DNA of 36,885 nt from Bacteroidota bacterium (GTDB lineage: Bacteria > Bacteroidota > Ignavibacteria > Kryptoniales > JAKASW01), in the NCBI GenBank assembly GCA_021845665.1, contig JAJZVO010000042.1, forward strand, positions 1 to 36,885. Direction: 5' to 3'. The notes under the pieces are model-generated. The model was not told where the DNA came from and searched no databases. It saw only the letters and a list, made by a program, of their open reading frames with translations. Of this stretch, positions 1-36,885 are shown piece after piece (position 1 is the stretch's first letter; each line of letters opens with the position of its first letter). The position numbers and the translations under genes are program-made.

Positions 1-241
1 CCCATGCAGCAAAGACTTCGCTAACCGCATCGGTTTTCCCGTGAGGAATTGCAAACCCCTTTCCTACGCCGGTAGACATGATCTTTTCCCGTTCGAAGAT
101 GGCCTCGCGGACTTTTTCAAGGTCCTTGATTTTTTTCGAGCTTTTGAGAAGATCTATGACGGAATTGAGTACCTCTTCCTTATTTTTCCCGGGCAGTTTT
201 GTCGACACAAATTCATCTTGAAGGATGTCGCTAATTTTCAT
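1..241 (-). CDS. PTS EIIA component, fructose/PtsN type (partial, C-terminus outside window)
   Basis: The visible 80 codons match the N-terminal half of a PTS_EIIA_2 domain (mannitol/fructose/nitrogen-PTS type). The diagnostic GVGKGFAIPHGKT stretch near residues 61-73 holds the His that accepts phosphate from HPr or NPr. The preceding acidic and basic helix (KKIKDLEKVREAIFERE) also fits. The protein begins directly with the domain and has no membrane segment, so it is a soluble EIIA, regulatory (PtsN-like) or part of a split permease. The reading frame leaves the window before its stop. It lies about 100 nt downstream of the fused nucleotidyltransferase gene on the same strand and may share its transcript. 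An AAAGGAAG purine stretch lies upstream of the chosen ATG, at longer than usual spacing. The family call is firm; whether it acts in sugar transport or in regulation cannot be told here. Confidence 0.85.
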   Translation of the reverse strand, partial: MKISDILQDEFVSTKLPGKNKEEVLNSVIDLLKSSKKIKDLEKVREAIFEREKIMSTGVGKGFAIPHGKTDAVSEVFAAW

Positions 242-344
242 CGCTTAATTGTCTTCCTTTCGTTGTAAAGCCTTTTGGGGGACTTGACGTGGAGTCAGGT
301 ATGCCGCGTTGCGCCGCGCGCACATATCGGAATATAGGCTCCCA

Positions 345-2888
345 TCATGCTGCTCCCTGTCTATTCCCCCGCGCCCAGTCGGAGAGCCATTCGTTGATTC
401 GAGACTCGAAGCGGTCCACCACGGAGCGCGCTTGACTTTCGCTCTCGGACTCGGCGTTAATGTGGAATATAGCCCGCTCCTTGTCGGGAAGCAGGTGTAC
501 CCACGTGCCGTCATCGTAATGCACCTTTATCCCGTCGATCGTCTCCCGTTTTTCTTTCTTAGTAAGCTCGATAAGTCTTCTCATGACGCTTCCTTTTTCG
601 TTCCAAGGGCAGTCCAGGTTCTTTTTCACCATTCTGAACCTGGGGACAAGCTTGTCCAATTCGGCAAGCGTCAATCCGGTCTTTGCCGTCATTTCAAGTA
701 TTTTCGCCACCGAGAACATCGCATCACTCGCGAACATATACTTGGGGAATATGAATCCGCCTTTGGTTCCTCCGACGAAATCAAAACTTCCTTCAAACGC
801 CGCATTCATCAGCGCCTGGTGTGTTGCCTTAGTGCGGACTACTTCGACGCCGTGTTCTGCGGCAACCAGGTCAACTTCTCTTGTCGCGGAAAAGGGAACG
901 GCGATTCTCTTTGCATTAGGGCTTGAGAGGACAAAAAGTTTGGTAACGAGTGAAAGGAGACGGTCCTCGTCAATGAATTCGCCTTGCTTGTTCACTACAA
1001 ATATTTTTTCCGCTCCGGCATCGAACATGAAGCCGAAGTCGTAGTTTAGAGACCTGACGATATCTTTCATTTGCTGAATATCGATCTGGAGCTGGCGCTT
1101 GGTTTTTGTAAGTCTTTTCGGGTCGAGATATGCGTTGAGAGCAACAACACTGGCATTGAGCGATCCGAGTATCGTCGGGAAGAGGGTCGAGGCAACGCCG
1201 TGTGAGTAATCGATCACGACGTCGAATTTCTTTTCTCTTATCGCATCAATATCGAGCGACCTTATGAAATCCTCGCGGTAACTTTCGTTTGTTCTTTCGG
1301 GGAAGTAGATATCGCCGACCTGGTCGTGCGTCGCTCTGGCAAACTCTTCTCCAAAGAATAACCTTTCCACAGATCTTGCCTTGTTCTGGGCAAGATCACG
1401 TCCGTCAGAGTCGAAGAAGATGATATCCGTGAGGTCGGGATCCTCCGGACTTTTCCTGACATGGATACCGCCGGCGGCCCTGCCGCTTCTAAGCTCGTGG
1501 CGCACGATAGGGATCGGCTCACTCCTCAAATCGTAGACATTGCTTCCAGCCGACATGAGCCCGACAATGAGGGATCGGTTTATCATGCGGCTCACGGTGT
1601 CGGAATCGCGGCTGCAGATGACATACTTTCCTTGTCCGAGAAGTGCGCCGAAGGCGGCACCGAGCTTCGCGGCAAATTCGGGGTGCATCTCGATGTTCGA
1701 CGTTCCGGTCACGCGGGCGTCCGTAAATATCGCGGACAGCCATTTGTCTTCCCACACGAGGCTTCTCGAGAGAGTTGCCCCGGCTTCGACAACTTTCTTC
1801 GGCCACAGCTTCACATTGGGCCTGATGTGAGCGCCGTTTCCGATAATGCATTCGTCGCTGATGAAAACATTCTCTTCGATTTGAGCGCGTTCTCCAACCA
1901 TCGTGCCGCTTCCGATGACATCCCCGGTGACTCTCGACCAGGCACTTATGGTTATATTATCCCAGAGGACACTCCTGCTAACCACGGCGTCGGATCCGAT
2001 GGAAGTGTTGTCGCCCACGATAGAATCTACCAACTCGACATTCTCGCCGATGGCGACATTATTGCCGATCACGACGGTGCCCTTAACTTTAAGTGTATCG
2101 GGTATCTGGAAATCTTTCGGGATAATCAACGCGGCGCCGTCGATGACCTTTCGTTCACCGTCTGTATGGACATACACCTTGTTGTCGAGACAATCCAATT
2201 GAGCTTCGATATACTCATTCAGATTTCCGACATCGCGCCAATACCCTTCGGCAGAATATCCGAAGAGTGGGAGACCTTCTTTCAACATCCCGGGATAAAG
2301 CTGCTTGCTGAAGTCATATTCTTCGCGGTAGGGAATCATCTCGATGATTTCCGGTTCGATAACATATATTCCCGTATTTACCGCGTCACTGAAGACCTCG
2401 CCCCACGTCGGCTTCTCAAGGAACCTTACGATCTTGCCATCTTCCTCGGTGATCACCAGACCGAATTGCAGCGGGTCGGGGACGTGTGTGAGGACGAGCG
2501 TGGCCTTGGACTTTCTCGCTTCATGAAAGGCGACCGCCTTATTGAGATCGAAATCCGTCAGGACGTCACCGCTTATGACGAGAATCCTCGATCCCTTCAG
2601 GAGATCATAGGCGTTGCGCACGCTTCCTGCTGTGCCGTAATCCGCATCGGCCTTCACATACTGAATGGATGCACCGAATCGGCTTCCGTCGCCCAGGAAA
2701 TTTTTTATGATATTAGGATGATAGAAGACGAGTACTACGATGTCGGATATGCCGTGTCTTACAAGGAGCCTGACGATGTGCTCGATCATCGGTTTATTCA
2801 TGATCGGGACCATCGGCTTAGGTATTTTACTTGTCAGCGGCCGGAGCCTAGTGCCGAATCCGCCTGCCATGATCACGGCTTTCAACAT
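345..2888 (-). CDS. Fused mannose-1-phosphate guanylyltransferase-like / left-handed beta-helix / phosphomutase-like protein
   Basis: An 847-residue three-part protein. Residues 1-235 form a nucleotidyltransferase domain with the signature GGFGTRLRPLT (9-19), a KPM motif near 24-26, SGDVL near 106-110 and EKP at 158-160. Residues about 245-390 are a hexapeptide left-handed beta-helix. Residues about 400-847 resemble the alpha-D-phosphohexomutase fold. In the mutase part the phosphoserine loop (TASHNP in active enzymes) is replaced by GGIHVRKSPEDP (473-484). The metal loop DGDxDR is replaced by DAGAEK (623-628), and the C-terminal phosphate loop is replaced by LPDKERA (800-806). The same GGxHVR-SP replacement is known in fused homologues of cyanobacteria and actinobacteria, so the mutase part is probably non-catalytic or has another role. 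The likely activity is NDP-sugar synthesis (GDP-mannose or related) in the cytoplasm. AAGGAG lies 13 nt before the ATG, and a good promoter lies upstream. Confidence 0.85.
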   Translation of the reverse strand: MLKAVIMAGGFGTRLRPLTSKIPKPMVPIMNKPMIEHIVRLLVRHGISDIVVLVFYHPNIIKNFLGDGSRFGASIQYVKADADYGTAGSVRNAYDLLKGSRILVISGDVLTDFDLNKAVAFHEARKSKATLVLTHVPDPLQFGLVITEEDGKIVRFLEKPTWGEVFSDAVNTGIYVIEPEIIEMIPYREEYDFSKQLYPGMLKEGLPLFGYSAEGYWRDVGNLNEYIEAQLDCLDNKVYVHTDGERKVIDGAALIIPKDFQIPDTLKVKGTVVIGNNVAIGENVELVDSIVGDNTSIGSDAVVSRSVLWDNITISAWSRVTGDVIGSGTMVGERAQIEENVFISDECIIGNGAHIRPNVKLWPKKVVEAGATLSRSLVWEDKWLSAIFTDARVTGTSNIEMHPEFAAKLGAAFGALLGQGKYVICSRDSDTVSRMINRSLIVGLMSAGSNVYDLRSEPIPIVRHELRSGRAAGGIHVRKSPEDPDLTDIIFFDSDGRDLAQNKARSVERLFFGEEFARATHDQVGDIYFPERTNESYREDFIRSLDIDAIREKKFDVVIDYSHGVASTLFPTILGSLNASVVALNAYLDPKRLTKTKRQLQIDIQQMKDIVRSLNYDFGFMFDAGAEKIFVVNKQGEFIDEDRLLSLVTKLFVLSSPNAKRIAVPFSATREVDLVAAEHGVEVVRTKATHQALMNAAFEGSFDFVGGTKGGFIFPKYMFASDAMFSVAKILEMTAKTGLTLAELDKLVPRFRMVKKNLDCPWNEKGSVMRRLIELTKKEKRETIDGIKVHYDDGTWVHLLPDKERAIFHINAESESESQARSVVDRFESRINEWLSDWARGNRQGAA

Positions 2889-2924
2889 CTCGAGTGAAGC
2901 GCTCCTTGATTAAAAATTCGGTGA

Positions 2925-2953
2925 AATATAAACCCCATGTGAGGGAAAATCAA
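2925..2953 (-). promoter_or_regulatory. Sigma70-type promoter of the fused nucleotidyltransferase gene
   Basis: Read on the minus strand, TTGATT (2953-2948) and TATATT (2930-2925) are separated by exactly 17 bp. Transcription would start near 2918. That leaves a leader of about 30 nt that includes the AAGGAG at 2907-2902 before the ATG at 2888. This is sequence matching only; no start site has been mapped. Confidence 0.55.
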
Positions 2954-2997
2954 GGAGACGGCGGCGTGCGACAGTCATAACTCAAGGTTTCTCCGAT

Positions 2998-3019
2998 GTT
3001 TGCAATTTGATTTGCAAAC
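2998..3019. promoter_or_regulatory. Perfect inverted repeat overlapping the pyr promoter -35 (candidate operator)
   Basis: Two 8-bp arms, GTTTGCAA (2998-3005) and TTGCAAAC (3012-3019), form a perfect inverted repeat around a 6-bp spacer. The right arm contains the proposed -35 hexamer of the pyrRBC promoter. The site also lies between that promoter and the divergent one of the fused nucleotidyltransferase gene, 45 bp from the latter's -35. The geometry suits a dimeric helix-turn-helix regulator. No candidate regulator gene is visible in the window. Confidence 0.4.
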
Positions 3020-3040
3020 CAGCTTCCGGTTGCTTATTAT
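3012..3040 (+). promoter_or_regulatory. Sigma70-type promoter of the pyrRBC operon
   Basis: TTGCAA (3012-3017) and TATTAT (3035-3040) are separated by 17 bp. The predicted start is near 3047, immediately before the PyrR-binding hairpin, so the hairpin would be the first structure in the transcript. The promoter and hairpin support each other by position. Confidence 0.6.
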
Positions 3041-3047
3041 TACAGAA

Positions 3048-3111
3048 CCTTTAATTCCATCCTGTGAGGTGGATAAGGACCTATCGAAGTTGTGTACCCT
3101 CACAGATGGAT
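3048..3111 (+). promoter_or_regulatory. PyrR-binding RNA hairpin and mutually exclusive alternative hairpin in the pyr leader
   Basis: The known PyrR binding-loop consensus is ARUCCNGNGAGGYU. Positions 3058-3071 match it, except that the outer A-U pair is replaced by a compensating C-G pair (3058/3071). The hexaloop is CTGTGA (3062-3067), and the stem runs 3056-3061 with 3068-3073. A lower stem CCTT (3048-3051) / AAGG (3075-3078) follows across an internal loop, as in Bacillus binding loops. Downstream, CCTCACAG-ATGGA (3098-3110) can pair with 3056-3069 to give 13 bp with one bulged C, which would destroy the binding loop. This is the layout of a PyrR switch: PyrR with UMP favours the first structure, while its absence allows the second. 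The remaining leader to 3337 has a further hairpin (3235-3242 with 3262-3269) but no terminator with a U-tract, so the output step (transcription or translation) is open. Confidence 0.65.
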
Positions 3112-3316
3112 TCAGGTTAGAGTCTTGGGAGAAAGGCCCGACGAAAGTGCGCGCCTCCCCGCGGTCAGAGAACATTTCGTATCGCTTCACGCGGGCGGGT
3201 CGGTTTCGACGAGGCAATTCTCGGTCGAGAGGTCTTTCCCAACGCGCTAAGTGCACCGGGATTGGGAAAAGGCTTCCCGGTCAAGACCATGATGAATTCA
3301 ATCCATGCCTCGATGA

Positions 3317-3883
<567 letters not shown>

Positions 3884-3928
3884 CTCAAAGCCACTTATAG
3901 TCAGGTAAAAAGAAAGGACTAAGAACTG

Positions 3929-4852
3929 ATGCCACAGGGAATCAGGAATTTGTTGGGACTTCGCGACGTGGAGCCCGAAGGTCTGCTCGAGATACTCGAT
4001 ACTGCCCGGAGCTTCAGGGAAGTCCTCGAGCGTCCCATAAAGAAAGTCCCGACTCTTCAGGGGACGACGGTAGTGAATCTCTTTTTTGAAAGTTCGACGC
4101 GTACGCGCATTTCGTTTGAGCTCGCTGAGAGGCGGTTAAGTGCGGACGTCGTGAACTTTGTGGCGAGCGGGAGCAGCGTTTCGAAGGGCGAGACGCTCAA
4201 GGACACCGCGCGAAATATCGAAGCCATGAAGACCGACATAGTAGTGATAAGGCATTCGTCAACGGGCGCGCCTCATTTTCTCTCCCGGTTGCTCAAATCG
4301 CCCGTCATAAATGCGGGTGACGGGATTAACGAACACCCGACCCAGGCACTGCTGGACATGTTCACGATGAGGGAGAAGCTCGGCGAACTCAAGGGGCTTC
4401 ACGTATGTATCGTCGGAGACATAACGCACAGCCGCGTTGCACGCTCGAACATTTTCGGCCTGACGAAGCTCGGCGCGAGCGTCGCCGTTTGCGGGCCGAG
4501 GACGCTCATCCCGGATTATCTGGACCGGTTCGGCGTGAAAGTCTTTTACGATATCGACGACGCAATTCGGTGGGCCGATGTACTCAATGTCCTGCGTATC
4601 CAGCTTGAAAGGGAAGCGGGAGGGGATTTCCCGAGCATCAGAGAATACAGGCTGTACTGGGGAGTGAACCGATCGCGGCTTGAAAAGGTGAATAAGCAGG
4701 TCGTCATCATGCATCCGGGGCCGATCAACCGGGGGGTCGAACTCGATGCCGATATCGCCGACGGAGAAAGCTCGGTCATTCTCGACCAGGTTACCAACGG
4801 CGTTGCAGTAAGAATGGCAGTCTTATACTTAACAGGAGTCAAACCCTCATGA
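3929..4852 (+). CDS. pyrB: Aspartate carbamoyltransferase catalytic subunit
   Basis: Condenses carbamoyl phosphate with aspartate to N-carbamoyl-aspartate, the committed step of de novo pyrimidine synthesis. The 307-residue protein carries the carbamoyl-phosphate loop SSTRTR (55-60), the catalytic-loop Lys in SVSKGE (83-88), HPTQ (136-139) and HPGPINRG (262-269). No regulatory subunit (pyrI) is present, so the enzyme is likely the trimeric unregulated form or is held with dihydroorotase, whose gene overlaps its 3' end by 4 bp (ATGA). Control is probably through the PyrR leader. An AGGA lies 10 nt upstream of the ATG. Confidence 0.96.
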
Positions 4853-6153
4853 AAATATTCTTCAGAAATGCGAGGATCGTCGATCCGTCGGGGAATTACG
4901 ACGGGCTTTTCGATATAATGATCGTGGATGGAGCGATACAGGAGATCGGTTCATCGCTTGGCGGAAACCCCGTCAACTATGAGATCAACCTCCGCGGCAA
5001 GTTGGTTCTCCCGGGATTATTCGATATGCACACCCATCTGAGGGAACCTGGACAGGAGTATAAGGAAGACATCGCTTCCGGAACCGCTGCCGCGGCAAAC
5101 GGCGGATTTACGGCGATAGCAGCAATGCCAAACACAGACCCGGTAGTGGATTCAGCAGACGTGGTCAAGTACGTTATCGACAGGGCAAAGCAATCTCCAA
5201 CAGCGGAGCAAGCGGGCCTCGTGAGTGTGTATCAGATTGCGGCGATCACCGATGGAAGAAAAGGGGTGAAGCTTTCCGAGATGAAGGACTTATCGGAGGC
5301 CGGAGCTGTAGCTTTCAGCGACGACGGCTCTGCAGTGACGGATTCTCAGGTCATGCGGCTTGCCCTCGAATATTCATCGATGCTTGGCAAGCCCATCATA
5401 CAGCATTGCGAGGATCACGCCCTGACGAAGTTCGGCACGGTAAACGAGAGCCCGAAGACTATTGAATACGGTCTCAAGACCCAGCACAGGTTGGCAGAGG
5501 AATTAATCGTAAGCCGCGACATCATGATGCTCGAAGCATTCGGCGGTAAATACCATGCCACTCATCTTTCCGCCGCTGAATCGGTTGAGATAGTCGCCGC
5601 GGCAAAGAAGCGCGGGCTCCCAATAACGTGCGACGTCACTCCGCACCATCTCTTCCTGGACGACGGCCTCCTTTCTTCGTACGATTCTGACTACAAGGTA
5701 AACCCGCCGCTGCGAACGAAGGCGGACAATGAAGCGCTCGTTGATGCATTGAAATCAGGAGTGATCGATGCGATTGCGAGCGACCATGCGCCTCATGCGA
5801 TTCACGAAAAAGAGGTCGAGTTCGACTCGGCGCCGTTTGGAATGATTGGACTCGAGACCACGGTTGGTGCCGTGATGACGGGATTATATCACACCGGCGT
5901 GCTTGACATGCACGCGATCGTCAGACTCTTGTGCCTAAATCCGCGGAAGATAATGGGAATCCCAATTCCGCAGTTCAATCTTGGCGCCCGGGCGGATCTT
6001 ACCATCATCGATCCCGACTACGAGTGGACGGTGGATCCGGATAATTTCAAGTCGAAGAGCCGGAACACGGGGTTCAAGGGGCAGAGATTCAAAGGAAACG
6101 CGGTCGGTGTAGTCAACGGGGAGAGGTTTTATTTCTCCGACAGGCTTAGTTGA
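4849..6153 (+). CDS. pyrC: Dihydroorotase (class I)
   Basis: A zinc amidohydrolase that closes N-carbamoyl-aspartate to dihydroorotate. The 434-residue protein has the metal motif [10 protein letters not shown] with His61 and His63, the bridging region around QHCEDH, the substrate loop [10 protein letters not shown], a TPHHLFLDD metal segment, and the catalytic ASDHAPH with Asp312. The FGMIGLET segment is typical of class I enzymes such as those of Bacillus and Aquifex. Its ATG overlaps the pyrB stop, which implies translational coupling. Its 3' end overlaps the convergent aat gene by 8 bp. Carbamoyl phosphate synthase and the later pathway genes are not adjacent; pyrK and pyrD lie about 29 kb away. 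Confidence 0.96.
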
Positions 6154-6739
6154 TCGTTTTGATTCCCGGCGGGTTAAATTGCACCGGCAGCTCGATAGAC
6201 TTTCGAAGGAGGTGGATGTATTCACTCCTTGGAATCTCCACTGCGCCGAACATCCGGAGGTGAGGCGTGATGTATTGAGTATCGAGGAGTGTAAAGCCGC
6301 GCTCCACCAGGGATTCAAGGAGAAAGGCGAGAGCAGCCTTTGAAGCTCCGCTTCTGATGCTGAACATCGACTCGCCGAAGAAGGCCCCGCCGAGAGCGAC
6401 GCCATATAATCCACCGGCCAGTCCTTCGGAGTCGTAGCTCTCGATACTGTGCGCGTGTCCAAGTCTGTGCAGTTCGACGAAGCTTTCGACAATCTCTTGA
6501 TTGATCCACGTCTCTTCCCGGCCCGCGCAACCTCTGATCACAGCCTCGAAACTTTTGTCGGTTTCTACGCGGAATATTCCTTTCCTAATCAGCTGGCGCG
6601 TGGACCGCGGGATATTATAGCCATCGAGCGGAATTATCGTCCTTGGATCGGGAGAGTACCAGGATATGTTGTTATCGGAGCCTGCCATGGGGAAGTATCC
6701 GATTGAATAGGCGCCGAGAAGTATCGCGGAGGGGATCAT
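6146..6739 (-). CDS. aat: Leucyl/phenylalanyl-tRNA--protein transferase
   Basis: Transfers Leu or Phe from aminoacyl-tRNA to the N-terminal Arg or Lys of proteins, marking them for ClpS/ClpAP degradation (N-degron pathway). Family motifs are visible: GAYSIGYFPMA near the N-terminus, WYSPDPRTIIPL, the ETWI and HRLGHAHSIE substrate region, GLYGVALGGAFFGESMFS, ASKAAL and FTLLDTQYITPHL. The frame extends upstream to ATGs at 6802 and 6850. The 6739 start is preferred because the family N-terminus (IPSAILLGAY) begins there and a GGAGG lies upstream, though at a long 12-nt spacing; neither earlier ATG has a ribosome binding site. This gives 197 residues, shorter than the 234 of E. coli but usual for the short-N-terminus forms. 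It is tail-to-tail with pyrC, so it is independent of the pyr operon. Confidence 0.92.
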   Translation of the reverse strand: MIPSAILLGAYSIGYFPMAGSDNNISWYSPDPRTIIPLDGYNIPRSTRQLIRKGIFRVETDKSFEAVIRGCAGREETWINQEIVESFVELHRLGHAHSIESYDSEGLAGGLYGVALGGAFFGESMFSIRSGASKAALAFLLESLVERGFTLLDTQYITPHLRMFGAVEIPRSEYIHLLRKSIELPVQFNPPGIKTIN

Positions 6740-7011
6740 AAGGTCAAATTTCCTCCGTATCGGCGCGTGATCTTCACCCGCGTATTTTATCAGCAAAGAC
6801 ATAAAAAAGCAAAGGGAGGTCCGGACGCCGATTTCATAGACAGGGGCCAATTGCCGTTATCGATCTCACGGTTTGATCAATTCATGAATTGGCCGCTCAA
6901 TCCACCTTTTTTTTGGTTTGCCAGGAAATGCCGTGCGGAGAAGTATCGGGCAATGCCAAGGACGATTAAGAGAATAATTCAAGAATAATAAATTCGTGGA
7001 GGTGCCTCGTA
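6740..7011. other. Intergenic stretch between aat and the small transcription unit upstream of nif3
   Basis: No convincing gene was found. The plus strand has one short open frame (6767-6988) with no ribosome binding site and no recognisable family; part of it lies opposite the rejected upstream extension of aat. This stretch must hold the aat promoter on the minus strand, but I could not pick one with confidence. Confidence 0.4.
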
Positions 7012-7040
7012 TTGCATTTGTTCAGGAGCTTCGATATATT
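7012..7040 (+). promoter_or_regulatory. Candidate promoter of a short terminated transcript upstream of nif3
   Basis: TTGCAT (7012-7017) and TATATT (7035-7040) are separated by 17 bp. The -10 is a 5/6 match and the -35 a weaker 3/6. Initiation would fall near 7047, giving an RNA of about 120 nt that ends at the terminator at 7135-7169. Confidence 0.4.
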
Positions 7041-7060
7041 TTTAGCGTAATTTTTAGAAA

Positions 7061-7135
7061 ATGACAAGAAGAGAAGGCACATTTCTGATCAGAAAGTTCT
7101 TAAGAGAGAATTCAAAAGCAGGTCAGAAAATATGA
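7061..7135 (+). CDS. Possible 24-residue basic peptide, or leader/small RNA body (uncertain)
   Basis: An ATG-initiated frame of 24 codons encodes a strongly basic peptide beginning MTRREGTF and ending KAGQKI. Its TGA stop touches the first base of the terminator stem. It lies about 14 nt after the predicted transcription start and has no Shine-Dalgarno sequence. The region also contains the perfect palindrome TTTCTGATCAGAAA, which could equally belong to a structured small RNA. I recognise no family. Translation is unproven; it is listed because the frame fits exactly between promoter and terminator. Confidence 0.2.
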   Translation: MTRREGTFLIRKFLRENSKAGQKI

Positions 7136-7169
7136 AGTGTTCCAGTGAAAACCGGAACACTTTTTTTTT
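7135..7169 (+). terminator. Strong intrinsic terminator directly upstream of nif3
   Basis: A perfect 9-bp stem (AAGTGTTCC at 7135-7143 with GGAACACTT at 7154-7162), a 10-nt loop and a T-run of nine (7161-7169), followed by a second T-run. On the minus strand the downstream U-tract is poorer, so it acts in the plus direction. The nearest plus-strand gene upstream, pyrC, is 1 kb away behind the opposite-strand aat. The terminator therefore most likely serves a small transcript starting near 7047, or attenuates nif3, whose ATG is only 16 nt further on. Confidence 0.85.
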
Positions 7170-7185
7170 GGCTTTTTTATAATAG

Positions 7186-8286
7186 ATGAAGCTTTCAGAA
7201 GTAGTTAAGAAGATCAGTGACAGACTTCCAGTCGAGTTGGTGGCGGACCAGGACAACGTTGGGCTGATTCTAGGTGACTATGATGATGAATGCGGAAAGA
7301 TGGTCGTAGCATACGAGTTGAACGCCGGCGTCATTGATGAGGCAGTAAAATCAGGTTCCAATCTCATAGTAACCTACCACACACCCCTGTTCCGTGCGGT
7401 CAAGTCATTCACGACTTCATCTTCAAGGCCCGACATTCTTGTTCAGGCGGCCAGACGGCTGTTGAATGTGTATGCGGTTCACACCGCGCTCGACGTGGTC
7501 CAGGACGGGATTAATTTCGACCTCGCGTCACGGCTTGGTTTGAAGAACACAAAATATCTTTCGCCTCTGCCGGACACTCTCCGGAAAATTGTCGTCTTCG
7601 TTCCTCAAGATCATCTTGATAAAGTCCGCTCTGCGATGTCAAGGGGCGGAGCGGGCATAATCGGCAACTATTCCGAGTGCGCCTTCGCTTCGGAGGGAGA
7701 AGGTTCATTTCTGCCCGGAGGTGGCTCTGCGCCGTACATTGGCACGCCGGGGAAGCGAGAGAGAGCTAGTGAGTCACGGCTTGAAATGGTTGTGGAGAAG
7801 TCGCACGCAGGAAGAGTTGTTCGGGCGATGTTGGAGGCCCATCCTTACGAAGAGGTTGCTTACGATGTCTACCCTCTTCTGAACACTTCTGCAAACTATG
7901 GTTTCGGGGCGATAGGGGAGCTCGAAGAAAAGATGGTTGGCGGCAGATTCTTTGGGATGGTCAAGAAAGTGCTCGGACAGACTTTATTGAAAGCTTCTCA
8001 CGTCGTCGAGACTGAAGTGAGGAGAGTCGCCGTTTGCGCCGGGTCCGGTGTTTCATTTTACGGAGATGCTGTCCGTGAGCGTGCGGACATTTTCATAACC
8101 GGAGACGTAAAGCACCATGATTTTAGGGAAAGCATGCTGCTGCCGACGGTTCTTGTGGATGCCACGCATCGCGGGACGGAGAGATTTGCCGCAGGGATAC
8201 TTCATCGCATAATGAATGAAATTTTTAAAGATAGAGTCGTTGTCAATCTTAGCAAGTACGAATATGACAGTGCAGTCATTGTTTAA
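7186..8286 (+). CDS. NIF3/YqfO-type dinuclear metal protein (GTP cyclohydrolase 1 type 2 homologue)
   Basis: A 366-residue member of the NIF3 family in its long form: two metal-binding halves separated by a PII-like insert (about residues 125-240). Visible marks are the N-terminal DNVGLILGD, the metal region VTYHTPLF (Tyr replaces the first His of the usual HH pair), VHTALDVVQDGI near 97-108, the insert signature HPYEEVAYDVYPL, and the C-terminal ITGDVKHHD and DATHRGTE that complete the metal site. The biochemical role is unsettled in the family. The start is supported by match to the family N-terminus, but it has no Shine-Dalgarno and sits immediately behind an intrinsic terminator. Adjacency to a coiled-coil zinc-ribbon gene is a conserved pairing in many bacteria. 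Confidence 0.9.
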   Translation: MKLSEVVKKISDRLPVELVADQDNVGLILGDYDDECGKMVVAYELNAGVIDEAVKSGSNLIVTYHTPLFRAVKSFTTSSSRPDILVQAARRLLNVYAVHTALDVVQDGINFDLASRLGLKNTKYLSPLPDTLRKIVVFVPQDHLDKVRSAMSRGGAGIIGNYSECAFASEGEGSFLPGGGSAPYIGTPGKRERASESRLEMVVEKSHAGRVVRAMLEAHPYEEVAYDVYPLLNTSANYGFGAIGELEEKMVGGRFFGMVKKVLGQTLLKASHVVETEVRRVAVCAGSGVSFYGDAVRERADIFITGDVKHHDFRESMLLPTVLVDATHRGTERFAAGILHRIMNEIFKDRVVVNLSKYEYDSAVIV

Positions 8287-8304
8287 CTTACCCAGGAGAC
8301 GAAG

Positions 8305-9051
8305 GTGGTTGTCAAGGATAAACTGAAGACGTTATACGAACTTCAGCAGGTAGATCTCAAATTAGATGGATTGCTTGAAGAACGAGGGGATTTGCCGGCT
8401 GATGTTGATGAACTAGAGAAGAAGATATCCACTTTAAAAGGCCAGATCAAAGAAAACGAGGATTATCTGAAGAAAGCAGTGTCGAGGAAGAAAGAAATCG
8501 ACAAAGAGCTCGACGAGGTGAGGAAAAGGATCGATAAGTTTACCGACATGCGGATCAAAGTAAAGACAAATCGCGAATATGACGCACTGAGTAAGCAGAT
8601 CGACAATTCCAAGGACAAGCTTCAGGAGCTGCATAAGGAACTTGAAAACATACAAGCAAAGGAAGCGGTCGCAGGCAAGGAAGTCGAGAAGCTGAAGTCG
8701 GAGTACACCGACGAAGAGCAGGTATATTCTTCGAAGAAGGTCGAGTTGGAAGAGCTGGTGTCTCTCACCCACGACGAGGAAAAGCGTTATGTGAAAGAGA
8801 GAGAGAAGTTCGCCCAGAAGGTCGACCGTCAGACATTGTCGCGTTACGAAATGATCAGGAAAGCGACGAAAGGCAAGGCGATCGTATCCGTTGTGAGACG
8901 CAACGCATGCGGCGGGTGTTACAATGTCCTGCCGCCTCAGAGACTCCTCGATCTACGGCAGATGGAGAAGATATACTCATGCGATCATTGCGGGAGGATA
9001 CTGGTTCCGAACGAGATCGTGGATGAAACGTCCGCCGACAAAGTTGCTTAA
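8305..9051 (+). CDS. Coiled-coil C4-type zinc ribbon protein (DUF164/zf-RING_7 family)
   Basis: A 248-residue protein made of long Lys/Glu-rich heptad helices (about 10-190) followed by a C-terminal zinc ribbon with Cys202, Cys205, Cys226 and Cys229 (CGGC and CDHC). Members of this family form extended coiled-coil hairpins and are suggested to bind nucleic acid; no catalytic residues are expected. It starts with GTG behind AGGAG, 18 nt after the nif3 stop, so the two are probably co-transcribed. The neighbourhood nif3, zinc ribbon, rnpB recurs in other phyla (also in Actinobacteria), which hints at a role connected with RNA or RNase P, by inference only. Confidence 0.9.
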   Translation: MVVKDKLKTLYELQQVDLKLDGLLEERGDLPADVDELEKKISTLKGQIKENEDYLKKAVSRKKEIDKELDEVRKRIDKFTDMRIKVKTNREYDALSKQIDNSKDKLQELHKELENIQAKEAVAGKEVEKLKSEYTDEEQVYSSKKVELEELVSLTHDEEKRYVKEREKFAQKVDRQTLSRYEMIRKATKGKAIVSVVRRNACGGCYNVLPPQRLLDLRQMEKIYSCDHCGRILVPNEIVDETSADKVA

Positions 9052-9570
9052 TACGAAAGCTGTGGGATTTAGCCCGCGATCGGTGTCCTCGGTCGCCGAC
9101 AAAGTCTAGACAGGACGATACGCCGGTGGACGGTGAGGAATGGAAGGTATGCTCCGGCAGCCTTGCGGACCTTTTGGACTGGGCATTGTTGAAAAGGGCT
9201 GAACTTGCGGAAAAGCCCGGCAGTGGCGAACTTAGTGTGCGGTCGGGTGGTCAGCTGGTTGTTCTGCAAATAAGTTGTCCTTTGTGTTTGAAATTCGGGA
9301 AGACGGTGATTTCCTGATCGCGCTAACACAGCATGTCGAATCAGGGATAGAGATGAGTAATCATGGTTCCTGCAGCAAGGCAGGCAGGAAGAAACGCAGA
9401 AAGAGAAATTGGAGCGCGAGTTGATATTAGGATACCCGGTCAGAGATATGTTAAGATCGGGGTTGGAAGCTACGGTCGCCGGCAGCGCGGAGGCTTTAAG
9501 CAAGAGTGGTGTAGAGAGTCGATTTAGTAGTGGGTGGCGGGTTGAATTCGCCGCCACTGACAGGAATTTT
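9052..9570. other. About 520 nt without a supported gene, upstream of rnpB
   Basis: An open frame of 63 codons at 9126-9317 (GTG start) has no recognisable similarity and no clear ribosome site. The longer minus-strand frame here continues through rnpB and is not credible as a gene. The stretch holds a TTCCTGC/GCAGGAA hairpin near 9365-9390 and a GTGGCGG/CCGCCAC hairpin just before rnpB (about 9534-9557). A 12-bp direct repeat, CGCCGACAAAGT, occurs at the end of the zinc-ribbon gene (9033-9044) and again at 9094-9105. It may contain the rnpB promoter; TTGAAT at 9542-9547 is a possible -35, but the matching -10 is poor. Confidence 0.4.
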
Positions 9571-9964
9571 AGGAGTGGGCCAGGCAGCCGCTCCGACTTC
9601 GGTCGGGGAGGAAAGTCCGGACTCCACATGGCAGCAGGCTCCGGTGATCGCGCAGGCGAGTGCCGGAGGCGGGGCGACCCGACGGAAAGTGCCACAGAAA
9701 ATATACCGCCCGTCCCGAATTGCGGGATGAGTAAGGGTGAAATGGTGGGGCAAGAGCCCACCGTTCCCGGTGGCGACATCGGGATGCATGGTAAACCCCC
9801 TGCGGAGCAAGACCAAATAAGGGAGGAATTCCGGATGGACGAAGTCCATTCGGGACCGAGGCGGCCAGTCTCGGACGACTCCCGGGTAGGTTGCTCAGAT
9901 AAATGGCTGCCTCTCCTTCGCGAAAGCGAAGGGAAGACAGAATTCGGCTTATCGGCTCACTCCG
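9571..9964 (+). ncRNA. rnpB: RNase P RNA, bacterial type A
   Basis: The catalytic RNA of RNase P, which matures tRNA 5' ends. The 5' core GGAGGAAAGTCCGGACTCC (9610-9628) contains CR-I, followed by the conserved GACGGAAAGTGCCACAGAAA segment and AGGGTGAAATGGTGGGGCAAGAG (CR-II/III). GGTAAACCCC (9790-9799) is the L15 loop whose GGT pairs with the tRNA CCA end. The 3' core has CAGATAAATGGCTGCC and ACAGAATTCGGCTTAT. P1 closes the molecule: GGAGTGGGCC (9572-9581) pairs over 10 bp, one of them G-U, with GGCTCACTCC (9954-9963). That sets the ends to within a few nt and gives about 392 nt. No terminator separates it from recJ 32 nt downstream. Confidence 0.97.
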
Positions 9965-9995
9965 CTAATAGTTTCATGCTGGACGGGAGCGTTCG

Positions 9996-11735
9996 TTGAA
10001 ATACAATTGGAAGCTGCTCGGAGAGAGCGATGATAACCTGGTGCAGGGACTTGCGCGCCAGCTGGGTGTGAAACCCATTTTGGCGAGACTTCTTGTGCAG
10101 CGAGGTTTCGATTCAGCGGAGAAGGCAAACTCGTTCTTCTTCTCGAGTCTCAAGGATCAACACGATCCGTTTCTCATGAACGGGATGTCAAAGGCAGTGG
10201 AGCGGGTGCTGACGGCTCTCGAGCGCTACGAGAAGATCCTTGTGTACGGCGATTACGACGTCGATGGCACCACGGGAGCGGCACTCCTGTACATGTTTTT
10301 CAGGAAGCTCGGTGCGAACGTCGAGTTCTACATACCCGACAGGCTTAAGGAAGGATACGGGATCAGCTCCGCGGGCGTTGAGTTCGCGTCCGCGAGCGGG
10401 GTCACACTTCTCGTCAGTGTGGATTGCGGAGTCGCAGCGGGGAGGGAAATTGAGTACGCCTCGTCGAAGGGGATCGATACCATAGTGTGCGATCACCACG
10501 AGGTCGAGGAAACCCCCAATGCTGTTGCCGTACTCGATCCGATTAAACCCGGCTGCGAGTACCCGTTCAAGTTCTTGTCCGGATGCGGTGTCGCATACAA
10601 ATTCGCGAAGGCCGTCTCTATGAAACTCGGCAAGCAGGATCTCCCGGACGAGTATCTCGATTTAGTCGCGATCGCAGCGGCTGCCGACGTGGTACCTCTC
10701 GTCGGGGAGAATCGCATACTGGTACAGGCAGGATTCAACGCGATCGCACTTCAACCGAGGGCGGGTATTAAAGCACTTCTTGAAAGCTCCAGGGTGGATG
10801 TTCGAAGACTGACGACGGGCCAGGTCTCGTTCAACATTGCGCCGCGGATCAATGCGGTTGGGAGGCTCGGTGATGCCAAGCGTGCAGTCGAACTGCTTAT
10901 AACGGATAACGCCGACGTTGCGGAGGAGTTTGCCGGTATTCTGGACAACGAGAATTCGCACAGGAAGCTTCTCGATGAAAAGACATTCAACGAAGCTTTC
11001 GAAATGGCCTCGCGGATGATGGCGCAGGGTGACAGGAACTCACTGGTTCTTCACAGCGATGAGTGGCATCCGGGTGTAGTCGGGATAGTCGCATCGAGGA
11101 TAGTTGAGACATTTTACAGGCCAACAATCATGCTTGCGACCGTCGACGGCGTTGTGCGGGGAAGTGCCCGGAGTGTGGCGGGCTATGACATATTTGCAGC
11201 GATCAGGGAGTGCTCTGATCTGCTCACCCAATTCGGCGGTCACAAGGTCGCCGCTGGTCTTGCGCTCCCGCCGGAGAACCTTCAGAAATTCATCGACACC
11301 TTCGAAGGAGTAGTATCGCGAACTCTTTCGGACGATTTAAAAACGCCGGTGATCTCAATCGATTCCGAGCTTGATTTGGGAGATGTCAATGGCGAATTCA
11401 TGAAGACTCTAAAGATGTTCGAACCGTTCGGACCTCAGAATGCGAAGCCCGTTTTCCGTACCTCGAACGTTTATCTGGCTGATGCGAGGATCGTTGGGAG
11501 TTCTCACCTGAAAATGAAGTTGCGATCGAACGGTGTGACATTCGACGCAATAAAATTCAGAAACGGCGATGGCAGTGTTAAAAGAGGGAGCAGGCTCGAC
11601 ATCGTCTATTCGGTTGATGAAAATCACTATGCAGGTAATGTATATTATCAATTGCAATTAAAGGATTTTAGAAACTCATCCGGCTCAGAAGATGCCACAG
11701 GGCAACCGGCCGGAAAAGAAAGCTTAGGAGGTTGA
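9996..11735 (+). CDS. recJ: Single-stranded-DNA-specific 5'-3' exonuclease RecJ
   Basis: Degrades single-stranded DNA 5' to 3' in RecFOR recombination, base-excision and mismatch repair. The 579-residue protein shows the DHH phosphoesterase motifs: GDYDVDGT (85-92; Asp86, 88, 90), VDCG (142-145) and CDHHE (165-169). The DHHA1 motif GGHKVAAG starts near 414, followed by the C-terminal OB-like domain with EPFGPQN. The start is TTG at 9996 behind GGGAG; there is no ATG or GTG that keeps the family N-terminus. It begins 32 nt after the end of rnpB and yebC follows 3 nt after its stop, so recJ-yebC-ruvC-ruvA reads as one repair-biased operon. Confidence 0.95.
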   Translation: MKYNWKLLGESDDNLVQGLARQLGVKPILARLLVQRGFDSAEKANSFFFSSLKDQHDPFLMNGMSKAVERVLTALERYEKILVYGDYDVDGTTGAALLYMFFRKLGANVEFYIPDRLKEGYGISSAGVEFASASGVTLLVSVDCGVAAGREIEYASSKGIDTIVCDHHEVEETPNAVAVLDPIKPGCEYPFKFLSGCGVAYKFAKAVSMKLGKQDLPDEYLDLVAIAAAADVVPLVGENRILVQAGFNAIALQPRAGIKALLESSRVDVRRLTTGQVSFNIAPRINAVGRLGDAKRAVELLITDNADVAEEFAGILDNENSHRKLLDEKTFNEAFEMASRMMAQGDRNSLVLHSDEWHPGVVGIVASRIVETFYRPTIMLATVDGVVRGSARSVAGYDIFAAIRECSDLLTQFGGHKVAAGLALPPENLQKFIDTFEGVVSRTLSDDLKTPVISIDSELDLGDVNGEFMKTLKMFEPFGPQNAKPVFRTSNVYLADARIVGSSHLKMKLRSNGVTFDAIKFRNGDGSVKRGSRLDIVYSVDENHYAGNVYYQLQLKDFRNSSGSEDATGQPAGKESLGG

Positions 11736-11738
11736 AAA

Positions 11739-12488
11739 ATGTCCGGACATAATAAATGGGCAAAGATTAAGCACAAGAAGGCAGGTACAGATGCCCAGAG
11801 AGGGAAGTTGTTCAGCCGATTGATCAAAGAGATTACTATCGCGGCAAGAAGCGGCGGAGGCGATGTAAACGGCAATCCCCGTCTAAGGCTCGCTGTGCAA
11901 ACGGCAAAAGACAACAACATGCCCGCCGACAACATTAAGCGGGCAATCCAGCGCGGGACGGGAGAACTGCCGGGAGTGCAGTATGAAGAGATTACTTACG
12001 AAGGATATGGGCCCGGGGGTGTGGCGCTGATGATAGAGTTGGTTACTGACAATAAGAACAGGACCGTGGCAGAGCTCCGTCATTTGCTGGACCGGAACAA
12101 CGGGAAGCTCGCCGAAGCAGGATCCGTCGCCTGGATGTTCCAGAAAAAAGGCGGAATCGAAGTGCCGAAATCCGCAATCGGCGAAGAAGAGCTTCTGAAT
12201 ATTATTCTTGAAGCGGGCGCTGATGACATGAGTGTCGAGGACGACTACTACGATATCACGACATCGTTTGAGGCTTTTGAATCCGTGAAAAAGGCGATCG
12301 AGGACAAAGGACTCAAGATAAACAATGCTTCGGTCCAGATGCTTCCCCAGAACACGATTCGGGTCGAAGGGAGAGAAGCCGAGCAGGTCTTGAAGCTGAT
12401 GGAAGCGCTCGAAGAGCATGACGACGTTCAAAACATCTACGCAAACTTCGATATTGACGACAGCGTCCTGGCACAATTGAACCAGTGA
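11739..12488 (+). CDS. yebC: YebC/PmpR family protein (TACO1-like)
   Basis: A 249-residue member of the YebC family. The hallmark start MSGHNKWAKIKHKK, then RGKLFSRLIKEI, the NMPADNIKRAI segment and the YEGYGPGGVA motif are all present. Members were annotated as transcriptional regulators; recent work on TACO1 and bacterial YebC links them to ribosome function at difficult peptide motifs. A strong AGGAGG precedes the ATG. The stop overlaps the ruvC GTG (GTGA), an arrangement widely conserved upstream of ruvC. Confidence 0.95.
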   Translation: MSGHNKWAKIKHKKAGTDAQRGKLFSRLIKEITIAARSGGGDVNGNPRLRLAVQTAKDNNMPADNIKRAIQRGTGELPGVQYEEITYEGYGPGGVALMIELVTDNKNRTVAELRHLLDRNNGKLAEAGSVAWMFQKKGGIEVPKSAIGEEELLNIILEAGADDMSVEDDYYDITTSFEAFESVKKAIEDKGLKINNASVQMLPQNTIRVEGREAEQVLKLMEALEEHDDVQNIYANFDIDDSVLAQLNQ

Positions 12489-13048
12489 TTATCCTTGGCA
12501 TCGATCCCGGATCGCGCAAGACCGGGTTTGCCGTTATTGAATGTAAAGGGAGTCGGAAGTCAATAATCGACGTCGGAACGATTTTCCTGACGGAAGCCAA
12601 ATCGATGCCGGAGAAACTGGTCCGGATCTTCAACGAAGTCGGAAGTCTCTTCGCTAAGTTTGGAATAGCATCCGTAGCGGTTGAGGCCGGCTTTTACGGT
12701 AAGAATGCACAGAGTGCCTATAAGCTCGGTTACGCGCGAAGCGCAGCCGTTCTGGCGGCCGCCTTGAAGGGCGTTGAAGTGGTCGAGTACTCCCCCAGAA
12801 AAGTGAAGCAATCGGTGACGGGAAACGGGAACGCTTCCAAGCCGCAGGTCATGTTCATGGTTAAGAGACTTTTGTCGGGTGCGGAGCGATTGCCGCTTCG
12901 GGAAGATGAGGCCGATGCATGCGCGGTTGCGATTTGTCACGCTCAGAATTCCGGGGGCGGGAAAGCGGGGTACAGGAACTGGAAAGAGTTCGTGGCAAAG
13001 AATAGCCACATGGTTGTCAAACGAGCCGGCGTGAGGCGGGTAAAGTGA
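12485..13048 (+). CDS. ruvC: Crossover junction endodeoxyribonuclease RuvC
   Basis: Resolves Holliday junctions by paired nicks. The 187-residue protein keeps the four acidic metal ligands of the RNase H fold: Asp7 in GIDPGS, Glu67 in AVEAGFYGKN, and Asp141 and Asp144 in EDEADACAVAICH. The basic loop SPRKVKQSVTGNGNASK is also typical. It starts with GTG overlapping the yebC stop by 4 bp and ends by overlapping ruvA in the same way. The C-terminal tail (about residues 155-187) is basic and longer than the minimal fold. ruvB is not next to ruvA here. Confidence 0.95.
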   Translation: MIILGIDPGSRKTGFAVIECKGSRKSIIDVGTIFLTEAKSMPEKLVRIFNEVGSLFAKFGIASVAVEAGFYGKNAQSAYKLGYARSAAVLAAALKGVEVVEYSPRKVKQSVTGNGNASKPQVMFMVKRLLSGAERLPLREDEADACAVAICHAQNSGGGKAGYRNWKEFVAKNSHMVVKRAGVRRVK

Positions 13049-13641
13049 TCTATGGATTGAAAGGAAGGCTCGTGGCAAAGAACACGACGTCGATAGCAGT
13101 CGACGTGAGCGGAGTCTTTTACGAGGTGAATGTCCCGATCTCGACATACGATGCAGTCGGCGAAGTTGGAGACGATGTCTCGGTGTTCACCGTCCTTGTA
13201 GTAAGAGAAGATGATATGCAGTTGTACGGCTTTGCTACGGAGGACGAAAGAAGACTTTTCAAATTGCTTATCGGGGTTAATGGCATTGGCCCGAAGATGG
13301 CACTGGGGGTCCTTTCTTCTGCGAGTGTTGCTGACGTTTACGGATTCGTTTCCAATTCAAACACACAGGCATTGACGGCGATGCCGGGAATCGGGCGAAA
13401 AACCGCGGAACGCCTGGTGCTTGAACTTCGCGACAAAATCGGGCGGATTGAATTTTCAGTTCAGGGCGAAGGGCTTGAAGGGAAGGAAGAAATTCGGTCG
13501 GGTGCGGTAGAAGCTCTTGTCGCGCTTGGGTATTCGCGCATGCAGTGCGAGCGGGCGGTTAGAGAAGTCCTGAAACGCGATGTCTCTTCTGGAAAGTCGG
13601 TTGAAGACCTTGTGAGAGCCGCACTGAAAGAGGTAAAATAG
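13045..13641 (+). CDS. ruvA: Holliday junction branch migration protein RuvA
   Basis: Binds four-way junctions as a tetramer and loads the RuvB motor. The 198-residue protein has the N-terminal OB domain (MIYGLKGRLV), the paired helix-hairpin-helix motifs NGIGPK (79-84) and PGIGRK (114-119), the RLVLELRDK helix, an acidic linker, and the C-terminal three-helix RuvB-binding domain. The start is GTG within the ruvC stop (GTGA). ruvB does not follow; the next gene is a transporter 225 nt away with its own candidate promoter. Confidence 0.95.
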   Translation: MIYGLKGRLVAKNTTSIAVDVSGVFYEVNVPISTYDAVGEVGDDVSVFTVLVVREDDMQLYGFATEDERRLFKLLIGVNGIGPKMALGVLSSASVADVYGFVSNSNTQALTAMPGIGRKTAERLVLELRDKIGRIEFSVQGEGLEGKEEIRSGAVEALVALGYSRMQCERAVREVLKRDVSSGKSVEDLVRAALKEVK

Positions 13642-13729
13642 CAGGATCGTCGTTCCGGGATGTTACCGGCAGCGAGGCATTGATGATACTTCTCGCTCAA
13701 TCGCCGGAGGCGTTGAGAGCTGTTGTCAT

Positions 13730-13758
13730 TTGCACTTCGATAGAACAGGGAATAAATT
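13730..13758 (+). promoter_or_regulatory. Candidate promoter of the MFS transporter gene
   Basis: TTGCAC (13730-13735) and TAAATT (13753-13758) with 17-bp spacing. Initiation near 13765 would leave a leader of about 100 nt before the transporter ATG. The -10 match is moderate. Confidence 0.35.
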
Positions 13759-13866
13759 ATCGCGTCTTTGAGAAGCTGCCCCCGGCGCAAGACCTTTTCT
13801 GTACGGAGGATTATTAAGATCGGCTTCAACCAACCATTACAATAGACTGGAGGAGATGCACTTCTT

Positions 13867-15123
13867 ATGGAACAGTCCGCTTACAAGATCTACGGCTACA
13901 GGTGGCTTATACTGGTGGTCTTCATGCTGGTCGCAGCATTCAACCAGCTAGTATGGATCACGTTCGCTCCGATAACGGAGGCCTCGGCCGCATACTATCA
14001 CGTTTCTCAACTCGACATCGGTTTGTTGTCGATGAGTTTCATGATTGCGTTTCTTGTCTTCTCGATACCGGCTTCGTGGGTGATCGACACATATGGATTC
14101 CGCGTAGCCGTGGGGATCGGCGCAGGGTTGACCGGTATATTCGGCCTAATGCGCGGACTGGTCTCGACGAATTTCACGCTTGTTATGATAGCCCAAATCG
14201 GGACAGCCGTCGGTCAGCCGTTCATATTGAATGCGGTCACCAAAATAGCTGCCCGCTGGTTCCCGATCGAAGAACGCGCGACGGCCTCGGGATTAGGATC
14301 GCTTGCCATGTACCTCGGAATACTCGCAGGACTTGCATTGACACCGGCATTGGCACTCGGAGCCGGATTCTCAAACATGCTATTGTACTATGGCATCGGT
14401 TCGCTGGTTGCCGCAATACTTTTCATAATCTTCGCACGTGAGCATCCTGCTACTCCTCCGGGTCCGGCCGAACTCGAAGAACGGGCACTGATGTTCGACG
14501 GACTGAAGCAGATACTCAAGAACAAGAATTTCATACTCCTTATGTCGGTATTCTTTATTGGACTCGGGGTCTTCAACAGCGTTACGACCTGGATTGAAGA
14601 TATCATAAGCCCGCGCGGGTTTACGGCTACGCAGGCGGGTACGGCCGGAGGTCTGATGATCGTCGGGGGGATCATAGGCGCTGTAATCCTTCCCACTCTC
14701 TCGGACAAATACCGGAAGAGAGTCCCATTCATCCTGATCGGTCTTGCCGGCACAATACCCGGCCTGTTGGGCATCACTTACGCGACGACATCAACATTGT
14801 TGTACTCTGCATCGTTTGCCCTCGGATTCTTTCTCCTCAGCGCCGGCCCGATCGGTTTCCAGTATGGTGCTGAAATTGGAAGGCCGACCCCGGAAGGGAC
14901 ATCGAACGGTCTTCTCTTCCTCATGGGGAACGCATCAGGAATTGTTTTCATATTTGCCATGGATGCTTTCAGGTTCGGTCCCGAGGGGTCCATGACGCCT
15001 TCGCTCCTCGTCATGACCGGACTTGTTGTTCTTAGCTTTTTCCTTGCAATGAGGCTCCGCGAATCGGGCCTCGTGGGAAAAGCAGAAGCTCAGACCGAGC
15101 GGGCACCTGAGGTATCGAAATAA
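13867..15123 (+). CDS. MFS transporter, FLVCR/SLC49-like
   Basis: A 418-residue integral membrane protein with about 12 hydrophobic segments and a central cytoplasmic loop (about 195-215). The N-terminal half resembles the FLVCR/SLC49 branch: WITFAPI in helix 1, IPASWVIDTYGFR in loop 2-3, GQPFILNAVTKIAARWFP in helix 4/loop, and ERATASGLG. Known relatives move choline, ethanolamine, haem or other small molecules; substrate cannot be read from sequence. GGAGGAG stands 11 nt before the ATG. The next gene, a secreted glycoside hydrolase, begins 58 nt later on the same strand, so uptake of a product it releases is possible but not shown. Confidence 0.8.
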   Translation: MEQSAYKIYGYRWLILVVFMLVAAFNQLVWITFAPITEASAAYYHVSQLDIGLLSMSFMIAFLVFSIPASWVIDTYGFRVAVGIGAGLTGIFGLMRGLVSTNFTLVMIAQIGTAVGQPFILNAVTKIAARWFPIEERATASGLGSLAMYLGILAGLALTPALALGAGFSNMLLYYGIGSLVAAILFIIFAREHPATPPGPAELEERALMFDGLKQILKNKNFILLMSVFFIGLGVFNSVTTWIEDIISPRGFTATQAGTAGGLMIVGGIIGAVILPTLSDKYRKRVPFILIGLAGTIPGLLGITYATTSTLLYSASFALGFFLLSAGPIGFQYGAEIGRPTPEGTSNGLLFLMGNASGIVFIFAMDAFRFGPEGSMTPSLLVMTGLVVLSFFLAMRLRESGLVGKAEAQTERAPEVSK

Positions 15124-15181
15124 TTTTAAACCAGGTGAAGTTTTCAGGTATATTGACTTTGAATTAGGATCGGGTGGTATC

Positions 15182-18100
15182 ATGAGACATTTCAGTTGGC
15201 AGAATGCCATGGTTGTATTTACTATTCTTCTTGTTACATCCATAACGGGATTTGGTAAGACAGTCGTCTTCTTTCAAAATGGTTTTCCGTCAATTGAAAA
15301 TGGAAAGATCGACCGGAAGACTTTGGAACGGGCTCTGGCACCGATGCATCCGGTTTTTGTGGATACGGACAGCCTTTCAAAAGTCCTGGCGCCCGGGGAC
15401 CTGCTGGTGCTTCCTTATGGCTCCGCTTTCCCTGCAGATGCATGGCCGGCGATTGAGAAGCAGATTAAAGACGGAAATCTTCTTGTCATCGGGGGGCGCC
15501 CGTTGTATGTTCCTGTGTATAAGAACGGCACGGGCTGGCGCGAGGAGCAAGCGCAAGACAGCTTCTCGAAGGTACTCGGGATCATGTATTCGTATGCGGC
15601 ACCCCAGCACGGTCCCTGGAAACTCGAGTGGAGCGTTGATGCGCCGTTCTTCAGCGTCAAAAAGCTCGACGCCCGAAAGGTCTTTGTCAACGCCGGATTG
15701 GGCGGGATGTATCGCGGGTTGGGGTTTCTAGTTGATGGAGAAGGGAACCGGCTGGCTGCACCGGTGGCTGCCGAAGATAGGGTCGGCTTTGGCAGACCGA
15801 GGAGAGAGGTATACCTGAGCTTCGACGGTCCCGAGAGCTATTGGGCATCAAGAGATGGAATGAAGCTCATCGAGGAGAGTGCCATGTACGCATCGTTCGG
15901 CGGCTTGAGGCTCTATCTGGATATGTCGTCGCTTTCGCTTGATCCGGGAGACCGCGTTACGGGCTCGGTGAGCGTGTTAAGGGAAGGGAGACCGGCCAGG
16001 CTTACGCTCGAAGTGCTCTTTGGTTCGAAGTTGATTCAAGAGAAAGTCATGGAATGCGGGGACTATCTACACGAAGCGCTCGATTTCACTCGTCGCCTCA
16101 GCAAACCCGGGATGTATACCGTGAGGGCTTTACTTTCGTTCAGCGATACAGTTTTCGATCAATACACTTCCGGAGTAGAAGTCCGTCAGCCCGGACTGCT
16201 CGAGTCCGGAGAGAAGATCACGGCCGGACGAAATTACTTCAGACTCGGAGACAAACCGTACTTGCCCGTTGGTGTTAATTATTTTTCAACGGACCCGTAT
16301 GGGCGCGCGTTCTTTCTCGGTCAAAGCATCGGCGGGAACCCGTACATATGGGAACACGATTTTGCGGATATGGAAAAGGCCGGATTCACGATAGTGAGAA
16401 CCGGAATCTGGGCGAACCGATTTCGATATCTTGAACAGGTTGGAGGGGCAGCCGACGAACGGCTTCTTGACGCTATCGAGGCATATCTTGATGCGGCAGC
16501 TCGTCATAACATGCATGTGATATTTACATTTTTCGCGTTCAATCCCGGCGGTGAATTCGGCAGGGGGCCCGGCGGAGTGGCGGAGGACAGTTATAACTCA
16601 TACATGAACCCGGTGGCAATCGGGCAAGAGGCTGCTTACATTCGTTCGATAGTATCGCGCTTCAAGGATGTCCCATTTCTGAGTTACGATCTGATCAACG
16701 AACCGAGCTTCGCTAATCCTGCACACATCTGGAAGGGAAATTCACCGACCAAAGATCCCATCGAAAAGGCATCATGGCAAAAGTGGCTTGAGTCGCGTTA
16801 TGGCACGATAGACAGCCTTGCTGAGGCGTGGCACGTCGATCCGTCATCTTTAGGGACTTTCGAAAATGTGCCTCTCCCGACTTTCGCCGATCTGCAATTG
16901 ACCAGGGACGACAACTCGATGAACGTGAGGGCGGTGGACTATAACCTCTTCGCACAATATGCCTTCAACAAGTGGGCAGACGACCTGATCCGCGCGATAC
17001 GTTCGGCAGGCTCGAAACAGATCGTGACAGTGGGTCAGGATGAAGGAGGTGTCACCAACAGGCTGCTTGATCAGTTCATTGCATCGGGGACCGACGTTAC
17101 ATTCACAGTTAACCACACCTGGTGGCAGGACAATGCGCTCCTGTGGGATTCGGTTGTTCCGAAGAGTCCTTACAAGCCGAATCTTGTGGAAGAGACAGGA
17201 CCTCAGCCTGTGTGGTCGCTGGACGGAACATGGCGGCTCGACGACATGAACGGGCTGGGACTCGAAGAGAGGAAGCTTGTTCTTGCCTTTGCGAATGCCG
17301 GGGCAGGGGTACTGCATTGGGACTGGACCCACAGCGATGACTTCGGCCTGATGCGGCGCGACGGGTCTCAGAAGGTCTGGTTCCAGGCGCTGAAGGGGGT
17401 AGCCAGATTTGCGCGCGAGGCCGAGCCGTATGCAGAGGATGCAAGACTGCCTCAGATTGCGCTGGTCCTGCCGCAGTCGTTGCAGCTGTCTATGTTCAAC
17501 GAATATGCGATCAAAGCGCAGCAGGAGGCGGTGCGTGCCCTGTACCAGTATGCTCGCGGCACCGCATTCGCTGTCGGGGAATATCAGCTTTCGCACATTC
17601 CGGACGCGAAGTTGATAATCGTCCCCTCTCCATGGGTGTTCAACCAAGCGTCGTGGGAAGAGCTCATGGCAAAGGTGAGGGCTGGCGCAACGCTGCTGAT
17701 ATCCGGAAGGATCGACGCGGACGAGCATTGGAATTCCATTCCCTCGCGCACCAGTTCGTGGGATGTCGGCTATTCGGAAGAGCCGTTGAGGACGCGCTAT
17801 GCGGAGATATCCTGGCCGGGAGATTCTGCCAGAGTCTGCTACCCTGGTGACGAAACCACTTATCTTGACAGAGGTTTGCTTGCAGAAGGCAAAACGTTTG
17901 CGGATGTTCATCTTGGGAAAGGACGCATACTTTATTTTGCGCTGCCGCTGGAAATGTCTAAAGATCTCAGCGTGATAGGAAAGGTATACAAGTTCGCGAT
18001 GGAGAAAGCCGGCGTCGAGGAACCGTACTCGACGACCTGTTCCAACCCCGGGTTCCTGATCGCGCCTACTCAGCTACGCGACGCCACTCTATATGTGCTG

Positions 18101-18244
18101 ACGTCAGAAACGGAAAGTGAAGCGCCGGTGCAATTCCGCGACGCTATGAGCGGCGCGGAAATTACCGTCCACCTTGCTCCCGGGAGAGGTGCTTTGATGC
18201 TCGTCGGGAAGAGCGGAAAGATTCTCGCCGCTTACAACCTTTAA
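15182..18244 (+). CDS. Secreted clan GH-A-like glycoside hydrolase (GH5/GH42-like, large)
   Basis: A 1020-residue exported protein. Residues 1 to about 25 form a Sec signal peptide (basic start, hydrophobic core, GFG before KTV). The N-terminal region (about 26-230) has an alpha/beta fold like a ThuA or amidotransferase-type domain, and about 245-335 looks like a beta-sandwich. A (beta/alpha)8 barrel starts near 345 (YLPVGVNYF) with the acid/base Glu507 in YDLINEPS. The nucleophile is probably Glu670 or Glu671 in VEETG. A second glutaminase-like alpha/beta domain (about 755-940), as in GH42 beta-galactosidases, and a short beta domain end the protein. Both catalytic Glu are in place, so it should be active on a beta-linked glycan; the specific substrate is unknown. 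It is probably periplasmic or outer-surface, and may be co-transcribed with the MFS gene. Confidence 0.75.
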   Translation: MRHFSWQNAMVVFTILLVTSITGFGKTVVFFQNGFPSIENGKIDRKTLERALAPMHPVFVDTDSLSKVLAPGDLLVLPYGSAFPADAWPAIEKQIKDGNLLVIGGRPLYVPVYKNGTGWREEQAQDSFSKVLGIMYSYAAPQHGPWKLEWSVDAPFFSVKKLDARKVFVNAGLGGMYRGLGFLVDGEGNRLAAPVAAEDRVGFGRPRREVYLSFDGPESYWASRDGMKLIEESAMYASFGGLRLYLDMSSLSLDPGDRVTGSVSVLREGRPARLTLEVLFGSKLIQEKVMECGDYLHEALDFTRRLSKPGMYTVRALLSFSDTVFDQYTSGVEVRQPGLLESGEKITAGRNYFRLGDKPYLPVGVNYFSTDPYGRAFFLGQSIGGNPYIWEHDFADMEKAGFTIVRTGIWANRFRYLEQVGGAADERLLDAIEAYLDAAARHNMHVIFTFFAFNPGGEFGRGPGGVAEDSYNSYMNPVAIGQEAAYIRSIVSRFKDVPFLSYDLINEPSFANPAHIWKGNSPTKDPIEKASWQKWLESRYGTIDSLAEAWHVDPSSLGTFENVPLPTFADLQLTRDDNSMNVRAVDYNLFAQYAFNKWADDLIRAIRSAGSKQIVTVGQDEGGVTNRLLDQFIASGTDVTFTVNHTWWQDNALLWDSVVPKSPYKPNLVEETGPQPVWSLDGTWRLDDMNGLGLEERKLVLAFANAGAGVLHWDWTHSDDFGLMRRDGSQKVWFQALKGVARFAREAEPYAEDARLPQIALVLPQSLQLSMFNEYAIKAQQEAVRALYQYARGTAFAVGEYQLSHIPDAKLIIVPSPWVFNQASWEELMAKVRAGATLLISGRIDADEHWNSIPSRTSSWDVGYSEEPLRTRYAEISWPGDSARVCYPGDETTYLDRGLLAEGKTFADVHLGKGRILYFALPLEMSKDLSVIGKVYKFAMEKAGVEEPYSTTCSNPGFLIAPTQLRDATLYVLTSETESEAPVQFRDAMSGAEITVHLAPGRGALMLVGKSGKILAAYNL

Positions 18245-18505
18245 CAGCACCCTGAAAATGGTGCGGGGTAGGATTACCGATTCCTATCGCGACAGGATCG
18301 ATTCTTTCTTTAGGAGTGAAGGGAGGGATATCTTCAATCACACACATCAAAATGAAATGATTGTCAAACGTACGAGAGGCGATTGAAGGTAGCGTTTCAG
18401 GACAACATGGTACGGATGACACGGAGCCATGTGAAAGGTCGTTGAGCTAACGGAAAGACGATTGCTGTCACGCTGGGGAAGCTAAACGGGAAGGTACATT
18501 AACCT

Positions 18506-18533
18506 TTGAAAAGTTTTCCACTGGGGTTATATT
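18506..18533 (+). promoter_or_regulatory. Promoter of alr, predicting a leaderless mRNA
   Basis: TTGAAA (18506-18511) and TATATT (18528-18533) with a 16-bp spacer. A start 7 nt after the -10 falls at 18540, the A of the alr ATG. No Shine-Dalgarno exists upstream of that ATG, which agrees with a leaderless transcript. Confidence 0.5.
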
Positions 18534-18539
18534 TTCCGA

Positions 18540-19685
18540 ATGAGAGCTACACAAGCAGAGGTTGAGTTGTCCGCATTGCGGCACAACTTGAAGCAGGTTA
18601 TGAAGCGTGTCGGAGCGAACGTCCGCGTTCTCGGAGTTGTGAAGGCTAATGCGTACGGCCATGGATTGGTGGCTGCATCGAAAGCGATGATTGAAGCGGG
18701 CGCGAGCTACCTGGGCGTAGCCTTCATTGAAGAGGCACTCGAACTTCGTCAGCACACACAATTGCCGATACTCGTTTTGTCGCCTCCCTTCGACGATTCT
18801 CTTGAGTCGTATGTAAGGTTCGACTTTGATGCAACTATTACATCGATCGAGACGGCACATGCACTGGACGCCGTCGCAACGAGCGGAAGGAAGAAAGCCC
18901 GCGTCCAAATAAAGGTAGATACCGGGATGGGACGGATCGGTTTTCTTCCCGAGGTAGCTATCGAAGCGATAAGAGCGGTCTCTGCTCTAAAAAATCTTGA
19001 GATAGTAGGCGTGTATTCTCACTTCGCTACCTCCGACGAGACCAACAAGGAGTTCGCCCGGAAGCAGCTTTCGATGTTCAGAGATATCGTTTCCTCCGTG
19101 AAGGATCTGGGCATAACCACGGCCCTTTTTCACATCGCCAACAGCGGAGCGATCCTGGATATGCCCGACTCCTATTTCGATATGGTCAGACCCGGGATTA
19201 TGACTTACGGGTATTATCCTTCGCTTGAAACATCCGAGTCATTGGAAATTGAACCCGCTTTAAGCTTGAAGTCCAGCGTTGCGCTCGTCAAGACGCTGAA
19301 GGCAGGAATGAGCGTTAGTTATGGCCGAAGGTACTTCGCGAAGAGAGATTCCCGCATCGCAGTCGTACCCATCGGTTACGGCGACGGTTTCACGAGGCTC
19401 CTCACCGGCAAAGCCTCCGTTCTCATAAAGGGGAAGCGTTACCCTGTAGTCGGCACAATCACGATGGACTATGTAATGGTAGATCTCGGGAGCGATTACG
19501 AGGTCCAGCAGGGCGATGAGGTCGTCTTGCTGGGGAGGAGCGGCGTCGAAGCGATTACGGCATGGGACCTGGCTTCAAAGCTCGGGACGATTCCATACGA
19601 AGTGTTATGTATGATAAATGGCCGCGTGCCCCGAATTTACACCGGTCAGAGTATTTCCCTAAAAGAAAAGGCCGCAGCTCAATGA
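18540..19685 (+). CDS. alr: Alanine racemase
   Basis: A PLP enzyme that makes D-alanine for peptidoglycan. The 381-residue protein has the PLP Lys35 in VVKANAYGHG, the second catalytic base Tyr261 in SVSYGRR, KVDTGMGRIGF, HIANSGA, RPGIMTYG and the substrate-side MDYVMVDL. Length and domain order (TIM barrel then beta domain) are normal. The N-terminus MRATQAEVELSALRHN is the usual family start, so the ATG without ribosome site is likely correct. Its stop overlaps the manC ATG (ATGA), forming an envelope-precursor operon with manC and rlpA. Confidence 0.96.
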   Translation: MRATQAEVELSALRHNLKQVMKRVGANVRVLGVVKANAYGHGLVAASKAMIEAGASYLGVAFIEEALELRQHTQLPILVLSPPFDDSLESYVRFDFDATITSIETAHALDAVATSGRKKARVQIKVDTGMGRIGFLPEVAIEAIRAVSALKNLEIVGVYSHFATSDETNKEFARKQLSMFRDIVSSVKDLGITTALFHIANSGAILDMPDSYFDMVRPGIMTYGYYPSLETSESLEIEPALSLKSSVALVKTLKAGMSVSYGRRYFAKRDSRIAVVPIGYGDGFTRLLTGKASVLIKGKRYPVVGTITMDYVMVDLGSDYEVQQGDEVVLLGRSGVEAITAWDLASKLGTIPYEVLCMINGRVPRIYTGQSISLKEKAAAQ

Positions 19686-20764
19686 AAGTCTTTGCAGTGA
19701 TAATGGCAGGTGGAGTCGGCGCCCGTTTTTGGCCACAGAGCCGTGAGACTATGCCAAAACAGTTTCTCGGTGTTTTCGGCGAAAGGACTCTTTATCAAAG
19801 GACCTTTGACAGGATATCCAGGCTCGTGGCGCCGGAGAATATCTTTGTCGTCACAAACAGGGTACAGCGCGAGGTTGCGGTATCCCAGCTTCCGCAATTG
19901 CCGCAGCGGAATATAGTTGCCGAACCTTTCGGACGTAATACCGCACCCTGCATTGCGGCTGCGGCATCGGTCGCATCATCGATTACGGAAGATGCCGTCA
20001 TGGTAGTTCTCCCCGCCGATCACCTGATATCTGAAGATGATAAATTCATAGCTCAGCTGAAGGAAGCCATAAGGCTGGCCGATAAGCAGAGAGCGTTGGT
20101 TACGATCGGGATCAAACCCACACATCCGGAGACGGGATTCGGATATATTCATTTCGACAAGGCCAATATTGAAAAGGAAGCCGCCGATCACGGCGGATAC
20201 CGCGTAATTTCATTCAAGGAAAAACCGAAACGTGAAGTGGCAATCAAGTTTCTCGAGAGCGGCGATTACCTCTGGAACAGCGGCATGTTCATCTGGCGAG
20301 TCGATGTAATTCTGGAAGAACTCAGGAAGAACCTCACTCACTTCTCCGACTTTTGGGCTCAATTGAAGCTGATGTACGGTAAATCGGATTTCGAAAAAAT
20401 ACTCGATGAGTTTTACCTGAGGGTGGAATCAATATCCGTAGATTACGCCGTAATGGAGAAGGCTACGAACGTGTATACGATACCGAGCAACTTTCTATGG
20501 AGCGATGTTGGGTCGTGGGACGAAGTCTACAGGTTGAGCGACAGGGATGGCGAAGGAAACAATTACAAGGGTGACGTCGTAGGAGTGAAATCACGAAACA
20601 ATCTCGTCTGGTGTGAAGATAAAACATTTGGTCTCGTGGACATTGAAGATCTGATTATTGTAGAGACGAAGGACTCGGTTTTGATTTGCAGGAGAGGCCA
20701 GTCTCAGGGAGTGAAGGAGATTGTCGATGCTCTCAAGAAAAGGGGAAGACAAGACCTGATTTGA
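19682..20764 (+). CDS. manC: Mannose-1-phosphate guanylyltransferase
   Basis: Makes GDP-mannose from mannose-1-phosphate and GTP. The 360-residue protein has the NTP signature GGVGARFWPQSR (10-21), PKQFL (25-29), AEPFGRNTAP, the VVLPADH metal site, the ETGFGYI loop, KEKP, and LWNSGMFIW. It is a stand-alone transferase without the C-terminal isomerase domain of bifunctional AlgA/ManC proteins. The start is the ATG that overlaps the alr stop; a longer in-frame extension inside alr is not credible because the family N-terminus MKVFAVIMAGG begins here. It is the second GMP-like enzyme of the window. The TGA stop overlaps the rlpA TTG. Confidence 0.94.
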   Translation: MKVFAVIMAGGVGARFWPQSRETMPKQFLGVFGERTLYQRTFDRISRLVAPENIFVVTNRVQREVAVSQLPQLPQRNIVAEPFGRNTAPCIAAAASVASSITEDAVMVVLPADHLISEDDKFIAQLKEAIRLADKQRALVTIGIKPTHPETGFGYIHFDKANIEKEAADHGGYRVISFKEKPKREVAIKFLESGDYLWNSGMFIWRVDVILEELRKNLTHFSDFWAQLKLMYGKSDFEKILDEFYLRVESISVDYAVMEKATNVYTIPSNFLWSDVGSWDEVYRLSDRDGEGNNYKGDVVGVKSRNNLVWCEDKTFGLVDIEDLIIVETKDSVLICRRGQSQGVKEIVDALKKRGRQDLI

Positions 20765-21234
20765 AGACAGCGTACTTCATCGCTCTCGCGGCGCTCTCCA
20801 TATATATGGTCGGGTGTTCCGCAACAGCGCGCTTCACTGCAACGGGCCCGATGCCGGAAGGTTTCGCCCCTCCGTCCTCGGTGACGCCGGAGAGGTTTAA
20901 CGGGAAGTCGCTTCTTACCGTCGAAGGGGTTGCCTCATATTATTCGACAGGCTTCAACGGCAAGTTGACGGCCAGCGGACAGGTCTTCAACAAGAACGCT
21001 TTCACGGCGGCTCACAGGGAATTCCCTTTCGGAACCCTCCTTCGCGTCACCAACCTCAGCAACGACGAAAGCGTAGAGGTCGTCGTCAACGACCGAGGTC
21101 CGTTCGAGAAGGGGAGGATATTGGATCTTTCGGAAGCCGCAGCTCGCGCGATAGGCATGATCCAGTCAGGGACGGCGATGGTAAAGATTCAAGTTCTCAA
21201 GTGGGGTGACAACAAGATTCAGACCAGCAATTGA
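20761..21234 (+). CDS. rlpA: RlpA-like double-psi beta-barrel lipoprotein
   Basis: A 157-residue outer-membrane lipoprotein candidate. Residues 1-18 are a hydrophobic signal ending in the lipobox MVGC (Cys19). After a short linker (about 20-50), the DPBB domain shows GVASYYSTGFNGKLTASG, AAHREFPFGTLLRVTN and VVVNDRGPFEKGRILDLSEAAA; the His and Asp of the active pocket are kept. RlpA proteins cut stem-peptide-free glycan strands at the septum. No SPOR domain follows, so septal targeting by denuded glycans is not evident. The start is TTG at 20761, in the manC stop (TTGA). Upstream in-frame starts inside manC would put 25 polar residues before the signal. Confidence 0.88.
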   Translation: MKTAYFIALAALSIYMVGCSATARFTATGPMPEGFAPPSSVTPERFNGKSLLTVEGVASYYSTGFNGKLTASGQVFNKNAFTAAHREFPFGTLLRVTNLSNDESVEVVVNDRGPFEKGRILDLSEAAARAIGMIQSGTAMVKIQVLKWGDNKIQTSN

Positions 21235-21350
21235 AATGCTTCCGTGGATTTAATATTGGAAAGTGTCCGCGCCATTCCATTCGGAAAGAAACGCCTGAAC
21301 ATCGTCAAGACTAACAATACCTTCAATCACAGTGAACGGAAGACCGGTCG

Positions 21351-22241
21351 TTGAGTTTTGATTCGAGAATTCGGGGGTACCTGAGCATATTCATTGCGGC
21401 ATTCTTCTGGGGGGCTGCATCGACAGCGGCGAAATTCCTTTTCCTGCACGATATCCCTCCAATGCTCGTGGTCCAATCGCGCGTGGTAATTGCTGCCATC
21501 TTCATGACAGTTATGGTGCTTGTGACGGACAGGAAGCATCTCTCAATTTCAATAAGGGACCTGAAGGACTTCGCACTTCTCGGCATCTTTGGAGTCGCGG
21601 GCTCGAACTACACTTATTACATGGCTATCCAGGTCACAAGCGTCGGTATCGCGATACTCATGCAATATACAGCCCCGGCAATGGTAGCAATTTACGTCCT
21701 CCTCGCGAAGCAGGAAAGAGTCAGCAAGGTGAAGGCGCTTGCGGTTTTTCTTTCTCTTGGGGGCAGTATGATCATGTTGGGAGCGTTTGATCCGAGGATG
21801 CATATATCCGCCCTGGGAATATTTTTCGGAATCGCATCCGCTGTCTGCTTTGCCTTTTTCAACGTTTACAACAAAGTAGCCAGCAAACACTACACTATTT
21901 GGACGGCAGTGACCTGGACGCTGATCTTCGGTGGGTCTTTCTGGCTGATCCTCGATCTTATCGTTGGGCCAAAGACGTTCAACATCGGGATGATCGGGCT
22001 TTCCGAAGCGGGGGTATTGACGGCATTTTCTTTCTCATCCATCCTAATTCCGTACTTTTTCTATTTTACGGGGTTGAAACACCTTTCCCCTTCGACAGCT
22101 ATAATTGTCGCTACTCTGGAGCCGGTCGTGGCAATCGTGTCATCGTTCATTGTGCTGGGAGAGGCGCTGAGTCTTTCCCAAATAGCGGGAGGTATTCTTA
22201 TCGTTTCCGCAGTAATTTTACTCGAGGTGCGCAGGGAATGA
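21351..22241 (+). CDS. EamA/DMT family permease
   Basis: A 296-residue inner-membrane protein with ten predicted helices in two EamA repeats of five. Typical marks are the helix 1 segment AAFFWGAASTAAKF, QYTAPAMVAIYVLL near the end of repeat 1, and the second-repeat hallmark LSPSTAIIVATLEPVVAIVSSFIVLGE. The family exports or imports small metabolites; substrate unknown. The preferred start is TTG at 21351, with GGAAG upstream. Its stop overlaps the ATG of the TrmH gene (ATGA), so expression is coupled to an RNA methyltransferase. Confidence 0.88.
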   Translation: MSFDSRIRGYLSIFIAAFFWGAASTAAKFLFLHDIPPMLVVQSRVVIAAIFMTVMVLVTDRKHLSISIRDLKDFALLGIFGVAGSNYTYYMAIQVTSVGIAILMQYTAPAMVAIYVLLAKQERVSKVKALAVFLSLGGSMIMLGAFDPRMHISALGIFFGIASAVCFAFFNVYNKVASKHYTIWTAVTWTLIFGGSFWLILDLIVGPKTFNIGMIGLSEAGVLTAFSFSSILIPYFFYFTGLKHLSPSTAIIVATLEPVVAIVSSFIVLGEALSLSQIAGGILIVSAVILLEVRRE

Positions 22242-22819
22242 AGACAGAGCGAAGAGTTGAGAAATTGTCGCGTGCTATTCGCTACACGCAACCCGATCTT
22301 ACGGTTGTACTCGAAAACGTCCACGACCCTCATAACGTGAGTGCCATCCTTCGGTCGTGCGACGCAGTCGGAGTGCGAAGGGTGGAACTTCTGTACACTG
22401 CCGAATCATTTCCTAAGATCGGGAAGAAGAGCTCGGCGAGCGCGTATAAATGGGTAGAACGTCGCCGTTTCAAATCGGTGGGAGAGTGTTATTCCCGGCT
22501 GCGGGAGGACGGATTCATCGTAGCCGCGAGTGTCGTGAGCGAAGAATCGGTTTCATTGTACGATATGGATCTGCGCGGGAAAATCGCTCTCGTATTTGGG
22601 AATGAACACCGGGGGGTTACCGATGAGGCGTCTGCCGCAGCGGACGTTAAGTTTCAAATACCGATGCACGGTATGGTCCAGAGTCTCAATGTCTCTGTCG
22701 CGTGCGCGATAACGCTGTTCGAGGCTCTAAGGCAGCGTATCAGATCGGGGGAAGCGGAGAAAACCAAGCTGACCGGAGCCGAATTCGAGAAAATGCTCGA
22801 AGAGTGGACTAAGAAATAG
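22238..22819 (+). CDS. TrmH/SpoU family RNA 2'-O-ribose methyltransferase
   Basis: A 193-residue SPOUT enzyme with the three knot motifs: ENVHDPHNVSAILRSCDA (motif 1, with the catalytic Arg), ALVFGNEHRGV (motif 2) and IPMHGMVQSLNVSVACAI (motif 3). The MVQSLNVSVA form is closest to TrmH, which makes Gm18 in tRNA, and the short length without an L30e-like N-terminal domain fits TrmH better than RlmB. The true start is the ATG overlapping the eamA stop; an upstream extension into eamA has no family match. A Lys/Glu-rich tail ends the protein. It precedes the amr operon by 151 nt. Confidence 0.9.
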   Translation: MKTERRVEKLSRAIRYTQPDLTVVLENVHDPHNVSAILRSCDAVGVRRVELLYTAESFPKIGKKSSASAYKWVERRRFKSVGECYSRLREDGFIVAASVVSEESVSLYDMDLRGKIALVFGNEHRGVTDEASAAADVKFQIPMHGMVQSLNVSVACAITLFEALRQRIRSGEAEKTKLTGAEFEKMLEEWTKK

Positions 22820-22922
22820 GGAAGTAAAGTAACCTGATATTTTTGTCCTCAGCGACGTGTTCCTAATCTGTCCAATCAGTGCGCGATATTCTTGGACAGC
22901 CGGCCCCGCGGAAGTTCGAAGG

Positions 22923-22951
22923 TTGACTTTATCGGCACGGCTGACTAACAT
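22923..22951 (+). promoter_or_regulatory. Candidate promoter of the amr operon
   Basis: TTGACT (22923-22928) and TAACAT (22946-22951), 17-bp spacing. Initiation near 22958 gives a leader of about 13 nt that includes the GAGGA 4 nt before the amrS ATG. Confidence 0.45.
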
Positions 22952-22970
22952 TCTGTGAGTCGAGGACGGA

Positions 22971-24026
22971 ATGGCAGAGACTTTAACGCTCAGGCATATC
23001 TTGGAGGATCACACAGTTGAGGGTGAGCTCTATAAGAAGCTCGACAATGATTGGGTCCTATGCTATTCATGCGGTCACCGTTGCAAGATAAAGCCCGGGC
23101 GGGAGGGAGTCTGTCATATCCGTTTCAACAAAGGAGGCAAATTATTCGTGCCGTCCGGATATGCTGCAGGCGTGCAACTTGATCCAATCGAAAAGAAACC
23201 TTTTTTCCATGCTTTCCCCGGGGCGAATGCTCTCAGCTTCGGTATGCTCGGATGTGACTATCACTGCAGCTACTGTCAGAATTGGCTTACCAGCCAGAGC
23301 TTGAGAGACCCGTCCGCGAGCGCACTTCCTGAAGTCGTAGAACCAGAGAAGATTGTAGAACTCGGACTCGTGTACAAATCACCCGTGATAGTATCCACCT
23401 ACAATGAGCCGTTGATAACGAGCGAGTGGGCTGTTGAAATCCTGAAGCTGGCGAAGCCTTACGGAATCCGCGGAGCGTACGTTTCCAACGGTAACGCGAC
23501 GCCCGAAGTTCTCGAATACATACGCCCCTATGTAGATCTTTACAAAGTCGACTTGAAGGGCTTCGACGAGAGGCGATACAGGCAGCTTGGTGGACGGCTG
23601 GATATTGTGCTCGACACGATCAGTCTTCTGAAGGAAAGAGGCTTCTGGGTGGAGATAGTCACGCTCATTGTTCCGGGTTTCAACGACAGCGACGGCGAAC
23701 TTAGCTCGATTGCGAGATTCATCGCATCCGTTTCGCCGGAAATTCCCTGGCACGTGACGGCGTTCCATAACGATTACAAAATGATCGACAGGCATAATAC
23801 TACTGCCAGGTCGCTGAGAAAGGCCGCGCTTATCGGAAGGCAAGCCGGACTCCAATTTGTGTATGCGGGCAATCTCCCTGGTATGGTCGAAAATCTTGAG
23901 AACACCTACTGCCCCGGATGCGGGGAGGTTTTGGTGGAGAGGGATGGCCTCAGAGTACTTAGGAACTCTATCACATCCGGAGTTTGCCCGAAATGCTTGA
24001 GAAAGATCCCAGGAATATGGAAATAG
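22971..24026 (+). CDS. amrS: AmmeMemoRadiSam system radical SAM enzyme
   Basis: A 351-residue radical SAM protein of the AmrS type. The [4Fe-4S] cluster triad is Cys95, Cys99 and Cys102 in GCDYHCSYCQNW. An N-terminal Cys set (31, 34, 38, 48) and a C-terminal zinc-ribbon-like set (314, 317, 339, 342) flank the barrel, as in the family and in the related pyruvate-formate-lyase-activating-type enzymes. The reaction is unknown; the gene is repeatedly found with amrA and amrB, as here. The ATG follows GAGGA by 4 nt. The 3' end overlaps amrA by 10 bp. Confidence 0.93.
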   Translation: MAETLTLRHILEDHTVEGELYKKLDNDWVLCYSCGHRCKIKPGREGVCHIRFNKGGKLFVPSGYAAGVQLDPIEKKPFFHAFPGANALSFGMLGCDYHCSYCQNWLTSQSLRDPSASALPEVVEPEKIVELGLVYKSPVIVSTYNEPLITSEWAVEILKLAKPYGIRGAYVSNGNATPEVLEYIRPYVDLYKVDLKGFDERRYRQLGGRLDIVLDTISLLKERGFWVEIVTLIVPGFNDSDGELSSIARFIASVSPEIPWHVTAFHNDYKMIDRHNTTARSLRKAALIGRQAGLQFVYAGNLPGMVENLENTYCPGCGEVLVERDGLRVLRNSITSGVCPKCLRKIPGIWK

Positions 24027-24613
24027 ATTTTTCATTCACCCCGGAAGAGAAAGCGGAACTTCTTAGGATTGCGAAAGAGTCTGTAGTGGCCGTCGTTGGC
24101 GGGAGGAAATATGGACTTGCTGTGCCTGAGAAGGCGAGACTTCGTCAGAAGGCGGGAGCATTTGTGACCCTGCATCTTCATGGCGAGTTAAAAGGATGCA
24201 TCGGCCTCATCGAGCCTCAACTTCCATTATACGAGACCGTGGCTGAGATGGCCGCAAAATCTGCCATGGCCGATCCTCGCTTCGACAGCGTGACCATGCG
24301 GGAGTTGGCAGATATCGAGTTTGAAATATCTGTTCTCTCTCCCTTGGAGAGAATTGATAATGTCGAAGATGTCGTTGTGGGGCGACACGGAGTGATGATA
24401 GAGAAGGGGTATCTTCGCGGACTTCTTCTGCCGCAGGTAGCCACAGAGAATGGCTGGAACAGGGAGCAGTTCCTCAGGTACGTTTGCGTGAAGGCCGGGC
24501 TTCATAAGGAAGCTTATCTTGATACCGATTCGAAAATGTTTGTCTTCACCGCGGAAGTTTTCGGGGAAGAATCAAAAGACAAAAAGGAGAGAGACATTGC
24601 CGAGAGAAATTGA
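24017..24613 (+). CDS. amrA: AmmeMemoRadiSam system protein A (AMMECR1 domain)
   Basis: A 198-residue AMMECR1-domain protein. Visible family marks are FVTLHLHGELKGCIGLIEP, the AAKSAMADPRFDSV segment, the IEFEISVLSPLERI strand and LLLPQVATENGWNREQFL. The human homologue AMMECR1 has an unknown molecular function, although the LKGCIG motif looks like a catalytic or binding loop. The chosen ATG gives MEIDFSFTPEEK, matching the usual start; ATG 23993 and TTG 23984 upstream are possible. It overlaps amrS by 10 bp and amrB by 17 bp, so the three proteins are translationally coupled. Confidence 0.92.
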   Translation: MEIDFSFTPEEKAELLRIAKESVVAVVGGRKYGLAVPEKARLRQKAGAFVTLHLHGELKGCIGLIEPQLPLYETVAEMAAKSAMADPRFDSVTMRELADIEFEISVLSPLERIDNVEDVVVGRHGVMIEKGYLRGLLLPQVATENGWNREQFLRYVCVKAGLHKEAYLDTDSKMFVFTAEVFGEESKDKKERDIAERN

Positions 24614-25439
24614 ATATGTCCGTCCCCCTTCGGTCGCAGGGCTTTTTTATCCTGCGGACAAGAATGGATTAGAATCGACTTGCCGAAGACTCCTTGAGGA
24701 AGCAAGATCCGATTTGAAAGCCGAGCCTTCTCGCGGGATTTACGGAATCATTGCGCCCCATGCCGGGTACCAATATAGCGGCTACACCGCAGCTCACGGT
24801 TACTCCCTTTTACAACCGAACGAATTCGAAAGTGTAATTATCGTTTCTCCGAGTCATCGCGAGTACTTCGACGGCATTTCTGTCTTCTCAGGGAAATCAT
24901 ACGCAACACCGATCGGCGAGGTGGAGGTTGATCATAGACTGCGGGAGCTTTTCATGGAAACGGCGGGCGAGTGGGTAATTGAATCCAGAGCCGGGCACAA
25001 AGCCGAACACGCGCTTGAAGTTCAACTCCCATTTCTGCAGTTGTGTTTAGGATCTTTCAAGCTGCTCCCAATTGTGATGGGCGATCAGAAGCGGAAATAT
25101 TGTGAGTCATTAGGGAAAGCGATAGCCGACCTCACCGGGAAGGGTGACACTCTTGTTGTGGCAAGTTCTGATCTTTCGCATTATTACGATTACGATACGG
25201 CTAATGCGTTGGACAGTGTCTGTACGGCAGACGTTTCGGCGTTAGACCCGGATAAGCTGATGGAGGATCTCGAAAGCCGCCGCTGTGAAGCTTGTGGCGG
25301 CGGGCCGATCTCAGCGCTACTGTTCGCTGCGCGAGCAAGAGGTGGAATGGAGGCGAATATTCTTTATCACTGTAATTCCGGAGATACAACCGGCGATAAG
25401 AGCGGTGTCGTGGGATACTTATCTGCTGTGATCGCGTGA
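24597..25439 (+). CDS. amrB: AmmeMemoRadiSam system protein B (MEMO1 family)
   Basis: A 280-residue MEMO-family protein, structurally related to LigB-type extradiol dioxygenases. The residues matching the metal/active site of human MEMO1 are present: His55 in APHAGY, His87 in SPSHRE, His195 in SSDLSHYYDYD and Cys233 in EACGGG. The N-terminal VRPPSVAGLFYPAD is diagnostic. The start is TTG at 24597 with AGGAG about 8 nt upstream; a longer frame inside amrA adds residues foreign to the family. It probably acts with AmrS and AmrA in one pathway, whose chemistry is undescribed. Its stop overlaps the GTG of the next gene. Confidence 0.93.
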   Translation: MPREIEYVRPPSVAGLFYPADKNGLESTCRRLLEEARSDLKAEPSRGIYGIIAPHAGYQYSGYTAAHGYSLLQPNEFESVIIVSPSHREYFDGISVFSGKSYATPIGEVEVDHRLRELFMETAGEWVIESRAGHKAEHALEVQLPFLQLCLGSFKLLPIVMGDQKRKYCESLGKAIADLTGKGDTLVVASSDLSHYYDYDTANALDSVCTADVSALDPDKLMEDLESRRCEACGGGPISALLFAARARGGMEANILYHCNSGDTTGDKSGVVGYLSAVIA

Positions 25440-26326
25440 GCTGGATGAGACGGAGATTCTCTTTGGTGGGACCCGGGCGAGTCGGGTCGAGTCTCGCTCT
25501 TGCCTTGATGAAGCGCGGGTGGAACTGCGACACGCTGGTCGCGGTAGGAGATGTGGAGTCCGAAGTAAAGGAACTTCGGAATCACTTTCCCTCAAGCAAG
25601 ATTGTGCAAACTCCCTCGGCGCTCGGAAGTCGATTCGATGTGTTGTTCCTGACCGTGGCTGACGGCAAAATTGAAGAGACGGCTGATGGGTTAGCTCAGA
25701 ACGCCGGAGTGGATTGGGATGGGAAAACGGTTTTCCATGTCAGTGGTTTTATCAAAGTCGGTGTCCTCAGTGGTTTGAAGAAACGTGGGGCAACAGTCGG
25801 TGCGTTTCACCCGATTTCGCCGTTCGCTGTTAAATGTGCCCCCGAGAGGGCAGAGGGAATTTGCTACGACTTTTTGGGTGATCCGGCGGCGCGGAGGGTG
25901 GCGCGTCTACTGGCTATGGCGCTGTCGTCAAGGCTCATTCTCCTTAAGAGTGAGAGGGAGAGACAGCTTCTACATGTCGCAAGTGTAATCGTTTCGAATT
26001 TCACCGTGATAGGTACTCGAGCCGCCGAAGACATACTCGCTGGTTTTGTCGACCGGAGGGATATCGACCTGCTGACTCGTGGTTTGCTTTCGTCGACATT
26101 CAGCAATCTTACAAATTCTGACGGCGGGAAAGCTTTGACTGGTCCGCTGGCGCGAGCGGACGCTACTGTGATTTCGAGCCATCTTGAGTCGCTTGCAAAT
26201 AAACCGGCATTGTTGCAGTTTTACAGGTCTTCGTCGCGGCTCGGAATTGAAATGCTGATCAAAGAGGAGCGCGACCCGAATCGGAGGCGCAATCTAATGA
26301 CAATCAAGAAACTTCTGGAGGAATAA
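25436..26326 (+). CDS. Rossmann-fold / DUF2520 oxidoreductase-like protein
   Basis: A 296-residue protein with an NAD(P)-binding N-terminus (VGPGRVGSSLALAL, 11-24) followed by a 6-phosphogluconate-dehydrogenase-like C-terminal domain annotated as DUF2520. The junction contains GAFHPISPF (123-130), a hallmark of this family that corresponds to the catalytic His-Pro region of prephenate- and pyrroline-type dehydrogenases. The substrate is unknown. GTG starts 4 bp before the amrB stop and the stop TAA touches the ATG of the nucleotidyltransferase, so it lies inside the amr operon. Other genomes place it near pantothenate or nucleotide genes, so the link to amr is by context only. Confidence 0.82.
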   Translation: MSWMRRRFSLVGPGRVGSSLALALMKRGWNCDTLVAVGDVESEVKELRNHFPSSKIVQTPSALGSRFDVLFLTVADGKIEETADGLAQNAGVDWDGKTVFHVSGFIKVGVLSGLKKRGATVGAFHPISPFAVKCAPERAEGICYDFLGDPAARRVARLLAMALSSRLILLKSERERQLLHVASVIVSNFTVIGTRAAEDILAGFVDRRDIDLLTRGLLSSTFSNLTNSDGGKALTGPLARADATVISSHLESLANKPALLQFYRSSSRLGIEMLIKEERDPNRRRNLMTIKKLLEE

Positions 26327-27402
26327 TGCACTTCAAGGCGCTCATCGCCAGCGGCGGTCGCGGAACCCGGCTGAGGCCGATCACCCACACACAAAACAAG
26401 CACCTTATTCCAATAGCCAACAAGCCAATCCTTCATTACGCGATCGAGGCCGCTGTGTCGGCTGGGATAAAAGAGATCGGAATCGTTACGAATGCAGAGA
26501 GCGATGAAGTGCCTAAGGCAATCGGTGACGGGTCCCGATGGGGAGTCAAGATTGACTACGTTCCGCAGGATGCACCGAGCGGGCTCGCGCATGTGGTGAA
26601 GATCTCGGAAGGTTTCATCGGCAAAGACAACTTCATATTCTATCTTGGCGACAACATGGTGGTTGGCGGCGTCAAGAAGTATCTTGACGAATTCGAAAGG
26701 AGCGGGGCCAATTGTTTTTTGACACTGGCAAAAGTCAAGGATCCCGAGAGATTTGGAGTTCCCGAAATCAGAAATGGCATGATAGTCGGAGTCGAGGAAA
26801 AGCCGAAAAAGCCCAAAAGCAGTTTTGCCGTTGCCGGGATATATATTTACGATCATCACATCTTTGAGGCAGTGAAGAAAATAAAGCCGAGTGCTCGCGG
26901 CGAACTCGAGATATCCGATGCCCACCAATATCTCATCGATCACGGTTTCAAAGTAGGGTTCTCGGAGATCACCGGGTGGTGGAAGGACACTGGGAAGCCG
27001 CTGGATCTCCTTGAGGCAAACCGTTTGATACTTGAGAATATTGATCCCAGTATCGAGGATGGTGTCGATGTTGACAGACACAGCGACGTGGCGGGTCGGG
27101 TCGTCCTTCAGAAGGGATGCAAGATAGTCAATAGCAAGGTACGCGGCCCGGCAATCATCGGGGAAGGTGCTGTTGTGGAGAACAGTTATGTCGGTCCGTT
27201 TACCTCCATAGGTGCCGGGACGACGGTCGTCAACAGTGAGGTCGAATACAGCATAGTTCTCAAAGGCTGCAAGATACTCGACGCGGGAATGCGAATCGAA
27301 GGGAGTCTTCTCGGGAACGACGTGGAAATTGTTCGGGCGGACGGAAAGCCGCGCGTGCAGCGATTCATGATCGGAGATCAGAGCCGGGTGGAAGTCTCTT
27401 AA
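26326..27402 (+). CDS. Glucose-1-phosphate thymidylyltransferase-like nucleotidyltransferase (long form)
   Basis: A 358-residue NDP-sugar pyrophosphorylase. The N-terminal domain has SGGRGTRLRPIT (9-20), NKHLIPIANKP (24-34), LGDNM near 107-111, FGVPE and VEEKP. The C-terminal part (about 240-345) is a left-handed beta-helix of hexapeptide repeats. This long form is common in archaea and many bacteria, where it usually makes dTDP-glucose; UDP- or other sugar specificity is possible. GGAGGA stands 3 nt before the ATG, and the ATG overlaps the previous stop by 1 bp. No rmlBCD genes are nearby, so the sugar made is unclear. Confidence 0.85.
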   Translation: MHFKALIASGGRGTRLRPITHTQNKHLIPIANKPILHYAIEAAVSAGIKEIGIVTNAESDEVPKAIGDGSRWGVKIDYVPQDAPSGLAHVVKISEGFIGKDNFIFYLGDNMVVGGVKKYLDEFERSGANCFLTLAKVKDPERFGVPEIRNGMIVGVEEKPKKPKSSFAVAGIYIYDHHIFEAVKKIKPSARGELEISDAHQYLIDHGFKVGFSEITGWWKDTGKPLDLLEANRLILENIDPSIEDGVDVDRHSDVAGRVVLQKGCKIVNSKVRGPAIIGEGAVVENSYVGPFTSIGAGTTVVNSEVEYSIVLKGCKILDAGMRIEGSLLGNDVEIVRADGKPRVQRFMIGDQSRVEVS

Positions 27403-27420
27403 GATAAGGAGTAAATGGCG

Positions 27421-28203
27421 ATGGCACAGGAATCAGTTTTGTACCGGAAAGAGGGGCACGCGGCCATTATCACGATTAATCGGGCCGATAAGTTGAATGC
27501 TCTCAATGAAAACGTCCTGGGAGGCTTGAATGGTTCTCTCGACAAAGCGGAAGCGGACCTCAACGTTTCGGCCGTGGTCGTTACCGGTGCCGGTGACAAA
27601 GCCTTTGTGGCGGGCGCCGACATTGCCCGGCTCAGCGAGTTGACCATCATAACAGCAAGGGACTTCGTCGAGCGAGGTCAGACACTCTTTAACAGAATCG
27701 AGAAATTTCCGAAACCGGTGATTGCTGCGGTCAACGGATACGCTCTCGGTGGTGGTAGCGAACTCGCCTGGGCATGCCATATCAGGATTGCGTCCAGGAA
27801 CGCCAGATTCGGCCAACCTGAGGTGAATCTGGGTGTCATACCCGGGTACGGGGGAACCCAGCGGCTGCCGAGACTGGCGGGGCGCGGCATCGCCACTGAA
27901 CTTATAGTTACGGGAAACCAGATTGACGCGGAAACCGCACTTGCAATGCGTCTCGTGAACAGAGTTGTTGACCCGGCGCAGTTACTTCCCGCGGCACTTG
28001 AGCTTGTCGAGTCGATTTCGCAACGCGCGCCATTTGCCGTGCGCCTTGCACTTCAGGCCATCGATGCTGCAGTTCAACTCCCGCAAGATGAAGGAATGAA
28101 GCTGGAAGCTCAGCTGTTTGCACTATCGTGCGGTACCGAAGATCATAAAGAGGGAGCCTCAGCATTCCTCGAGAATCGAAAACCTGTCTGGAAGGGCGCC
28201 TGA
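27421..28203 (+). CDS. Enoyl-CoA hydratase/isomerase (crotonase family)
   Basis: A 260-residue crotonase. The oxyanion-hole segments AFVAGADI and ALGGGSELAWAC are visible, as are both catalytic Glu of hydratases: one in GGGSELA, the other in FGQPEVNLG. IPGYGGTQRLPRL follows. The C-terminal helices end in the FLENRKP motif typical of short-chain enoyl-CoA hydratases of beta-oxidation or butyrate metabolism. ATG 27415 lies 3 nt from AGGAG and ATG 27421 lies 9 nt from it, so the second is preferred; the difference is two residues. It stands downstream of the amr operon by only 18 nt and may be read through, but no functional link is evident. Confidence 0.9.
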   Translation: MAQESVLYRKEGHAAIITINRADKLNALNENVLGGLNGSLDKAEADLNVSAVVVTGAGDKAFVAGADIARLSELTIITARDFVERGQTLFNRIEKFPKPVIAAVNGYALGGGSELAWACHIRIASRNARFGQPEVNLGVIPGYGGTQRLPRLAGRGIATELIVTGNQIDAETALAMRLVNRVVDPAQLLPAALELVESISQRAPFAVRLALQAIDAAVQLPQDEGMKLEAQLFALSCGTEDHKEGASAFLENRKPVWKGA

Positions 28204-28317
28204 ACCGGCACCCGGCGCAACATGCTATCCTATTGGAAATATCAGCCTCGATGCTAACAAGGCGGGTCGATGACGAATTTCAAAATAACGAATGTTCTGG
28301 TACAGGAGCGCAATCTG

Positions 28318-28345
28318 TTGCCTGCGTTTTTTAGCCCCTTAGATT
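28318..28345 (+). promoter_or_regulatory. Weak candidate promoter of mnmA
   Basis: TTGCCT (28318-28323) and TAGATT (28340-28345), 16-bp spacer, initiation near 28352, 12 nt before the mnmA ATG. Both boxes are only partial matches, and there is no Shine-Dalgarno in the short leader. Confidence 0.3.
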
Positions 28346-28363
28346 TTCGTAAATTGCAGTGCA

Positions 28364-29476
28364 ATGAAAGATCCCGCGAAGAATTCCCGAGTCGTTGTGG
28401 CAATGAGCGGAGGGGTAGACTCCTCCGTCGCCGCCGTCCTTATGGTGGAGCAAGGCTACGATGTTATTGGTGTAACCATCAAGACTTATGACTACGAAGA
28501 TGTCGGAGGCAACGACAATCGGGACTCGAGTTGCTGTTCTATTGACGGCATCAACATGGCACGGAGTATTGCTAACAGATATGGCTTTTCACATTACGTC
28601 TTTGATTTCAGCGACAGATTCAAGCGGGAGGTAATCGACGAGTTTGCCAACGAATATCTGGCCGGCAGGACTCCCAACCCCTGCGTCATTTGCAACAGGA
28701 AGATCAAGTGGGAATATTTGCTGGAGAAAGCGGAGAGTCTCGGTGCCGATTCGATCTGCACCGGGCACTATGCCAAGGTCAGATATAACGAGACGCTTCG
28801 ACGCTTCATTCTGTCGAAGGGAAAAGACGATAGCAAAGACCAATCCTATGCCCTTTACGGTTTGACGCAGGAGAGCCTGAGGAGGACCGTTTTCCCGCTC
28901 GGTGAAATGACAAAGGCCGAGGTCAGGAAACTCGCTGCGAATCGCGGAATAGCGAGCGCTTCGAAACCGGAGAGCTACGAAATCTGTTTTGTCGCGGATA
29001 ACAATTACGGCAGGTTCCTTCGTGATTATGTACCCGGGTTGGGCGAGAAGCTGCAAGGAGGGAGCATTGTGTTCGACGGGAAGAGCGTCGGTGAACATCA
29101 GGGCTACGCGTTCTATACGATCGGTCAAAGAAGAGGACTTGGCATCAGCCATGGCACACCTCTGTATGTAAAAAGCATCGACCCGGTCAAAAATATTGTA
29201 GAAGTAGATGTTGATGAGAAATTATATTCGAGAGGACTCACGGCTGAGAGGGTGAACATGGTAAAATACGAAGCTATTCCTGCCGGCAGGAGGTTCAGAG
29301 CCAAGATACGTTACAAAGATGGCGGCGCAGATTGTGCCGTAACATCGGCCGATGAGCAACAGCTTCAGCTCACTTTTGACAAGCCCCGCCGGGCCGTTAC
29401 ACCCGGGCAGAGCGTCGTGATTTATGAAGGTGACGACGTAGTTGCCGGCGGAATCATTTCCAACACAGTAGATTGA
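28364..29476 (+). CDS. mnmA: tRNA-specific 2-thiouridylase
   Basis: Adds sulfur at position 2 of wobble U34 in tRNA-Lys, -Glu and -Gln, using ATP and a persulfide relay. The 370-residue protein has the PP-loop SGGVDSS (15-21), the catalytic Cys107 in NPCVICN and the second Cys208 in SYEICFV. GHYAK, DQSYALYGL and the IGQRRGLGI tRNA-binding segment are also present, then the C-terminal beta-barrel. The ATG has no obvious ribosome site. A response-regulator gene starts one base after the stop. Confidence 0.95.
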   Translation: MKDPAKNSRVVVAMSGGVDSSVAAVLMVEQGYDVIGVTIKTYDYEDVGGNDNRDSSCCSIDGINMARSIANRYGFSHYVFDFSDRFKREVIDEFANEYLAGRTPNPCVICNRKIKWEYLLEKAESLGADSICTGHYAKVRYNETLRRFILSKGKDDSKDQSYALYGLTQESLRRTVFPLGEMTKAEVRKLAANRGIASASKPESYEICFVADNNYGRFLRDYVPGLGEKLQGGSIVFDGKSVGEHQGYAFYTIGQRRGLGISHGTPLYVKSIDPVKNIVEVDVDEKLYSRGLTAERVNMVKYEAIPAGRRFRAKIRYKDGGADCAVTSADEQQLQLTFDKPRRAVTPGQSVVIYEGDDVVAGGIISNTVD

Positions 29477-29477
29477 A

Positions 29478-29885
29478 ATGCCAGCATTTAGAATATTAGT
29501 CGCAGACGACGACGAATCGCAGCGGAATATCCAGAAATTGGTTTTGGCCGAGGTTGCGAGAGCATTGGGAGCTGAAGTCAAGGTCGACGAAGCGAAAGAC
29601 AGTTTCCAGACCAGGAAATTCCTTGAGAAACAGAGATATGACATTGTAGTCCTTGATAACGAATTCAAGGATGAACTGTCTCCGGGTCATCTCCCGGGCA
29701 TTGCTCTTCTTCAGTTGATGAGAAAGGGCGGGCTGAACATAAAGTCGCCCACTATTTTCCTGACAGGTGATCCCTACGACACTCTGAGACCGATGGCGGA
29801 GAAGTACAGCGCTATATATTTCCAAAAGGCGAAGGTGGATGCCGAGGAAATGACACAGATGTATGTCAAGCTTCTCTCCAGGTAG
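29478..29885 (+). CDS. Single-domain response regulator (receiver only)
   Basis: A 135-residue CheY-like receiver without an output domain. The acidic pair is Asp10-Asp12, the phospho-acceptor is Asp60 (VVLDNEF), the switch Thr96 (FLTGD) and Lys117 (FQKAK) are kept, so it should be phosphorylated. The segment after Asp60 (KDELSPGHLPG) is longer than in CheY. It starts one base after the mnmA stop. On the other strand, 24 nt away, an operon ends that begins with a soluble histidine kinase, a plausible though unproven partner. Confidence 0.88.
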   Translation: MPAFRILVADDDESQRNIQKLVLAEVARALGAEVKVDEAKDSFQTRKFLEKQRYDIVVLDNEFKDELSPGHLPGIALLQLMRKGGLNIKSPTIFLTGDPYDTLRPMAEKYSAIYFQKAKVDAEEMTQMYVKLLSR

Positions 29886-29909
29886 ATTTCCGGACGACGC
29901 GGATATCCA

Positions 29910-30602
29910 TCACTTTTCTACCAGTACTACAAGGTGCTGTGCCTTGTCCGTTAGCTTTACAAGCGTCAGATCGAAGGCTCTCCAGAGCCAGAGCGGCAGG
30001 TTGTTGAATAGCCTGGGCGCGCGGGCGAGTACAAGAAGTTTGCTGCCGAATATGTGAGCCTCTTTTCGGCTCCGGTCTGGGAAAAGCGACAGCAATCCAT
30101 CTTTATCGAAGCTGTGCAGATGTGCGTTCCAGGGGGTGACTTCGTTGCAATGAATGCAAAGTGTGTAGCGTAGCTTCTCTTTGTATGGTGTTGAGATAAT
30201 CGCCTTGCCGCCCGGCTTAAGGACTCTCCAGATTTCTCTTGCGGCCATTGCGGGGTCATTCAGGTGCTCGATGATTTCTGAGGCGATCACGAACTCCTGC
30301 GACTCATCTTTGAAAGGAAGGCGATGGGCATCCGCCAGAACGGGAGTCGAAGTCTCCGACTTAAGCAGCCCAAGATTCCTTGGAGACAAATCGACGAAGA
30401 CTATTTCATCGTGAGGTATGAACGATGTCCAGCCGCTGCCGCTTCCGATGTCGAGGACTTTCCCGGTTTTGCCTGTTAGATTCAGCAGGAATTTTCTGAA
30501 AAGCTTCTCGTATGCTTTGTCGGTCTGATCCTGGTTACTGAAGTAATCGAATTCTTCGGCATCGTTACGGTAGTGCTCGACATAATTTTCGCAGCGATTC
30601 AC
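29910..30602 (-). CDS. Class I SAM-dependent methyltransferase
   Basis: A 230-residue protein with a Methyltransf_11-type core: motif I VLDIGSGSGW (49-58), the acidic Asp in VFVDLSP, ADAHRLPF before motif II, and ASEIIEHLNDP with a RVLKPGG post-motif. The C-terminal third is rich in Leu, Trp and Arg (LPLWLWRAF), which might touch membrane or lipid. The acceptor is not recognisable. The start is GTG overlapping the macro-domain stop (GTGA), so it is the last gene of a kinase-macro-methyltransferase operon. Confidence 0.85.
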   Translation of the reverse strand: MNRCENYVEHYRNDAEEFDYFSNQDQTDKAYEKLFRKFLLNLTGKTGKVLDIGSGSGWTSFIPHDEIVFVDLSPRNLGLLKSETSTPVLADAHRLPFKDESQEFVIASEIIEHLNDPAMAAREIWRVLKPGGKAIISTPYKEKLRYTLCIHCNEVTPWNAHLHSFDKDGLLSLFPDRSRKEAHIFGSKLLVLARAPRLFNNLPLWLWRAFDLTLVKLTDKAQHLVVLVEK

Positions 30603-31126
30603 TTTTTTAGTCCTGAAATTTTATTCCGGAATGCATTATAGGCCTCATCTCCAAAGAGGACGAAAGTAACCCGTCTGAGCGCCGAGGATGTTTCAAGGAA
30701 CGAGGCAGCAGCACCTATCATTATCTCTGCTGCTTCGGAGAGTGGAAACCCTCCCACACCCGTACCGAGCGCCGGGAAGGCGACTGATTTTATCCGTCTT
30801 GATTCGGCGAGCCGGAGTGAGGACATCGTTGCAGCCAGGATTATTGAAGAGTCTGTCTCGAGATCCTGGCCCATGACCGCCGCATGGATGACGTACTTCG
30901 CCTTGAGGCTGCCGCCGCCGGTAATCACCGCCTCTCCGACGGGTTTTGGTCCGCTGCGCATAGCTTCATCCTCGATACTCTTCCCGCCTGCGCGCTTGAT
31001 CGCTCCCGCCACTCCTCCGCCCATCCAGAAGTGATTGTTGGCGGCGTTCACGATCGCCTCGCCGTCGCATTCAGTTATGTCGCCCTCGATCAACTCGATG
31101 ACTTTGTCTCCGAACTGAATTATCAT
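30599..31126 (-). CDS. Macro domain protein (ADP-ribose or ADP-ribose-derivative binding)
   Basis: A 175-residue stand-alone macro domain. The ADP-ribose-binding motifs are GDITECDGEAIVNAANNHF (15-33), the MGGGVAGAI loop (35-43) and the phosphate loop FPALGTGVGGFPLSEAA (117-133). Members bind ADP-ribose, O-acetyl-ADP-ribose or act as deacylases/hydrolases; Asn27 and Asn30 of the NAAN motif are present, which favours enzymatic competence. It lies between a sensor kinase (2-nt gap upstream) and a methyltransferase (4-bp overlap downstream), which is not a standard context. No ADP-ribosyltransferase gene is visible next to it. Confidence 0.92.
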   Translation of the reverse strand: MIIQFGDKVIELIEGDITECDGEAIVNAANNHFWMGGGVAGAIKRAGGKSIEDEAMRSGPKPVGEAVITGGGSLKAKYVIHAAVMGQDLETDSSIILAATMSSLRLAESRRIKSVAFPALGTGVGGFPLSEAAEIMIGAAASFLETSSALRRVTFVLFGDEAYNAFRNKISGLKK

Positions 31127-31128
31127 AT

Positions 31129-32736
31129 TTACCTGTTCTGGGTAAGTGGCAACTCGAGAATAATCTTTGTCCCTTTTCCTAATTCCGATTTGATCTCAAT
31201 TGTACCATGATGTTCGTCGATGATGTTTTTTACGATCGGCATGCCGAGCCCGGTCCCGGTTTTCTTTCCGTGAGTAACGAAAGGCTCAAATATCCTCTTT
31301 CTCACATTCTCCGGCATGCCTGTGCCGTTGTCAAGGAGTTCGATGGTGAGTTTACCGCCTGACGACTGCGCTGATATGCCGAATATCCCTCCATCAGGCA
31401 TGGCGTCTGCGGCGTTTCCGGCGATGTTCAGGATCGCCCTGATCATCCTGTCGGGATCAATTTCGACCTCTCCATGATATTCTATTTTCTGACGGATGGC
31501 TATCTTTCTTTTCTCAAAATCACGTTCGAGAAACCTTATGACATCAGAAACGAATCCTTCGAACATCACAGGTTGGAAATTCATTTCAGAGACCCCTCTT
31601 GAGAAATCAAGGACCTCTTGCGCCAGATTCAAAAGCCGGTCGATCTGCAGGATAATCTCGTCGACGAGAGGGGAGATGTCCTCGCGTCCGGCTTTCTTCC
31701 TCAACACTTGTGCGTAGAGTCTGATTGTCGCCATCGGGTTCTTTATATCGTGGATGATCGTCCCGGCCATTTTGCCGACTGCGGAAAGGCGTTCGGTTTG
31801 TACCATCCTCAGAGCCAGCCTGGAATTCTCTACTGCTAATGCCGCGTTAATGGAAAATGCCTTGAGAGAATCCTCATCACTGCTGTCGAAATCGAAGGTG
31901 CCGTGTCTTTTGTTGATCAGCTGAAAAACGCCGATTATCTTTCCGGTTTTATTCCTCATTGGAACACATAGGATATTTATAGTCTTGAATCCGGACTTCT
32001 TGTCGAATTCCGCATTGAAACGCTCGTCCTTGTATGCGTCGGGAATATTGACTGTTTCGCCCGTTTCTGCCACATAACCTGAAATTCCTTTTCCCATCGG
32101 CTGCCTGATCTCTCGTATCTCGTCCCCGGCGATAATCCTCGCCCAAATCTCCTTGGCCGCATCGTCGACTAGATAGATCGTGCCGCGCTCAGCTTCTGTG
32201 ATCCTCAGAGCTTCCTGCAATATCAATTCGAGCACGCGATCTAGTTCGAGCGAGCTGTTCACGGTCTGGGTCGCCTGCACAAGCGAGTACATGCGGGCGA
32301 TTTCTTTGTTGCTGACGACGCGCTGCATTTCTATCTGGTTCTTCAAAAAGTCGTTTGACGCACGGAGCCTGGCAGAGAGTGTCTTCGCCATGTTCAACGT
32401 CAGCCTGGGGTACTTCTCGACCATCGTGACGACCGCTAGCTCATCAAATATGCAAAGAGAACAGGCTTCTGTCGCCACAGCAGAAAAGGAATTCTTACCT
32501 CCCCCGGTCAATCCAGGCTCGCCGAAAAAATCTCCGCGCCTGATCGTACCAAGAATCGCCTGTTTTCCACCTACTCCCTTTTGAATCTCGACCTTACCGC
32601 TTTCAAGGAGTAAAAGTCTCCCGGCGTTTTCTCCTTCGGCCAGGATGACCGTACCTGGCGCAACAGTTTCCTTCCTGGCAATTTTCAACAACCGATCGGC
32701 ATCTTTTTGGCCGAGTCCTTCGAAGAGAGCATTCAT
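31129..32736 (-). CDS. Soluble CNB-GAF sensor histidine kinase
   Basis: A 535-residue kinase without membrane segments. It begins with a cyclic-nucleotide-binding-type domain (about 1-125), then a GAF domain (about 155-305). HisKA follows with His329 in TIIHDIKNPM and the HATPase domain with N-box NIAGNAADAM (437-446), DNGTGM (469-474) and GTGLGM (494-499). In the CNB domain FFGEPGLTGGGKNSFSAV (70-87) lacks the conserved Arg that binds the cyclic phosphate in CRP, so ligand binding is doubtful or different. It is a cytoplasmic sensor, first gene of an operon with macro and methyltransferase genes. A receiver-only regulator is encoded just beyond the operon's end. Confidence 0.9.
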   Translation of the reverse strand: MNALFEGLGQKDADRLLKIARKETVAPGTVILAEGENAGRLLLLESGKVEIQKGVGGKQAILGTIRRGDFFGEPGLTGGGKNSFSAVATEACSLCIFDELAVVTMVEKYPRLTLNMAKTLSARLRASNDFLKNQIEMQRVVSNKEIARMYSLVQATQTVNSSLELDRVLELILQEALRITEAERGTIYLVDDAAKEIWARIIAGDEIREIRQPMGKGISGYVAETGETVNIPDAYKDERFNAEFDKKSGFKTINILCVPMRNKTGKIIGVFQLINKRHGTFDFDSSDEDSLKAFSINAALAVENSRLALRMVQTERLSAVGKMAGTIIHDIKNPMATIRLYAQVLRKKAGREDISPLVDEIILQIDRLLNLAQEVLDFSRGVSEMNFQPVMFEGFVSDVIRFLERDFEKRKIAIRQKIEYHGEVEIDPDRMIRAILNIAGNAADAMPDGGIFGISAQSSGGKLTIELLDNGTGMPENVRKRIFEPFVTHGKKTGTGLGMPIVKNIIDEHHGTIEIKSELGKGTKIILELPLTQNR

Positions 32737-32863
32737 ATTATTTTCTCGATCATGTTCAGGAAATTAAGTCAACGTTCAAAGACACACCACCGGTCGATTC
32801 TCAAACTTCAAAGTGAGCCGCCAAATTCCGGGGAGACGGTTTTGCGATATGAACAGATGCGCC

Positions 32864-32893
32864 TTGATTTTGAACTATGTGCTCAAGTAATTT
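32864..32893 (+). promoter_or_regulatory. Candidate promoter of the TPR lipoprotein gene
   Basis: TTGATT (32864-32869) and TAATTT (32888-32893) with an 18-bp spacer; initiation near 32900 leaves an 8-nt leader before the GTG start at 32908, too short for a ribosome site. Confidence 0.3.
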
Positions 32894-32907
32894 AAGCGAT
32901 AATTCCT

Positions 32908-34953
32908 GTGAGTAGAAAGACTTATATATTCGTAGCCATCATCCTGATGTCGTCGGCTTTAGGAGGCTGTTTTGCCTGGAATTATGTGAAGGTGGGATAC
33001 GACAATTTCTCGGCATATTTCAATACGTTTTATAACGCCAGTATCTCATTTAATGCCGGGATAAAAGATGTGACTGCGAGCAAACGTGCCTATGACCTGA
33101 GCTTGATTGCGGGGGAGCATCCTGCGCCCTTCGTGATCAGTCAGAATGCCAAACAGGATTTTGAACAGACGATTGTCGAAGCGTCAAAAGTTCTCCAGTA
33201 TCATCCGCACTCCGAGTTTACTGAAGACTGTCTTTTCATGATCGGGATAAGCTACTATTATCAGGGGGACAATCTCAGCGGTGAAAGAAAATTCCTCGAG
33301 GTTGAGGCTACATTTCCCGATACGAAGCGGGTAGCAGAGGCGGAAATGTATTATGGAGCCATGGAACTCAACGGGCAGAAAATGGAAACCGGGCGTGACA
33401 GGGTGCTGCACGCGATCCGGCTCGGCAGGATGGAGAAAAAGCAGAGTATCGTCGCGATGTCTTCGGCCATTCTCTCCGATTATTATCTAAGGCAGGGCGA
33501 TACGCTCGCTGCCGCAGCATATCTTGACACAGCATCGGCGTTTTCACAGGGTGACGAGGCGGCAATTTACGCATGCCGGGCGGGACGTCTATTGGTCGAC
33601 GAGAAGGAGTACAAGGAGGCCTCAAAGGAGTTTTCGTTTGCAGACCTGCTGGCACACGATGTCGAGATTAGATTCTATTGCAGGTATTATCTTGCACGAG
33701 CGCAGAGGCTGATGGGACATTACTCCGCCGCGCTTGATGGACTCGAGAGCCTTCTCAGGGACGACAATTTCTTTGACTACTTCCCGCTGATCAAATACGA
33801 GCGGGCTACCGTTCTCTACGATTCGGGAGAAGTGTCTCGAGCAGTTACTTATTACGAGAACATCGACACCGCGTATTCGACAAGTGTGGCGGCAACACGA
33901 AGTGCCTATCGTCTTGCCAGAATTTATCTGTACCGGGTCGGCGATTTTCAGACTGCTCTGAAATACTATCAACGAGTGTCCAGCCACCCGAACGTCTATT
34001 CGATTTCGGACAGCGGACAGATGATGGCACGCATACTGCAGGATTATCTAATTGACAGCTATAAAGTGCTGATGAACGACAGTCTTTACTATTCAGCCCT
34101 GGACGCCGAGCGGAAGAACGATACTTCGGCAGCTTATTCGAAGGAGAGAATAGACACGCTTTATGAACATGCGGCACAGTCACGGGATCAATTAGCCGGA
34201 TTGTTTATGTTCAAATTGCTGATCCCGGACTCGGCGATCAGCTGTTACAACACGGTCATCAGGGATTTCCCAAATTCCAGCGTGTATCAGTCGGCATTGT
34301 ACAGTCTGGGAGAGTATTGCTATTCTTCAGGTGATACGGTAAACGGCAGGAAATATCTGGACGATCTCTTAAATAACTCTAAAGATTCCCCATATGCTAT
34401 CTCCGCATGTTCAGTGCTCGGTTTGCCGCCCCCGGTGATTGTAGACTCTGCGAGGATTAGCTACGATCGGGCGGTTGAACTGAGCCAGAAAGGGAAGTAC
34501 GCGGCTGCGATTGACAAATTGCGCCTGCTTCTGAAGAATTCGAAATCCAAGCTCGCTCCCAAGGCGCTTTATATGCTTGGATGGATATACGAGAACAATC
34601 TCCATGTGCCCGACTCTGCTTTCGTATACTACCGGCTCTTGTCGACTGAGTTCCCAAACTCGGCCTACGGAGAAAATGTCAAGCTTGCTGTGACAGGGTA
34701 TGAGACTGCGCAGCAAGACAGCGCCCTCGCAAGAAAAGCGCGAGCAGACTCTGTCGCGGCGGAAGCCAGGTTGAAGGAGAAAGCGGATTCGCTGAAGAAT
34801 TTACCGACAAAGGGCAGACAGCCCGAAGTCAGGACTGAAACGAAAATCGGACCGGCTCCCGATTCGTCGAGAAAACCGGTGAGCGTGCCCGGAGACACAT
34901 CGGCCCCGGGTAAAGAACGGTCCGGAGACCTAATTAAACGCGGGAAACTATAA
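32908..34953 (+). CDS. Large TPR-type lipoprotein
   Basis: A 681-residue outer-membrane or periplasmic lipoprotein candidate. The signal ends in LGGC (18-21). The mature start, with NTFYNASISFNAGI, recalls the N-terminus of the SprE/PorW-like TPR lipoproteins of gliding and type IX secretion in Bacteroidota; this is a resemblance only. Residues about 80-600 are tetratricopeptide-like helical repeats (segments such as HPHSEFTEDCLFMIG and FPNSSVYQSALYSLGEYCY). The tail (about 605-681) is charged, then Pro/Ser-rich and probably disordered. It starts with GTG without a clear ribosome site. pyrK begins directly after its stop, an unexpected coupling of an envelope gene to pyrimidine synthesis. Confidence 0.75.
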   Translation: MSRKTYIFVAIILMSSALGGCFAWNYVKVGYDNFSAYFNTFYNASISFNAGIKDVTASKRAYDLSLIAGEHPAPFVISQNAKQDFEQTIVEASKVLQYHPHSEFTEDCLFMIGISYYYQGDNLSGERKFLEVEATFPDTKRVAEAEMYYGAMELNGQKMETGRDRVLHAIRLGRMEKKQSIVAMSSAILSDYYLRQGDTLAAAAYLDTASAFSQGDEAAIYACRAGRLLVDEKEYKEASKEFSFADLLAHDVEIRFYCRYYLARAQRLMGHYSAALDGLESLLRDDNFFDYFPLIKYERATVLYDSGEVSRAVTYYENIDTAYSTSVAATRSAYRLARIYLYRVGDFQTALKYYQRVSSHPNVYSISDSGQMMARILQDYLIDSYKVLMNDSLYYSALDAERKNDTSAAYSKERIDTLYEHAAQSRDQLAGLFMFKLLIPDSAISCYNTVIRDFPNSSVYQSALYSLGEYCYSSGDTVNGRKYLDDLLNNSKDSPYAISACSVLGLPPPVIVDSARISYDRAVELSQKGKYAAAIDKLRLLLKNSKSKLAPKALYMLGWIYENNLHVPDSAFVYYRLLSTEFPNSAYGENVKLAVTGYETAQQDSALARKARADSVAAEARLKEKADSLKNLPTKGRQPEVRTETKIGPAPDSSRKPVSVPGDTSAPGKERSGDLIKRGKL

Positions 34954-35733
34954 TTGGCGGGAAAATCCTTTCTTGAGACTGCTGTAATTTTAGATACACG
35001 GTTAGCTGCAGAACGCACTTACATTTCGAGACTCCGATCACCGCAAATCGTACCAATCGTGGAGGCCGGTCAATTTGTCATGGTTTCGTTTCAGGACACA
35101 TTGGATCCGCTTCTACCGAGGGCATTCTCAGTGTGCGACGCTACGGGCGACACCCTTTCGATTCTTTACGTGGCGGTAGGAAGGGGGACGAGAAAGATAT
35201 CCGGGCTCTTTCCGGGCGAGAAGCTGATACTGAACGGTCCTCTGGGAACCGGCTTTCCCAGGATGGAGAGGGGTAAGAATATCTGGGTCGCGGTAGGTGG
35301 ATCGGGTGCGGCGATCGTTCCGATTCTATCGAGGAGCGCAGGCAAAGCGGGGAGTGAACTCCGCTTCTTCTACGGAGCAAGAAGCAAATCTCAGCTTGTA
35401 CCGTTTGAGATATCTGCCTATACCGCTCATGCTACGGATGACGGCACTGCCGGTTTTCACGGTAACATAGTTGACCTGATGAAACTTGAGTTGAAGGGCG
35501 CTGAGCCCGACATGGTTTTCGGATGTGGACCGACGCCCATGCTTGTAAGCATGCAAAAGGAATTCGGGAACAGGATACCGACTTATCTGTCAGTCGAGAC
35601 CCCCATGGCGTGCGGGATGGGATTTTGCCAGGGGTGCCCGGTGAAGAGAAGCGGCGATGCCGACTACTATCTTGCATGCAAAGACGGCCCGGTATTCAGA
35701 TCGACGGAAATTGAATTCGAGGTGAAGCCGTGA
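34954..35733 (+). CDS. pyrK: Dihydroorotate dehydrogenase B, electron transfer subunit
   Basis: Passes electrons from dihydroorotate dehydrogenase to NAD+ through FAD and a [2Fe-2S] cluster. The 259-residue protein has the FAD motif LPRAFSVCD, VGRGTRKIS, the nucleotide-binding WVAVGGSGAA and FGCGPTPML. The cluster ligands Cys220, Cys225, Cys228 and Cys242 are in MACGMGFCQGCPV and LACKDG. The start is TTG immediately after the stop of the TPR gene. pyrD overlaps the 3' end, and the two proteins form the class 1B enzyme. Confidence 0.92.
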   Translation: MAGKSFLETAVILDTRLAAERTYISRLRSPQIVPIVEAGQFVMVSFQDTLDPLLPRAFSVCDATGDTLSILYVAVGRGTRKISGLFPGEKLILNGPLGTGFPRMERGKNIWVAVGGSGAAIVPILSRSAGKAGSELRFFYGARSKSQLVPFEISAYTAHATDDGTAGFHGNIVDLMKLELKGAEPDMVFGCGPTPMLVSMQKEFGNRIPTYLSVETPMACGMGFCQGCPVKRSGDADYYLACKDGPVFRSTEIEFEVKP

Positions 35734-36680
35734 TGCCGGACATGAAAGTAAGGATCGGAGATCTCGAGCTGAAGAATCCTTTGATGACTGCATCCGGGAC
35801 GTGCGGATACGGCGACGAACTCAAAGGATACTTCGACACTTCGATTCTCGGAGCGGTTGTTTCAAAATCCCTCACACTCGAACCGAAGGTAGGCAACGAG
35901 CCGCCGCGAGTCGCGGAAGTTGCTTGCGGGATGTTGAACTCAATCGGACTGGCGAACATCGGGGTGAGGCGCTTCATGGATGAGAAGATCCCGATACTCG
36001 ACGAACTGGGAGCCCTCATTATCGCAAACATAGCCGCGAAGCGCGTTGAGGATTACGTCTCCCTGGCCGAGATGCTTGCGGCGAGCAAATCCGTTCGCGG
36101 GCTGGAACTAAATTTGTCATGTCCGAACGTCAAGGAAGGCGGGATCGAGTTCGGCACAGACGTGAAAACGCTTTCGAACATAGTGAAGCTTGTCAGGAAG
36201 GTATTCAAGAAAACGCTGATCGTGAAACTGACGCCGAACGTCACCCGCATCGAAGAGTTCGCGAGTGCAGCCGAGGCGGAGGGAGCTGACGGTGTCACCG
36301 TTGCAAATACCTATGTCGGCATGGCAATAGATATTTACACGATGTCGCCGAAGATACATACTGTAACGGGAGGCCTCTCGGGACCAGCAGTGAAGCCCAT
36401 TACCATGGCGAAAGTATTTCAGGTATCGAAGTCGGTCAGCATCCCCGTTATAGCCAGCGGGGGAATCTTTACGTGGCAGGATGTTGTTGAGTATATTATT
36501 GCAGGCGCAACGGCTGTCGAGATTGGTACGTTACTTTTCACGAAGCCGGATGCACCGGGCAGGCTCCTGAAGGGAATTGAAGAGTACATGGCAGACCGGA
36601 AAATTGAGCGGCTCTCCAGCCTTATCGGGGGTATTCGCTTCGATCGGGATAATGTCCCGCACATGAATCATCACAAATAG
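35730..36680 (+). CDS. pyrD: Dihydroorotate dehydrogenase, class 1B catalytic subunit
   Basis: Oxidises dihydroorotate to orotate with FMN. The 316-residue protein shows the class 1B catalytic Cys131 in LNLSCPNV, SKSLTL (45-50), GMLNSIGLAN, KLTPNV and the FMN-binding IASGGIF and GATAVEIGT. It pairs with PyrK and so depends on NAD+. The GTG at 35730 overlaps the pyrK stop; the ATG at 35733 is an equally good start one codon later. It is separate from pyrRBC by about 29 kb, and no PyrR hairpin was seen here. Confidence 0.94.
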   Translation: MMPDMKVRIGDLELKNPLMTASGTCGYGDELKGYFDTSILGAVVSKSLTLEPKVGNEPPRVAEVACGMLNSIGLANIGVRRFMDEKIPILDELGALIIANIAAKRVEDYVSLAEMLAASKSVRGLELNLSCPNVKEGGIEFGTDVKTLSNIVKLVRKVFKKTLIVKLTPNVTRIEEFASAAEAEGADGVTVANTYVGMAIDIYTMSPKIHTVTGGLSGPAVKPITMAKVFQVSKSVSIPVIASGGIFTWQDVVEYIIAGATAVEIGTLLFTKPDAPGRLLKGIEEYMADRKIERLSSLIGGIRFDRDNVPHMNHHK

Positions 36681-36764
36681 GTAAGCCTCTTTCGCAACAG
36701 AACCACGCGCCAAGTCAAAAATTGAATTTCCACCGCATCTTGACAGGATCTACTAGGAACATTT

Positions 36765-36885
36765 ATGACCGAGACAGCCGACCATACCAAAGGTGATTTG
36801 CCGATGGGCGAGGCTGTGGAATTCCTATATAGCCTTGAGAAATTTGGCATGAAGATGGACCTCGAGAATATCGGTGCAGATCGGA
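36765..36885 (+). CDS. folC: Folylpolyglutamate synthase/dihydrofolate synthase, N-terminus (partial)
   Basis: Only 40 codons are visible before the window ends. The sequence GEAVEFLYSLEKFGMKMDLENI resembles the start of FolC proteins, whose first helix typically reads as an EALDYLYSLEKFG-like motif followed by GLENI. The ATP-binding P-loop would lie outside the window. AGGA lies 8 nt before the ATG. The gene is 84 nt downstream of pyrD on the same strand. The call is made from the helix pattern alone. Confidence 0.6.
   Translation, partial: MTETADHTKGDLPMGEAVEFLYSLEKFGMKMDLENIGADR

Follow-up and report, generated by a model that had tools for sequence, protein, structure and literature searches.

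Comparison with related genomes confirmed that a compact unit of promoter, 24-codon reading frame and intrinsic terminator upstream of nif3 is both real and conserved, with the order promoter, frame, terminator and nif3 being present in all 13 genomes of the genus examined. The window, i.e. the whole stretch of DNA that was analysed, is 36,885 nt in length, and its relevant features are collected in Table 1. Judging from the sequence comparisons we hold, with moderate confidence, that the unit is a 5′ leader that would attenuate the nif3 operon by transcription–translation coupling, in that a ribosome positioned on the stop codon would mask the terminator. The preliminary description of this locus had offered three options, namely a small RNA, a gene for a small peptide or an attenuating leader of nif3; the last of these fits best because the unit is kept with nif3 across families while its upstream neighbour changes, whilst the peptide proved partly right and the small RNA was weakened.

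Table 1. Features of the leader unit and its surroundings in the window
Feature	Position	Strand	Details and basis
Promoter (putative), TTG-N20-TATATTTT	7012–7042	+	TTG 7012–7014, TATATTTT 7035–7042, 20-nt spacer; alignment and motif counts
Leader ORF, 24 codons + TGA (7133–7135), peptide MTRREGTFLIRKFLRENSKAGQKI	7061–7135	+	ATG at 7061; codon comparison, shuffle null, profile
Palindrome TTTCTGATCAGAAA, inside codons 8–12 of the leader frame, incidental	7082–7095	strandless	Kept in 2/13 genus genomes
Intrinsic terminator hairpin, 9-bp stem AAGTGTTCC (7135–7143)/GGAACACTT (7154–7162), loop 10 nt	7135–7162	+	
T9 tract of the terminator	7161–7169	+	Alignment, motif count
nif3 (DUF34_NIF3), downstream of the putative attenuator	7186–8286	+	PF01784, E 1.3e-57
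C4-type zinc-ribbon protein gene	8305–9051	+	PF02591, E 2.4e-13; CT398 coiled coil under its cut-off
Leucyl/phenylalanyl-tRNA protein transferase gene, context outside the unit	6146–6850	−	PF03588

Architecture and conservation of the unit

The last base of the leader TGA is at the same time the first base of the terminator stem (position 7135 of the window sequence). As had been noted at the outset, no known gene needs this terminator: the transferase gene upstream is divergent, and the only plus-strand ORF of at least 60 aa just upstream of the unit (6767–6988, 73 aa) partly overlaps that gene and is a mechanical ORF. Downstream, the zinc-ribbon gene is probably co-transcribed with nif3 as a second gene, because the gap between the two is 18 nt. 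The gene for RNase P RNA (class A), at 9572–9967, is on the nif3 strand and separates the zinc-ribbon gene from recJ. Two pyrB- and pyrC-like ORFs are located at 3929–6153, upstream of the divergently oriented transferase gene; the nif3 leader, for its part, resembles a pyrBI-type attenuator.

The nif3 gene was found in all 13 genus genomes (f1; the handles f2–f27 denote the other groups compared), with the 12 others being 53–86 % identical to that of the window. DNA matches to the relatives began at query position 162 (7012) in seven of these 12 and were slightly off in the rest, and the alignment contained the promoter, the ATG and the terminator in all 12 genus genomes that reach that far. 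Alignment across relatives, which had been proposed with the preliminary description, showed that the core conserved columns follow codons and that conservation extends past the terminator stem. In one genome (G012), parts of the nif3 leader are found both at the start of contig C118 and at the end of contig C53; a single assembly break is the probable cause.

The element at 7012–7042, originally described as a promoter-like pair, looks to be a promoter of the Bacteroidetes −33/−7 type, for which we take TTG-N20-TAnnTTT to be the pattern. The motif TTG-N19–21-TAnnTTT was present upstream at 12 of the 13 genus loci and in 25/32 f10 genomes, more than chance would give at a background of 0.007 and 0.017 per 100 nt; the contig bearing the thirteenth genus locus, that of G012, starts within the leader. 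A looser test for TAnnTTT at 5–45 nt before the chosen ATG, with G031 left out, found it in 12/12 f1 leaders (3.8 expected), 18/25 of f10 (8.8 expected) and 3/10 of other families. Upstream of the leader in the other seven same-class families the full motif was absent from all 18 genomes. Between the final 60 nt of the leader and nif3, none of 63 genomes had it (G021 and G031 left out), a count that covers one motif only and is informative for f1 and f10. As the unit stays with nif3, and as the matching promoter motif in f1 and f10 lies only upstream of the leader, nif3 transcription in these two groups most likely passes the leader terminator. A consensus scan using E. coli sigma-70 rules did not list the 7012–7042 promoter and gave no excess of sites in the region over shuffles (promoters, 4 vs 3.3; terminators, 4 vs 4.0). 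With loops of up to 8 nt allowed, the scan listed the terminator hairpin on the minus strand only; the plus-strand loop is 10 nt.

To follow the terminator across families, 108 nif3 upstream regions were counted, a terminator being scored when it lay within about 50 nt of nif3. Nine same-class families had it in 65/66 genomes (f1, 13/13; f3, 4/5; f4, 3/3; f6, 5/5; f9, 1/1; f10, 32/32; f12, 4/4; f13, 2/2; f17, 1/1), or 52/53 outside f1 (f3, f4, f6, f9, f10, f12, f13 and f17); the terminators of G021 and G031, missed by the script, were placed by eye. Five other same-class families (f5, f8, f11, f15 and f16) had no terminator before nif3 (0/12). Outside the class, where 30 of 57 genomes with a nif3 match were examined, it was found in f18 (4/4) and f26 (2/2), and the other 24 were not convincing; we make no claim for the apparent f27 terminator of G139, a weak long hairpin. 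The f10 set was drawn from 36 matched genomes, with G068, G069, G072, G089 and G093 left out and G143 added. Also left out were G024, G034, G043 and G052, in which the nif3 middle domain only was matched, together with G059 and G060, which had no nif3 match. The nearest upstream ORF of at least 100 aa was divergent in 10/12 f1, 5/5 f6 and 1/1 f17 genomes, and co-directional in 27/31 of f10.

We then counted a leader frame wherever an ATG opened at least 15 codons ending −17 to +5 nt from the stem, a range chosen after seeing the data. Such a frame was found near the stem in 49 of the 65 genomes, with about 5 expected. The frame was found, with its stop near the stem, in all 13 f1 genomes, for which shuffles predict 1.3; in the eight other same-class families the frame was present in 36/52 (4.0 expected from dinucleotide shuffles), including 26/32 in f10 (2.3 expected on the same basis). 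The genomes compared are related and so not independent, with the 32 f10 genomes spanning 28 genera. By the same definition the frame was absent in 16 of the 52 non-f1 genomes, including 4/5 of f6 and 3/4 of f12, leaving counts of 1/5 and 1/4 in these families; outside the class it was found in 0/4 of f18 and 0/2 of f26. Two f6 leaders (L080 and L081) have a frame without a stop ahead of the terminator, which reads through the stem.

In two groups a tRNA gene, detected with ARAGORN, lies near nif3 (tRNA-Ala in 5/5 f3 genomes and tRNA-Leu in 4/4 of f18), standing just upstream of the terminator where one exists. At the f3 loci (L061–L065) it is a tRNA-Ala(CGC), and in the four of these with a terminator it lies ~100 nt upstream of that element; in three of the four, a 21-codon frame ending Arg-Lys-stop touches the stem. 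In f18, which belongs to another class (L133, L134, L139 and L149), tRNA-Leu(CAG) is followed within ~30 nt by a AATGCACG..CGTGCATT terminator and then by nif3.

The leader frame and its peptide

Within the genus, the ATG and an open frame are kept in 13/13 genomes, with no stop ahead of codon 22. In ten of these the leader stop and the 9-bp stem have one base in common; in one the stop ends 1 nt short of the stem, and in the remaining two the distance is 8 nt. Frames of 21 codons, with TAG at codon 22, were seen in G002 and G007; in both leaders (L026 and L024, respectively) a second stop, TGA in G002 and TAA in G007, stands at the usual place three codons past the TAG. The alternative frames are less open, frame 1 being stopped in 13/13 and frame 2 in 9/13 genus genomes. 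Codons 12–14 read AAR TTY TTR throughout, producing an invariant K-F-L core with free third bases, and synonymous single-base codon differences in the genus amounted to 1.53-fold the expectation in frame 0, compared with 0.97 and 1.20 in frames 1 and 2, respectively. When all codons are considered, differences by codon position were 0.42 at position 3, 0.34 at position 1 and 0.39 at position 2; this small position-3 surplus suggests that constraint is weak outside the K-F-L core. On this pattern of substitution the leader frame is coding-like and apparently translated.

The coding signature seen in the genus, with its invariant KFL core, would be expected too if the unit were an independent small basic protein gene, equipped with its own promoter and terminator, from which nif3 would be transcribed by unregulated leak-through only. 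The composition is indeed basic, with K+R at 26 % and D+E at 9 % in ten f1 peptides, and K+R at 27 % and D+E at 5 % in 26 f10 peptides; these residues are scattered (K+R 26–27 %), and the leader peptides share no run of one codon or residue. Moreover, 25 f10 peptides aligned better than residue-shuffled versions (mean score 8.72 vs 5.98, SD 0.30, reached by 0/60 shuffles), a result that shared descent alone could give; the f10 peptides for composition and alignment were hand-picked, and the alignment test was run without G094. In three f10 pairs, third-position differences made up 6/10 in one, second-position differences 12/19 in another, and the last was even (8, 10 and 9), such that peptide constraint outside the genus appears weak.

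Against a free-standing gene stands the distribution of the peptide. A peptide profile found the nif3 leader in 13/13 genus genomes, as well as at the second G012 contig end, and across 41 genomes its matches below E 0.01 were to nif3 leaders only, although a profile of 24 residues is weak for distant relatives. Seven genomes of the same order (f2, G013–G019; small, two of them <80 % complete) gave no nif3 match, and these also had no match to the leader-peptide profile below E 0.01. A weak query-DNA match in one of them (G014, L015) showed no promoter–frame–terminator unit by eye. Additionally, a Pfam search with two leader peptides returned no family, and between families the peptide sequence is hardly kept, over frame lengths of 15–37 codons, whereas the position next to the terminator is. 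As such, we consider a free-standing small-protein gene unlikely.

The terminator stem and RNA structure

The intrinsic terminator reported at first is well supported in the genus by a stem that is identical in 12/13 genomes, G004 being the exception with a G-U pair, and by a T tract that is T9 in 12/13 and T10 in one; the loop varies freely. This near-invariance of the stem is not explained by masking alone. In 12/13 f1 genomes the genus stem was found at a single site, the one at nif3, and a search of 48 genomes from outside the genus gave no match. The f12 stem pattern was matched at nif3 in 4/4 genomes, and f10 patterns, where matched, at nif3 only (3/4 in one search and 8/11 in another); a single match away from nif3 was obtained in six genomes of other families. 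The single site per genome led us to reject the view that the stem is a terminator repeated genome-wide, whether generic or of the uptake-sequence kind. Matches with at most one mismatch in the window numbered 9, compared with 6.75 expected.

A stem sequence that is largely nif3-specific might indicate that the hairpin itself is the regulatory element, bound in trans by a protein that the operon itself might encode, with the upstream frame or tRNA only supplying transcription. Consistent with this, the core GCAC..GTGC is present in 31/32 f10 hairpins, TGCAC is found in most of f10, f12 and f18, the f3 stems contain TGCA, and tRNA genes stand upstream in f18 and f3. However, a different core, GTGTYC, occurs in f1, f4, f9, one of two f13 and four of five f6 genomes, with GTGCCC in one f6, and the likeness among stems could be slow drift under a pairing constraint. 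A stem-binding protein also leaves the kept frame that ends at the stem unexplained, and overall we find it quite unlikely. We also entertain, as a tentative idea with the chances well against it, that a hairpin with core TGCAC or GTGTYC may be an old nif3 cis-element across the Bacteroidota classes, in which the feeding element (frame, tRNA-Ala or tRNA-Leu) would have been exchanged.

A third alternative is a trans-acting small RNA of ~120 nt, with the terminator as its 3′ end and nif3 downstream merely by history. The unit is self-contained in promoter and terminator, its stem is nearly invariant in the genus, and its fold as a whole is better than that of shuffled sequences (z −2.98 in the window). 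This fold is largely that of the terminator, however, and without it the remainder was no better than shuffles (z −1.03 in the window; mean z −0.37 in f1 and −0.21 in f10). The palindrome TTTCTGATCAGAAA, which the preliminary description had included in the unit, is present, but its conservation in 2/13 genus genomes speaks against a role, and it was rejected as an operator. Taken together, the unconserved palindrome and the fold without its terminator weaken the small RNA, as do core conserved columns that follow codons. No Rfam family was found in the unit at the gathering score, RNase P RNA being the sole family in the window. Below threshold, BjrC68 matched with 28.0 bits (cut-off 39, E 3.5e-5), but over 7123–7170 only, and we rejected this identity as mere hairpin likeness; GibS (RF04182) matched over its whole model with 28.1 vs 115 bits (E 0.082), and the remaining sub-threshold matches had lower scores and E ≥ 0.01. 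As the units were located via nif3, free copies elsewhere are excluded for the stem and the peptide only. Such an RNA is thus, in our estimation, very unlikely.

Pairing of the leader with either terminator arm showed no gain over shuffles (n=65; mean z +0.33 for the 5′ arm and +0.10 for the 3′ arm). One candidate antiterminator, GGCACATTTC (7076–7085), in which 9/10 positions pair with the 5′ arm (−10.3 kcal/mol), was rejected as chance; among the 13 genus genomes this pairing is seen only in that of the window and its close relatives G012 and G003. Given that neither folding nor arm pairing exceeds shuffles, an RNA antiterminator or riboswitch in the leader is unlikely.

Proposed control of nif3 and comparison with known systems

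For the attenuating leader that we favour, we infer the start site, translation, masking, regulated read-through and signal as follows. Transcription would begin a few bases past the TATATTTT box, and a ribosome would load on the 24-codon frame, near the 5′ end of the RNA. With no ribosome close behind the polymerase, the hairpin would fold and a transcript of ~120 nt be released, making off the default state. A ribosome at or near the stop codon would instead cover the 5′ stem arm, no hairpin would form and polymerase would proceed into nif3, such that the role of antiterminator is taken by the ribosome rather than by RNA. The signal would then be the distance between ribosome and polymerase, set by translation speed or by polymerase pausing as in pyrBI, and not one amino acid. 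By analogy, the leader looks built to sense transcription–translation coupling. A constitutive partial terminator that sets a fixed low nif3 level and reads no signal would suit a strong terminator (T9–T10 in the genus) and the lack of an antiterminator, but the conserved frame ending at the stem would then be needless, and we deem this highly improbable.

Masking of this type has a precedent in E. coli, where, in one study, termination at an intrinsic terminator fell from ~90 % to <10 % when a stop codon preceded it by 5 bp, an effect abolished by uncoupling translation (PMC4824070). According to the same work, a terminator that falls within the first 100 bp of a coding sequence functions well, as the ribosome seldom catches up so early, and early-frame terminators are repressed where ribosome and polymerase are coupled through pausing, pyrBI being an example (PMC4824070). 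Since early terminators are usually unrepressed, masking in the nif3 leader would require polymerase pausing or fast loading.

The available text of a 2010 survey placed demonstrated leader-peptide systems, besides ermC, only in Proteobacteria and Actinobacteria, and itself added Firmicutes; nif3 is not named in its main text, supplements aside (PMC2965389). NIF3/DUF34 proteins are described as ubiquitous and of contested role, and have been argued to be metal insertases, chaperones or maturases, in a study whose accessible text holds no passage on a leader or riboswitch (PMC8469502). Among the papers listed on nif3, its attenuation or leaders, supplements and subscription papers aside, we found no report of a nif3 leader unit, and no paper was listed on leader attenuation in Ignavibacteria or on small RNAs of Chlorobaculum tepidum. 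If the conserved attenuator is true, these lineages would control nif3 by translation state, which offers a testable lead on its function.

Several known systems resemble the unit in part. The small RNA GibS of Bacteroides, to which there was the weak match mentioned above, is likewise a Bacteroidetes intergenic transcript of similar length with a terminator, but it lies beside glycogen genes, as stated in the part of its report available (PMC7366714), whereas the unit described here stands beside nif3 and has a conserved frame. Attenuators of the trp, his and leu type share the order of short leader frame, intrinsic terminator and operon; the nif3 leader differs in having neither a cluster of sensed codons nor a competing antiterminator pairing. 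Its stop is mostly within 17 nt of the stem, in contrast to a separation of >20 bp between leader gene and terminator in amino-acid attenuators, as given in the text available (PMC4824070). Ribosome-mediated transcription attenuation, as proposed here for nif3, has been described for bmrCD of Bacillus subtilis in the portion of the report at hand (PMC4191407). The nif3 unit differs from bmrCD in that no antiterminator was found and in that the downstream gene is neither a transporter nor a resistance gene. The bmrCD attenuator, too, has a short leader frame.

The pyrBI (pyrL) attenuator of E. coli senses UTP and has no antiterminator. As in the nif3 unit, a leader frame is coupled to an intrinsic terminator, and the relative position of ribosome and polymerase decides read-through, according to the available text (PMC4824070). 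In pyrBI the stop is at or beyond the terminator, which lies inside the frame, and the nif3 leader, whose stop abuts the stem, is alike in position only. pyrBI has a U-rich pause site in its leader and controls pyrimidine genes; nif3 is no pyrimidine gene, and the 5′ part of its leader is U-rich (window sequence). The general plan of leader-peptide attenuators, a short frame between promoter and terminator, was found in 13/13 f1 genomes and, for the frame, in 36/52 elsewhere, with the promoter motif in f1 and f10 only. If correct, the nif3 leader would represent a simple regulator design that dispenses with an RNA switch and uses a ribosome on the stop codon as its antiterminator.
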